Source: Pelagophyceae sp. CCMP2097 (Eukaryota > Sar > Pelagophyceae). From it: 64,000 nt of DNA. Made by a program: the position numbers and the translations under genes. A model generated the notes under the pieces. The model was not told the origin of the DNA, ran no database searches, and saw only the letters and a list, made by a program, of their open reading frames with translations. Where the stretch lies: the NCBI GenBank assembly GCA_026770575.1, contig MU657217.1, positions 187,622 to 251,621 of the forward strand, given 5' to 3'. This document shows positions 1-64,000 of this stretch, one piece after another; position 1 is the stretch's first letter, and each line of letters begins with the position of its first letter.

Positions 1-35
1 GAAACGCTCCCCGCCCTCGAAGACCGTGAATGTAG

Positions 36-950
36 GCGTTCATGTTCGGCGCCACCATCTCGGGCACGATGACACCGACGGGCGTCTTCGCGTTGGCGAA
101 TCTGCCGATCTACGGCAACGTTCTCATTGTTGTGGCGTCGATGCTCTTCGGGGCCGTGACCGCGGCAGAGATTGGGTGGTACGGCCTCGCGATCGTCCTC
201 GCGGCGGCTGCCGCGGGCGCCCAGAACGGTATTGTGACGACTGCGTCGACGTGCATCGTGCGCACGACGCACATGACAGGGATCGCCACAGACCTCTCTT
301 TGATCTTCGGCCGCGTCTTGAGAAGGCTCGCCTTGAAGGAATCCGTCTGGCTCACGCACGCAGAGTTCAAGCGCGGCCGTTTACTCTTGATGCTCGCCTC
401 GGGCTTCATCAGCGGCGCCGCCGTCGGCGCGGCGGTGCTCGGGGTGGCCCATGTCAAGAACGCGCGCACGCTCCTCGGGCCGGCCGTGCTGCAGTTGTGC
501 ATGGGCCTGGCGGCCAAGTTCACGCTCTGCGCCTCGCGCCTCGCCGCTTTACGGCAGCCGCCCCCGAAGGTCGACGACGAGGAAGTCGCAGTGGAGCCCG
601 TCCACGACTTGGAGTATCTCGTCACGAACCGCATGCACCCATTCGGCACCGAATCCCCACGGACCCCCGGATCGCGGTCGCGCGCCGGCTCGCGCCAGAG
701 CGAGGAGGCTGGGGACTGCCACGACGAGGCCGCGCAGCAAGATTTAGACTACCACGTCTCGCACCGGACGCACAGCCAGTCTTCCCACCACAGCCAGTCT
801 TCCCTCGACATTGGCGACCACGAGTACCACGTCACGCACCGCGCGCCGCACATCCCGCTCATGCACAACCCGCTGGACTCGCTCCGGAGCCACGACCGCG
901 CAGCCCGACGGCCGCCCTTTGAGCCCGTGCCAGACGCCGACCTCGTCTAA
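36..950 (+). CDS. DUF1275 (YoaK-type) membrane protein, 3' part only
   Basis: The frame opens immediately after a splice-acceptor-like TGTAG at 31-35 and closes with TAA at 948-950, so upstream exons lie outside the window. The first ~170 residues are hydrophobic, with several predicted membrane segments. They carry the family signature AAGAQNGIVTT...VRTTHMTG, which matches the conserved GxQN and THMTG blocks of DUF1275 proteins (Pfam family; integral membrane, function unknown). The last ~110 residues are hydrophilic and repeat a short motif three times (EYLVTNR, DYHVSHR, EYHVTHR), probably a cytosolic tail. Family call is fairly sure; substrate and role are unknown. Confidence 0.7.
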   Translation, partial: AFMFGATISGTMTPTGVFALANLPIYGNVLIVVASMLFGAVTAAEIGWYGLAIVLAAAAAGAQNGIVTTASTCIVRTTHMTGIATDLSLIFGRVLRRLALKESVWLTHAEFKRGRLLLMLASGFISGAAVGAAVLGVAHVKNARTLLGPAVLQLCMGLAAKFTLCASRLAALRQPPPKVDDEEVAVEPVHDLEYLVTNRMHPFGTESPRTPGSRSRAGSRQSEEAGDCHDEAAQQDLDYHVSHRTHSQSSHHSQSSLDIGDHEYHVTHRAPHIPLMHNPLDSLRSHDRAARRPPFEPVPDADLV

Positions 951-1274
951 GCGACCAGGCAAAGGCCCGCCCGCGCTCCGGCCTTGAACGACCGGCGGCA
1001 TCCGCCAACGTCCGGGACCCATCGAGGCCGAGGCCCGCAACAGAGCTGGCCCCGCCGCCTGTCAATAAGTTCCACCAATCCAATGCACCAGCTGGAACGC
1101 CTCTCCTGCTCGACGCCTCGCGTTCCGGGGCTTGCTAGGTCCACCGGGCCACGTCCACGGTTAACAACACATACACACACCACTGCCAGGCCGCCCTTAC
1201 CGCGCAGGGCTGAGGCGGCCAGACTCCGAGTGCCCTTTTCTGGAACCGACTGAGTCGTCTGGCGATATAGCCGA
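951..1274. other. intergenic, no gene seen
   Basis: Spacer between the DUF1275 gene and the NOL11-like gene. Open frames here are short and show no family resemblance. It holds a small CA-rich stretch near 1170-1185 and nothing else recognisable. Confidence 0.5.
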
Positions 1275-3653
1275 ATGCTCCGTTTGTGTCATGGTGACGT
1301 CGGCGGCGGCCCGGCCGTCGTCGGCTGCTCCTGGGTCGACGAGGCTCTGCTCGTCGTCACGCTGGCCTGGAGCGTGATTGTCTATGATGTCTCGGGCGAA
1401 GAGATCACGCGAATGCGCAGCTGGGCCCTCGCGCCAGTCGAGTGCGTCTCTCACGGCTCGGGACTTGGATCCGGGCTCTACGGCTGTCTGGACACTACGA
1501 CTGTAGGTCTGAGCGTTTAACGGTGGCTGCGGTCGCTCAGACTTCGACGCAGCGCATCGTCGCGGCGCACGGCACGGCGATCCGATGTTGGGACGAGGCC
1601 GCGACGGAAGTCGCAAAGGCGTGCGTATGCAGGCTGGGAGGCGCGGCAGTTCAAGATCCTGACGTTGGAACGACGTAGGCCGCGCCGCGCGTGCGCGCAG
1701 CGCGTCTCCGCCCTCCGATCGACGGCGGGCCTCGGGCGGCCGGACGTGGCCATTGCGGCTTTGGCGGACGGCGAGGTTTTATTCTTCTCGACGGACGACG
1801 TCGGCGCCTCGGGCGGCCGGACTCTGGTGCCGCTGCTTTCCATCAAACCGAGCCACGCCGGGACGTTCTTCGACTGCTGCGTCCGCCTCTGCGGTTCCGA
1901 AGCGTCGGCGGGAGACGTGGCCTGCGCCGCGCTCGACGCGGCGGCGATGCGCGCCGTCGGGGGGGCGTTTGCGGGCATCGCGCAGCAGGATGTGGACGAA
2001 GACTCTTTAGACGGTATCGAACGGAAACGCGCCGCGAAAAATTCTTCAATCATCTACGTCGTTTTGAAGACGGCGGCGGGCTACGTCGTTGACGCGCACG
2101 ACGTCGCCGGCGCCGCGGCCAAGTTTGAGGCCCCGGGTGGGCCGCCTTCGAAGCGGGCGGCGAAGCGTATCAAAAGAGACCGCAACGCCACCCCCCAGGG
2201 CCTCGAGGCCCCGAAGACGACGGTCTCCGCTTTGAAGGCGCCCAACGCGCAGTGTACGCTGGCCGCGTTTGCGGTGGACGGCGCCGAGACGGCGCACGTT
2301 CTTTGGACCTCTAGCACAAAGCAAGAGACCGTTTGGGCGGCTTTACGACTCTCCGGCGGCACTTCAACTGCGCCAGAGGCGCCGAAGACGCTCTTCGAGC
2401 GCCCCGTCGGCGACGCCTCGAAGAAGGCGGCTTGTTTGGCAGTTTTGGATCAACGTCTTATCGCCATCTCCACGGGCGCCACCATCGAGCTGTGGAACGG
2501 CCGCGTCGGCGCCAAGCTCGAAGACGTCTCATTCGCCGACGGCGCGGACGTCGGCGGCGTGGCGTTCTTCAGCGGCGTTTCCCGGTCTTTATGCGTCGCT
2601 TCTCAACAAGCGTGCTACGTGGCGACGCAGCTCCACGCGTCCCGCGGCTGCGCGACGGCGGCCGACGCCGTGCTGAAGTGCGCGGGTTTGAAGGCGGAGG
2701 CGTTCATCGGGGAGGCGTTCATCGGTTCGATTCCGGCCCACGCGGAGGAATTGTTTGTGGCCGCGAACAGAGACGATTTCGTCAAGGCATGGAGGGCCGC
2801 CGCGCAGTGCAAGCCCGTCGCCGCCGCGACGGTCGCATCGCTCCGCAAGGCCGCTTCAAGCGCGGACCGTTCAGCGTTTGAAGCTTTGGCGACGGACGAC
2901 GCTCTTTTAACGGACGCCACGGGCCGCCTCGCGCAAGTCGTCATCGACCTCGCTCTAGAGTTCGAGGCCACGGCCCTCTGGGCGCCGCTGCGCTTCGTCT
3001 TTTTCACGGGCCGGGTCTCGTTTGCGAAGAAGGACGACGCCGGGGCGCGCATCGTGCATGCGGTGCTGGCGTCGTCGAACGAAGAAGCAGAACCTTCGAC
3101 GCGAAAGTCGCCTAGGAAGCGCGCCTCGGGCGTGGAAACCCCCGTCGAGGCCGTGGCGTCGCGGAAGCTGGCCTTGCTGCGGCACGCGGCGGCGCATAGG
3201 GATTCGCCGGATTCTTTGCGCATTAAAGTGCTCCGATTCGCTTTGGCTTTACGCTGCACCGAATCCGTTGACGGCGAAGCCTTGGACGCCTTCTTCGGCG
3301 ACTTTGCGGCCGCGCGCAGGCCCGCGAAAGCGTCGGCGCTTCGAGCGTTGCCCGCAGCGGAAGCGATTTACCTGATCCATCTTTTAACGCACGACCCTAA
3401 ACTCGACGCCGCGATTTCAGCGTCTTGGTTGGAGGCTTTACTGGACGCCAAGTTCGTCGCTCTCTCGCTGCGCTGCGCCGACGACGCGCACGTGAAGCGC
3501 GTCCTCGCTTCGGCGCGCGCCTTTGTCGACGACGCCGTTTTAGGCGCTGAAAAGCTGACCAAGCTCGGTGCTCTGATGCAGCACGCCACGCACGCCGCCG
3601 CGCTGCAAAGCGACGACGGGCACTACGCTGTGGAGACGTTCCAACTCTCTTAA
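1275..3653 (+). CDS. NOL11: NOL11-like nucleolar protein (U3 snoRNP/t-UTP, ribosome biogenesis)
   Basis: Three exons give one open frame of 751 residues: 1275-1441, 1507-1620 and 1679-3653 (donors GTGCGT at 1442 and 1621, acceptors TGTAG and CGTAG; phases agree). The N-terminal half is a weak beta-propeller: VIVYDVSGEEI, then AAHGTAIRCWDE, then VAIAALADGEVLFF, the order seen at the start of NOL11. The C-terminal half is helical and ends with SWLEALLDAKFVALSL, resembling the conserved 'W..LLDaHF' block of NOL11/Utp8. In animals NOL11 acts in the small-subunit processome for early pre-rRNA transcription and processing. The call rests on remembered family pattern; another divergent nucleolar WD protein is possible. 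RRP15 nearby serves the same pathway but is not linked to it. Confidence 0.55.
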
Positions 3654-3708
3654 GCGACTTAAGAAAGTGTCGCGACAGGATCCCGATCCACCAGAGGCCT
3701 GGCTGGAG

Positions 3709-3870
3709 ACGAGGGGGGACTCATGGGACTGTGCCTTCGTTCGTATGCCACCAACACGATCTCTGGGAGCTTGTTCGACGTTTAGACAAGGGACTGTGCC
3801 TTTGTGGGAAGAGGAGGCCACAAAAACGATCTCTCTGGTGGCTTGTTCGGCGTGCAGACAAGGGTCCTCG
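3709..3870 (+). repeat. two imperfect ~70-bp direct repeats in intergenic DNA
   Basis: Two copies begin near 3728 and 3790. Each starts with gggactgtgcctt, continues through cacgatctct or acgatctctct, then gcttgttcg, and ends with agacaag. They sit between the stop of the NOL11-like gene and the 3' end of the convergent LRR/EF-hand gene. No open frame explains them. They may belong to the same class of short duplicated sequence found in introns of this window. Confidence 0.6.
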
Positions 3871-3917
3871 CTGGCGTCTTCGTAGCGCGCAAGATGATTA
3901 GTAGCGCCGCCGGATGC

Positions 3918-6900
3918 TTAGTAGCGCCGGAGGATGACGCCGTCGGCGGTGACTCTTAAGCGGCACTCGTCCACTGGGGGCTGACCGCAGGCGAACCTCA
4001 GCAATAGTGTGTCTCGGAAGAACCACGCCCGCTCCTTTGCGGCGCACGCGTACTCGAGCTCCACCTAATACACGCTCCAGAAGCACTCTTTCGCGTACTA
4101 TGACCCTTTCTTCTCTGCCGCCGCTCGCGACTCTCCCTCGATGCTGCCCTCTGTCATCAAGTCTCCGGGTATTCACAAAACGACACCGGTCACCGACGAC
4201 GCCCTGCTTGGCGCACCCTCCTCCCGTCTCCTCGATCCAGCCCGAGGGCAGGTCCCAGCCGGCGATCCAGTCCGCCTTGGCCCAGTCGACGCTGTCGGAC
4301 CGGCGGTAGCGCGCTTTCAACCAGTTCTCGCCATCTTCTCTCACGGCCAAAGCGATGAGCATGCGCGCCATCTCGCGCTCGTCCCAGACCGTGAGATTGA
4401 CGCGGTGGAAGCCCTCTGGGCTGCGCGGGTTGTGCAGGTTGAGGTGGCCTAGGCGGTGCTCCAGACGCCGAGCGTCCAACTTGTCCACGCGGTGTACAAA
4501 CGCAGACGCCAAGTTCTCGAGGTCCACGACGCGCCGGTACAGCCTAATCTTGTCGTCGCGCGCGACAACAAGTCCGACGGAGGACGGCAAACGGCTGAAG
4601 CGCGGGCGGACAAGGCCCCAAAGTCTCACAACGACAAGTCCGACTGAGAAACCGGCCCCTCGGAGGACGGGGAGCGTCCCTTGCGAACTCGGACGGCAAA
4701 CCGGCCCCTCGGAGGACGGGGAGACGCCGCTTCGTACACTGCGGCGAGCTCGCAGCGGAGCTCGGCCCAGAGTTGGCCCTGCGGGCACTTTTGCCAGAGC
4801 TGGAACAACTGATCCGCCGTAATCGCCAAGCGCGTGGCGAGCACCTCCAACCGGATGACCTGTAAAGAGAACCATGCCAAAGCGTCGCGCGGCGGGAGTA
4901 AAAGCTTTGAAGTTTCATCGTGGTCCTCGAAAGACGCGTGGACGCCCGAACAGTGCATCGAGACCCGCCTCCACTTCAACTTTGGGACCACCACCACTTC
5001 AGGTCCATCCACAGACTCGTCGTGCTCCTGCGCTGAGAGAGGCCGGAGCAACGTCGCCGTCTCGAAGCCGGAAACTGCAGAGTCGCCTAACTCGACGGCG
5101 TGCGAGACGGCTCTATCCAACAGTAAAAGTTGCATGCCATTCCTCGAGGGCGGCGAAAACTTGGAACCATCGCCGCAGCCTTTTTCGACTAAGCGCCACT
5201 CGTTTGCGCGGAGTTGCTTGAGGAGAGCACCAAAGTGCTGTTTTTGGATTCGTTTTGTATTCTTCCAAGGCCTTTGGGCCGCCACAACGTCTACCCGTAG
5301 AATACCGGAAGTTGGCAGCTTGGACCCCCACGCCGCCGAGTCGTCGCTCGAGGCCGCGACCATGGATTGAGTTCCCGTCGACGACTTGTTGGCGAGTTTG
5401 TAGCCGAACGCAGTACAAGCGTTCCCTGACAAAGGCATACCATCCAACCTTACATTCCGAAAGCACCCGCCCGGTTGCTTGCCCACGCCGTGCTGCGACG
5501 TGTCTATCGAAGAAGCCTTGCGCCGTTCCGCGGCGGTGTACAAACGTTTGAAGACTGCCACGTCCCCCGCGTCCGCCATGTCAAAGGCGTAATGACCCCC
5601 AACGGCACCCACATGCGCGCGCCACAACGCGGCGCCGACGTCGCACCGTAAAGCGACTTGTTCTTCCAAAGTGAGGTTTGTGCTGATCATTTGCACGCAG
5701 TCGTCTGCCGAGACCATGGTCGCCATTAACCGTTTAACCGTCTCGTACACTGCAAACCCGTTGCATTCCGCCGCATCTAAAAGCCATTGCGCCTGCATGG
5801 CCGTGTACGGGCCCGCGTTTGACGCGGCGTCGAAGAGCTTGGAGCGGTCACATTCGGAAGAAGCGGCGGAGACCATGGCTAGCAAGGCGGACACGCCCGC
5901 GTCCGAACCCGCCACCTAGAGCCTTATACAATGCCACACCGTCTGTTCTCATATGTCTCTCATCCCGTCGTCCCTGCTCTGTGTTTGCCGTCCCTGGTTT
6001 GCCACCACCGTACGCCGCTTCGAACGTCGCCGACAGCAAGGGCGCCCTCTGCGTCGAAGCGGACGTGCAAGACGCCGTGTTCCGGCGGAATGTACGTTTG
6101 CCCCGTCTGGTCCAGTAAAGCGCCGTGCTGGGCCAGAGGGGCTACTAGGAAGAGGCCGAAAAGGTAGTGGACAAACTCGGCTACGTCGATGAGGCCCCCG
6201 CCGTCCGTCTAAAGCAAGCATTTTTCGATGCAGACGGCAAGGACCGCCCGGGAGGCGACGCAGATAATGACGACATGACAACAGGAAGGACCTGGCGACA
6301 AGACGCAGACAGCAAGGCCCAGCACTCTGAAAGGACTACGCACGTCGTGGTCCGCGATGATCCTCTCCGCCTCGCCGTCGCCGAGATCAAAGCCAAGGAG
6401 CCTGCCGCACTCGCGCAGCTCGCGCATGTCCAGCGTCCCGGAACCGTCCGCGTCGACCTACGGACGGCACCCGTTTTTGCACGACGAACCGGACGAGCGT
6501 CTCCTTCTTCTGTTATGCACTTCACTGCGCCTTCTTCATGAATGCACTCACGGAGGCTGCTGAAGTCTCTCCCCGGGCGCTCATCGAGCCAGTGCCCCAG
6601 CTTCACGTCCGTGACGGTTCGGGTTTTCCGGCCGAACGCGGCGCGAGACGATTTGGAACACCCCCCTGAAGATCAAGTCCAGCAGCACCTCGGGCGTCAG
6701 GACCTACCGAGGGGTGCGCGCCATCCCGGCGAGGAGCTCTCAAAATCACGAGGGCGCGCTCACGCCGTCTCCCACGACGTCCGTCTCCTTGCGCCGCGCC
6801 CTGGGCGCCGGCGCCGCGGTCTCTTGAGTGACTTCTGGCGCCGCGGCCGGCGCCTCGTCCGCCGAAGCGACGAGGCAGGCGGTGGAGAGGGCGCGTTTGG

Positions 6901-7605
6901 ACTCCGCTCTGAGGACGGTCTTGGACTCTGCGCCGGTTCCGGTCCGGGTTTGGCTTTTTGAGAACATCATCTTCGAAGCCTTGGCGTCCTTTGCCCCTTT
7001 GCGAAGCGCCTCTGGCGTCGGCGCCGGCTCGGGCTCCGATGCGGCGGCGGCGCCGCCGCGCATGGCACTGATGAACTCGACACTTTTACAGACGGCGCCC
7101 GCGGCGCGCTTCCACTTGCCGACGTTGTTCCCCTTCGTCAACGGCTCCTTCTCCTTCGTCAATAATGGCTCCTTCTTCTTCCTCGACGGCGCCTTCGCCG
7201 GGGAAACCGCCTTCGAACAAGGGTCCTTTGGCGTGCGCGCGTAAAAGCCTTGGATCTTGCCGTCGACGAACCCTCGTATCTTTGGGAGAGCGTCGGCGGG
7301 AGGAAAAATATGCAGCGCCGCCAGCATCTGCTCAAACGCCCCCGCGGGCACACGGCCCGAACCCATCGCCGCGTCAATGATGGGCCGCCACAGCGCGGCG
7401 CGGTCCTGCTGTTTCGGGGTGCGCGTCAGATGGATCACCTCCCTCGACGAAAGAGGTTTCGCCGACCACTCCAGCCTCGCTAGGTTCGCCAGGCCGTCGG
7501 CCGACTCGGTCGCGATTCGGAAGAGCTCGGAGGCGACGGCGCTCGAATATGGGTCGGCGAGGTCAAGCTCGTACCTTTTTAGCGTGGTGGGATCACGGCG
7601 GCAAA
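3918..7605 (-). CDS. EF-hand and C-terminal part of a large LRR/EF-hand gene
   Basis: Exons recognised 5' to 3' on the minus strand: 7605-6764, one from 6703, 6457-6344, 6208-6014, 5915 to ~4730, 4543-4177 and 4064-3918 (stop TAA at 3920-3918). Joins checked by phase include GGC|GTC at 6764/6703, GAC|ACG at 6344/6208, GGC|GTG at 6014/5915 and TTT|GTG at 4177/4064. The first exon has YELDLADPYSSAV and a Lys-rich linker. Two EF-hand loops follow: DADGSGTLDMRE, and DTDGGGLIDVAE, which is split after its first Asp by an intron. The next exon carries a helical segment like DUF4476 (AMQAQWLLDAAECNGFAVYE). The last ~160 residues (e.g. WDLPSGWIEETGG) are unclassified. It very probably continues from the LRR part at 7645-9666 as one calcium-responsive protein; the junction near 7605-7700 is not resolved. 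Confidence 0.55.
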
Positions 7606-7644
7606 CTATATCTCCACCCGCGGCTCTGGTAAGGCGGTGGCTCG

Positions 7645-9666
7645 CTATGGAGCCAAGGACGGCCTCTTAACTCCGCGCACGCGTCTGCACCCTCCTGTGG
7701 CGGTTTTCCGACTGTGGCGGTTTTGGGCTTTCCAACGATGGACGCCGACTTTGCGCTCTCCGTGCGGCTTCAGAGCATCAAAGCACCTTCGCTCATAGTC
7801 GGAAAGCGTCGCGGCGGCCATGTCGCATGCGGCCAGGTCGACGGCGAACTGGCCCTGCCTCTCGCGGACGGCGTGTAATAGAGCCCGGGCGCCGACGTCT
7901 CCCGGGTGGTTGCCTTGAAAATCCAAAAGTCGTAAAGCCTGCCTTCTCCGGCGGATGTTCGCCGCGAGAACAAAGGTGGCTCTTTGCGTGACGTTGTTGC
8001 GGCAGAGGCGGAGGACTTTTAAAGAGTCGTTTTGGAATAAAGCCTTGCCCAACGCTTGCGTCGCGAGGTCCCCGAACGCGTTAAAGTCCAAATTCAACTC
8101 CACCAGCCCGACGTTCTCCGCCAGCGCCTTTGCCAACGCCAGCGCCGACGCCCTTCTTAAAGCGTTCCAGGAGAGGTCGAGGACTTGTAACGCGGAGTTG
8201 TTTCGAAGCATGGCCGCGAGTGCCTCGCCGCCGGCCCCTGAACGCGGATTGGCCATCACCGAGTCCTCCGAAGACCCGATCAAGTTGTCGCTCAAGTCTA
8301 AAGTCTTGAGGCCGCTTCCTTGCAAGCCCTCGCATAAAGCGCGGCAGTCGTCGTCGTCAACATCCGAATGTTGCAACCGCAGTTCAACGAGTTTCGAAAA
8401 CTCCGAATCCGTCAGCAAGACCCTCAAAGCCAACGCCCCTCGGCGGTCCATGTCGTTGCGCGAGAGGTCTAAAGCCTCGAGGCGCGGGAGCTGGCGCATG
8501 GCATCCAATAGAGGTTCTAAGGAAGCATCCGTCAACCTGTTGGAAGATATATCAATCGCCATCAACGAAGGCAGCCTCGGTAAAGCGTCGGCCAAAGCGC
8601 AGCCGTGCGCGTCGCCGACGCCGAGGCCTCGAAGTAACAAAGTCGTGCCTTGGGTCGGGCCGTCGTGTTTCGCGACGTACGCCAGTAGAGGTCGTAAAGC
8701 CAAATTTCTCGCCGCCTGCGACCGCACGAATTCCACCGTCGCCGCGTCGCCGTCGTCGTTTGCGCAGTACGCGTGCTCGCGCGACTGAAGAACACGCGCG
8801 ACGCCGAAGAATTTGTGCTTCGAAGCAGTCCGCGACCCGAGCGAAGACCCGCTCCGAGACCCTCGAGACCCTCGAGACCCGCGCGACCCGACGGACGACG
8901 TCGGCGACGGCGCGTTGTACCGCGCGAGGCGGCCCGGACTCCGACAACCCGAGCGAGACCCAGGGCTCCGCGGGCTGCGGCCGCCGGGGGAGACGACGCT
9001 GCTGAACGAGTCGCGGTCGCATTCGTTGTGCATGAGGCGCATGGCGCGGACGGCGCGGACGACGCGGGTGACGTGTGCGCTGAAACGATACCTTCGCTTC
9101 CGCGGCGACGCGCACTCCGCGCCGGACGTGTCCTCGGGCGCCGCCGCATCAGCGCCAGCGCCGGCGGAGGATGCCGGCCTACGTTTTGATTCGGTCCGAG
9201 CGCTGCGACGCGGGCACCCCCGTGAGAGCCTTTTGCAAACACACGCACTTCTGTTTGCGGTTGCCAAAGGGCTGCGCGGCGGCGTCGCAACGATGGAACC
9301 AGTCCTGCAGAGCCGTGCGCCGCTTCGTCGAGGCCGACCGATCGAGGCGCCTATCGACGCCTGGAAACACAGCGCTCGGCGGTGCCTCAAAAGGCACGGC
9401 GCTTACTTGGCCTCGATGCGGCCCGAGGCCTTGCGCTCTGCTTTTTCGGCGAAGCCCGCTGCGGCGGAGAGTCGGGCGGATTCGGCTTCCAAAGGGTCTG
9501 AATGGTCCAAGGTTCCAAAGCTCTTGAATCCATCTGAGCTTCCAAACGTCTTGAACGCGTTCCTGTCCTTCGACGTGACCCAAACCGAGACCTCTGCGGC
9601 GGCGGCCGCAGGCACGCGCCTCTTCGCGGGCCCGCGCATCAAGGGCGCCTTCATCCGACCACACAT
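7645..9666 (-). CDS. Leucine-rich-repeat N-terminal part of the same large gene
   Basis: Exon 1 starts at ATG 9666 (or ATG 9654) and ends at 9407 with donor GTAAGC. Exon 2 is 9350-9249 (donor GTGCGT). Exon 3 starts at 9178 and holds the LRR domain; phases agree across both joins. The N-terminal region is Ser/Arg-rich with an imperfect SRGSRGSRGS tract. At least seven ribonuclease-inhibitor-type LRRs follow, for example LEALDLSRNDM, LKTLDLSDNLI, LQVLDLSWNAL and LVELNLDFNAF, with the LxxLxLxxN spacing. Such repeats form a curved protein-binding scaffold. The open frame stops at 7645, but the true exon should be spliced to the 7605-6764 exon, giving an LRR, linker, EF-hand, C-terminal-domain protein of well over 1,200 residues. 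Partner and pathway are unknown. Confidence 0.6.
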
Positions 9667-10106
9667 CCTCTTTCGAGTGTCCTACGTCTCTCACGACGCG
9701 TTCATCCGACCCGACGGGTACCCGCCCGGATCCCGAGGAAATCTGGAATCGGAACAATTGAGTTGAACCGCGGTTGAAGAAGCCTCCTCGATTTGCGGAA
9801 GGCTCCTCGAGGGCGTAACGCGCCACCTCCTGCCGTCTCTCTCGAAGAGCGCGCCGCATGCGTGGGCGTGCTGTGAATAGCAAAGGGTCGACGAGTCCGC
9901 AGTCCCCTTGAGATAAAGTCGATCTGTAGTCGCGCCACATCGTCGTTGTTTAAGGACGATCCTTCGCACGTCCTGCGGCGCCGCCGGGGAACCCAGGCCG
10001 CGTCGAGGCGCGGCGTCTCGCACGGACGAGGCGCGGCGTCCCACGCAGCGCGGCCTTTGCGGCTCCGCGAGCGTATTGGCGCGCCGCCTCAACCGTGTGC
10101 CTCGCC
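9667..10106. other. intergenic, no gene seen
   Basis: Spacer between the 5' end of the LRR/EF-hand gene and the 3' end of RRP15 (both minus strand). A tcatccgacc motif occurs at 9651 and again at 9702. Open frames here do not resemble protein families. Confidence 0.4.
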
Positions 10107-11165
10107 TCAGCGCTTGGCGCGGTCCTTTTTGTGGTGGAGGAATGGCCCCGGCGTGTCGTCGTTTTGCTTGCGGGGTTTCGGGGCGGCGGCGGTGGGTTTG
10201 GGTGCGTCGTCATCCCAATCGTCCATTTTCGAATCCAGCAGAAAATCATCCCGAGCCCAGTTGTTCGTAAACTTGGGGGCGCGAGACGGCGCCTCGTCGT
10301 CAAACGACTCGGCGTTGAGCACGTCGAAGGCGGCGGAAGACCTAAGAATCACCGGTGGGCACGCAGCGCGCGGGTCCCAGACACAGATCACCCGTGGGCA
10401 AGCACGGGCCCCGGACGCGCAATCTGCTCACTTCGACCGGACGTCTTGCAACGCTTCGAACTTTGCCCGCTGCGCTTCTTCCGCGGGCGTGCGCGCCGCA
10501 CTGCGCTTGCCGCCGCGGCGCGCCGGCGCGCGCTGCGGCGCCTCGGCGCCCTCGCCGTCGGCGGCGCGCTGATGTTCCGAGATGGAATTGAAAAGAGCGA
10601 CGACCGCGCGCGTGGCGATCTTGCGGAGCGCTCGTTCAGAATTCAGATTCACCGGGTCGGGCTGGACGACGCCGACGGCGCGTCTCACAGCTTTGTCAAG
10701 GCGGCGCTGCTTCGCGCCAGTCTCGAGTTCGGCCTGCGCCTCCAACTCCTTCATCATGGGAGTCTTGCGCTTCGCCAGCACGGCCTTGCCGCCCTTGACG
10801 TCGCCGCCGAGGATCTTGGCAATGGCCATGCCCATGCCCGCGCCCGTCTCGCGGTCGCCGTCGGAGCCCTCATCGCTGCCGTCCTCGCTGCCAGAACCAT
10901 CGCCGCCCGCGTACGCGTCGTCGTCGCCGCCATCGTCGGCGTCGCCGTCGTCGTCGACGTCCGCGCCATCATCGGCGTCGTCACCCGCGTAACCGTCGCC
11001 CGGGCGGACGTCGCCGTCGCCGTCGTCGTCGTCGGCCGCCGCGCCGTCGTCAGAGGCCGCTTCGCCGCCGGCGCTCGCACGCTCGTCGGCGTACTCGTCG
11101 TCCTGCGGCGGGGCGGGCACGCGCGCGGCCGCCTTCGTCTTCGCCTTCGCCGTGCGAGGAGGCAT
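10107..11165 (-). CDS. RRP15: RRP15-like ribosomal RNA processing protein
   Basis: Two exons: 11165-10432 and 10341-10107, joined AA|G with a GTGAGC donor and a TTAG acceptor, for 322 residues. The first ~100 residues are an Asp/Glu-rich acidic tail, common in nucleolar proteins. The core then shows the Rrp15 pattern: IAKILGGDVKGGKAVLAKR, then ERALRKIATRAVVALFNSI, the most conserved block (LRKIATxGVVxLFNAI in the family). The C-terminus has WARDDFLLDSKMDDWDDD, matching the family's 'LRDDF...KxKDWD' ending. Yeast Rrp15 acts in pre-60S particles in early 27S/25S rRNA maturation. Length is typical. ATG 11165 is the only in-frame start before the acidic region. Confidence 0.88.
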
Positions 11166-11617
11166 CGCGACCCGCCGAGCAAAGCAGAATGTATCGCCAC
11201 AAAAATACCCGGACAGAGGGTATTAATCGGGTATTTACGGTATTCGAAGAAGGGTCTTCGTGTGACGGTCTAGCCGCGTGCACCTCGGCGCGCGCGTCGA
11301 CGGCGGTTGGTGCGGGCCCCGGATGGTCATATGGCACTCGCGGAGCGCGTCGCTGCTGGTAATCGGATGGCCAACCGCAGGCCCGCGGTCGCGAGCCCCG
11401 CGGCGGCCATGCCCGGCGGCGGCGTCCGTCGGGCCCTCGGACGGCCCGAGCCGTCCGCCACGTATGTGGTGCGCATCGTCGGGCAACGCCGCATTCGCGC
11501 GCCGTTGGCCGCGACGACGGCCCGCGAGGCTCGTCGACCGCCTCGGCTGCGCCGCCCGTCAGTCGTTGCAATTCAGCGACGCGCGGCCGCGCGGGCGGCC
11601 CGGGGAGCGTTGCGCGG
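11166..11617. other. intergenic region upstream of RRP15
   Basis: Between the RRP15 start and the 3' end of the methyltransferase gene. It contains gggtatt repeats at 11217-11245 (gggtattaatcgggtattta) just upstream of RRP15. Long open frames on both strands look like GC-rich antisense noise. Confidence 0.4.
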
Positions 11618-12795
11618 TCAGCAGGAGAACAACGGCGCCTCGTCGACTCGCGGCGTCGTCTCCAGGGACCGGAGCGCGTCTATAGCCCAGGCGCACTCCG
11701 TCGGCACGCCGACGAAGATGGCCGTGTGCGCGTTGTCGCCGCCGGGGAAGCGCAGCACGCGCGTCTCGAAGCCCGACTCGTCGGCGACCGCGACGCCTAG
11801 AGAAGGCGAGTCTCCGGCTACGACGGCGTGTGTTTAGCACGACGGTCGGCGGCTCCGGGATTCCCGGATGGATCCAACACAGTGTGGTGCGGTCGTGTTC
11901 GATTATCCGTTGCGCTTGCCGCCAGAGCAAACTCCGCGAGCCGTCCCCGAGCATGGCCGACGACCGCAGCGCGATGCTGTCGTCGGCCGCCGCCAGCAGC
12001 GCAAAGTCGCCGGGCGCGAGGCGCGATTGGAGCCACTCTGAGCGCGGGTACCAAAGGTCCGTCCTACATTTGTTATTACAACCCCTCTTTGGAAACCCCA
12101 ACAACTCACGGCCTGGCGGAGCCCATGGCGGCGGGGAGGCGGCCGTTGCCGCCTTCCGCCGGCGCCTGCTGCAGCGCCTTCCAGAGGCAGCACGGCGAGA
12201 GGACGAAGGGCACGCGTCTTTCGATTGCGGCGCGTACGGCCAGGTCGGCCACCGAACCGCAGGCGCGCAGCCCGATGACCACGTCGCCATCGTGTAGGAG
12301 CGCTTCGAGGTCTGCGGCGTCGTGCTGCGCCGTCGCCACGTCGACGCCGGCCTGCGCCGCGCGCTGCTGCAGCGCCGTCACGGCCTCTTGTTCGATGTCG
12401 ACCCCGAGGCCTTTGCAGCCCAGGACTGCCACGATTGGTAAAAGCAGGTCGCCGTCGCCGGCGCACGCGTCCACCAAACGCAGGTTGCCATGCTGGGCCA
12501 TGATGCTATGGCACACTTGAACGAACGCGGCCACGGAGTTGCGCGCCCTTGCTCGTTCGTCGCCGCGTTTAAAACGCGAAGGCTGCAGTATATCGGGCAG
12601 CGCCGGCCAGTCCATCGATGGGACGGTGAGGACGTCTGGCTCATATAAAGCGCCGTCGGCCGCCGCTGAAACGGATTCGACGAGTTCCGATGCGCGCCAA
12701 CGCGTCTCCATCCGGGCCTGGGCTCGCACGTCGCCGTACATCGCGCCCGCGCCCGCGGCCAGGCATAGGAGAAGCCAGCCGGGCATCGCGGGCAT
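11618..12795 (-). CDS. SAM-dependent methyltransferase (Methyltransf_32 type) with N-terminal signal-like segment
   Basis: Three exons: 12795-12110, 12063-11879 and 11796-11618 (stop TGA), for 349 residues. Donors are GTGAGT and GTTGGA; acceptors TGTAG and CTCTAG. Phases are 2 and 1 and agree. It begins with a hydrophobic signal-like stretch (GWLLLCLAAGAGAM). The catalytic core shows SAM motif I (LRLVDACAGDGDLLLP), an acidic ribose contact (GLGVDIEQ) and GLRACGS...FVLSPCC, the pattern of the TRM13/GSTCD/METTL25 group. The C-terminal part WYPRSEWLQS...RIIEHDR is also found in plant and algal members. Substrate is unknown (RNA or small molecule). The leader suggests organelle or ER entry. Confidence 0.7.
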
Positions 12796-13008
12796 CGCGG
12801 TGCAAGTTGCACCCTCCCTCGCCGCGGCTCGCGATCCGCACGGTCACACCGACAGAGGTGTGCTATCTCAGTGGTCCGACTTGCGGCTCGTCCAATGTGC
12901 GAGGTCATGTAGGATTTGATGTAAAGACGCATGCGGTTCCGGGTAAACTTTTCCGCGAGTCGCCAGTTCGTAGCTCGTCCTTCGCGGGGACTGCGGTCGT
13001 CCGCCACC

Positions 13009-14864
13009 ATGCTTCGCGGCCCGGGGCGCGTGGCGTTCGCCCTCGGCGGGCCGCAGCGCCAGTCGGCGCGTATCCAGGTTCGGCATTCCATGTTTTTGTG
13101 GTGCGTACGAGGCCGATTAAGCCTTCTCCCAAATTGTTCTTCCCGCCTTCCACGCCGTCTCAACGCCGTCGAGCGCGCGAGGACGCATCCAACTTAGGCG
13201 CCACGTGCCTTTGTTCAAGTAAGTGCGGCGCCGCTCGGACGGCCCGCATTCCGCGCTGTCACGCCGGCGGCGCCTCTGCGCCGTGCCGTGCTTTACGGCT
13301 GTTGTAGGACGGAGAAGGAGGAGTGGCGCATCTCGAAGAAGATGTGGAAGCCGATTAAGCCGGTTCGAGTAGACGGCCCCAGAGGCGCAAACCCGCGTCG
13401 GACGTCGGCAAGACGAGGCCTTTGCAAGACGAGGCCGCATCCGGACCCGAGAAGGCTGCAGATGGACTCAAAGGGAGGCCCAGCTGCGGTCACCACCACC
13501 AGAGGCTCCCCGGGCGTCGCCGACGAAGGACAGAGGTGGCCTTCACGCTCGCCTAGGCCACTTTCCAAAGGACTGCCGGCACGGCGTCTTGCTGGCGTCG
13601 GGCTTCTTCAAGCCGTACTACGGGTCGTACGGCGAGCCGTTCAACGACGTCTGGCGCAACTACACTGAGAAATACGAGCAGGTGAAGCAATACCGAAGGC
13701 TCCGCGGCCTCTCAAACGACTACTACTGTGCGTGCCGACGCGGCGCGGGCAGGACCCTCTCGAGGCCTCGGAGAGGATGCTTCGGGGGTCCTCGACGACC
13801 CCGCATGCCGGGGCGCGACCTCTGGCGGCGTCGTCGGCGGTCGAGTGCCGCACTCAGGCCCGCGGTGCGACTGGCGCATGCACTTTCTTCGACGAGTGTC
13901 TACAAAGTACGAGCTCATCGAGGTCGAGGGCATGAAGCGCCAGATTTACCACCGCAAGGAGTCGATCGATGCTACCGAGGACCACACGTTCTGCCCAAAC
14001 GAGTCGTGCCGAATCGACGAGGCGCGTTCTTGGACGCGGGTGATGGCGCCTCGCCGACGCCGCTCCTAGGCGCGCATCGACGTGCGGCACAACGTGTCGA
14101 AGATTGAGGTGATCCACGGTTGCATTTCCGACACGCGATTCCAAAAGGAGAAGTCGGTGGACAAGGAGCACCGTGCGTGCCTTTCGGATGCTCCTGTAGA
14201 AGATGACCCCCGCATCGTAGGCTGCCAGGACGGTAATGGTAAGAACCGGCCGGAAGTCAAGGAGATGGGCCGCGAACTGCTGGAGAAGTTTGAGAACTTG
14301 CAGCAGACGCACCCGAAGATGTGCGTCGCAGTCGTCGGTCGCCATTTTCCGTCGTTGGCAGCGGCGGTTCTAGGTCGTTCAACGAGCTGGAATGTTTGGC
14401 CGGAGGCATCGAAATTAAAATGGGCCATACCGAGGCGATGGAGATCGTACGCCGCTCCTCCGAGTCGCGCATCGCCGACCTGGCGGACCGCCTGGGCCCA
14501 CGGCCCAAGCCGCAGTCGCTGGTGAAGAAGGACCCGACCAAGGAGAGGCTGGAGCTGAAGAGGGAGAAACGCAAGAAAACTGTGATTATCAAGAAGAAAA
14601 CGGCAGTCGCGTCCCAACCCTTCCGAGCCCAGCTCACCGCCGGCATGGTGCGTGGAGACGCGGCGTAGACTCTGCCGAAGACGCACACACACGCTATCGA
14701 CGTAGGTCCGGCTGCGGGCCATTGAGCAAAAGGAGAAAACCATTGTGAAAAAGTCGCAAAGGCTGCGGCTGCAGGCCATGCGCACGGACTCGCGCTTCGC
14801 GCCCGTGGAGATGCTGCCGCCGCTGCAGCCGACGAGCTCGCTGCCGCAGTGGTCGAGCATTTAA
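13009..14864 (+). CDS. Unknown multi-exon protein, basic C-terminus
   Basis: A chain of exons shows clear coding character but no recognised family. A start at ATG 13009 (context GCCACCATGC) is likely. A 21-nt exon 13198-13218 (donor GTAAGT) joins an exon from 13308 encoding EKEEWRISKKMWKPIKP. Later exons encode GFFKPYYGSYGEPFNDVW (~13590), CDWRMHFLRRVSTKYELIE (~13870) and VRHNVSKIEVIHG (~14085). Then comes a long charged helix, DPTKERLELKREKRKKTV (~14530), and a final exon from ~14705 ending at TAA 14864 (SSLPQWSSI). The short aromatic, glycine-containing motifs recall microtubule-associated flagellar proteins, but that is a guess. Internal exon limits are only partly resolved. Confidence 0.5.
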
Positions 14865-15278
14865 GGTGTTTCCGACAAAAAGCTTCTGGAGGTCTGGGTC
14901 CAAAGGGTGATTGATGGCCGACGAACCGATGGGTCCCAAGGGTGATGGCCGACGAACATATGGGTGCGATTCGGTCCTACGAACCAAAGGGTCCGGAGCT
15001 GGGCTGTGTGTGTCCATTTAGGCTCGCCAGGGAGGGCCGCCGGTGGGCCACCCGCCACACCGCCGCCCGGACCTTACACTTTGAGCGTCGGGAGGTTTTC
15101 GTGACATCGGATCGTCGTCACGCGCGCCGGTGTTCTCCGGTGATCTTTGCCGAAGGGGTCGCCGCGCGCCGCGACGCCGCCGAGGCCGCCCGCCCCGCAG
15201 CGCCCGCCGCCCAGCGCCCCGGTCCCGGGGTGCCCGCGTCGCAGAAGCCGTTTGGCAGAACATCGGCGCGGCCCGAAG
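14865..15278. other. intergenic with short direct repeats
   Basis: Between 14905 and 14995 the motifs gatggccgacgaac and aagggtgat recur two or three times, each followed by variants of atgggt. The remainder is GC-rich leader sequence for the PH-domain gene. No gene seen. Confidence 0.5.
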
Positions 15279-17430
15279 ATGAGCGACGAAGACGCCGGCT
15301 CCTACGAGGGCGCCGTCTACTACCACTCGACGGAGAGCCGTCGATGGGTGCCGAAACGCATGGTTTTACGGCCGACGAAGAACTTGCTCGAGATTTACGA
15401 AGCCGCGGGCGCCGCGGGCAACTGCGTCAACGTGCTCCTAGACCGCGGCTTCACCGTCCAGTGGTGCGTCTCTCCGACCGAGCGCGGCGGGGACGGATGC
15501 GGCAGGTACAAGCGCGACCGCCTCGATTCGCGGCAGCAGTTTGTCTACCCTTTCTCATTAATCGGCGCCAGCGGAGAGCTCCGTGAGCCCTTGTTCGGGC
15601 CATGCGATGGGAGGGGCCGCGCGCGAACGCCGGGCCTTGCGCGCTGAGTCGTTGGTGTAGGCCTGGCGGCGCGGACGGAGGTGGAGCGCGAAGAATGGAC
15701 TACGGCAAGGCTGTGCACGCTCCCGTCGCACCACAGCAGTACGTCCCCTGCGATGCCTCTAGAGAAGTGCGACTTTCTCTTTCAGGCTCGTTGTCGGCGT
15801 CGGACGAGCCTCAAACGGCCGTGTCGGAGTTGTTTGGGAGTTCTTTGACAAAGACGACCAAATGGGGGGCGAAAAGAGTGCGGTACTACATCCTCGTCGC
15901 AGACTGCCAGAAACTCTGCTACTACTCCAAAGTGCCTGCCGCATCGGAGCAGGCCAGGCTCCGCAGGGGGGCCACGGACTGCGCCGTTGGGTTGTACGAC
16001 GTCTCAGACGCGACCGCACACAGCCGCGCCCAACGATGACTTTGGCCCTTTGCACGATGTTTCGCGTCGACGCCTTGAGACACTCCGACCCTTTGCATGC
16101 ATCGCGGAAACGCCGAAAAGACGGCCCAATAGACGGCAATATGACCGATGCTTAGGTGACTGGCCCTTTGAGGGGCGCGTTCCAGATAAATTTCGCCTCA
16201 AAAGTTCTTCAGTTAAAGGCGGAGACCCCAATCCTCGCGCAGCGCTGGGTCGAGGCTCTGGCCGACAGCGCCGACCGCGCGACGGAAGCCCGAGCCGACG
16301 CCGCGCAGCTGCGCTTCGCGCTCGACCAGAGCCGGAGGACCGCCGCGCCGTCGAATGGTGGGTTCTCCGCGACGTGGCCTGCCCGCGGCGCGGCGTCGCC
16401 GGAAGTGCGGCGGCCGGGGAGCGAGCGCATGGCGTCGCTGACGGAGGATGAGGAGCTCGCTGCTGCGATAGCACTGTCCCTCTGTGAAACGCCGCCGCAA
16501 ACGCACCTCCGCGCGGAATCGGACGCGCGTTGCCGCGCCCCAAGGCAACCCGACGTTGTCTGATGATGGCCAAAGGGCCCTCTTGCCCAACAACGAACTT
16601 TGGAATTTATTGGAATTTAGGCCTCCCTCCATATCCTCCATGTCACGAGCGAGCCACCCCTGCGGTCCTACTCGCTCGGCGACGTCGGCGCGCGCCGCGA
16701 CGCGCCGCCGTCGCCCTTGCCAAAGGCGACTCGAAGGCCGGTGGGCTCGGCGAGACGCGGTGCGAGACCTTGTCACGGAGATCTTGTCACGGAGATCTTG
16801 TCTAAGGGTTCTCGCGGCTCCTCGGGGGCGACGCTCGAGCCCCACCCTTTAGGCACGCGGTCGCAGGACACGGCGCCGGCGGGCCGGGCGTCGCTGTCGT
16901 ACGAGGGCCGACCGTCGATGTCGCTGTCGCCGCCCGTGACTCAACGGGGGCCCGACTCGACCGTCGGGCCGCGGCCGCGCGCATTGTCCGAGGCCTCGCC
17001 GTCGCCGCCGCGCGACGCGCCCGCCGCGCGGCTGCGCAACACCAGCGCGCCCGACGCGCCGCTTCGCAGCGCCGTCGCGCCTCCGGCGCCGCCACGCAGC
17101 GCGCCTGCGGTGGCGCCGCGCAGCCCCGCGACCCCGCCCGCGAAGAAGGCGGCGGCGCGGAGCCCCGCCGCGCCGGCGAAGGAGCGGTTTATTGTGACCG
17201 CGCGAAGCAACGGCGGCCTCGTCGTCCCGTGTCAAGTGCCCGACGGCAGCTCAACAGTCCTCGACCTCAAAAAGCTGCTCTGCGCGTCGGCGCCAGAGTT
17301 CCTGCCCGCGCGGACGCGCGTCGTCTTTCAAGGCAAGCCGCTCGCCGACGCGGCCACGCTCGCCGCGTCGCGGATAGTCGACGGCTCCGACGTCTTCGTC
17401 GTCCTGAAACTGACGGCGTCGGCGTCATGA
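15279..17430 (+). CDS. PH-PH-UIM-ubiquitin-like adaptor protein
   Basis: Five exons: 15279-15582, 15661-15738, 15786-16000, 16156-16483 and 16853-17430. The lengths sum to 1,503 nt, an uninterrupted frame of 500 residues. Order of parts: a first PH-like fold (starting YEGAVYYHSTESRRWVPKR, closing with the helix ARTEVEREEWTTAR); a second PH domain (SELFGSSLTKTTKW, RYYILVADCQKLCYY, closing helix AQRWVEALADSA); a ubiquitin-interacting motif (TEDEELAAAIALSL); a Pro/Ala-rich linker; and a C-terminal ubiquitin-like fold (VLDLKKLLCASAPEFL, TRVVFQGKPL, VDGSDVFVVLKL). PH domains suggest membrane phosphoinositide binding, and the UIM/UBL pair suggests a ubiquitin or proteasome shuttle role. Catalytic residues are absent. 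The donor GTCTCA at 16001 is inferred from phase. I know no named protein with this exact order. Confidence 0.72.
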
Positions 17431-17557
17431 CAAATGTGACCCGGCCCAAGCCGCTCTGTTAATCTGCCATCCATCGTGCCGCGGAGACTCGACGGACTCG
17501 TGCCGCGGAGACTCGTGACGGAAGAGCTTAGGAGTGGCGAGAGAGCGGGCGTTTGAA

Positions 17558-19802
17558 TCATATCTTGAGCCAGCCAAAGGGTTTCTTGGGCGCGCCCGAG
17601 GCTGGCCTGGCACCCGGCCGCGCCGCCGACGGCGCGGGCGCGTTGGCGGCTTCGTCGGGCCTTTTCGGGACGACCCGCTGCGAAGAAGGGTACTCCGTCG
17701 CCGCTTCGGCGGCGCCCGTGTCGAAGAGGAGCGCCAGCGCGGATTCGTTGAGGAAGCTACGCAAACGAAGCGTCGGGGGGAGGGTCAAAGAGCAGGGTGC
17801 GACGATTCAAGAACAATCAAAGACGCACTCTTTGGGCTCTTGCGGCGCGTCGGCGGCGGCCCACTTGAGGTGGAGCGAGGCGGCGGGGACGAGGCCGGCG
17901 TCACGCAGCGTCGTCGCGTCGTCGGCGACGGTGCGCTTTGGGGGCGCCATGTACAGTTCGAATTTCCTCGACGGGTCCGAGAGCACGCCGCGCACGGCCT
18001 CGTACACATCCGCCGCCTGTTCCCGGGCGTGGAAGTGTGCGTGGAGGACGACGCCGCCGGTGCATTCGACGCGCACGACGGCGGCGGCGTAGACGGCGGC
18101 CTGCTCGAGTTTGGCGACCTCGCGCATCGCCGACGTCGTCAACGGAGCATCCTCCGCCTTGCGCCGCTCCGCCGCCTGCCTTGCGGCCGCTTTCGAAACC
18201 AGCCCAAGATCACTGCGGTCCTCGGCCGCCGCCACATCGGCGGCGCTCGCCGCAGCGGAGGGCGCCTGGCCGCGCAGCGTGAGCCGCAACTGCCGCGGCG
18301 GCGAAACAACTTCGCCCTCCAGCTTCGCCGCCGCCGCGCGCAGCTTGGCCAGCTTGCGGTGGGTGTCGCTCTGGGCCTCGTCGATGCCTTGGGGCTTGCG
18401 GGCGAGGGAGGTGATGAACCCCTTGCAAGGGTCCCACTCAAGAGCGGCCACCGGCGGCGGCCAGGCGCAGACCGCCTCGAGTTGGGCCCGCGACGCTCGC
18501 AAGAGGTCCATCTGGCCACCCTTTGGTGTGAGCTCGAGCCACTCCTCGCCGACCCGCATCGCCGCCTCGAAGCCCACGGCCGCCAAGAGCGGTTCGCCGC
18601 CGGACACGGCCGCGACCCTGGATTGGAAAGCGGCATTGCCGCGCTTGATGGCGCGGTACTTGACGTCGCGCGGGTTTGCCAGGATAGCGTCGAAATATTT
18701 GCAAATCGTCCGAGCGCACTGCGCCGCAGCCGCGTGGCACGAAATTTGCGAAATCGCAGCTTCGACGGCCGCGTGCCGCCGCGCCGCCTCCTCTTCACGG
18801 CTCGCCGCCGCGGCGGGCGCCTGCCCCGCGGAGAAGTTGGCCTGCGCCGTTGTCGGCGCCTCGACGTCCATCGCCGAACTCGGCTCCGGCTGGTGCTTCT
18901 TCTCCGGCGGCTCGCGCGAGTCGTCGGCCATGACCACGTCAGCGGACCGCGGCTCCGGGGGCGGGGCGCCGAAGAACTGCGAGGCGAGGCCCACGACTTC
19001 GCGCTGCACCGCGGCCCGCGGCACCTCCGCGGCCCGCGGCGGCTCGGCAGCGGCGGCCGGCGCGGCGGCCAGCGCAGCGGCGGCCGGCGCGGCGGCAACG
19101 GGCGGCCCGGCGGGCGCGCGCGGCATTTCGGGGCCCGGGAGCCCGTTGAGTTCTAACGTAATTCGCACCGAAGCACCGCCAAACCCCAAGCCGCCGAGCG
19201 TCGTCGTCTCGAGCTGCGCGCCTACGCAGCGGTCGAATCGCCTCTTCGTTGCCTTCTCGCGCCAGCGGTCAGTGGTCTATAACAATCCGGCGCACGTACC
19301 GTCGTACTTGTCCCGGAGCACGCGGACGACGGGCCCGCGCCTCGCGGCGTCTGCGGCGATCAGCCCCGCGGCGGCCCACCCCTCGACGAGCTGCGCCAGC
19401 GTGCTTCCGGCGTCGACGACTGCCGCTGGTAAGCTGAAGGCGGGCCCGCCGTCGGCGACCGCGACGGCCACGCGGACTTCGCGGCCCGCGGCGGCCTCCT
19501 TGGCAGTCTTTTGGAAGAGTTCGATCTCCGTGTTCTTCGAGAGGCCAGTGTGCGCAAACGGCGCCGCGTCGTCGAGAACCTAGGCGCAGCGTGGCGCGGG
19601 GACCGGGGACTCGGATAACGGCCTTCGGGGGCCTCGGACCACGCACTTTGCGCGCGCGCGTGCTCTTGAGCCCCCATGCCTTTGAGTTTGCGTCGAGGCC
19701 GAATTTGTCTAGCGCCGCACTTAGAATCGCGTGCACCGGCATGTGCGGCGACGTCAGATCCACCTTCTTCCGCGAACCGTTGTACAGCACGGTCACCGAC
19801 AT
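17558..19802 (-). CDS. ASPSCR1: TUG/ASPSCR1-like protein with PUB and UBX domains (p97/Cdc48 adaptor)
   Basis: Four exons: 19802-19647, 19579-19300, 19221-17829 and 17756-17558, summing to 2,028 nt (675 residues). Donors are GTGCGT, GTACGT and GTGCGT; all phases agree. Residues 1-52 are the TUG N-terminal ubiquitin-like fold (MSVTVLYNGSRKKVDLTSP). Next come the TUG-type segments LSKNTEIELFQK and TTTLGGLGFGGASVRITLEL. A middle PUB domain follows (CARTICKYFDAILANP, VKYRAIKRGN), then a UBX fold (VVRVECTGGVVLHAHF, DAGLVPAASLHLKW), and the tail ends KKPFGWLKI. UBX and PUB domains both bind p97/Cdc48, so this is likely a p97 cofactor. Human TUG lacks PUB, whereas UBXN6 has PUB+UBX, so the combination is unusual. 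Confidence 0.78.
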
Positions 19803-19909
19803 CGTGAGCACCGGGCACTGCGCGTCGGCGCGCGGCTCTGCGATTCTTTTTTGGCGAGCGTTCCCCGCCGACTCGGCGGAACTTCGGCGGACAAATTCTC
19901 GGACTGGAG

Positions 19910-20656
19910 ATGGGCGGACCACGGCGACAAACGCTGCTGTGGTGCCTCTTCGCGGCCGCGGCGAGCGGCTTCGTGTTTCCCCGGGCGGCAGTCTCGACGC
20001 GTCATAAAGTCGTCTCGAATGGATTGCTCAAAGGCCTCGACCCCATCTTGACGGCGGACTTACTGCATTTACTCCGCTCCGCGGGCCACGGCGACGTCAT
20101 CGCCGTCGTCGACGCCAACTTTCCCGCCATCGCGTGTGCCAAGTCAACGACGACGGGCAAAGTCGTTTCGTTGGCCGGCGTGAATGCAGATGAAGCGCTC
20201 GACGCCATCGGTGCGCCAACGCCGCGAGGCATTGCTCGGTCTCCGGCGGCCGGGAGGCGCCACAGGAGGCCAGGTTCCCCCCGGCGGCCTCTTTGCGATT
20301 GGCCGCACGCATTGGGGCCGACGCGGCGCCGCGGGGCCAACTAGGGTGCTCCCCATCGACCTGCAAGACTAGGCTCGGTGCTCCCCATCGACCTCTTCGT
20401 CGACGCGCCTCTGCGGGCCATGTGCCCGTCGCCGGGCCTTTTGTTACCGCCGGCGGGCGCTGAGGCCCTCGCCGCGTGCAAAGCGGCTATGCGAAAGCAT
20501 TCAAACGCCGAGTTCCAACTCGTAGACCGCATGGCGTTTTATGGCGAGTCCAAAAAGTGCTTTGCAATCGTCCAGACGGCGGAGCGGCGGCCCTACGCTT
20601 GTTTTTTGATCCAGAAAGGAGTCGTCGGCCCAGACGGCAAAGACCTCCAACCTTGA
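19910..20656 (+). CDS. FUOM: Fucose mutarotase (RbsD/FucU family) with N-terminal leader
   Basis: Two exons, 19910-20210 and 20373-20656, give 194 residues. The donor GTGCGC and acceptor ACTAG join ATCG|GC in phase 1. The N-terminus is signal-like (TLLWCLFAAAASGFVFP). The FucU fold follows: LLHLLRSAGHGDVIAVVDAN (family 'GHGD..vvaDaNFP', with the catalytic His), then VLPIDLFVD after the join, and VDRMAFYGES...RPYACFLIQKGVV at the end. It interconverts alpha and beta anomers of L-fucose for salvage. The leader implies entry to the secretory pathway or an organelle, unlike bacterial and animal enzymes, which are cytosolic. The gene is head-to-head with TUG, ~107 bp apart. Confidence 0.85.
20341..20400 (+). 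repeat. tandem duplication across the 3' splice site of the FUOM intron
   Basis: The segment ctagg(gctcg)gtgctccccatcgacct is present twice in a row, once inside the intron end (20342-20362) and once at the real exon 2 start (from ~20370). Both copies carry a potential acceptor (CTAG). Immediately after the gene, a second small duplication (gacggcaaa-acctccaaccttgac, twice, ~20632-20680) overlaps the stop codon. Confidence 0.7.
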
Positions 20657-20958
20657 CGGCAAAAACCTCCAGCCTTGACCACGCGGCCAACCCTGGCGCC
20701 ACCGTGCCAGTCGCTGCGTCGTTTTACAAAGCCCTCGACGGCGCCGTGGCTGTCGTTGCACGAAACGAGGGCCTTTAAGTATAATCACATAGACAAAGAA
20801 GAGAGCGGCGGTCCTCTCTCGGGAGAAGGGCAGGGCTCCCGTCGGGACTTGGGAGGCTTCGGCGTGGTGGCGCCTTGGGGCCTTTTGCGGCGTCGGAGCA
20901 GCTCGAAGGAGCAATATGCTCCGCGCCGACGGACTTGCTTGCGGGAAGAGCTGCGCGC
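20657..20958. other. intergenic between FUOM and the Tim17-family gene
   Basis: Convergent 3' ends. An in-frame fragment near 20700-20778 (ATVPVAASFYKALDGAVAVV) has coding flavour, so FUOM might have an alternative 3' exon, but no good splice pair was found. Otherwise featureless. Confidence 0.35.
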
Positions 20959-21945
20959 TCACGCCGCCGCCGCCGGATCCGTCTCGGGAGGGCGCAGTTG
21001 CTTGCGCGGGAGGGGCACATCCGCCCGCTCGCTGCGGTCGTGCGGCGTCTAGCGAGGGCGACGTATTTCGCGGACGGCGCCACCGAGGGGCCACCAAGGG
21101 GCGGCCGAGCAGCAGGCGCGCCCCCGCTCGAGACTCACCCGCATCATCTTCTGGTAGCCCTTATCCTGGGTAATCGAGTCGCCCATCATGTACGCAAAGC
21201 CAACGCAGAGCGAGACGCTCACGCCTGCGGAAGCATCGGAGAAACGCAAAGGGCGAATACCGCCTTCATTCGAGGGCGCGCACGGTGGACGCACCGGTGA
21301 AGAAGACCCAGATGGGCTTCTTCTGCCTGAAGCCCATGATCAGCCCGGACAGGAAACCTGCGGTGAGGCGTGAGGGTTGATTATTTGATACGGTGATAAA
21401 TTAACCCCGTCTTCGAGGCGATGGAAACGTACCGCCGCTCATCGCCGAGACCACGTCCTCCCTGGGCGCAGGCATCGTCGCGGCGTGGGAGCGCCGACGC
21501 GTGGGGTCCCTCTTTTGCGCGGACTTTTGCGTGAAAGTACGCACTGGCCAGGCACGCAGCCCCGCGCTTCGCCGACGACCTGCTCCGTCAGGCCGAAGAC
21601 AAAGGCGCACAAAGCGACGTTGCCGCCCCGTTGCAGCAGAGCTTTGGGCGTGGCAGCTTCGCCCTTTGGCCTAAAGCGACGCGCGCTCGAGCCCATCCCC
21701 GGAATGCAGATATCATCGCGGCCCCGGCGTATTGACGAGGTCTCCCCTTCTCGCGGCCGGGCGAGGGACGCGGTTTCGCGCAGCAAGCCTTTGCGCTGCC
21801 GCTCTTCTCTTACTGCGTCGTTCAGGTCGCCCCCGATGGACCACTTGAGCGCTTCCACCGTAGCCCCGACGCAAAACCCGGAGACGGTGTAGACGAAGAG
21901 CTTAAAGTTGCCCGTGGGCGTCTCCGTGAGCACGGGCACGGGCAT
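20959..21945 (-). CDS. Tim17/Tim22/Tim23-family inner-membrane protein
   Basis: Five exons: 21945-21545, 21461-21433 (29 nt), 21357-21295, 21224-21139 and 21048-20959. They sum to 669 nt, 222 residues; every phase agrees, and donors are GTGCGT, GTACGT, GTGCGT and GTGAGT. It has four membrane segments: LFVYTVSGFCVGATVEALKW, NVALCAFVFGLTEQVV, then after the loop FLSGLIMGF, and VSVSLCVGFAYMMGDS. The loop RGCVPGQEDVVSAMSGG matches the Tim17 family 'R.k.D..N...aG' signature, and it is only seen once the 29-nt exon is included. Family members form mitochondrial protein-import channels or related chloroplast/peroxisome proteins. Which paralogue this is cannot be told. Start ATG 21945 gives the exact phase needed. 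Confidence 0.72.
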
Positions 21946-22388
21946 CGTTGACCGAGATATTCCTTCTTTTGGCAAGATCCGATCCCCGAACTTTCTGACC
22001 TCGGGAGACAGAGGTTTCGAGAAACGCGAAGGAGCGGCCGGCCGCGCGTTTCGGCGCGGGAAACAAGGGAGGCCCTACCAGAGCCATCCCAGGATTTCCG
22101 AGTACAAAGCGCCGACGAGCCGTGTCGATCAGCTTGCTCTGTTTTTTGCTGCGCCGCGCGCGGCCGTCGGAAAATCGTTGTTCAGGGTCGATGGTGGTTC
22201 TCACAGTGTACGACATCCCCAACTCGTGTCCACGACGCCGATGCGAGAACGCCAGTTCGTTTTTAGAATCAGCCGGAAATCCTATACTGTGACGCCGCGC
22301 ACGAGCCGCGTGCGCGCGCTGGATGAGCTGCTGAGTTTAGCGTCGCCCAGGGCAGCGCACCGGGCTTCTGCCCCGGGCAGGGCGGCGC
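21946..22388. other. divergent intergenic region
   Basis: Shared 5' space between the Tim17-family gene (minus) and a WD40 copy (plus). Open frames here have no family resemblance. Confidence 0.4.
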
Positions 22389-23359
22389 ATGGACGCCGTC
22401 ACCGAGGCCGCGCGAGCCGTCAAGTCGCAGCCGGCCGACGTTGCCGCGCCGGCGCTCGAGGTGTTTGAGCTGGGCGACCTGCTCGCGCTCATCCTTCGCC
22501 TGGCGGCAGCGCCGGACGCGCTCCTGGTGTCGAAACGCGTCGCTCGAAATGCGTGCGCCGTGGCGCCGGCCGTACGTAAGCTCGTCTGGAATGACCTGAT
22601 TCTGAAGGGCGACGCCATCCTCAAGGGGCACACCTCATTCGTCAGATGCTGCGCGTTCTCGCCCGACGGCGAGCGCATCGTGACGGCGAGCAATGACTGG
22701 ACGGCGCGCCTCTGGGACGCCGAGTCGGGCGCGCTGTTGCTGACGCTCGAGGGGCACACCGGCATCTACAGCTGCGCGTTCTCGCCCGACGGTAAGCGCG
22801 TTGTGACGGCGAGCTTCGACAAGACGGCGCGGCTCTGGGACGCCGAGACAGGCGCGCTGCTGCTGACGCTCAAGGGTCACACCGCTGGCGTCATGAGCTG
22901 CGCCTTCTCTCCCAACGGCAAGCACATCGTGACGGCGAGCTTCGACAAGACGGCGCGGCTTCTGGGACTCCGAGACGGGCGCGCTGCTGATGACGCTCGA
23001 GGGGCACATCGACGCCGTCGTGAGCTGCGTGTTCTCGCCCGACGGCAAGCGCATCGTGACGGCGAGCTACGACCGTACGGCGCGACTCTGGGACGCCGAG
23101 ACGGGCGCACCGCTGCTGACGCTCGCGGGGCACACCGACGGCGTGGAGCTGCGCGTTCTCGCCCGACGGCAAGCGCATCTTGACGGCGAGCCACGACAAG
23201 ACGGCGCGGCTCTGGGACGCCGAGACGGGCGCGCTGCTGCTGACACTCGAGGGTCACTCTAGCAGCGTCATGATCTGCGCGTTCTCGCCCGACGGCAAGC
23301 GCATCGTGTCGGGAAGCCAAGACAACACGGCGCGGCTCTGGGACGTTGGACCTTTGTGA
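22389..23359 (+). pseudogene. WD40-repeat gene copy with two frameshifts
   Basis: An intact start (ATG 22389) leads into the family N-terminus LEVFELGDLLALILRLAA...VRKLVWNDLILKG and then WD40 repeats of the form [36 protein letters not shown]. The frame shifts twice: near 22963 (an extra base, ggcttctgggactc instead of ggctctgggac) and near 23146 (gtggagctgc, bases missing before AGC TGC). Reading across the shifts restores repeats up to GSQDNTARLWD and a stop at 23357-23359. Either this is a recent pseudogene or the repeats were mis-assembled. Intact paralogue: 27004-28098. The repeat 23248-23343 is nearly identical to a segment of the broken copy at 38.7-40.0 kb. Confidence 0.65.
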
Positions 23360-23504
23360 TCTAAATAAATCGTCCGTGCGAGACGACCTGGAGCCCTGCG
23401 TCGAACTTCGAAGCCTTCCAAGGCATGCGCATTTCCGCCCTCGCATATTCCGTTGAAATCTTCCGGTATCTGGCCCATAATCCGGGTCGCCGACTTTGGT
23501 TGCC

Positions 23505-25398
23505 ATGGCCGAGATGGAGAGCTCGGCGGCGCCGGCGGTGCTGCACCTGGGCGTGCACGAGCTGGTGGATGCCATGCACGCCGAGCACGGCCTGCGCAAT
23601 GTTGGGGACGCTGGGGACGTTGAAGCTTATCGGACTTACAGGCGTTACTGCGTGCGCCGCATCCGCCGCGCGAGGAAGGCTTTAAAGCTGTCATGCGGCA
23701 AAGGCAAGCTCTTCGCCAAGAAAGACGTCACGCTCGAACTGGGAGAAACTTTGACCAACGCGCACCTCGAGCTTGCCCTCTCACTTGTAAGCCTCCGGAG
23801 AGGGAAGAGGCCACCTCTGCGCAGAGTCGACGAACTGCTCTTCGTAGGCAGAGCGCAACTGGGCGTGCAGCGTGGAGCTGCGCCTCTCTTCGCTGCAAAA
23901 GTTGAAGAAAGGGGCCTTTGCGGACGCCGCGGACGCTGACGCGGACGACGTCGCGGCCAAAAAAGGGTCTATCGCGCGGCGCGCGCGCAAGCGCATCGCC
24001 GCCGCCTCGGCAGAGGCGCAGCAGCTGCTGACAGTGTGCGAGGGCCGCGCCGACGCCTCGACGGCGCTGGAGGCTAAGGCTTACTCTTTATGGCTCCAGG
24101 GCCTCTCCCTGGAGCTCGGCGGCGCCGTCTCGGCGGAAGCGGCCTGCGACGCCCTCAAGGCGGCGCGGCGCATTTACGCCGACGTGGCCGTGTCTTCGAA
24201 ACTGCCGCATGAACAAGACGTGTTCGCCAAGCGCAAGGCGCGCTGCGACGCGGCCTTACGGCGGTGCGAGTACGCCATGCAGCTCGCCGGCCTGCGCGCC
24301 GCTGAAGACGAGGAGGACGACGAGGCCGAAACGGTCGTCGCGGCGAAGGACGGTGATGCAGCTGTGGAGTGGTGTGGGACTCAAATTCCTGTCACGCACG
24401 ACAAGCTCGCGGAGCGGCTGCGCGCGGCTAAATTGGTGGGCGTGGCGCCGTCGTCGCTGCTGGCGCCGGCGTCGGTGGATGAGGACCGGTCGGATGCTCT
24501 TTATTCCATGAGGATTGCTCAGCTGGACGATTGCGTGAAAGCTGTGGGAGACGAGTCTCTGCGAGTCTGCGGCGCGCACGCCGGCGGCGAAAAGGTCGAG
24601 GCGCAACGGCGCGCCTTTGAGCTTTTAAGGGCGCGTTGTGCTTACGAGAAGCTGGTTTTCATGGCGCGCAGGGCCCAGGGCGCCGTCGAGGCGCACGAGG
24701 CTGCGGCGTGGCAGCGATCGACTTTGAAAGCGGTGGCTATGGCTTTGTCGAAAGGCGTATACGTGGCGGAGGCACCGGACGACGTGGTGCACCTCTACGA
24801 TCAGCTTCTTCAGATAGCTGATGAAATGTCCAAACTCGCCGGCGTCTCCGACGCCGGCGACGGCGACGCCGAGCTGCGCGAACATCTGGAGTGCCGCACG
24901 GCGACTCTTAGAGCTCTGCGGTGCTTTTACTTGGCAGAGGTCTACGGCGCGGACGGCACGGAAGACGGCGACGCAAAGGCCGCCGCTCTACGCCGCCACA
25001 CCATCGCTTTGGCGGAGCGCGCCACTTTGGAAGCCGAGGCCTGCGGCGACGACGCCACCGCCGTGGCCATGGCCAAGCTGGCCGACGAGACACGCGCCTC
25101 GCGCGTTCGCGCTCGGGCGGTGAAACAGCTGCAAGCGCTGCAGGCCGCGCTCGCCGCCGACGCCGACCAGCGCAGACCCGTGGACCTGGCGGACCGCGCG
25201 CACGCCTACGCGAAGCACGGCGCCGACGCCTCGCCGCCCTTTGGCATCGCGTCGCTGCCGCCGCGGCCGCGGCCCTTGGCGGTCAAGCCGCTCCTCTTCG
25301 ATATCGCGTCGAACCACATGGCGTACCCCAAGCTGGAGAAGGACGCGGCGCCCGAGGCCGGCAAGCGCGGAGGCCTCTTTGGATGGTTCCGCCGCTAG
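23505..25398 (+). CDS. SRP68: Signal recognition particle subunit SRP68
   Basis: Two exons, 23505-23786 and 23848-25398 (donor GTAAGC, acceptor CGTAG, phase 0), give 610 residues. The start ATG 23505 sits in a strong context (TGCCATGG). The N-terminus has HAEHGLRN...YRTYRRYCVRRIRRARKAL, the SRP68 'HGLRHGDYxRYRxYCxRRLRRLRK' RNA-binding block. The second exon opens with AERNWACSVELRLSSLQKL, the family 'AERAWAYAMqL' block. The C-terminus LLFDIASNHMAYPKLEK...GLFGWFRR matches the conserved SRP72-interacting end. SRP68 binds 7SL RNA with SRP72 for ER co-translational targeting. The length is typical. Confidence 0.9.
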
Positions 25399-25625
25399 GA
25401 ATCTGGAGGCAACCGCCCTAAAAGATGTTTCACGCGACTCTTCGTCTTGCGTGCTCGGGGTCCGCCCCGGCCGCCGCACGGAGCCCCGGAGTGCGTGGAT
25501 CCTCTCGCCTCACACCAGCGGCCCTTGGGTCCACTTTGTTCCACGGTGGTTGGAAGTCGTTTTCCTGGTTTTCAAACCGCGTTTTTTGGCGAAGCCTCGT
25601 CCGCTCCGAGGCGAGGCGGCAGGCC

Positions 25626-26900
25626 ATGTACCACGCGGAGAACCGGCATGGCGTCGAGATGGTGGAGATCAAGTCGTCGTTGTGGCTCCAGATCGCCATG
25701 TAAGGCTTGCAATGGTGTGGGTTCCTCCTATAGACCCAAACCTATAGACCCAAACCCATCGTCCTATAGGTACTACCAGGCCATGTTCTCCTTCCTCTAC
25801 TTCGTCGTCACGGGCGGCTGCCTGCTCAACAAGCTCTACAACTACGAGATCTCCTATGTGATCCAGCTGCTGGCCTGCCCGATCTTTTTGTTGTGGTCGT
25901 TTACGGAAGTCGTCCGCGTCGGGCTCGGTGCGGCCTCATAGTGACGCGTTTGTTGTGTGACGCGCGAGTAGGCTACGTCGGGAACCTGACGGAGCGCGTG
26001 CCCATGATCTCGGCCTTCCTGCTGCTGACCATATTCCCGCAGTTTGTCGCGGTCATGTTTTTCACGTTTCTTTCGGTGCCAATCTTCCCGTTCGACACGG
26101 CCGCCGGCGGCATCATGATAATCATGCTCCTCGTCGAACTCGTCATCGGCAGAATCACGCGCGTGCCCCACAAAGCCGCAAAGGCCGCGCCCACCAGACG
26201 CCTTTCGAACGCGCAGGCTCAACCTACTGATCAAGCGCCAAACGGCCCAGTTCTTCCGACTCTGCCAGGAGGAGGCGGCGAAGAGCGGTGTCCCTGGAAA
26301 CCGTCGCAGCACGGCGGGCGGCACCCGAGGGTGCGCCGGAGAGACCCGAATCGTGGGACTCAAAAGACGGTGCCCCGAGCGCGGCGCCGTCAATGCCGCT
26401 TCAGGCGCTCAGCGTCCGCCCCGCGTCTTCGCTCGCCGAGGGTCGCGCGCGGCCGCTCGCGACGGCTGCATCGGCGGCGGCGGTGCTCCTCAGCTCGTCC
26501 CGCACACTCGACCGAGACCAGCCACGGCACGCACCCGCGTCAAACGGCGATCACAGAGGCCAGATGCACGCTGAGCGGGTCGTTGCTTTCATTCGCGAGA
26601 AAACGGGTGCCTTTTGACCGTCCTTGTAGGGCGCGGAACCGCCTCTCGTCTTCTTTGCGCGACCTGCCGACCGTCGACGCGGCGGAGGAGGACGAACCCG
26701 GCGAGGCGCCAGCGCCAGCGGTCGCGGCGCCGTCGCGCGCGCAGCTGCGGCGCCGGACGACGACTTCTCGCGGCGACGTCGACTTGGACCCCCAGGAAGC
26801 GCGCGGCCTCCTCGACTCGCCAAACGACGCGCACAACCCCATGCTTGACCGCGCCCTCGACGGGCCGCGATCACGCGACGAAGGCGACGCCAACTCATAA
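25626..26900 (+). CDS. TMEM17-like ciliary transition-zone membrane protein
   Basis: Exons 25626(or earlier)-25699, 25770-25927 and from 25972. Introns are only 70 and 44 nt (donors GTAAGG and GTGCGG), and both joins keep phase. Four membrane segments are visible: AMFSFLYFVVTGGCLL, SYVIQLLACPIFLLW, ISAFLLLTIFPQFVAVMFF and GGIMIIMLLVELVIG. The joined block EVVRVGLGYVGNLTERVP matches the Tmemb_17 family (TMEM17/TMEM216/TMEM138) consensus 'E..RL.lGy.GNL.E.vp'. These proteins sit at the ciliary transition zone in the MKS module. The long tail to TAG/TAA near 26900 stays open but is Arg-rich; its last ~80 residues (LPTVDAAEEDEPGEAPAP...) look coding, and the middle may hide an intron. Confidence 0.65.
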
Positions 26901-27003
26901 GACACACCGAGCGAATTTTCTCAAAAAGGCCCCGCGCTGGTCTCCCGCCGAGGCCAGAGTCAGAGGAAACACGCTTAGGGTGCGAGGACAAGACGGCGCG
27001 CGC

Positions 27004-28098
27004 TTAGGGTGCGACGCTCCAGAGCCGCGCCGTCTTGTCCTCGCACGCAATCAAGACGCGCTTGCCGTCGGGCGAGAACGCGCAGCCGTTGACCCAGGCC
27101 GCGTGCCCCCGGAGCGTCGCCTGCAGCGCGCCCGTCTCGGCGTCCCAGAGCCGCGCCGTCTTGTCAAAGCTCGCCGTGACGACGCGCTTGCCGTCGGGTG
27201 AAAAGGAACAGCTGTTGACCCAGCCCGTGTGCCCTCGGAGGGTCGTCAGCAGAGCGCCCGTCTCCGCGTCCCAGAGCCGCGCCGTCTTGCCGCTGCTCGC
27301 CGTCGCGACGCGCTTGCCGTCGGGCGAGAACGCGCAGCTCTTGACGGGGGCCGTGTGCCCGTGGAGCGTCGTCTGCAGCGCGCCTGTCTTGGCGTCCCAG
27401 AGCCGCGCCGTCCAGTCGCCGCTCGCCGTCGCGATGCGCTTACCGTCGGGCGAGAAGACGCAGCTCATGACGTAGCACGTGTGGCCCTCGAACTTCAGCA
27501 GCAGCGCGCCCGTCTCGGCGTCCCAGAGCCGCACCGCCCCGTCGCGGCTCGCCGTCACGACGCGCAGGCCGTCGGGCGAGAACGCGCAGCTCATGACGTC
27601 GCCGTCGTGCCCCTCGAGCGACAGCAGCGGCGCGCCCGTCTCGGCGTCCCAGAGCCGCGCCGTCTTGTCGCTGCTCGCCGTCGCGACGCGCGTGCTGTCG
27701 AGCGAGACGGCGCAGCACCAGACGGCGCTAGTGTGGCCCTCGAACGTCGTCGTCAGCGCGCCCGTCTCGGCGTCCCAGAGCCGCGCCGTCCAGTCGCCGC
27801 TTGCGGTGAGGATGTGCGCGCCGTCGGGCGAGGCGGCGCAGCTGAAGACGGGGCCGGTGTGGCCCTTGAGGACGGCGCGGCCCTGGGCGATGCGGTCCTG
27901 CCAGACGAGGCGGCGCACGGTTTCGGCGACGACGCGTGCGTCTCGCGCGGCGCCCTTGGAGACGAGGAGCGCGTTGGGCGACGCCGCGAGTCGGAGGACT
28001 TGCGCGACGAGGTCCGGCTGCTCGAGGACGGCGGCGACGGCGGCGCCGTTTTGGCGGATCTTGGCCCCGCGCGGCGAAATGCCCTCGCCCAAAGACAT
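27004..28098 (-). CDS. Intact seven-repeat WD40 protein of a local multi-copy family
   Basis: A single exon of 364 residues with ATG at 28098. Residues 1-75 are helical (AAVLEQPDLVAQVLRLAAS...VRRLVWQDRIAQG), the F-box-sized leader shared by all copies here. Seven WD40 repeats follow, e.g. [36 protein letters not shown] and [15 protein letters not shown]. They are so alike at DNA level that they must have been homogenised recently. Seven blades would close a propeller scaffold for protein interaction; partners are unknown. It is the only unbroken copy in the window (others: 22389-23359, 38743-39954, 56747-57076). Confidence 0.8.
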   Translation of the reverse strand: MSLGEGISPRGAKIRQNGAAVAAVLEQPDLVAQVLRLAASPNALLVSKGAARDARVVAETVRRLVWQDRIAQGRAVLKGHTGPVFSCAASPDGAHILTASGDWTARLWDAETGALTTTFEGHTSAVWCCAVSLDSTRVATASSDKTARLWDAETGAPLLSLEGHDGDVMSCAFSPDGLRVVTASRDGAVRLWDAETGALLLKFEGHTCYVMSCVFSPDGKRIATASGDWTARLWDAKTGALQTTLHGHTAPVKSCAFSPDGKRVATASSGKTARLWDAETGALLTTLRGHTGWVNSCSFSPDGKRVVTASFDKTARLWDAETGALQATLRGHAAWVNGCAFSPDGKRVLIACEDKTARLWSVAP

Positions 28099-28498
28099 TT
28101 TGCCCGGGCTGGAGTGCCGCGCCGTCGCGGGCTCGCGCGCCGTGCCTCGACCGTCCGAACGTTCGAAGAACCTCTGCAGAGCACGGTGAGGATTCGGCGA
28201 GGTGCTCTGCAGAACAATTTAAACCGGAAAATTTTAATTTAAATCTTGCGCTTCGCATGCGTCACGTACGTGCAGTACCGGGTAATGCCAATTAAATTCC
28301 GAGATTTCCCGGGTACTTCGAGGGACGTCATCGATTGGGCGCGTGTTCGATGCCACCTTCGACGTAGTCGAACGATTATGTACGCTCTCACTCGAGCTCT
28401 TGCCCAAAGGAGTGGCATTGTTCGAGACTTGTACATGTTCGCGTTGACCGCTCGACAATGATTGAAAACCGAAATGTGTTAGTCGGGTCTTACGACGG
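28099..28498. other. intergenic, lower GC
   Basis: AT-richer spacer between the WD40 gene and FAM227. It contains a ggtgctctgcag / ctctgcagagcac near-inverted repeat around 28174-28212 and an AT block at 28215-28245. No gene seen. Confidence 0.4.
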
Positions 28499-29809
28499 TC
28501 ACGGCGCGCCCCCTCGCGCCTCTGCTCGCTTGAGTTCCCTGCTTTTCACGAGGTTTGAAGCGTACTCGCGCAAAGTGTCCGAAGAAGTAATCTTCCTCTC
28601 TTCCGCGTCGCTTTTTGCCGTAATCCGAGCGCGCTCGCGGGAGAACTCGAGAAGCTCCTTGCCAGCCTCGGCTTTCTGCTTGGCGTACGTGTCCAAGGCG
28701 TCGCGCCGTAAAACAGCAGACGCGTGCAGCACCTCTTCCACGACCAAAGGAGATTTTGGCGCGTTGCGCACGGCCCGCGAGACGCGCCGGCGCACGGCCT
28801 CGCGGTCCTGCTCGGGCACGTGGTGCGCGACGAAATGAGAAACGCGAGAAGTTTCCAAAGTCAGGCCCAGCTTGACTCGGAGGCACTGCGGCGACTCCAG
28901 CTCCTTGTCGTCCAGGAACCGCTGCATGAACGGCGAGTGGTCCAAAGTATAAGACGCGCGCACGAGCGGCCCGTCGGCGCGCGGCGAAGCTTCGCCGCGC
29001 GGCCGCCGGCCTTTGGGCCCGCCCAGCCCGCCGCGCGGCCCGAGCGCGGAGCGCGCGCTCGCCGCCGCCGCGTCGCCGCCCGGCGCGACGCCGGCGAGTC
29101 GGCGCGAGTCTTGATGATGTTTTGCGGCCTTTTTGCAAGTTGCGTCGTCGGCGGCGTGAATTACCCAATGATCATCCGGGACTTGCCGAGGCCGAATCCC
29201 CGAAGTCCACTCGGCGCATAATGCCACCACGTGCCGCTTTAGCACGGCGTCGTCGTGGAAAGCCTCGCGTCGGCGCGGGTACGCCGCCGCGAGGGTCAAG
29301 AGGATTGTTTGGGCCAGCAACTCGTACAACGACGCGCCCAGGAAGCGGTCCTTCCTCCTAGGGGAGACTCTGCGCGATAAAGCAACGTACGACTGCGCCA
29401 TGGCGCCGAATAAGGCGTCTTCGCTGTAGCGCCGTCGCTGGGAAGCGCCGTCGTCGTTTTCGACGTTGTCGAACGCCTCGCCGCGGTCGCGCTTCTCCAG
29501 CACGTGTGAATGAACCCACCAAAACCCGTCCGTCGCCAGCGCTGCAAACTCGCGGGTCTGCATCAATCGGCGCCATGCCACGGCGCCCTCGCCGGCGGCG
29601 AACGGCGCGTCTCTTAGAGCGGCTTCCGTGATGATGCCAAAGTGCACGTTCCTCGGCAAAGGCCGCCGGCCCGCCATAATTTCGGGCGGCGAAGCCTGCC
29701 GCTCCCGGAAGGAGACGGACCTAGACATCGGCGCCACCGCCGGCGACGCCGGCGCAGGGGCGCCGCCGGCATCGCCGGCGTCAGGGACTTCGGTGATCAG
29801 CGTCGGCAT
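28499..29809 (-). CDS. FAM227-like protein (FWWh domain)
   Basis: A single exon of 436 residues (ATG 29809, stop at 28499-28501). After a Pro/Ala-rich start, residues ~45-260 match the FWWh domain of FAM227A/B: LPRNVHFGIITEAALRD, WRRLM, then FWWVHSHVLEK at ~96-106, YELLAQTILLTLAAAYP and ALCAEWTSGIRP. Further on, RASYTLDHSPFMQRFL is the family's second block. The C-terminus is a charged helix. FAM227 proteins are conserved mainly in ciliated eukaryotes and are found in sperm and cilia; their biochemical role is not established. The domain call is strong. Confidence 0.8.
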   Translation of the reverse strand: MPTLITEVPDAGDAGGAPAPASPAVAPMSRSVSFRERQASPPEIMAGRRPLPRNVHFGIITEAALRDAPFAAGEGAVAWRRLMQTREFAALATDGFWWVHSHVLEKRDRGEAFDNVENDDGASQRRRYSEDALFGAMAQSYVALSRRVSPRRKDRFLGASLYELLAQTILLTLAAAYPRRREAFHDDAVLKRHVVALCAEWTSGIRPRQVPDDHWVIHAADDATCKKAAKHHQDSRRLAGVAPGGDAAAASARSALGPRGGLGGPKGRRPRGEASPRADGPLVRASYTLDHSPFMQRFLDDKELESPQCLRVKLGLTLETSRVSHFVAHHVPEQDREAVRRRVSRAVRNAPKSPLVVEEVLHASAVLRRDALDTYAKQKAEAGKELLEFSRERARITAKSDAEERKITSSDTLREYASNLVKSRELKRAEARGGAP

Positions 29810-30293
29810 CGCGAGACGGACGAGCGACGGAAGGGCGCCGCCGCGGGGCGGCCGCTCGCCGCCGGCCTCTTCTGTTATGCACTGAGGCTGCTACAGCCTC
29901 GAGCGCGGGTCGCCGCCGTGCGCGCGGCGCCGTAATCCGTTGCGTGGACTGCACGGACTAACGCGGGGAAACCCGGACCCGCGAGAATGTTTTTTTTTGG
30001 AGGACCCGGAACTGCTTTTTTGAGACCATCTGCCCAGGGTTGGGTGGGCTCGTCTTCACAGGTCTGCCCGTCGCCCCCCGTCAAGACCGGCGCTGCCAGA
30101 GTCTTGGCGGGACCAGTCTTAGGGTTGCTTGCTTAAGCTTAGGGTTAGGGTTCCCGCTCCACGTTCAGTTCTTTCGTTTGCGAAGTTCTGACGAAATTTC
30201 CACGAATGCAATTTATTTAGAAGGTCGGCAAACGACCTAGAAAAACGTGTTTTCAGCAAGCCCTTCGCGGCATCGCCCTCCCGGCGCCGCGTC
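29810..30293. other. intergenic with a telomere-like motif
   Basis: Divergent 5' region between FAM227 and the aminotransferase. At 30118-30153 the sequence reads ttagggttgcttgcttaagcttagggttagggtt, i.e. three TTAGGG units. A T-run (ttttttttgg) lies at 29991. No gene seen. Confidence 0.5.
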
Positions 30294-32058
30294 ATGCGTG
30301 TCATGGCGGTGCGCCGCGCGCTGGGGCGGCGGCTCTCCTCGGCGGCGGCGGCGCCGGCGGGGTTGTCTGAGCTGCAGCAGAAAAATGCGGACCACCTCTG
30401 GCACCCGATGACGAACCAAAAGGCCTGGACCGAGGGCACGGCCAAGGCCCCTCCGCCCGTCGTCAAGGCCCGCGGCGTCACGCTCCACCGCGCAGACGGC
30501 TCCACGCTCATCGACGGCATCGGTGCGCCACCATGCGCAGAAGTCGGCGGGGCGCGGGTGGCGCGTTCGAAATCGAGCGGCGATGCCACGGGGTGCCGCG
30601 GTCGACGTGGCGGGCGCTGCAAAGATGCGACAACGATTAGGTGGCCTGTGGTGCGTCAACGCCGGCTACGGCCGCTCGGAGCTGGCGGTGCGTGGTATTC
30701 TGCACGAGAACGTTCTTCACAGTTTGAAATGGAAACCCCTATAGGACGTCGCGCGCGACGCGATGATGGACCTGGCTTACCTCTCGCCGGTCATGGGCTC
30801 GGTGCCCTCGATTGAGCTCGCCGCCAAGTTGGGGTCGATGCTGCAGCTCGACGGTGAGACCCCCGCCGTTTGCTCGTCGTCGCCAACCGGGGTCGGCGCG
30901 CCTTTTTATGGCCCTCGCGCGACGCGGAGACCGCCCGACGCGTGAAAAACACCGCGCGCGCCACTGAGATCGTCACTTTTGAAAACTGTAGGCGGGACGC
31001 ACGTCTTCTTCACGGCGTCCGGGTCCGAGGCCAACGAGAGCGCCTTTAAGATGGCGCGCATGTTCCACGTCGTCAACGAGCCCGCGGGCGCGCTGCGCTA
31101 CAAGATCATCGCGCGGCACCGCGCGTACCACGGCAATACCTTGGCCACGATGGCGGCTACCGGTCAGGCGGAGCGCAAGACGGGCTTCGGCCCCATGCCG
31201 GGCGGCTACGTCCACGTCTCGCCGCCGTACCCGTACCGCCGCCACGTCAAACTGACGGAGGAGGAGCACACGGACGAGTTGATTCGACAGCTTGACGAGT
31301 GCATACAGTACGAAGGCAAGGAAACAGTCGCGGCGTTCATCATGGAGCCCTTCATCTCCGGCGGCGGCGTCCTCATCCCCGGCGACGACTACCTCCGCAA
31401 AGTCCGAGCCGTCTGCGACAAGCACGGCGTGTTGCTCATTTTGGACGAGGTGGTGAGTGGGTTTGCGCGCACGGGCAAGATGTTCGGCCACCAGCACTTT
31501 GGAGTCAAGCCCGACATCATGACCATGGCCAAGGGCCTCACGTCGGGCTACATGCCCCTCGCCGCGATTGCGGCGTCGGAAAAGGTCTTCAAGGCCTTTC
31601 AGGGCACGCCCTCTCTCCCGGCGCGCCTCGGCCACTTCCGTCAGATCAACACTTATGGCGGCCACCCCGTGGCCTGCGCCATCGCGCTGAAGAACATTGA
31701 GATCCTGGAGCGCGAGGACTTGGCCGGCGCCGCGCGCGACATGGGGGAGTATCTCAAGCAGGCGCTCCGCGACGCCGTCGGCGACTGCCCGTTCGTCGGA
31801 GACATTCGCGGCAAAGGCCTCCTCGTCGGCGTCGAGCTCGTCACGGACCGCGCCACCAAGGAACCGCTGCCCGAGGCTGTTTGCGCCAAGCTCATTGGCG
31901 CGTGCGCGGCGAGAGGCGTCATCGTGGGCCGCAACGGCTCGACCATCCCGGGCCTCTGCAACGTCTTGATCATCGCGCCGCCGCTCGTCATCACAAAGGA
32001 GGAGTGCGACACCGTCGTCGCGTGCATCAAGGCCGGCCTCGCGGAAGTCGTCGTATGA
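30294..32058 (+). CDS. Class III (omega) aminotransferase, probably mitochondrial
   Basis: Four exons: 30294-30522, 30641-30687, 30745-30853 and 30992-32058, summing to 1,452 nt (483 residues). Donors are GTGCGC, GTGCGT and GTGAGA; phases agree. The N-terminus MRVMAVRRALGRRLSSA is an Arg/Ser/Ala-rich mitochondrial presequence. Family blocks: NADHLWHPMTN, GLWCVNAGYGRSELA (exon 2), FFTASGSEANESAFK (phosphate binding), HRAYHGNTLA, LLILDEVVSGFARTGKMF (cofactor Asp) and MTMAKGLTSGYMPLAA, whose Lys is the PLP Schiff-base residue. It resembles taurine/beta-alanine/GABA:pyruvate transaminases, which open with this 'HLWHPMT' motif. Exact amino donor cannot be told. Confidence 0.85.
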
Positions 32059-32340
32059 CGTCCCCGTCTGCTGTTACGAGCAAGCACCCCTCCACCCGAA
32101 TAACCCGAGGCCCACGGCGCCCGGCAAATGAAATGGATACCAGAGCGTAAAAACGCACTGCAATTTTCAACCGCGCCGCTCGGGGTATCGGCTTAAGGGG
32201 GCCGCGACGTCTGCGCGGACCTTCTTCGTGGAAGCATGATGTCAACAATCAAATCCCTCTTAAGGACCCTGCCTTTGATTGGCCTCCCTCGAGCTCTGTT
32301 CTTCGTTGCGCCACGCGCAGCTCCCCAGAAGACCGCCACA

Positions 32341-33827
32341 ATGAAGACCGCCTGCCTGCTCGTCGGCGTCGTCGCGGCGGAGGTGTACCGGTGCGGCCCC
32401 GGCGTCCAGGAACGCGCGCAGCGGCCGGGGCACTTTTGCTCCCCAAAGAGGCCCGAGGGTTTCATTGGCAGCCCGGGGCGGGGCGCCGCGCCGCTGGCGA
32501 TCGGAGAGGCCCCGCCGTTGGAGACGGTTCGACACTCCGCCAGGGGGGTGGGCCGCCCCCGCTGGCATTTAAGATAAAGCACATTGCCCGCCGTCTCAGA
32601 ATTCAATCTAGGGTGCCCCTCACGAAGAAGGCCATGGACACCTCCGAAACGAAGTACGAGTCCACGCTCTCCGCCGTCCGCAGTGCGTCTTGATCGAAGC
32701 GGCGGGGGGCACGGTGTAGGAGAAAGAGTCTACACAATCTTCCGACGTCCCCCGACGAATCACGCGAGGCGGCGGCGAGTCGGACATCATCATCAAGGAC
32801 TACCAGAACGCGCAGTATTACGGCGAGATAAGCGTGGGCTCTCCGGCGCAGACGATGACGGTGATTTTTGACACTGGCTCTTCGAACCTCTGGGTTCCCA
32901 ACACAAAGAGCTTTTTCTCAAAGCATCGCACCTACGACCACTCTTCCTCAAAGTCCTACGGCGCCAACGGCACCGAATTCAAGATCGAGTACGGCTCCGG
33001 GCCCGTGAGCGGCGTCTACTCGCGCGACAATGTCAAGATCGGTTCTTTCTCGCTCGACAATTACTTGTTCGCAGAGGTGGATAACACCAAGGGCCTCGGC
33101 GTGGGCTACAAGATCGGCAAGTTCGACGGCATCCTCGGCTTGGGGTGGGGCGCCATCTCGGTGGATGGGGTTCAGACGCCTCTGGAAGCTTTGGTGGCTT
33201 CGAAAGTTTTGGACGAAAACGTCTTCGCGTTCGCACTTGGAAACAACGCAGACGGCGAGCTCCTCCTCGGCGGCGTCGACGAGACCAAGTACAGTGGCGA
33301 GTTTGCCTACGTGCCCGTCTCGTCGAAGAGCTACTGGGAAGTCGCCCTCGACGGCGTCTCCATCGACGGCTCGGCCATGACCTCGTCAGTCAAAGCTATC
33401 ATCGACTCTGGCACGTCGCTCCTTGCCGGGCCCAAGGCCGACGTGGAGAAGATCGCAAAGGCCGTGGGGGCCACGCCCTTGGTCGCGGGCGAGTACACCA
33501 TCCCGTGCGACGCCACGGCGCCCGACATCGACTTCATCTTCGGCGGCAAGACGTATGCGCTGCAGTTGGCGGACTACGTGATCAACTCGGGGGGCATGTG
33601 CCTCTTTGGCATGACTGGGATCGACATCCCCGCGCCGAACGGGCCGTTGTGGATCCTCGGCGACGTGCGTTCTTGTTGCATCATATGTGCTGCATCAGAT
33701 TCTCACACGCCGGCGTTAGGTCTTCATGCGCAAGTACTACGTCAAGTTCGACATTGACAACGCGCGCGTCGGCCTCGCCCTCGCCACGACGGCGGCCGTC
33801 GCGGCCGTCGACCCCGTCGTCGCCTAA
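32341..33827 (+). CDS. Pepsin/cathepsin D-type aspartic protease
   Basis: Four exons: 32341-32390, 32612-32682, 32769-33664 and 33720-33827, summing to 1,125 nt (374 residues). Donors are GTGCGG, GTGCGT and GTGCGT; phases agree. It has a signal peptide (TACLLVGVVAAEV) and a short propeptide beginning YRVPLTKK, like pepsinogens. The two catalytic motifs are VIFDTGSSNLWVP and AIIDSGTSLLAGP, with the flap Tyr in EYGSGPVSG and hydrophobic-hydrophobic-Gly before the second half (ILGLGW). The last exon VFMRKYYVKFDIDNARVGLA is the normal family ending. It is likely vacuolar/lysosomal or secreted. An in-frame ATG at 32236 would lengthen the leader; 32341 is preferred because the signal peptide starts there. 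Confidence 0.9.
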
Positions 33828-34148
33828 TCGCGTGCTTCTGCCCGCCGCCCGCCTCGGGCCACCCCCCTGCGTCGGCGCTTTGTGATCTGTAAATACACTT
33901 GCGACTTTCCTATTCGCCGCGTGACGGGCGAGGTTCGTGGGGATCGCACCAAGCCGTTGTTTTGGTGGCATCTCGATCCCCGCACCGCTCAACGAACCCA
34001 TTCGAGATCAACGAACCATTCGAGAGCAACCCATGCCACGAGTCGGAAAGTGTACAAGACGAAGGGAGGTGTAGACCGATGTGGAATTCCACAACTGCGC
34101 AAGGGCCCACTCCCTCGCCGTGATACAACAGCCCCATCGAGAAGAGAT
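33828..34148. other. intergenic between convergent genes
   Basis: Contains two copies of caacgaacc-attcgaga (33987-34025). No gene seen. Confidence 0.45.
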
Positions 34149-35476
34149 TTACGTCAAGTCGATATAATTCGCCTCTGCGTCGCAGGCGACGAAGAGGCCG
34201 AGGTCGACGCAGAGGCGGGCGAGGCAGAGCTTTGACAGAGAGCAGAAACACGGCGCTTCCTCAAAGTCGGCAACGCGCGTCGCGGCAGCCGCGGTGACCG
34301 ATGCAACCACGATCGGAATGTGGTCCGCGAGCTCGTCGCGCGCCAGCACGCCGCCGGCTGCGGACGCTTGGAGCTGCGGCGGATCGTCGCTTCGGCGCCG
34401 GCGCACGAATTCGGGCCCCGCGCCGAAGGACAAAAGTGGCCTGGAAGCGTCCTGCTGCGCGTTCACACCGCGCATCTGCGCGTCGTAGGCCGCGGCCACG
34501 TCGGCAACGGTCCGGCTCATGCAGCGCGCGGCTTCTTCCTCTTGGTCGGAGACGCTGCATTTGGAAGAGAAGGCGCGGGGCACCGCTTTCCTCTTGAGGA
34601 ATTCCCAAAAGGCATCGGAGGCGCCATTGCGCTCCAAACCCGCCGAAGCGATGACGTTCTCCCAGGACCACTCTGCCGTCGCGAGAGCGATGGTGAGGTG
34701 TAAAGAGGCCTCATCAGACCGCGTCTCTGCTTCGTGCACGTAACCCCGAGGCATGTACAAAACCCCGCCGGCCTGCAGCGTAATGTCCAACGCGACGTCG
34801 TCGAACGTTGTTTCTGGAATGGGCTGGCCGGCCTTGCCGGCTTGTTCGTGGAAGTACGGCAGTCGCACGGGAGGCTCCGCGTAGACCTTCCATTTCTTCG
34901 ACCCGGAAAGCTGAAGCACCAGCACGTCGCGGTCGTCGGCGTGCGCTTCTACAGCTTTGCCTAGCGTAGCGGGTGGCGTGGCGGTGCGGCCTCTGCATCG
35001 CTCTGCGCTGTTTGCCCCCGTCGGGCACGGTTCTCTGACGTTTGCCCGTGGAGAGGCGCACCTCGCGCGGGCGTGGCGTAGGCATTAACGTAGGCGTGCG
35101 GCACGTCCCTGCGCAGCTGGCGGCAGAGTGCGTGAACTTTGGCGTCAAAGTTTTCGAAATGGTTAATTATGAACGAACACCCGTCTAACCAAGCGGCCTC
35201 GACGGAATCATACGACCCGTTTGCCGGCGTCTGGTCCTTCATCACGAGTAAAGCCTGCTTGTCCCGCGCCGCGGCGCAGTTGACGAGGAACGCGGGCCAT
35301 TCGCCGAGCGCTGAAGCGAGGTCTTGCGACTCTGGCGAGCCCAGCACGCGGGGGTCTCGCTCGAAGACGTCCTCGAAGAAGCGCCGCGGCTTCATGCCCG
35401 CCAAAGCGCGCAGCGCCGCGTGCTGCGGCCGCTTGCACAGCGTACGCTTGCGCACCACGCGCCGCCGGCAGGACAT
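34149..35476 (-). CDS. JmjC/cupin ribosomal oxygenase (NO66/MINA53-like)
   Basis: Two exons, 35476-35062 and 34960-34149 (donor GTGCGC, acceptor GCTAG), give 408 residues with phase 1 agreeing. The first exon has KPRRFFEDVFERDPRVL and PHAYVNAYATPARG. Across the splice comes the Fe(II)-binding HxD motif in EAHADDRDVLVLQLSGSKKW, then ITLQAGGVLYMPRGYVHEAE, whose His is the distal metal ligand, and SLHLTIALAT. RIOX enzymes are 2-oxoglutarate/Fe(II) dioxygenases that hydroxylate histidines of large-subunit ribosomal proteins in the nucleolus. The C-terminal winged-helix-like part is divergent. An upstream exon cannot be excluded, since the frame stays open past ATG 35476. Confidence 0.82.
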
Positions 35477-35716
35477 CGGGAAGAGGCGGCGCTGGAGCGC
35501 TCTTGCGCCGCTGCTCTCGAGGCCAAGCCGAGGCGAACTCTCGACGCCCTCTTTGCCGGCGCTGCTGCGAGCTGGTCGGACGCTCTCGCGCGCCGCCTCG
35601 CGAGCTTTGGGTAGAGATCTCTGGAGATGGCTGCCTTGGGATTCCTTGGGACAAGGCCAGAAACTGGGCGATAAGCGTGCGTGCTCCACGCCGGACGTTC
35701 AAATCTCCGGCGGGCG

Positions 35717-38421
35717 ATGGAGGCGAGAGTCGTCCGCCTCGAGTGGCGCGGGGCCAGGCGCCTCGTAGCGCTGCACCAGGGCGTCGAAGCGGCGGAGATG
35801 CAGGCCGTCATCTGCGCCGCGTTCAGCGTGCAACGCTCGAAAGCCGCGCGCAACGGCGTCCGAAGCCGGACCTTTAGGACGACCGCGCTGCCGACGAAGA
35901 GGGAAAGGCATCGCTGGATTGGAAAGGGCCGGTCCGGCTGGGGAGTTTGCGTCGATGCGTCGGGAGAGAAGCCTCTGGCTTGGGGCGGACGCTACTGGCC
36001 ACAGAGAGGATCTATCCTGGATATCGCGTTTGAAAACGCCGCGCGCGCCGTCTTCGCCGACGCAGAAGCGCAGGAGCCCGTGGCGCTCGTCGCGCTTGAT
36101 TCCGGCCTGGTGATCCCGCTGTCGGTGTCATGCCGGTAAGCGTCGGCGTCAAGGCATCGAATGTCAAGGCATCGAATCTTTGGCCATCAACAGATGCTTT
36201 TCAATATCGACGTCCACTTTCCGGTCCCTGGACTCCAGAGCCGCTCTTGAAGCACCGCGCACGCCCGGCGTCGGCACGTCGGCATGCGGTGGACGCTTGC
36301 CGCTCGTAGGTTCCCCGAATCACTCTCCGCGCCCGCATACGGCATCCTCGACCAAATTGGTGAGCACGCCGGGGCGTTTTCGGAGAGGCGATCCGGACGC
36401 ACCGACGGGCGTGTCAAGGCATCGAATCTTCGACGATCATCGAATCTTTAGGCGAGTCGACGCCCTTCGAGCCTTCCGCAGCGCCGTCCGAGCCTTCCGC
36501 AGCGCCGGCGCCGGAGCCGAGCCGCGCCGAGCCGAATCCGGCTTTGGAGAAGGTGACTGGGCTACTGGAGAAGTTTGCCGCACTTTTAGAAAAGTCGAAT
36601 CAGTTGACGCACGATGAAACTATCGCTGCGGTGGCTATGGCGCAAAGAGGCGACACGGTCCTTTTGGCCGCCTACGCCGTCGGCGCGTCCGCGAGGGACG
36701 TCGCGTTTCTGGCCACTTTGGTGCAGCGCGTGGTGCGCGATTATTTAGAGTCTGATGCAGGGCGCGCGGAACACGCCGACGCCGAGCGTTTACTCGTCGC
36801 CATCGACGAATTGTACGCGCACCGGAAAGCTTTGGATCTGAGCGACACGCGGTTTCTGCAGTCTCTCGTGCTGGCGAAGGACGCTGTTTTATTTGCGGCG
36901 TTGGACGTTTATATGGACGATAACGATGTAGATGAGTTCTTCGACACGCTCCTCCATGTTTTACAACAACGCAAGCGCGAACTCGCCCAGCCCGACGAGG
37001 AGGAGGACGACGACGACGACGGCTACGCCGACGAGGAGGCCTCGGACGACGGCGGCGCCGAGGTGCGCGACGAGGCCTCGTCGCGCACCTCGGCTTCCGC
37101 TGTTCAGGACGAGGCCGACGAAGCTCGATTGAAGCACGGTTTAATCTCGGAGATCTCGCTCGCGCTGCGCGAGGGCGACTTGAGCGCGGGCGAGGCTCGG
37201 CTTGTGTCGCGCGCTGTGCTGCACGGCGACCCGCCTCGGGCGGATGCTTTGACGCGGAGGGTATTTCACCAGTTTGTTCGAGATGGAGACAGATCAGAAC
37301 TCCGCGGCGCTCTGCGCGCTGTCGCAGCCTTTTGCGCCGCGCCCGACGCCTTTGCGGACGCCCTCGACGACGACGCTTCCGAGGAGGAGGACGACGAGCC
37401 GCTCGCGGACGACGTCGAGGACGAGGCGCCGGGCTTGGACGCGCGCCGGTTCGCCATGCTCGAAGAGTGCGTCACGTGGCTGGCGTCCAAGGGCGAAATC
37501 GACTCGGCGCAAGCGCGGGCCGTGCTTTTAAGTGGGAAGAACGGAGACGTTGAAGTCCGAGCCGCTTTAGAAGTCTACTCGACGGAAGGCGACTTGGAGG
37601 ACTTCCTCGACACTCTGACGGTTTTAGCAGTCAAGCTGTGCGAGGAGGCAGAGGAGGAGGACGACGACGCTTCCGAGGAGGACGACGAAGAGGGCGAGGA
37701 AGACGACGACGAGGTGGACGACGACGACGACTACGGCGACGAGGAGGAGGACGACGCCGACGACGGCGAGGAGCGCGGGTCGACGGACGACGACGCTGCA
37801 TTGGATGAGCTCGCGGAGCTCGTGCAGTGCTTGGAAGCGGACGGCAAGCTCGCCCCTGCAGAGGCGGCGAACCTGCGCGGCGTCGTCGCCTCGCGCGACG
37901 CGCGGCTGCTGGCGGCGTACGACGTGTACGTCGAATCGCAGGACGTGGACGACCTGGTCGACACCCTTACTCGCATCGCGAAAAGGGACCCCGACGGCGC
38001 CGCGTCCCCCGACGGCGCCGCGTCGTCCATTGCGCCGACGGTGACGTGGGAGGCGGCGGCGCTGGACGCGAAAGTCGACGAGAAAGGTGATTCCGTTTCC
38101 TTCGCCGAGGTCTTCGCGGAGATTGCGCAGCACGCTCTCAGCGACGTCGAGACGGCGGCGTTGCAGCTCTGCGTCGCGCGGTCCGACCCGGACATCGCAG
38201 CCGTGCTCGACGTCTACCGCCTCGTGAGTTCTCTTTTTCGAGAATCCTTCGAGGGAGGGCCCCTGAACACCCGGTCGCCCACGACCCTCGATTTCCCCCC
38301 ACGCTTGCCCCCCCCGTAGGAGCGCGACCGCGACGACTTGGAGGACTCTTTGAAGCGCATCGCGCGCAAGTGCATCGACTACGTCATGGGCGACCAGCCG
38401 GCGAGCGACGAGCCGCACTGA
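35717..38421 (+). CDS. Acidic repeat protein of unknown function
   Basis: Exons 35717-36135, 36310-36359 (50 nt), 36452-38223 and 38320-38421 give 2,343 nt (780 residues). Donors are GTAAGC, GTGAGC and GTGAGT; all phases agree. Residues 1-50 (ARVVRLEWRGARRLVALHQG) look like a small beta-grasp such as PB1. A short stretch VALDSGLVIPLSVSCRFPE follows. The rest is at least five copies of a ~45-residue helical unit with the pattern L--G-L---EA--L---V----D--L-AA-DVY----DV--F-DTL, separated by Asp/Glu tracts of up to 25 residues. The last unit is completed across the final intron (VYRL|ERDRDDLEDSLKRIARK). No named family recognised; it may be a chromatin or scaffold protein. An extra intron inside exon 1 is possible. 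Confidence 0.65.
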
Positions 38422-38742
38422 CCCATTCGCCCGAGTATGCCCCTCCACGGCGAGGGACATGTCCCGCCCCTCCCGCCCTTTGAACCCCATCCCCGACCTC
38501 AGAAACAAAACCCAAAAAGACGCCGCCTCCGCGGCGCACCCCCCCTTTAAATGAACGTTGATTCCAAAAGCGCCAGCCCGCCGGGAATCGACCCGAGGTG
38601 TTTTCGAAACCGGCGAGACGCGCACTCCGACGACCCTGTCAGACTTCCATGGCAGTGGGCGGCGTGGTCGGGGATGTCAATCCGGGGTGCGGCTGCCCGC
38701 AGGATCGATTCGGCGGGCGCGATCCTCAGAGTTAGAGTGCGG
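38422..38742. other. intergenic between the acidic-repeat gene and a broken WD40 copy
   Basis: Contains a C-rich tract near 38540 and no gene. Confidence 0.4.
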
Positions 38743-39954
38743 CATTCTAGAGCCGCGCCGTCCCATCGAAGCTCGAGCCGTCACGAGGCGCTGGCCGTCG
38801 GGCGAGAACGCGCAGCTCTGGATGAAGCTGGTGTGCTCCTCGAGCGTCAGCAGCAGCGCGCCCTTTCAAAGGCGTCCCAGAGCCGCGCCGTGCTGACGCT
38901 CGCCGTCATGACGCGCGTGCCGTCGGGGGAGAACACGCAGAGCATTCGACGCCCTCGATGTGCCCCTCGAGCATCGTCAACAGCGCGCCGGTCTCGACGT
39001 CCCAGAGCCGCACCGTCTTGTCGGCGCTCCCTGTCACGACGAGCTTGCCGTCGGGCGAGACCGCGCAGCTCAAGACGACGCTCGTGCGCCCCACGAGCGT
39101 CGGCAGCAGCGCGCCCGACTCAGCGTCCCAGAGCTGCGCCGTGCCGTCGTCGCTCGCCGTCACGATGCGCGTGCCGTCGGGCGAGAACGCGCAGCTGTAG
39201 ACGCCCTCGGTGTGCCCCTCGAGCGTCGCCTGCAGCGCGCCCGTCTCGGCATTCCAGAGTCGTACCGTGGCGTCGTCGCTCGCCGTCGTGATGCGCGTGC
39301 CGTCGGGCGAGAACGCGCAGCTGAAGACTACGCCGGCGTGCCCCTCGAGCATCAGCAGCAGCGCGCCGGTCTCGGCGTCCCAGAGCCGCGCCGTGTCGTC
39401 GCTGCTCGCCGTCACGAGACGCTCGCCGTCGGGCGAAAACGCGCAGATCATGACGCTGCTAGAGTGACCCTCGAGTGTCAGCAGCAGCGCGCCCTTTCAA
39501 AGGCGTCCCAGAGCCGCGCCGTGTTGTCTTGGCTTCCCGACACGATGCGCTTGCCGTCGGGCGAGAACGCGCAGATCATGACGCTGCTAGAGTGACCCTC
39601 GAGTGTTAGCAGCAGCGCGCCCGTCTCGGCGTCCCAGAGCCGCGCCGCCCCGTCCTTGCTCGCCGTCACGATGCGCTTGCCGTCGGGCGAGAACGCGCAG
39701 CTGTAGATCCAGTCGGTGTGCCCCTTGAGGATTGCTGTGCCCTTCAGCATCAGGTCCTTCCAGACGAGCTTGCGTACGGCCGGCGCCACGGCGTGCGCAT
39801 TTCGAGCGACTTGCTTGGACACGAGGAGCGCGTTCAAATTTGCCGTCAGCCGGAGGATGGGCGTGAGCAGGTCGCCCAGCTCAAACACCTCGATCGAGGG
39901 CGAGCGTCGCCGCAGCGCGACGACGGGCGGGACTTCGGCGCCGGCGATGTCCAT
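38743..39954 (-). pseudogene. WD40-repeat gene copy with several frameshifts
   Basis: ATG at 39954 (MDIAGAEVPPV) leads to the family leader IEVFELGDLLTPILRLTA and WD40 repeats. The frame breaks near 39495, where gacgcctttgaaagggcgcg replaces the usual gacgccgagacgggcgcg. It breaks again near 38945 (ggcgtcgaatgctctgcg) and again near 38870, where the same tttgaaagg variant recurs. The 3' end is degenerate (LVTAR...). The repeats otherwise read well (e.g. [19 protein letters not shown]). Pseudogene is favoured, but collapsed repeats in the assembly could also do this. It shares ~95 bp with the copy at 22.4 kb. Confidence 0.65.
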
Positions 39955-40260
39955 GGCGGCGCCCCGCAGCGCGCCCCGCAGACTTGCCCCGCAGTGGGCC
40001 GCACTGCCGCCGACGTGCCTCGGGCTCAGCCCCGGGGCAGCGGAGCTGCGCAGCGCAGCGCAGTGAGTGGAACGGGGCTGGTACGAGTCCTCGCCGCGCG
40101 GCCCGCGACTCGGCGCGAGCTCGGCGAGCGGCGCGACCACCGACTTTGGCTTTGGGTTTCTTCAAATCTTCTCGTCGAGCCGAACTGCGCGGGTTTCCGA
40201 CGGGCCAGGTCTGCTTCCCGCAGGGCGCGCGCCGCTTGGGCCTCGGCCTCTTTGGCGGCA

Positions 40261-41336
40261 TGGTGGACCTGTCGGAGTTCCTGGCGCGGATGAGCGACGG
40301 CGGCATCGTCCGCATCGGGTTTGCGTTTTGCGGAGGTTTCGACGCGTTTCTCGCAACGTTCGTCGTCGCGTCGTTCTTCCCAGGTAAGGACCACAACGAC
40401 CTCGAGGTCCGCATGATCCGCAGGCTCGCAAAGGTCGTCAAGTTGTGCGTAGGACCCGTAGAACGCACCAGGAGAACGCCCAGGAAACGACGCGCCGCAG
40501 ATGCCCAAGCGTAGGACCATCCCGCTGCTCATCGTGCTCGCGTTGCCGTGACCGCAGCGTCGCTGGACCTTTGAAGCCCCGTCGCGGCCGCGTCTCGAGC
40601 GAGAGCGTGGGCGTAGGCTGCTCTACGTCGCTGCCTACAAACAGAACCCCGCGGCCAACCAGGACGCGACCGTGCTCACGGGCTCGCTCTCCTGGAACTT
40701 TTGGTACCCGCGGTGCGCCACAAACGTCCTCCTGCACGGCCTGCTGGGCCCGAGCGTCAAGATCCACCACGGTGTGCGATGGATGTACTTGGCCTTTCTC
40801 CTCTGCTCCGTCTCGCTCGACGCCGTATCATGTGAGCCCCCGAGGCCACGCCACCGCCCTCACGCGACGCGCAGGCCTTTCCTTGCTGTCGCAGACGACT
40901 TGTATTCAGAACCGAATGTGCCGCGTGCCCGACGGGTACACTGCGAACGCCATCGTCCTGCTCACGTACAGAGACTACGCCGCCATCGGCCTCCAGACTT
41001 GGGTCCTCTTCAACGCAATCGGCCCGCGTCCGTCGCGGCGACGAATGCGGGCGCGACGATACGCTAGGTCTGTTACATCATGGCATCTGTCGGTCTCTTC
41101 TCCGACCGCTTCTCCTGGAACGAGCTGCACCGCAAACACGTGCGTGGCCCTTGAGCTCGAGCCGTATTGCTTGAAACGCATTGCAGGATCGGGCGCACCA
41201 CCTCAAGACGGAGATGAAGCGCTGCGGCTTCTTGCCCGGGCCGGAGCGCGACGGCTACGAACCCCTTTTCGGCATCCGCAAGAAGTCCTCGCCTTTGACG
41301 CAGCGGTCCGACTCCAACGGCCACTTCCAGCTCTGA
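40261..41336 (+). CDS. Unknown multi-pass membrane protein
   Basis: A set of exons with coding character on the plus strand. The first opens at ATG 40261 (MVDLSEFLARMSDGGIVRIG) and has a hydrophobic run AFCGGFDAFLATFVVASFF. A second, from about 40617, has AAYKQNPAANQDATVL, SLSWNFWYPRCATNVLL and the helix MYLAFLLCSVSLDAVS. A third has ANAIVLLTYRDYAAIGLQ. A fourth begins after CTAG at ~41068 (VCYIMASVGLFSDRFSWNEL). The last starts after GCAG at ~41187 and ends with TGA 41334-41336 (GYEPLFGIRKKSS). Four or five membrane segments are likely. No family was recognised, and the splice phases between exons 1 and 2 are unresolved. The gene converges on the SLC35A-type gene, with only ~50 bp between stops. 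Confidence 0.5.
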
Positions 41337-41385
41337 CCCGCTGCGCGGGTGTCACTAAAAGTCCGTATTAATTACGGCGGCGGCG

Positions 41386-43284
41386 TTAGGGGAGGTGCTT
41401 GGTCGTGGTAGCCGTTTGCGGATTCGGCACCATGGCCGCCTGGAAGAACGTCTCGCCAAAGTAGTAGTACGCCATGGAGATGACCATGACACAGGACCCG
41501 AGCATGTTGGGCACGGAGATGGGTGTCGAGAAGATGAGGTACGCGACCGCGGACGTGCACGGGATTGCCAGCGCCGTGGCGTACCTGCCGGTTCCCTTGT
41601 CGAATACGAGGCGCCGCTCGGCGCCGTCGGTCCACCAGCGTACTTTTCTGTGTTCCCCGACAAATGCGAAGACTCACGTCTTGGCAATCGAGTCCGCGTA
41701 GCGGAGCATAAACGACACGGCCAGCCCGCACGACCCGTTGGCGATGACGCAGACAACCGCGCCGGCGTTGAAGCCGTGAAGTAAAGGTGTTGTCGCGTTG
41801 GGGCCGATCTCGTTGCGGTACAGTAAAGCGATGACGTTCGCGAGAATTCCGAAAAAGTACAGCTGCAAATTCTGCCAGTGGATCGAGGCGCGGTTGCCCT
41901 TCATGAACATCTCCGTGAAGACGCCCATCGTCGCCGACCTAGGGGGAGGACAGTGGTCCTCTGGGATCATGCGCCTTCGCGTCTGGCGTCTTCCCCCCAT
42001 CTCGCTTCTGATAGTGCCTCGTACGACTCGTTGCACCGCCATCCCAGTCCGAGGTCATTCCGGCGCCGGGTCGAGTGGTTTTCCGAAATGATTTCCGACG
42101 ACGCTGTTGGAGACAGGAACACGCAAATCAGCGCAGAGACGTAACCCAGAGACCTTCCAGCGAACCAGTGCGCCGCCTCGCAGTCCACGCCGGCGCCGGT
42201 CTAATAAGCGCCGATTCAGACCGCATCTTCAGACGGAAAAACGAACGGAGATGCCGGAGAAAGCGACGACCGCCGGAGACGGAGAAACGCACCTCCTTGG
42301 GTTGCGGGATCTGCGAGATGGCCGCGCCCAGCGTCAAAAGCGTCAGTGCGAGCCATTTGCCTAGGCGCAGGCCGTCGCCAAGGCAAAACCCGATGCGTCC
42401 GCGGGCCCCCGGGGCCACTTCTGCAGGCGCACGCACCTTTGGAGAGGTAGCGGTGCAGCAAAACCTGGCCGGCGATGCCCGTCGCCACGATCTTCAGGTT
42501 GCCTGGCGTTGGATTACCAAAGTCGCTCGTCGAAGACGACGTCTCGGAGCGACCAGAAACGACGTCTCGAAGCGAGTGTCGCGGCATTCTTTGCACGATG
42601 CATCCTCTCGCGTTTGCGCTTACCGAGGATCTGGAAGGTAGGGGCGTCGACGTAGTAGAGCGTGACGAAGTTGAGGTTGTTGAGGACTTGGTAAGCAATG
42701 CCGGGCACGGCCTGCGCGGGGCAGCGTAAGCGGCTCCTGCGTGTTCTCGGGAGCCATGCGCCGCACCGCCATCATCAGCGAGCTTGGCGTCGTCGCGAGC
42801 GTCGTCGACCTCGCCGTGGACAGGTGCTCGCCTAGGCGCCGGGAGCGTGAATGCGGCACCCGAGGAACGTCGGGGGCCCGAGGCACGCCGCATTAATGGA
42901 GCGGCCGTCGGTCGCCGCAGAAGGCACGAACGTCCGCTTCGAGGGTCGCGCACCGCTTTTCCAGATCTCGTGGATCAGCAGCGCCTAGCGTCCGGCCTGG
43001 TGCGTCGCGGAGGCGTTTGGCGGGTGCGCACCCCCGACGTGAGGAACTTGAACGCCTCAGAGAGGAGCGTCGATCCGATGACCTTGTACGGGTACTGGCC
43101 GTCCTCCTTGGACATGATCGCCGCCTAGACTGGCGTGGGAGGAGGGGCCTCTTAGAATATGTGGGCTCACCATCGCTTGGAGCGTCGAGAGTGCGCAGAG
43201 GAGCACTGCCACGATGGGCGTGTTCAGCCCGAAACCCGGGGCCGAAACCTTGGGCTTGTCGTTGTCGTCCCCGCCGCCCTTCAT
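41386..43284 (-). CDS. SLC35A-type nucleotide-sugar transporter (CMP-sialic acid/UDP-galactose family)
   Basis: At least seven exons, beginning 43284-43171 and 43124-43032 (both phase 0) and ending with stop TAA at 41388-41386. Recognisable blocks in order: LNTPIVAVLLCALSTLQAM; LLSEAFKFLTSG; MMAAVPGIAYQVLNNLNF and YYVDAPTFQIL; NLKIVATGIAGQVLLHRYL; GKWLALTLLTLGAAIS; SIHWQNLQLYFFGILANV, GFNAGAVVCVIANGSCGLAV and FMLRYADSIAKT; and finally the exon with ISMAYYYFGETFF. These match the SLC35A motifs 'PALLYxxQNNL', 'siWlQNlqL', 'GfN...w' and 'KYADNIlK'. It is a Golgi/ER antiporter of nucleotide sugars against NMP. The sugar specificity cannot be told. SIAE and fucose mutarotase in the window also point to glycan metabolism. 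Confidence 0.8.
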
Positions 43285-43684
43285 TGCGGCGCGGGGGTCG
43301 CGACCACGGCGCGGCGGCGAACTGGACAGTTACGTTCGCTAAAAAGCCGCTGGAAAATCTGATAATCTTTTAGAAGAATGTTCTGGTGCGAGACGCGCGT
43401 ACACGGCGGCGCCGAAGCCACGTGCGACCGGACGTGCCCCACTGCGGCACTAGACTGCACCCATGGATTGCTCGGTGGGTCGAGTCCTCGTATCCTGATA
43501 TCGAGAAAAGAAGATGATTATCGAGGCGCGAAGATTCCGGAAGAGGGGCAGAGCTTGACGGCGAGTCTGGGCGACAGCGCGCGCGGCGCACCGCGAGCGG
43601 GCAACGGCGGTGCGCCAATGGTCGGCGTGCCGAGCCGCTGTCGGCGTGCACGAGCGCGCCCGCCGGCGTTACACGGCCTCAGCG
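43285..43684. other. intergenic, no gene seen
   Basis: Between the start of the SLC35A-type gene and the end of BTB-kelch copy A, both on the minus strand. Nothing recognisable. Confidence 0.4.
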
Positions 43685-45350
43685 TCAGCCCCTGCGTCGT
43701 GCCGTGCGCGCGCTCTTGGAGCGGTTGATGACGAGGACTTCGGTGGAGGAGAGGACTTCTTCGTCGTTATCCTGTCCTCCAAACACCAAGATCCGCGGCT
43801 CGTCCGATGCAATGTCCAGCCGCGTCGCCGCACAAGAGTAGCGCCCGACCTGCATCGTCGGGCCCGGCTCGAATTCCAAAACCGAGACGGCCAGCAGCTC
43901 CGTCGTGGAGAAAGTCGTGTCCGACGCGTCGTCGTTCCCACCTAGATGAGGCGTGAGTGCTTCCCAATGAGGACCCCCGACAAGGACGCAGTTGCGCGCC
44001 GACGATGAGGACGTGCTGGGCGTCGACCTGGACTGCGGCGCAGTAGGACCTCGCCGAGCTCATCGACGGTCCCGCGGTGAACGATTTCGTGCGAATGTCG
44101 AGGATCTCCGTCGACTTTAGCACCTCGGACTCTGAATTCAGCCCGCCGGCGACCATGACGCGGTGCTCGTCCAGCACGACGGCGGCGCAGCCCTCGCGCG
44201 GCGTGGCCATTGAGGGCCCGGGCGCGAACGTCATCGTGTCCAGGCTGAGGATCTCCGTGGTCGACAAGACCGAGTCGTCGTCGTCCGAGCCGCCGACGAC
44301 AAGGATCCGTCGCGCGTCCAGCGTGACAGCGGCGCACAGGTTGCGGCCCGTGCCCATGGTCGGCCCGGGCGTGAGCGTCAGAGTCAAAAGATGGAAGATC
44401 TCCGTCGTGCCTAAGCACGCCGCGTCGTCGAGGCCGCCCATGACGAGAATCCTGTCGGCGTCGATCTGGACGGCCCCGCAGCCCGACCGCCCCGTGAGCA
44501 TGCCCGGCCCGGCCGTAAAGGCCATGGTGGTCGTGTCGAGCACCTCCGTCGTGTTGGAGTCGTAGCCCGCCGCCGAGATGCCGCCGAAGAAGACGGCGCG
44601 CCCTCGAGCCGACACTGCGGCGAAGAAGAATCGGGGTGACCGCATCTCCGGCCCCGGTCGGAACGTCGCGTCGTCGGTCCAGGGCCGCGACCCGAAGACG
44701 GCGGCCTCGAGGCCGAAGAAGTCGAGCTCCATCATCATGGACTCTTGCGCGGCCTCTGACAAGGCGCGGATCCGCCGTTGCGTGTGCAACCCGTCGAGGT
44801 CGCGGAGGAAGTCGAGGATGAGGCGGAAGCGCTTGCCGTCGCGGTCGATGAAGATGCTGCCGTCGGCGGGGTCCGGCTGCTGCATGGCGTTGCAGCGGCC
44901 GAACATTAGAGCGAGCATGGAGTCATCGACTTTTGTGAGCACGGACCTTGAGGTCTCAAAGGCCACGCCGCCGACGTTCAACTTGACGACGCCGTCGGGC
45001 GGCGGCGTCGCAGCGCGCATGCGCGCCTTCTCCTCGTCCATCGCGGCGCGCTCGCGCGCGACTTCTGCGATCTTCTCCGCGAGCGTGGCCTTTTCCCTAA
45101 GCAACATCGCATCCACCTCCTTCAACATCGCCGCCCGGTCGCCCTGCAGCGCCCGCCGGTCGTCCGAGAGCACGGCCTACGGTTTTCGTTGACCCTTCTT
45201 CTTGACCGCTTCCAGACTGACGAAAAGGCGCACCATTTCCGCCTGGAAGGCGCGCTCCAATGCCGAGATGGCAGACGTGTGGGCCGTTGTCGTCCGCCTA
45301 ACCGTCTCAAACGCGGCGGTCAGGTTCCGAGAGAGCCGGGCCTCGGGCAT
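43685..45350 (-). CDS. BTB (T1)-kelch protein, copy A
   Basis: Exons 45350-45234, 45176-44000 and 43941-43685 sum to 1,551 nt (516 residues). The first intron has donor GTGCGC. The second needs a GC donor (GCGCGC) to keep the kelch motif intact (LIVG|GNDD); a GT donor ten bases further on would add four residues. The N-terminus is a coiled coil (EKATLAEKIAEVARERAAMD). A K+-channel-T1-type BTB fold follows (VVKLNVGGVAFETSRSVL, MFGR, FIDRDGKRFRLILDFLRD), then six kelch blades of the form ...PGP-M--R---AAV-LD--RILV-GG. Such proteins often act as Cullin-3 substrate adaptors. A paralogue in opposite orientation lies at 54548-56159. Confidence 0.78.
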
Positions 45351-47389
45351 TCTGCGCCTCGAAGGTTCCACCGACGTGGCCGCGTCAACGAGCCTTCCAG
45401 AGCTCGGCGGCCTTCGATCTTTGAAATGTTCTTGGGACTGAATGTGAGCTGGCAAAACTTTTCATCGACTTTATTGAACATTTTCAACAAAAAACAAAAT
45501 TCGTCGGTCCTTCTCAGATCACCCAAACTCGCTTCAACAGCGTGATGCCAAAAGGTGACACAAAGACACGACGTCAAGTGCAAGGTCGGAAGCTCGCGCG
45601 CCCGACGCTCTTCGCACACAGAACGCGGTGCCGCGAGCAAACCCCTTGAACACTGTCGACGCGAAAACGAAACGAAACTTTCGAAAGGAATGGATTCGGC
45701 ATAGATTCCGTTGAGGATCCTGTTCTTCGGCCCATTATCAGAGCCCAGCTGGACGATCTCATGGAAAGCCTGAAGCCTGAGACCGAATAGGAAGATGGAC
45801 GGTGCAGTGAAAACGAAGATACTCATCAGAATAAAACGTGTTCGAACCTCCAACCCAGAGCTAGCCAGCTCCGAACGTCCTTTTTATTTATTTTCCACAC
45901 CTTTTTTAAAGTCTCGCAGACTAGGAATTCCTAGTTCCTATCTAGGAAGGATTGCTTGCTTAATATCCACCCTGGGTGCCAGTGGAAGGATTCAGTGGAG
46001 TGCATAATAGAAGAAGTATGATTCCTAGGAATTCCTATCTACTTCAAGTTTAGCGCCGGAAGCCAAAGTGCCTGAGCAGAGGACCGGACCCAACCCTGGG
46101 CCATTCAAAATCGGTCTTCACCCTCTACTTTAGCACCGACACGCCAACTAGCGCCATCGCACGCCGCAGGGCACTCCGACAGACCAAGAACGAAGGGCCA
46201 AAGTTATTGGCGGCCATTACCTCAGCGAGAAGACGCCCCGGGAAACTGGCGACGCGCGCTCCAAGGCATGGCCAAGGGCCTTCCGGCCTGGGAGCCTGAC
46301 TTCGTTTCGAGGTTGATTGACATAGACCCCTCCGGTGTAAAGCCCCACCCAGATTTTGATGTGCAGTCTCGGCGGCTGCTTCTTGGATTGTTACGTTCCG
46401 TATTAAGTCGGACTTCAAACAAGTTCACCTGCATGTCGTGCGTTGACCAAGTCCGTTGACCACGATAATACAAATGACAAGCCGACCGCCAAGGCCGTTG
46501 AAAGAACATTCTTTCCGAACTATTTCCAGGAAAAGAACATTCTTTCACCTTCGACCCGAAGAAGAAGATCTCTCTTAACCATCCATTATCATCTAAGAAA
46601 AGTAACATTGTTTGCACTACGCTGTCCTGGGTCCCTCGGGACGCAGCGTAACAGGATCAAGTGGGTTTTCACCCAGGGTGGATAATAAGCAAGGAACATC
46701 CGCTCCGGAGCCAGCGAACTTTCCTTTAGGAATTCCTAGTTCGTTTGTGGAGCGAAGGAGGACAAAACATTGAGGCAAAATACCCACATAAAGCAAAGAG
46801 CATTGCGCGGCAAAAGGGGGTGAGAAAACCACTTGACCCAAGAGGCAGCCGAGACTGAACATCAAGGAGCGGCTGTTGACATGAAAATAAGGCACTATCT
46901 GTCACTGACGTATGCCCTGGCAAAAGGGAATTCCGGTCCCAGTGCCAGGAGCCAGTTAAAAGAAAAGTGTATATAAACACATCCCATTTATTTTAGTGAG
47001 GTTTGTACCCAGATCCGGGGGATGGCTTACGCGACGCGTGTCGCGGAAGAGCAGGGCGTGGACGAGCAATGACAATGAGTCCACCAGAGCTGAAGCAGAT
47101 TTCCGTCTGAAAAGGGGACGCCGCGCATACCTGGCGGAAGGAGGAAGTCGGACGAGGGCGCGGTCCTAAGACACAAAGGATTTCACGCCACTCTCGAGGC
47201 TACGCGGCAAAAGGGGGGTATTCGTCGTCGTCGGAGGCCCAGGCGACTTTGGTGGCCCCGACGTCGGCGACGAAAGAAACTTGAAAGGGTGGCTCTTTTA
47301 AGGATTGAATCAAATCCATTAATGCGGTTGTCAAAGCTTGCACGTGCGGTGCCTGCAGCTCGTGCGGTGCCTGCAGATCTTCCACCGCC
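45351..47389. other. AT-richer gene-poor island
   Basis: About 2 kb with clearly lower GC than the surroundings and no open frame resembling a protein family. The palindrome-containing motif aggaattcct recurs at ~45922, ~46028 and ~46728, twice extended by flanking ctag. agaacattcttt occurs twice (46500-46545). At 46617-46652 an imperfect inverted repeat (acgctgtcctgg...gacgcagcgt) could fold. A degraded mobile element or repeat-rich spacer is the likely content. Confidence 0.5.
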
Positions 47390-49005
47390 ATGGTGACCAA
47401 GGCCGAGGGGCAGGCGCGCAAGAAGCGCATCGAGGGCCTCATGTTCGGCGCCGCGGAAGCCGCCCAAGCCGCGCGCTACGCCGCCGCGAGGCCGCAGCTC
47501 CGACCACAAAAGAGCGACGTCACCGGTGCCGGGATATTGGCCGCAATGCGCGCCGACAACGGAGGCGAGACCGCAAAGGCCGCGCGCCGAAGAGCCAGCG
47601 CCGAGCGAGCCACGTCGCTCCCGTGCGACCACGAGCGGCGTCCCTCTGGCGCGGTTGCGGGGGTCCCGTTTTGGCCGCTCCGGCTTTGGCGGGAAAGCCG
47701 TTGAAGCGACGCTCGCTCCTACAGAGGCCATCACCCCTCCTAAAGAGGATCCTACAGAGGCCATCACCCCTCCTAAAGAGGACCCCACGCCCTAGGCCAA
47801 AAGCGGAGCTGACGGCGCGGAGTGATAGCGTGAACGCGCGGAGTGATAGCGTGGCGGCTCTGAAGCGTGCTCTGGCGGAAGACCGCGAGGCCCTAGCCCA
47901 GTCCACCGCCAAACGCGGCATGGCGCACCCGCCGGCCGACTTTATGAGGAGCTCGTCGGGCGGCAAGCAGACGGCGCAGTCGCTGAACGGGACGAGCGTG
48001 GTACTTTTGGGAGCCTCGCGCAGCGGCAAGACACTCGCATGGGACCAGCGTCGGGGTCGGCATCGCAGCAATCACGGAGTGGCGGCGATCGAGAGAGGAT
48101 TGGCACCGGGGAAATACCCCGAAAATCGGTGATCAAGAGCTTTGTGCCTTTGCTTTGGACGTTGGACGCTCGCCTAACGCAGGTGACGCAGACGTTCTGC
48201 GGCGGCGTGGCGCAGCTGCGACCGGCGCCGACGGTGGGCGTCGAGCGGCACGACGTGGCGTCGTCGAGTGGCGACGTTCGAGTGTGGGACACCTCTGGAG
48301 ACGCCCGGTTCGACGACGCCGCGCTCGGTCTCCAACGGCGTCGAGCGTGTCGGCAAACGATCGGGAAACAGTGAAGGACTGCGCCGCAGGTATGTTACAG
48401 AGACCCGGAATGACCTAGGCTTGGTGCGCGGCGCGTCGGCCATTCTCGTCCTCTACGTCTTCGACGACGCCGCTTCCTTGGATTTCGCCATGGCGCGCCT
48501 CCGGCGCGCGCGCAGGGACTGCTGCGACACGGCCGCGGTGGCGCTGGTGGGCACGGCTTACACGCCGGGGAAAGAGGCGTATGCGTTTGATTCGGACGCG
48601 AAACTTTCCGTGAGGGCGGTAAAGTGCGCTTTCGACTGCAATGCGCGCCACTTCCACGTCGTCGCCAGCGACCGGGTTCAAGTCGACGCGCTCTTCGCGG
48701 ACGTGGTCGGGGAGGCTGCAGCGTGAGTCCGTTTTTAGACGTTTCAAGCGTCGCTTTCGACCGTCTGCGTCCGCACGCCGCGCTTCGAGGCGCGCCCTGT
48801 AGGAAGCGCGAGGCGAGCGAGCGAGCTTTCGCGGAGAAGCGCGCTCAGGACGCTGAGTTGGCCGTGCGTCGCCTTGCCCCGCGGTTCTTTTGGTCATTCC
48901 TTCTTCTCATCCCGAAAGTAGGCGTCGTCGAACGATACGGCGGCGGACTTGGAGGTCGTGTGCTACTTCCTCGCGCTGCTCTTCCTCCTCCTCGGGAGCG
49001 TCTGA
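47390..49005 (+). CDS. Rab-like small GTPase with N-terminal extension and C-terminal membrane anchor
   Basis: Six exons: 47390-47622, 47796-48036, 48183-48327, 48419-48722, 48803-48863 and 48922-49005. They sum to 1,068 nt (355 residues) with every phase agreeing. The N-terminal ~150 residues are Ala/Arg-rich and helical. The G domain has the P-loop LLGASRSGKT, a switch-I TVGVE, the G3 motif VRVWDTSGDARF, and RGASAILVLYVFDDAASLDF. The G4 position reads VALVGTAYTPGKE instead of NKxD, so guanine specificity is doubtful. The C-terminus has no prenyl cysteines. Instead a charged helix (EASERAFAEKRAQDAEL) leads to VVCYFLALLFLLLGSV, a tail anchor. Intron 2 uses a GC donor (GCATGG) if LVTQTFCGG follows the P-loop directly. 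Confidence 0.72.
47711..47790 (+). repeat. tandem repeat inside the first intron of the GTPase gene
   Basis: The unit tacagaggccatcacccctcctaaagaggatcc (about 33 bp) occurs twice in succession between 47718 and 47785, within the intron 47623-47795 whose acceptor is CCTAG. The repeat is in an open frame but outside the spliced reading frame. Confidence 0.7.
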
Positions 49006-49279
49006 GTCGGCGAGGCGCGGGATTCAAAGTAATCCACACTGCACAAACGATAAGGCCGAGGGAGCGGCGCCACTAAGGGCCGGGAGTCGGAGGAACGCCG
49101 CAGCAGGGCCGTGGGAGGAGGCTCAGTTCACGAGATCTCGAACGATCGCAAACTTGTGACTCTCTTTACTTTCTTTCTTTCAAGTCACGTGATCACGGCC
49201 GGGGCCGTTTGGAGAAGGCTTTCCGAGGCTCGCGCGCAGCGGCCAGGCCGTTCCGACTCCCCCCGCCCGTCCGGAGGCG

Positions 49280-49587
49280 ATGTCGGGCCTCGCGGACGCG
49301 GCCATCGCGCTGGCACAGCGGCCGCCGCCGCCGGGGGAGAAGGTGCGCGGGGGTTTGCAAAGGCGTCTGTTTCCGAGGCCTTTCTCACAGGGACCTTGTC
49401 TCAAGGACCTTGCCTCACAGGGACCTTGTCTCAGTGACTGTCTCACAGGAACCTTGTCAGCTTCGACTAGGTCCCCTCTGCGACCGAGGCCGCGCGCGCG
49501 GGCGCTGTGGGCTTTTCGGGCGCAGGCGGCGCGCCGTCGAGCGACGAGGTCCGGAGGCTCGTCGACGCCATCCAGGGCCGGCAATAA
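49280..49587 (+). CDS. Small 59-residue protein, unknown
   Basis: Two exons, 49280-49342 and 49471-49587, with donor GTGCGC after GAGAAG and acceptor ACTAG; phase 0 on both sides. The product starts MSGLADAAIALAQRPPPPGE and ends SSDEVRRLVDAIQGRQ. It is Ala/Gly/Pro-rich with a short terminal helix. No family recognised. The intron is filled with copies of cagggaccttgtctca. Support is only the consistent splice frame and start context, so it might be the end of a longer gene or noise. Confidence 0.35.
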
Positions 49588-49750
49588 GCGGTAGCGGTGG
49601 TGGGTTCGCATTATTCTTAGTAATCATTGCAGCCACAAACGTCTGCGACTCGCGGTGAGGTGCTGGCCGTGGGTGCGCGACACAGCGCGTCGTTGGATGC
49701 CACAGGCGTGTCGTCGGCTGGGGTCCGCGGTCGTTTGGTCGCAGCGCGGT

Positions 49751-51286
49751 TTACTTGACGCTCACTTTCCCCATCTGATTCTGGAACTGTTCCATGAAAA
49801 GCAGTTGGGACATGACGAAGCTCAGCTTGTCGTCTGGCGCCAACCGGGAGACGTAGCGCAGGCGGTCTGGCGTGGACAGTTTCTGGAAGACTTCGATCCT
49901 TTTCATCATCGTCTCCAGGAACGCGTCCTTCTCCGATTGGGCCATGGAAGCCAGTTTAAGCGACGCTTGCCGTTGAACAGCTTGCATGTCCTGCATCTGC
50001 GCCGAGTCCGCCTGCATGGCCGGGTCGCCGTCCGAGACGGCCGCCTTGCCTAGAGGTCGTGAGGTGAGGGTTGCTTTTATATCCCGGGTCGTATAGTAAC
50101 TTGCTAGCAACTTGCTATAGCAACTTGCTATAGAGACTACTCACACGCTCCTTGGGCCGTCATGGCCCACATTTGCATCGCGCGGCCGAGGGCGGCGTCG
50201 TTTGGAAAGTCGCTCGAGATGCGGTTCAAACAGTCGCAGGCCCAGTCTCGTTGCCAGCCGAGGACTTCCAGCATGTCCCTTTGAAGGTCGATGATCACTT
50301 GGTTCGGCATCTGCTTCGTCTTTCGGAAGGACGCCCCGAGCTTGTCCCGAATCTCCGGCAGCTGCAGCTCCGTGTTGCACGCGTCGAAGAACTCTAGGAT
50401 AGTCTTGCGAGGTAAAGGCTGCTTTGTTTCCAAAGTTTTGGGCGTCATCTCGCGTAAAGCCCAGAGGTAGCGCCGTTGCGCGGCCATCATAAACTCCTTT
50501 TGCAAGTCTAAAAGCTCGGCGTCCGAAGCGTAGTCCACAGCGACCTGGGAGGCCGCCTGGCACCCGGCTTGCCGCCTACACGATTTGCTTCAAAAGCCGC
50601 CATAGAAGCGCGCTAGTCCGAACCGAGGGAAATTCGAAAATGTCTTTTGTGCGTTTCGAGAGGAGGACTCACGGCACGCCGAGCTTGTCGAACTCGACCT
50701 GCTGGAGCTCTATCAGCATGGGGCCCGGCCGGAGGGTTGCCGACGGTTTCGTCAGCGCGGACTTTGCTGAATCAGAATTCATCGCGGCGACACCATTTTC
50801 GAAAAATGTCTTCAGCAAGTCGCGCGAGATGGGCGCTTGGGGCCCCGTGACTGGACCGGAATACACCTTTCGGCCGACTTCGACTTCGATCACGTCTCCC
50901 GGGGAAAAATTCATCGGGACCATAAACTCCACAAGGCGCCCGTCCGGCAGAGAAATCTGCTCCGTGCCTAGCAGACGTCGGGCGTGTGAAGGCACAGTGT
51001 TTCGTTTGATCGAATTCTCGTTGGGAAACATTTGGGAAACACCATTGGGGAAACACGTACCTCCGGGCACCGAGCCCTCCTGCAGCTCGACCTGCACGCG
51101 CTCGATGGTGCTCACGAGCCGCGTCGTCGCCTCGCGCGGCTTCGCCGGCGGAGCCGCAGCCGCCTTGGTCGGCGCCGCGGAGGCGGCGGCCGGGGCGGCC
51201 GCCGGAGCGGCCGGCGGAGCTCTCGCCGCCGCCGCTTCCTCGGCGGCCAGCTCCTCTGCCATCGAGATCGTCGGGTCGAAGAACAT
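49751..51286 (-). CDS. Unknown four-exon helical protein
   Basis: Exons 51286-51061, 50967-50673, 50575-50145 and 50049-49751 sum to 1,251 nt (416 residues). Donors are GTACGT, GTGAGT and GTGAGT; acceptors GCTAG, TGTAG and TCTAG; all phases agree. The N-terminus (MFFDPTISMAEELAAEE) is followed by an Ala/Pro-rich linker. A beta-rich stretch ISLPDGRLVEFMVPMNFSPG comes next. Exon 3 is helical (RRYLWALREMTPKTLE, DMLEVLGWQRDWACDCLNRI) and exon 4 is helical with Met/Gln-rich parts (TMMKRIEVFQKLSTPDRLRY). No known family recognised and no membrane segment seen. The splice solution is well supported, so the gene is real even though its role is not known. Confidence 0.65.
50062..50132 (-). repeat. triplicated motif in an intron
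   Basis: Within the intron 50050-50144, the motif aacttgctatag (or aacttgctagc) occurs three times in a row at 50098-50132. Confidence 0.65.
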
Positions 51287-51987
51287 GGCGCCGCCGCGGG
51301 GAGCTGCGCGTCAGGTCGCACGCCGCTGCCGCGAGGTTTACGAGTCTACTAGGTTTAGGAATACGTGCCGCCGCGATTTGATTCCATTTTCGCGTCGTGC
51401 GAGTTTTTCTTAGCCACCTCTGCGAATCTTGGAAGATAATGTCAGGGGACATTGCGAGTCGACGCTTGCGTCGATCCGAGTCGTGTCAGGGCGCGTGTCA
51501 GCGAGCGCTGCTTCGATTCTGGGCTCCAGCGACTCCTCCTCTGCAGCCCACGTTGGAGCTGAGTTCAAGTTTGAAAGTGGATGGTGGCTAATAGCTGAGT
51601 CGCCGTATGGGGCCCCATATTGGGCCCCATACACCCATATTGGGTAGGCTGGACCCCATACAGCCCCGTGGGGCCCCATGCGGAATTGCGCGGGCGACAC
51701 CAAGGGCTCGGCGGGCCATCCGATGACGACGAAGACGACGAGCCGCCGAGTCCGAGGCCGTCTACGCCGAGCTGCCCGGACGACGCCCAAGTGGTGCTAA
51801 CAAGGACCCCGATGTGGGCCCTGGCTCAAGCTTGGGCGGCCCACTGGCGGCGACGCGCGCCGGCTGGAACCCCGCCGCCCCATGGGACCCAATATGGGGC
51901 CCCATATGAGCCCCATACCCCATATTGGGTAGGCTGGACCCCATAAGCCCACAGCCCGCGCGGCGACCCAGGCTAGTAGGGTCCTTC
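51287..51987. other. intergenic with a duplicated palindrome-rich element
   Basis: No gene is clear. An acidic-Pro open frame at ~51690-51790 (DDDEDDEPPSPRPSTPS) has some coding flavour on the plus strand, but no splice context supports it. Confidence 0.4.
51604..51945 (+). repeat. two ~55-bp copies of a palindrome-rich element
   Basis: Copy 1 at 51605-51661 and copy 2 at 51889-51946 share the order atggggccccata, then ccccatattggg, then taggctggaccccata. Each holds the self-complementary ATGGGGCCCCAT or ccaatatggg-type arms. They are 285 bp apart in direct orientation, and the DNA between is unrelated. They may be a small mobile element or a former pair of introner-type insertions. Confidence 0.7.
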
Positions 51988-54312
51988 TCAGGCGTTTGCG
52001 GCGGGGAGCGGCAGCGAGGCGGATGTGGCCGCGAGCGGCAGCGAGGATGCGGTTTGGAGCGGCAGGTATGCAAACGTACCCATGGAAATGCCCGTCTGGA
52101 CGTCTGCCGCCCCGCAGAGCGCAAAGTCCGTTCGATAAGCGTCGAGCCACTTGGGAACCTTGCCGACGGGCACCGTCGCAATAAACGAAATCTCCGCGCC
52201 AGCCGTGGCCTGCAGCCGCGCCGGGAAGACGAATGCGGCGTCGTTGGCCTCGCAGTCTGCAGCGTTCGCGTTTGCGCACAGACGAGCCACGACGAGCCCC
52301 GCACCGGAGCAGCACTCGCCAGTGTACCTGTGATGCGTCTCAACCGACGATGCGAAGACCGACGCAGCGAGGTTTGAGACGCACGTGATATTGCACGCAT
52401 TGGTGCCCCGGAGTTCCACGGCCCGGTCCAAAGCGACTTTAACAACAACGGTCTCGCTGTTTCGCGTCCAGGCGAGGCCTTCTTTGGCCGCGTTGCGGAT
52501 CAAGAGCGGCAGCGGCGCGTCGGCGTGGATCGCTTCGCCGAACGCGACGCAGCGGACCTGCGGACACTTCTTATGACACAAAAGTGTCATTACTGACTGA
52601 CCTGCCACGACAGGCGCTGCGCGGGCACCTAGCGGTCGACAGCGTCCGCCATCACCCGGATGCGTGTCTCTGGCTCTGGCTCGCATCTCTCTGTGATGCC
52701 GTTTACATATCTTGTGCGTCGCCGACTCTGGCCGCACCTCTCTCTAAGTAGTGCGGGCCTGCCCTTTCGCCGGCGCGGTTGGGCGCCGACTTGAAGCGCG
52801 AGTGCACGCCGTGGGCCAAGTCGTCTCCGTAGTCAAAAGCCATGACGACACCGACTTTGTCGTCGGCAAAAGCCTGCGACGCGTTCCCGACCCCGGCCAC
52901 GTCCGCCTGCGCTAGGCGCACGCGAGAGACCTAGGATGGCGTGTCTCAAGACTCTGAGAGCCTATCACGACAGTGTCGTCCCTGTGACGGTGATCCGACT
53001 CGACGCCGCATCAAGAGACGACGGGGCAAAAGTTTGCGTCGCAGGCCAGCCCATCGAAGTTGGCGTTGCCGACCCAGGACGAGAGCTGGACGAAGATGAA
53101 CGGGATTGGGGAGGACCACGCGAGGCGCCAGGCCCTGATCATTTCGCGGAACGCGCACGCGTAGTCTTCCCGCGACAGCGGGAACCCCTCGTCGGAGTTG
53201 GCTTCTCCTTGCATCCACAACACGGCGCGGAGGCCGCGGCCGACCAATGGGGATATCATGGTGTTGTAAAGTGCAGAGGGGTAATCTGTGCAGTTGCCGC
53301 CCTTCTCAGTGGGACAATCGTTTAGAGGCAAGCCACACTTTTCCAGACCTCCAAAAGGCGTCCAGGCCTGCACCGGCGTCCCGCCAAAGTCGTCCTCGAT
53401 GAGCCCGACGGCGCGGCCGCTTTGGTCGTTGAGAGTGCCGCGATCTCTGGCTGTGTCCCTTGTTGAAAGATAGCATAAAGCCGAGAAATGTTGCACCCAC
53501 GTCGCGTTCGCTTGTCTCCAGCGCCGCACGGACGCCGAGCACGGGTTCGAACAGTCGCCGTAGAGGCACGAGCCTTGCATGTCATTGCTGTCGTACGCAG
53601 GTGTGTCGACATCCATCCCGAGGTAGCCAAACGCCACCCCAGCTTCCGAAAATGCCACGACACTCCTGCCCGGCTGCGCGTCTGCCCTTTTCGGGACCGC
53701 GAAGAGGCGGACGTTTGCGTGATCGGATAGTGCGAGCTCTATCGTCTTATTTTCAATGGTATTTACTGCTCGTTCCATATTGGACTGCCCCCCGCAAAGG
53801 TAAACGTCGCCAAAGTAGACGTCGGTCGCGGAAACGGTGAAGCCCGACGCATTCGACAGCTCCGCGGCGTAGGGGCCCCAAACTTCGATTTCCGAGTCGC
53901 CGGTGATTTCCAAAGACCACGCGCCGTCTTCGTCGCACGTGACTGCAGCCGCCCAGCCCCAGGTGCCCGTCGCCGTGACGACCTCGCCGGGCTCGCCCGA
54001 ACCGAATAGGCGGCCGGGGCCGCCGCCGCCGTCGGAAGTGGTCTGGAGCACCTATAGCGTGGAATCGGTGGGATGGGTCGCGATTGCATCCTATGCCGTT
54101 CCAAACTCCCTCGAGACCGTCGTTGCATGCCCGCTTCCTTTCCACGACGTGCCCGGCCCGGGTCGGCCAGCAGCAGCTGCCCGGCCAGCCTGCGGCGGTC
54201 CCAGTAATCCCAGGCACTGGAAAACCACCATTCCATCGGAAAAGAGGCCGTTGATGGTAAACGCGCGCGCCGCGCCGACGCCCAGCAGCACCAAGAGGCC
54301 CTCGAAGGCCAT
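51988..54312 (-). CDS. SIAE: Sialate O-acetylesterase-like SGNH hydrolase
   Basis: ATG 54312 opens a signal peptide (LLVLLGVGAARA) followed by FTINGLFSDGM. Splicing (ATG|GTGGTT donor, TATAG acceptor) gives DGMVLQTTSDGG, the family start. The main exon (~54051-53020) has GEPGEVVTATGTWGW, the catalytic-Ser block VYLCGGQSNMERAV, and AVLWMQGEANSDEG. A later exon (~52920-52790) has VVMAFDYGDDLAHG, which in SIAE is the DxxH (here D-LAH) region with the catalytic Asp/His. The last exon (~52600-51988, TGA) is a beta-rich C-terminal domain. SIAE removes acetyl groups from sialic acids or, in microbes, from other acetylated sugars. It is secreted or lysosomal. Length and order are normal; internal exon limits are partly approximate. 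Confidence 0.8.
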
Positions 54313-54547
54313 CGCGTCCACTCGAAAGAGGGGAGATTCCTTGAGCTTTCTTTAAGCGGAAGGGGCTCAAAGTGCGAGACGGAGACGGCGAAAGTTTCTG
54401 GAACCAGTCAGGAAAGTTTCTGGAAACTACGTTTCATGACAATAATGTCATGTCGCAAGATTTGAATCAGCGGCATATTGTACTTGATATTGTAATGAAG
54501 CAGCAGAGCGTAGCGCTGATTGTATCCAGAGTGTCATTTGACACCAG

Positions 54548-56159
54548 ATGATCGCTCCGACGATGACGGATGCGCAGGCCGGCCTGATATCCGCCTTTGA
54601 GGCAGTCCGGCGCACGTCCACGGCGCACACCTTCGCCCTCGGTGCCCTCGAAAGAGCTTTTGACGCCGAGATGGTGCGCTCTTCTTTGACCCTTGCGGCT
54701 TGCGTCCGTCGGGAGCCTATAGCGCGCCTAGGCCGTCCTGGCGAACAACCGACGGGCGTTGCGCGCCAACCGCGAGGCTACGATTAAGGAATTGGACGAC
54801 AAGCTCGCACGCGGCGAGGCCAAGCTTGCCGAGGAGCGCGCGGCGGTGGCGCGCGACCGCGCCGACGTCGAGGACGAAAAGGCGCGCATCCGAGCGGCCA
54901 CGTCGCCCTGCAACGACGTCGTCAAGTTGAACGTGGGAGGCGTGGCCTTTGAGACTGCGCGGGCCGTGTTGACAAAAGTCGACGATAGTATGCTCGGCAG
55001 AATGTTCGGCCGGTACGACGCGATGCAGTACTCCGAGGACGGCCGCATGTTCATCGACCGCGACGGCGAGCGCTTCAGAATCATCCTCGACTTCCTCCGC
55101 GACTTGGACACGCCACGCACGCAAAAGACGATTCGCGCTCTATCAGAGGCCGCCCAGGAATCCATGAGGAAGGAGCTCGTCTTCTTTGGCCTCGAGCACG
55201 CCGTCTTCGGCGTGCGGCCCTGGACCGACGACGCCACCTTCCGCCCGGGGCCGGAGATGTGCTCGGCGCGCTCTTATTACGCCGCCGTGTCGGCCGGAGG
55301 GCGCGCAGTATTCTTCGGCGGCGTTTCGGTAGAGGGAGACAATTCCAACACGACGGAGGTGCTCGACACCAAGACGATGGCGTTTACGGACGGGCCGGAC
55401 TTGCTGACGCGGCGGTCGGGCTGCGCGGCGGTCCAGATCGACGCGGACAGGATACTCGTCTTGGGCGGCTTCGACGGCGCGTGCTTGAACACCACGGAGA
55501 TCTTCCACTTCTCGACGCTCCGGCTCACGCCCGGGCCGACTATGCGGACGGCCCGCAATTTGTGCGCCGCCGTCGCCCTCGACGCCAGATGGGTTTTAGT
55601 CATTGGCGGTTCGGACGACAGCGAATCGGCGCTGGCGAGCACCGAGATCCTCAACCTCGACGCCATGGCCTTTTCGCCGGGGCCCACCATCGCCACGCCG
55701 CGCAGCGGCTGCGCGGTCGTCGCGCTCGACGAGCACCGCATCATGGTCGTCGGCGGCCGCCACGATCAAACGGTGGGAGGGGGACGCTTGAACACGACAG
55801 AGGTCCTCGACAACCGGACCATGGTGTTCACGCCCGGCCCGACGATGAGTTCGGCGCGCTCGTACTGCGCGGCCGTGCCCGTCGACGCGCAGCACGTCCT
55901 CATCATCGGCGGCCGCGACGCGACGGGCAAGCGGCTGGCCACTACCGAGCTCTTTGACATTGCGGCCATGGCCTTCGAGCCGGGCCCGACGATGAAGATC
56001 GGTAGGCGCGCGTTTGCTGCGACGCGCTTGGACACGCCGGGCGAGCCGAAGATCCTCGTCATCGGTGGCCGCGGCGACGACGAGGAGGCGCTGCGCACGA
56101 CGGAGATGCTCGCCATCAACCGCGAACGCATCTCAAACACGCCGCGCCACCACCCCTGA
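54548..56159 (+). CDS. BTB (T1)-kelch protein, copy B
   Basis: Exons 54548-54673 and 54732-56159 (donor GTGCGC after GAGATG, acceptor CCTAG, phase 0) give 517 residues, one more than copy A at 43685-45350. The domains are the same: a helical start (AFEAVRRTSTAHTFALGALE), a coiled coil (EATIKELDDKLARGEAKL), the BTB T1 fold (VVKLNVGGVAFETARAVL, FIDRDGERFRIILDFLRD), and kelch blades (VFFGGVSVEGDN, RILVLGGFDG, VLVIGGSDDS, IMVVGGRHD, VLIIGGRDAT, ILVIGGRGDD). Intron 1 is at the identical codon in both copies, but copy B lacks the second intron of copy A. Likely a Cullin-3-type adaptor or scaffold; substrate unknown. Confidence 0.82.
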
Positions 56160-56746
56160 CGCACCAAGACACCGCCATCCGCGGCGCACCGCCGCTCCCA
56201 CGGCGCCGCACGCGCGGTCGCGACGTCGTCGACGGCGCCGAGTTCTACTCGAACCGAGCTCTTTGGCCAGGCAAGCCGAGCCCCATCGGTGCCAAAGCGC
56301 CTGCCGCCCGAGCGTGCCCTTTTCCTCTTTTTTTTCTCCCTTTATCCACACATGTTCACCGCAGCTGGCACGACCTGTGCGCCCCGCTGTCTTTCGATGG
56401 TCTCGACTCGGAGCTGACACAATTTTGACTCGGACCTTTTACGAAATATGATACTAACGTCATGAGACTCTCGCACCGCGGGAACCCTTTCGACGCACCC
56501 CGGGGCCGCCAGGTGAGGGACTCGAGGGGCCTCGCCGTTGCTGTATATTCCGACCCCCGCGAGCCATAAGACCCATCGAGGTCGTGCTCCCGCTGCGCAG
56601 AGGCATGTCTCGAGGAGCAACGGCTCGTTTTTGTCGCCTTGCTACTGCCAGTGGGGCCTGGCGACAGCTCGACTCGAGAAGCGACGAGACGCGCCTCCGA
56701 CCCTCGGTTCGAGGAATCGAAAGCATGCACAACATGAACCGACGAC
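56160..56746. other. intergenic, no gene seen
   Basis: Between BTB-kelch copy B and the WD40 fragment. Contains a T-rich tract at 56327-56343 and no recognisable gene. Confidence 0.4.
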
Positions 56747-57076
56747 GTTCCAGAGCCGCGCCGTCTTGTCATAGCTCGCCGTCGCAACGCGCTTGCCGTC
56801 GGGCGAGAACGCGCAGCTCCGGACGGGGCTGGCGTGCCCCTTGAGGATTGCCGTCCCCTTCAAAATCCGGTCCGACCAGATGAGTTTGCGCACGGCCGGC
56901 GCCACGGCGCGCGCATTTCCAGCGACGCGCTTCGTCAGGAAGAGCGCGTCTGGCGTTGCCGCCAGCCGCAGGATGAGCGCGAGCAGGTCGCCCAGTTCGA
57001 GCACCTCGAGGACCGGCGCCGCGCCGCGCTCGACGGCTGGCCGCTTGACGCCTCGCGTGGCCTCGTTGACGTCCAT
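56747..57076 (-). pseudogene. Truncated WD40-family gene fragment
   Basis: ATG 57076 starts the same leader as the other copies (LEVLELGDLLALILRLAA...VRKLIWSDRILKG), then a single WD40 repeat ([20 protein letters not shown]...TARLWNV). After that the family similarity stops and the frame runs on into unrelated sequence to ~56642. The remaining six blades are missing. Either the gene was cut by a rearrangement, or it is a partial duplicate. Confidence 0.65.
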
Positions 57077-57156
57077 GGCCACCCAGCCGCGGGATGACGT
57101 CGACCTTATCTGCACGAAAAAAGGAAAGCAAGCGATTTTCCTTAATGAGTTTTTGA

Positions 57157-57217
57157 GGACCCGAAGGGTCCTTGCCGTTTATTCAACGTCAGTTTACGGC
57201 AAGGGCCCTTCGGGTCC
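57157..57217. repeat. inverted repeat, 22-bp arms
   Basis: The left arm 57157-57178 and right arm 57196-57217 are complementary with one mismatch (left ggacccgaagggtccttgcc, right ggcaagggcccttcgggtcc, inner base pairs not shown). The loop is 17 nt and T-rich. The left arm also contains the smaller palindrome ggacccgaagggtcc. A related ttcgggtcct lies at ~58052 beyond the gap. It could be a foldback element end or a strong hairpin terminator. Confidence 0.75.
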
Positions 57218-57248
57218 TTTGATTGAAGGATTACTTGGGGCAATTATG

Positions 57249-57296
57249 TCTGTCTGTCCGTCTGTCTGTCTGTCCGTCTGTCTGTCTGTCTATCGC
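57249..57296 (+). repeat. TCTG/TCCG microsatellite
   Basis: About 12 tandem 4-bp units (tctg with tccg variants), ending in tctatc. Confidence 0.85.
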
Positions 57297-57345
57297 CGGG
57301 TCCATCCGTGAGGTTCCACCTTTGGGAAGAAAAAAAAACAGCAAC

Positions 57346-57918
57346 TCGGCCGATTTAGCGATTGGTGGTTGATGCGATNNNNNNNNNNNNNNNNNNNNNN
57401 NNNNNNNNNNNNNNNNNNNNNNNNNNNNNNNNNNNNNNNNNNNNNNNNNNNNNNNNNNNNNNNNNNNNNNNNNNNNNNNNNNNNNNNNNNNNNNNNNNNN
57501 NNNNNNNNNNNNNNNNNNNNNNNNNNNNNNNNNNNNNNNNNNNNNNNNNNNNNNNNNNNNNNNNNNNNNNNNNNNNNNNNNNNNNNNNNNNNNNNNNNNN
57601 NNNNNNNNNNNNNNNNNNNNNNNNNNNNNNNNNNNNNNNNNNNNNNNNNNNNNNNNNNNNNNNNNNNNNNNNNNNNNNNNNNNNNNNNNNNNNNNNNNNN
57701 NNNNNNNNNNNNNNNNNNNNNNNNNNNNNNNNNNNNNNNNNNNNNNNNNNNNNNNNNNNNNNNNNNNNNNNNNNNNNNNNNNNNNNNNNNNNNNNNNNNN
57801 NNNNNNNNNNNNNNNNNNNNNNNNNNNNNNNNNNNNNNNNNNNNNNNNNNNNNNNNNNNNNNNNNNGGAATCATCATAGAAGAAGTTTTTGGTCACAGGT
57901 TCGAATCTGGTCGGCCGC
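57346..57918 (+). tRNA. tRNA or tRNA-derived element interrupted by the assembly gap
   Basis: The left flank has cggccga at 57347-57353, followed by tttagcgattggtggttgatgc, which resembles a Pol III A-box/D-arm. The right flank has ggttcgaatc at 57899-57908, a perfect box B / T-loop, followed by tcggccg at 57911-57917. The two 7-mers are exactly complementary, as an acceptor stem would be. A T-arm with one mismatch can be drawn. The middle, including the anticodon, lies in the N run. An A-rich tail (57919-57975) follows, so a tRNA-derived SINE is as likely as a tRNA gene. Confidence 0.4.
57379..57866. other. assembly gap (488 N)
   Basis: A run of N at 57379-57866. Flanks are repetitive: microsatellite and inverted repeat on the left, A/T-rich tail on the right. 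Confidence 0.99.
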
Positions 57919-58207
57919 AAAAAAAAGAAAAAAGAAATAGCTCAATAAGAAATAAAATAATAAAAATAAAGATAAGGAGAATTTGAAAGTTCAGTGATTA
58001 GTTAAATAATTTCAATTATTTACGTGGGCATTGCAATGGGATTTGGCTGTATCCTTCGGGTCCTCCGTGTGCCTCCGGCGCGCTCTTGTAATAAGACAAT
58101 TAAAATGATTTGATAAGGGTCATTTTGGAGCTCCTTTCAAATCTTTTAATTTCTACCGCAACGGGTGATCGGGCTGGTTTTGGAGACCGAAACGACCGGC
58201 CCGCACC
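57919..58207. other. AT-rich spacer upstream of CFAP100
   Basis: A-rich from 57919 to ~57985, then mixed sequence. No gene. It forms the 5' region of the CFAP100-like gene. Confidence 0.5.
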
Positions 58208-60381
58208 ATGCGCGACCTGGGCGAGGGGACGTCGGGCGGCGACGCGGGCCGCGGCCGCGCGTCGCACGACGAGGACCGGCACGAGCGGAACCCATTTACG
58301 CTGCCGAGCGACGAGGAAGTTTTCCGCCTCCGCGACGAAGAGCGCAGGCGCCACGCCCTGGCGCGCGATGCGCAGCAGCACCTGCGCGTCTGGCAGAAGA
58401 CCACGTCGCAGACCGCGCCGTGCGAACCGGCGTCGCGCATCGCCACTCGAGAGAGACGCGGACCGAGCGGGCCCTTTGGGCGCCTTTGGGCGCGCGCTTA
58501 TTTCCAGCTGCGGCGACGGCGTCCGGCAGGTCGGGCGCGGTGCGGCTCAAGGAGCTCATCGGGAACACGGGCGGCGCGATCGTCATGTCGAAGCAGGCGC
58601 GACGTGAGCCACCGCCGCGGCGTCGCCGCCGCCGCTCCGCGCACGGGCGTTTCGCGCCACGCTCTCGCCTAGGGACGGCGGAGATGGTTTCCGAGGCGCG
58701 GTCGCTGGTGGCGAACGAGCGGCGGCAGGAGAAGGAGAAGATGGCCGAGTTCATCGCCAAGAAGCGCGAAATGTTCCTCGCGAGCCGCCGCGCCCGACGT
58801 CTGGCAACCGACGGTCCCTCGTCCGAGAAAGGTCCTTCGAGACCGACTGGGCCCATCTGGTCCCTGCACCGGGCCCTTTGTGCCTCTGAAAGGAGAAAGG
58901 CTCGTCGTCGTCACCGATGGTCCGATGCCCGACATGGCGGCGTGTCGACGCTTTCGCGTAGGTGCAAATGTCGCTGGACACGAAGCGCGAGGAGATTCGC
59001 AAGTTGGAGGAGAAGGCCCAGATGAAGGAGGAAGCTCTGAAAAAGTCGGAGCAGATGCTTGAGGAGGACGCGATCCGGTTCGATACTTTCTTAAAAGAAA
59101 ACGACAAAAAAGCGCACGAGGCCATTAAAAAGGCGGAGCGCGAGACGAAGCTGAAGACTGACAAAGTACAGGAGATTAAGCGGCTGAACCAGCAAATTCA
59201 AATGGTGTCGTCGGATATGTCCAAGCACAAAGAAGCTCTTGAAGACTGCCTCAAATACAAGGTGCGTCAATCACTATGTATTGCGCCCGTCACTTTGAAA
59301 TCCCGTAGGAATTCCTCGACGCCTTAACGCCCGACGAGTGGTTCGTGGAGCAGCAGGCGGCCAAGAAGTCGCGGCAGGCGGCTCGGCGAGAGGCGCGCAT
59401 GGCGGCGCGGCGCGACGACGCGGAAAAGGCGCGCGACGCCGCCGAGTTGGAGCGACAGCGGCGGGCGGATGACGAAGACCACGGCAAGGGTAAAAAGAAG
59501 AAGAGCCGGCGGCGGCCTTCGCACACAGACAACCCTTCCTCGGAGCCGGCGCGCGCTGCGACGGCCAAGCCGCTGTTGGATGCGTTTGACGACGAGCCTT
59601 GCGAGTCTTCCGACGAAGAGCTGCCCATGTACTTTCGTCAACCGACGCAGCTTTTGGATATCTTCACGCAACTCGAGGAGCAGAATTTGTTTTTAATCCA
59701 GAACTCGCAGGAGACGGAGCAGGCTCTCGAGGAGCTGAAGCAGCACTTTGAATCGACGAAGCGGGAGATGGACGGCAAAACGGCTTTACTTCAACAGAAT
59801 ATTGACGACCTGGAGGGCGCAATCTCCGCCGAGGAGGCCAAGGCGCAGCTGCTGCGGAACAGGCTGGAAGCGCGCGCAGGCGCGACGCAGGGGAGGCAGG
59901 AGACTTTGCTGGCCGCGCTGCACGACAAAGTGCGAGACGTCTACGCGCGCTGCAACTTCGACGTCGGGTCTAAGCCGGGGACACTCCTCATGCTCAGCGA
60001 GCTCGAGGACAAGCTGGAGAAGCTTTTGGACCATGTGGAGACGATGCCGGAGGACTACATCTTGAAGGAGGAGAAAGATAAAGAGAAAAAGAGACGCGAG
60101 CGCAAGCGACAGGAGCAGCAGACGCTGCAGGACGCGCAGCAGGAGGAGCGCAACCGCAAGTCCATCGCGCGCAGCATGCAGGCGCCCAAGAAGCGCACCG
60201 GGCGGCAGGTCCGTTTGCATCCGACGGGCACCGTCCTTGGTGTCGGACATATCCAAACCTCAATCCCTCACCTCTTCCCCGCCACTAGGTCATGTTCCGT
60301 TCCAAGCCGGAGTCGCGCGCAGTGCTGCAGGAGGCGACGGAGGAGGAGGACGACGGCGACGAGCTGAAATACCTCACCTGA
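58208..60381 (+). CDS. CFAP100: CFAP100-like flagellar coiled-coil protein (DUF4200)
   Basis: ATG 58208 opens an exon with NPFTLPSDEEVFRLRDEERR and HLRVWQKTT, the CFAP100/CCDC37 start ('NPF.lp.d..iF.LRd.E'). Later exons: EARSLVANERRQEKEKMAEF...KKREMFLASRR (from ~58680); VQMSLDTKREEIRKLEEKA...DTFLKENDKKAHEA (DUF4200 core, from ~58968); EFLDALTPDEW (from 59310, after a GTGCGT/CGTAG intron in phase 0); a long coiled coil; and the last exon from ~60291 (VMFRSKPESRAV) to TGA 60379-60381. In Chlamydomonas the orthologue MIA1 helps phosphorylation control of inner-arm dynein I1 on the axoneme. The exon limits between 58410 and 58680 are unclear. Confidence 0.85.
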
Positions 60382-60669
60382 GCGAGCCTGGGGACCACCA
60401 CCGGAGAATCGGCGCCCGCTCCGGATTATGTTTTGCGGGACGTGCGGGGTCGTCCGCGGCCCCACGCGCGCGACCTCGACCGCGGCCCGCGCGAGAACGC
60501 CTCTATTGCTATCACGTCTCTGTTGCTCAGATGGATGGGCGCCCCCCTGGCACGCGGATGCTCCCTCGAGGCTGCAGGAAAACCCCTGGAAGTGCGCAGG
60601 GGTACGCCGGGGGTGCATGGCGACCCGCAGGTGGTAGAGCCGGCAGGTGGTACTCTGCGATAAAAAGTG

Positions 60670-63051
60670 TTACTCGAAGCCTCGGTTCTCCCCGACTTCA
60701 CCAGTGCGATACATTTTCGCCGCTTTCTTCGCCTTAGCCTTTTTCTTCAGCGTGCTCGCGGTCAGCGGCTTGTCGCGCTTACTCTTCTTCTGCACGCCGC
60801 CGTCGCTCGAGGGGTGCCAGCCTTTGGGCGCCGCCTTTTTCGGCGACCCGCCGTCGTCCCACTCCTTTTCCTTGCCGCGCTGGGAATGTCTAAACGACGC
60901 CGGGTCTTCCGAGCGCCGGCGGCTGCGCTTGGAGATGGCCTCTGCTTTGGAATCGGCGAGGTCCTCGTGCGGTGTTTCTTCCTCGGCCGTCTTGCGCCAC
61001 AAATAAGAGTCTTGGTCGGGGTTCCTTCTCAAGGCGTCCCACTCCAGATAAGGCACGTGCAGCACGCGCCAGCCGAGGCTTCGCAGGAGACGGTCCTTTG
61101 CTAACGCGCGGCCGTCGAGGCCGCCGCGAGTGAACTTGCCGTCCGCCTACCGCAAAACCGTGTGACGGACAAACCGTGCGACGGACCGCCGGAACACCGT
61201 CCGACGGACCGCCGGCGGCGCCGAGGGGATGACCGCCGGCGTGCCGAAGGAGCCTCACTCTGTCATCACAGGAGAGCCTCGCCCGACTCTGTGATCATCT
61301 CCAACGCTGCTTTCCACCCCGAGCCCGCGCAGGTAGCGCGTCGGCCCGTCGAATTCAAGAGCGACCTTGTTCTTCGGCTGCGCCATGTCGATGGAAATGC
61401 CTTCGGGGGTTGTAAACTCAAAGTTGTGGTGCCATTCCATTTGCACCAGTTTCGCAGAAATGTTCCGCATCGACTTGAGCGTCGGCGGCACCGCCCTGGC
61501 CGCCGCGTTGCTCAAGTCCGAGGCGTGCTCCGCAAGGCTCAAAGTCGCGGGGTGGTCCGGGGCAAACGCGCGGAGGAGAGTTAAAACTTGATGCAACTGG
61601 CAAAGGTTTGACTCACTAAATAAACCCATCTTCAAACGCACTTCCACCGCCACCACCTCGAGCAGCGCCGGCGCCGGGAAGCTCGCGGTAGCAAACGCCC
61701 ACGCCGTCTTTGCTAACGATTGAGGGTCGAAGTCTCCGATGTTGTGTGCTGCTCGCTCGGCGGCGGCTTCGAACAAATCCGGCGGCGCCATCCCAAGGGT
61801 CGCAAAGGCCCAGACCGTGTTGGCGAGATCATTCGGCGCGAACTCGCACATCTTCCAGGGCGCCTCTGCTGCCACGGCTTGGAATAAAAGAGGCGGCTTG
61901 ACGCGCGTCTGCGCGTACGCCCAAACGATGTTCCCAAGGTCCGACGGCGTAAAGTCGAAGATCTTCTTCGTCGCTTCCACCGCCACGGCCTGAAATAAAG
62001 CCGGCGCCTCCAAGCCCAGCCGGGCAAAGGCCCATACTATGCTCGAAAGGTCCATCGGCGTGAACGAGTGCACCTTTTTCCGACGGCACGATTTCTGCAA
62101 AACTTGAGCTGCGAGAGCGTGAAACAGAAAGGGCGCCCTCACGCCCAAAATGGCGTAGGCCCAGGCCGTTTCCGAAAGGTGTTGCGGCGTGAAATTGGAA
62201 ACCTTTGCGGGGATGCCACGCGCCACTGCCTCGAATAATAAAGGCGCTTTCACGCCCGCCTTGGCAAAGGCCCAGACGAGTTGCGCCATCTCCTGCGCCT
62301 TCATCGTCTTGATCTTCGCCTCGGCTTGGGAAGCGATGGCGTCGTACAGGAACGGCGCTTCAAAACCCACCGTAGAATAGGCCCACGCCGTGTTCGCCAG
62401 GCTCTGCGCGTTGAACGACTCCATACACGTTAAAGCTTCGGCGGAGACGGCTTCAAACAGCAACGGCCCTTGAAAACGAGCCCTTGCAAAGGCCCAGACG
62501 ATGTTGGCCAACTCCTGCGGCTTGAAGTCCGCCATCTTCGTCAGCGCCACTGTAGAGGCCGCTTCGAGCAGCGCCGACGCGTCGGCACCGACGGCGGCGG
62601 CGCCCCAGCAGGCGTGGGCGAGGCCGCGAGTCTCCCACTGCGAAGGGTCGTCGCGGATGCTCTCCGTGGCGCGCTGGACGAGGTCTTCCAGAAAAGGCGC
62701 CTTTTCGATGTCGTACGAGGAGGCGAGGGCGCCGGCGCGGTAGAGCGCCGTGGCGAGGTTGAGTGGGCTAAAGTCGTGGCCCCTTTGGTCGAAGACCGCG
62801 AAGACGTCGCTTGCATTCTGCGCCGCGGCAATATAACGATTGATCGCCATGCACTTTTCGTCACCGGTGGACCGGAAGCTATTCTTCCTCGCCCGCGCGG
62901 CGGCGGCCGCCTTGTCGGCGGCGGCGCGGCGCGCGGCGTCGGCGGCCGCATCGTTGGAGGCGACGACGTAGAGTTCCGCCCTTGCAAACGCGTCGTGCGA
63001 CGCCCAACGCACCAAGCGCAGCCGCGGCAGGCGCGGCCAGAGCCGGTTCAT
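60670..63051 (-). CDS. Organellar RAP-domain protein with OPR-like helical repeats
   Basis: Exon 1 runs from ATG 63051 (MNRLWPRLPRLRLVRWAS, a targeting presequence) to about 61310, and exon 2 from ~61147 to TAA 60670. The likely join is GLG|ADGKFTRGG in phase 0. About ten tandem 35-38-residue repeats read like F-PQ-LANTVWAFA-------LF-AVA-EA, the pattern of the octotricopeptide/FASTK-like repeats that bind RNA. The RAP domain follows: HHNFEFTTPEGISIDMAQP and NKVALEFDGPTRYL, completed in exon 2 by DRLLRSLGWRVLHVPYLEWD. A Lys-rich tail ends the protein. Such proteins stabilise or process chloroplast or mitochondrial RNAs. It shares a 148-bp divergent promoter region with the gene at 63200. Confidence 0.85.
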
Positions 63052-63199
63052 CGCCGCGACGGCGCGGGAACCATGTCGACTAGACCCGCGGTCCCCCGGC
63101 GGTACGCGTGCACCTTTTCGTCGCCGAAATAATCTAACCGGTGTTTTGGCGAAAGGAAAACGACGCCTTTCGCCGGGCCCGCGCGGCCGGGCGCGGCGA

Positions 63200-64000
63200 A
63201 TGGCGCCGCCGCCGCTGTTCGACCGGCTGTGGTGCGGCGACGCGGCGGCGAAGCTCTCTAGGCCGCCGGGCCCGCTGGAGAAGACGTCGGTGTTTTCTCG
63301 CGAGAACCACAAACGCTTTTTCGCCGACAACGGCATCGGGAGCCTCGTCCAAAAGGAGGAACGGCGCAAGCGTGCGTCCAGACGGCGTTTGGAGACGCGT
63401 AGGGTGGCGGTAAATTCTTAAAGACTGCTCACGGTTACGCGCGCAGGCTCGGAGAAAAAGTCGACGGAGAAGTTTGAAAATCTCCTCGCCTCGCTCGACC
63501 GAGACGCCGCGCGCATCGCGAGAATCGAAAACGCGCTCTCGATGCAGCAGGTAAGTACGCGACCACGCGCTGCGGGAAACGAGCGGCTGCTCGCGCGTCG
63601 GAAAGCCGCCCGTGTGAAAGCCGCCCGCTCGTCGCAAGGCCGCCTGCGCGGTCGCAAGGCCCGCGCCGGCGACGGCCTTCGCACTCTAGGCTGCGGCGAC
63701 TCGCGAGGCGTCGGAGCGCGTGGCGAGCATCGTGCTTCAGTCTGCGCTGCGGCGGCGCCGCGCGTTTCTGGAGCGCGAGCGGCTCCATCAGGCGGGGGCG
63801 CTCTGGGCGAGGACCCGCGTCCGCGACAGCTCCGACGGAAAAGCTGCGACGGGGCCGACGGAATGCGAGCGGCAGGCTCGCCGGAGAAAAGGTCTGCGAA
63901 GCTCCTTTAAACCTTTAAACGATTAGGTCTTGGGCATCCACCTACTGCGCTACCTCCGCCGCATCCGCCGCCGAAGAGCCGCCGTTAGAATGCAGGCCCA
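63200..64000 (+). CDS. IQ-motif coiled-coil protein, 5' part
   Basis: Exons 63200-63371, 63447-63550, from 63690, and from 63927 to beyond the window edge. Donors GTGCGT and GTAAGT and acceptors GCAG and CTAG agree in phase. The first exon encodes PPPLFDRLWCGDAAAKL and SRENHKRFFADNGIGSLVQK. The second is helical (EKFENLLASLDRDAARIARI). The third has IVLQSALRRRRAFLERERL, and the fourth YLRRIRRRRAAVRMQA. Both resemble calmodulin-binding IQ motifs (IQxxxRxxxxR). The rest is missing. It may be a flagellar or cytoskeletal protein, but this is a guess from context. Confidence 0.55.

What the first reader, a model, noticed from the sequence alone, without database searches (positions are those of the whole stretch)
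47390..49005. Small GTPase that seems to be tail-anchored instead of prenylated
Six exons join in perfect phase into a Rab/Ras-like G domain that ends not in prenyl cysteines but in a charged helix plus a 16-residue hydrophobic stretch (VVCYFLALLFLLLGSV). The P-loop and WDTSGDARF are kept, while the NKxD guanine-specificity motif is replaced by VGTAYTPG. A C-terminal transmembrane anchor on a single G domain is rare (Miro has two G domains). With an altered G4, this may be an undescribed GTPase class. The last two short exons are easily missed by gene finders.
Basis: partly seen in the sequence, partly recalled or inferred. Interest (0 to 1): 0.75.

Follow-up and report, generated by a model that had tools for sequence, protein, structure and literature searches.

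The report
Tail-anchored Rab-like GTPase in pelagophyte algae
This algal gene encodes a small GTPase-like switch protein that appears to be held in a membrane by a built-in greasy tail instead of an attached lipid, and that has lost parts of its GTP-reading and GTP-cutting machinery; relatives in Aureococcus and in four further unnamed sequences keep the same design, so it is a real gene family whose public gene models are garbled.

Summary
The window is Pelagophyceae sp. CCMP2097 or a conspecific: NCBI protein M885DRAFT_253513 is the same gene with a different exon 4. A JGI protein reads contiguously across both doubtful junctions, 48722/48803 and 48863/48922. Five full-length relatives, one of them from Aureococcus or very near it, share the plan. 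In 6 of 6 sequences the P-loop, PTxGVE and WDTSG are kept, the Ras Gln61 position is Asp, the G4 NKxD is lost, and the C-terminus is one 14-18-residue hydrophobic stretch without a prenyl cysteine. AlphaFold gives a Rab fold running into one long tail helix. By profile the nearest solved structures are Rabs. It is not the genome's IFT22, which is a separate gene, and has one TM segment, not the four of Rheb-TM. Rheb-TM (PMC5869587) shows that a transmembrane single-domain small GTPase is not unprecedented. I read it as a permanently membrane-resident, non-cycling Rab-like scaffold or receptor; location and nucleotide state are untested. New variant of a known kind; interest 0.58.

The parts
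47390..47622 (+). Exon 1 (ATG start; N-terminal region)
   Evidence: same exon in the NCBI protein P0001
47417..47446 (+). Conserved N-terminal motif N1, RKKRIEGLMF ([RQ]K..IE.[LM][LM]F)
   Evidence: Also in P0004, P0008, P0010, P0012 and as RKASIEKLLF in P0003; P0006 as predicted starts too late to show it
47796..48036 (+). Exon 2 (end of N-terminal region, beta1, P-loop); followed by GC donor GCATGG
   Evidence: same junctions in NCBI P0001; P0006 aligns through GASKSGKTLLTQTF
47857..47895 (+). Second conserved N-terminal stretch N2 (A....L..DR..L)
   Evidence: Invariant columns A99, L104, D107, R108, L111 of A4; the corresponding stretch of P0006 is a helix, 67-92, in its model
48010..48033 (+). 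G1 P-loop GASRSGKT
   Evidence: G and GKT invariant in 6 of 6; Ras-13 position Arg or Lys in 6 of 6
48183..48327 (+). Exon 3 (switch I PTVGVE, G3 WDTSGDARF)
48285..48311 (+). G3 / switch II WDTSGDARF; Asp in place of the catalytic Gln
   Evidence: W D T S G D invariant in 6 of 6
48419..48722 (+). Exon 4 (beta4-alpha5 part of the G domain)
   Evidence: P0002 identical from LVRGAS on; the NCBI model removes 48493-48614 here
48553..48564 (+). G4 position: TAYT instead of NKxD
   Evidence: Relatives: TALF, STLG, TKLG, TKLG, TTIE
48664..48675 (+). G5-region ASDR
   Evidence: ASDR also in P0004, P0007, P0011; TDR in P0006, P0008, P0010; RDA in P0012; the Asp (D291) is invariant in A4
48803..48863 (+). 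Exon 5 (charged helix after alpha5)
   Evidence: P0002 and P0001
48922..49005 (+). Exon 6 (end of charged helix, membrane anchor, TGA stop)
   Evidence: P0002 and P0001
48955..49002 (+). C-terminal hydrophobic anchor VVCYFLALLFLLLGSV
   Evidence: Best Kyte-Doolittle 15-mer of the protein, 2.67; the corresponding tails of P0006 and P0004 are one helix with alpha5 in their models

Best explanation
A real gene, with no second copy found in the genome, for a Rab-like small G protein that is a tail-anchored membrane protein. Shown by sequence: the gene structure, conservation of the hydrophobic tail, absence of prenyl cysteines, loss of NKxD, and Asp for the catalytic Gln in six sequences. Inferred: the C-terminal helix is inserted after translation into an internal membrane, most likely the ER (in an ochrophyte this could include the chloroplast ER), because the anchor is short and hydrophobic, its cytosolic flank is net acidic, and the far end carries no net positive charge. 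Unlike a prenylated Rab it could not be lifted off by GDI, so it would not cycle on and off membranes. The intact P-loop, switch I Thr and DxxG suggest that it can still hold phosphate and Mg; without NKxD it should bind guanine weakly or without specificity, and without Gln it should hydrolyse little. It would then act as a standing receptor or scaffold whose switch face and conserved N-terminal motifs recruit partners, rather than as a timed GTP switch.
Against: No experiment shows insertion, location or nucleotide state. The hydrophobic stretch is short (14-18 residues), so it could be a monotopic or amphipathic membrane helix. P0010 has an Arg and P0004 a Lys close before the stretch. A Get3/ArsA match was not found in this genome, so the insertion route is open; an intron-split gene may be missed, and one search had no positive control. 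AlphaFold does not show nucleotide binding, and the P0006 model is weak just after G4 (mean pLDDT 59 for residues 231-240). The retained P-loop and switches argue that some nucleotide role persists, against a pure scaffold.
Confidence: 0.6

Rival explanations
1. The same tail-anchored protein is a working nucleotide switch: guanine recognition uses other residues (Thr/Lys as in TKLG, plus the conserved Asp of the ASDR loop), and Asp at the Gln61 position or a partner completes hydrolysis. It would cycle between GTP and GDP while staying in the membrane.
For: P-loop, switch I Thr and DxxG are invariant in 6 of 6; two relatives keep TKLG, one residue short of a TKxD like the TKLD of a Rho-looking GTPase of the same genome (L007; judged by eye); the Asp of the G5 region is invariant.
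Against: The Asp of NKxD is missing in 6 of 6; the window's own protein has TAYT; Gln61 is Asp in 6 of 6.
Confidence: 0.28
2. The anchor inserts into mitochondrial, peroxisomal or plastid envelope membranes instead of the ER, making it an analogue of Miro or Toc34. (This concerns location and can be true together with either mechanism.)
For: Short stretches of 14-18 residues are compatible with these membranes; Miro is anchored in mitochondria by a hydrophobic tail and Toc34 is a plastid GTP-regulated receptor (start of the abstracts of PMC4810086, and PMC4052903; that Toc34 is tail-anchored is recalled).
Against: No net positive flank beside the stretch in 6 of 6, where such targets usually have one (recalled rule). 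No EF hand and no AIG1 domain in Pfam.
Confidence: 0.25
3. It is a divergent IFT22/RABL5 or other Rab-like ciliary protein.
For: IFT22 also has GKT, GDA[KR]F and a degenerate G4 (recalled sequence); the family profile hits it over 78 positions (31.5 bits).
Against: The genome has a separate IFT22-like gene around C3:1120347 (62% over 26 residues and 63% over 19); Rab12 scores 71.5 bits with the family profile; IFT22 has no membrane tail (recalled).
Confidence: 0.03
4. The tail exons are a gene-model artefact and the true product ends at the TGA at 48724-48726.
For: An open frame continues to that stop; a splice variant could exist.
Against: P0002, P0001, and the matching tails of the five full-length relatives.
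Confidence: 0.02

Closest known systems
Rab family (Rab12, Ypt7, Rab22, Rab23 among the nearest by profile; Rab5, Rab8, Rab3 by fold)
   Same: G-domain fold, P-loop, WDTxG, PTxGV switch I, RGA after G3
   Different: No prenyl cysteines; NKxD and catalytic Gln lost; long N-terminal region with its own motifs; predicted transmembrane tail
Rheb-TM of the SAR clade (PMC5869587, passages read)
   Same: A single-domain Ras-superfamily GTPase whose C-terminal prenyl motif is replaced by transmembrane segments; also in SAR
   Different: Four TM segments and a Rheb G domain; here one TM segment, a Rab-like WDTSG, and a degenerate G4
Miro and Toc34/GIMAP tail-anchored GTPases (recalled; start of abstracts of PMC4810086 and PMC4052903 in listings)
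   Same: C-terminal single anchor, cytosolic G domain
   Different: Miro has two G domains and EF hands; Toc34/GIMAP belong to the AIG1 family (recalled); neither domain set is seen here
SR-beta (PMC8358228, passages read)
   Same: A small GTPase permanently anchored in the ER membrane by a TM segment
   Different: ARF family, N-terminal anchor
PseudoRabs such as EhRabX10 (PMC8514894, abstract read)
   Same: Rab fold with degenerate G motifs
   Different: The abstract mentions no membrane anchor; four nonconserved G motifs there, while here G1-G3 are kept apart from the Gln
IFT22/RABL5 (recalled)
   Same: GKT, GDA[KR]F, altered G4, no prenylation
   Different: Separate gene in this genome; low score with the family profile

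Membership tests
Rab GTPase | Ras-type G domain with P-loop, switch Thr, DxxG | tested here: met
Rab GTPase | NKxD guanine-specificity motif | tested here: not met
   TAYT, TALF, STLG, TKLG, TKLG, TTIE
Rab GTPase | Catalytic Gln after DxxG | tested here: not met
   Asp in 6 of 6
Rab GTPase | C-terminal prenylatable cysteines | tested here: not met
   No Cys in the last 6 residues in 6 of 6
Rab GTPase | Rab-specific motifs RabF1-5 (recalled) | tested here: inconclusive
   RF after G3 and VRGA resemble RabF3/F4; PTVGVERHD departs from IGVDF; judged by eye, no tree was built
Rheb-TM | Four C-terminal TM segments | tested here: not met
   One hydrophobic stretch; four are described in PMC5869587
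Rheb-TM | Rheb-type G domain | tested here: inconclusive
   The 60 best of 216 PDB matches are Rab, Ypt or Sec4 entries, one labelled Rabphilin-3A; no Rheb reference was compared directly
IFT22/RABL5 | Being the genome's IFT22 orthologue | tested here: not met
   A separate IFT22-like gene was found with a recalled human query
Miro | Two G domains with EF hands | tested here: not met
   One stretch matched by Ras/Roc and no EF hand in Pfam
Toc34/GIMAP (AIG1) | AIG1 domain | tested here: not met
   No AIG1 match at E up to 1 in Pfam
Tail-anchored protein | Single TM segment close to the C-terminus and none elsewhere | tested here: met
   Hydropathy: the best 15-mer is C-terminal in 6 of 6, the best elsewhere being lower in the window's protein and P0004; tail helix in models. 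Sequence prediction only, no dedicated TM predictor was run
Tail-anchored protein | Post-translational membrane insertion | not testable with these tools
   Needs experiment; Get3/ArsA searches gave no match, which does not show absence

The most novel reading that the evidence does not exclude
A family of tail-anchored pseudo-Rabs, so far seen in pelagophytes: membrane-embedded Rab folds, freed from the GDI cycle and from guanine recognition, that serve as permanent docking receptors on the ER or chloroplast ER, with the conserved N-terminal [RQ]K..IE.[LM][LM]F motif as the partner-binding or self-inhibiting element.
Probability: 0.3. Interest if true: 0.75.

Novelty: new variant of a known kind. 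Interest (0 to 1): 0.58.

Why it matters
Rabs mark membranes by reversible, lipid-based binding. A conserved Rab-like family that has swapped this for a built-in anchor and has lost the base-reading motif and the catalytic Gln asks directly what a Rab fold does when it can no longer cycle. It occurs in CCMP2097 and in the bloom alga Aureococcus or a very near relative, and the public gene models I saw for it are broken.

Tried and rejected
Chance reading or pseudogene: rejected, since five relatives share the plan at 28-41% identity to the window's protein. Paralogues: no second copy found by single-protein searches, which score only the best candidates; the other matches were one at E 1.2 and three at E 0.0019-0.13, two of these at places that Pfam Ras also hits (C2 and C23) and the third overlapping C133. 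IFT22: rejected. Viral origin: a scan of viral contigs found 9 pattern matches and no relative. Ectocarpus P0015 (E 1.2e-3) is an ordinary Rab-like protein with NKVD and a GGCCW tail and was dropped. Literature: ten searches; among the listed titles and abstract beginnings I saw none that describes this family. The held library lacks most subscription journals. I opened six papers: passages of PMC5869587, PMC8358228, PMC4736243 and PMC9756366, the abstract of PMC8514894, and PMC9133084, in which the terms 253513, GTPase, flagell and Rab did not occur. Absence of IFT22 or Rheb from the shown PDB lists is not used as proof. Get3: searches found nothing, and this is not evidence of absence. The CCMP2097 paper gives 85.8 Mb and 1716 scaffolds (PMC9756366) against 66.2 Mb and 638 contigs here, so the held assembly is a different or partial version; identity rests on the exact match of the NCBI protein.

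Rows dropped before the six-sequence counts: of the 15 proteins, the five full-length relatives (P0004, P0006, P0008, P0010, P0012) were counted, plus the window's model. P0001 (same gene, different exon 4), P0002 (same gene, part), P0003, P0005 and P0009 (N-side pieces or chimeras), P0007 (99% identical to P0004), P0011 and P0014 (pieces), P0013 (chimera) and P0015 (ordinary Rab) were not.

The pattern for motif N2 missed the model and P0004, and that for N1 missed P0006; the statements on N1 and N2 rest on the alignments as well. In the control the pattern itself asked for NKxD-like letters, so it shows that ordinary GTPases with such tails exist, not a rate. My first splice scripts had wrong boundaries for exons 3-4 and the P-loop end and were corrected.

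Full report
What is there. The window lies in a 66.2 Mb, 638-contig assembly. The gene matches NCBI protein M885DRAFT_253513 of Pelagophyceae sp. CCMP2097, an ochrophyte alga isolated from Arctic sea ice (PMC9756366, passages). Intron 2 begins with GC; the other four begin with GT, and all five end in AG.

Are the junctions right? The NCBI model uses the same junctions for exons 1-2, 2-3, 3-4 and 5-6. It departs in exon 4, where it removes 48493-48614 (a GC...AG stretch of 122 bp) and keeps intron 4; a script reproduces its 341 residues letter for letter from that structure. That variant deletes the G4 and G5 part of the G domain. It is either a bad model or a minor isoform. P0002, a 148-residue JGI protein whose longest contig has 1225 bp, is identical to the model from LVRGAS to the end and runs straight across both doubtful junctions. 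The simplest reading is that it comes from a spliced transcript; I could not read the contig, and a spliced gene prediction on a genomic contig is not excluded. The relatives align through the junctions.

Relatives. Three protein searches gave five full-length relatives: P0006 (339 aa), P0004 (372 aa), P0008 (347 aa), P0010 (334 aa) and P0012 (353 aa), 28-41% identical to the window's protein over 303-336 aligned positions. P0004 is from Aureococcus anophagefferens or very near it: a chimeric Aureococcus record, P0013, contains the same N-terminal stretch and nearly the same tail fused to an inositol monophosphatase model. The organisms of P0006, P0008, P0010 and P0012 are not named. In 6 of 6 sequences: GxxxxGKT with Arg or Lys at the Ras-Gly13 position; PTxGVE; WDTSGD; no NKxD (TAYT, TALF, STLG, TKLG, TKLG, TTIE); a C-terminal stretch of 14-18 residues without charged residues, N, Q, H or P; best Kyte-Doolittle 15-mer means of 2.19-3.00; net flank charge of -1 to -5 before the stretch and 0 or -1 after it; no Cys in the last six residues. 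Three of six carry Cys-Tyr inside the stretch (window, P0006, P0004). The N-terminal motif [RQ]K..IE.[LM][LM]F is in 5 of 6, and P0006 as predicted begins after it.

Not IFT22, not Rheb-TM. IFT22 also has GKT, GDA[KR]F and a broken G4 (recalled). The genome has its own IFT22-like gene around C3:1120347 (LEIWDTGGSSLYESCWPAIMKDTSGV, 62% over 26 residues, with a P-loop piece at 63% over 19), and matches to the IFT81 CH domain. Rheb-TM, described in SAR, has four TM segments (PMC5869587, passages). SR-beta and Arl10 have N-terminal anchors (PMC8358228, passages). EhRabX10 is called a pseudoRab (PMC8514894, abstract).

In the same genome other GTPases end in cysteine motifs (for example ...KKKGCC...PRGPCC...KKCCN...GKCVVC); of the 15 frames in which one search found an NKxD-like G4, 10 have Cys in the last four residues. 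So the lack of one here is not a feature of the organism.

How it most likely works. Shown: anatomy and its conservation in sequence. Inferred: the tail is inserted into an internal membrane, most likely the ER; the protein cannot be extracted by GDI and so does not cycle; loss of the NKxD Asp should cost guanine specificity and affinity, and Asp for Gln should lower hydrolysis (established roles of these residues, recalled). The intact phosphate- and Mg-binding parts suggest that a nucleotide may still be held. The best single reading is a standing receptor or scaffold, about 0.6; a membrane-bound but working switch is the main rival, about 0.28. Which membrane it sits in is a separate question, and a mitochondrial, peroxisomal or plastid target keeps about 0.25.

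Limits. No expression, localisation or biochemical data were available. The taxonomic range beyond pelagophytes is unknown, since four of five full-length relatives come from unnamed assemblies. No tree was built; the Rab affinity rests on profile and fold scores. No dedicated transmembrane predictor was run; the anchor rests on hydropathy, conservation and the models.

Noticed in passing
window 43767-45173 (-) and 54759-56159 (+): Two BTB/POZ-Kelch-type genes on opposite strands either side of the GTPase gene, 68% identical over 402 residues (Pfam of the first copy): a local duplicated pair.
   Followed up: partly
window 57000-58200: The GC dip at 56-58 kb is a run of N (gap or withheld stretch) that fills 57400-57799, with lower GC beside it.
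   Followed up: yes
window 48493-48614: The NCBI model splices out 122 bp here with GC...AG ends and keeps intron 4, which restores the frame and the same tail; possibly a real isoform lacking G4/G5.
   Followed up: partly
window 47717-47782: Perfect tandem duplication of a 33-bp unit inside intron 1.
   Followed up: no
P0013 (Aureococcus record): Named inositol-1-monophosphatase but carries N-terminal and C-terminal pieces of this GTPase family: apparently a chimeric gene model.
   Followed up: partly
P0005 (ENA): A near-copy of P0004 up to G4 that then runs into a U-box domain: a gene-model fusion or a real one, not resolved.
   Followed up: no
G000:C3:1120347-1120424, G000:C78:57410-58032: IFT22-like and IFT81-like genes in this pelagophyte genome, pointing to a flagellar toolkit.
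   Followed up: partly
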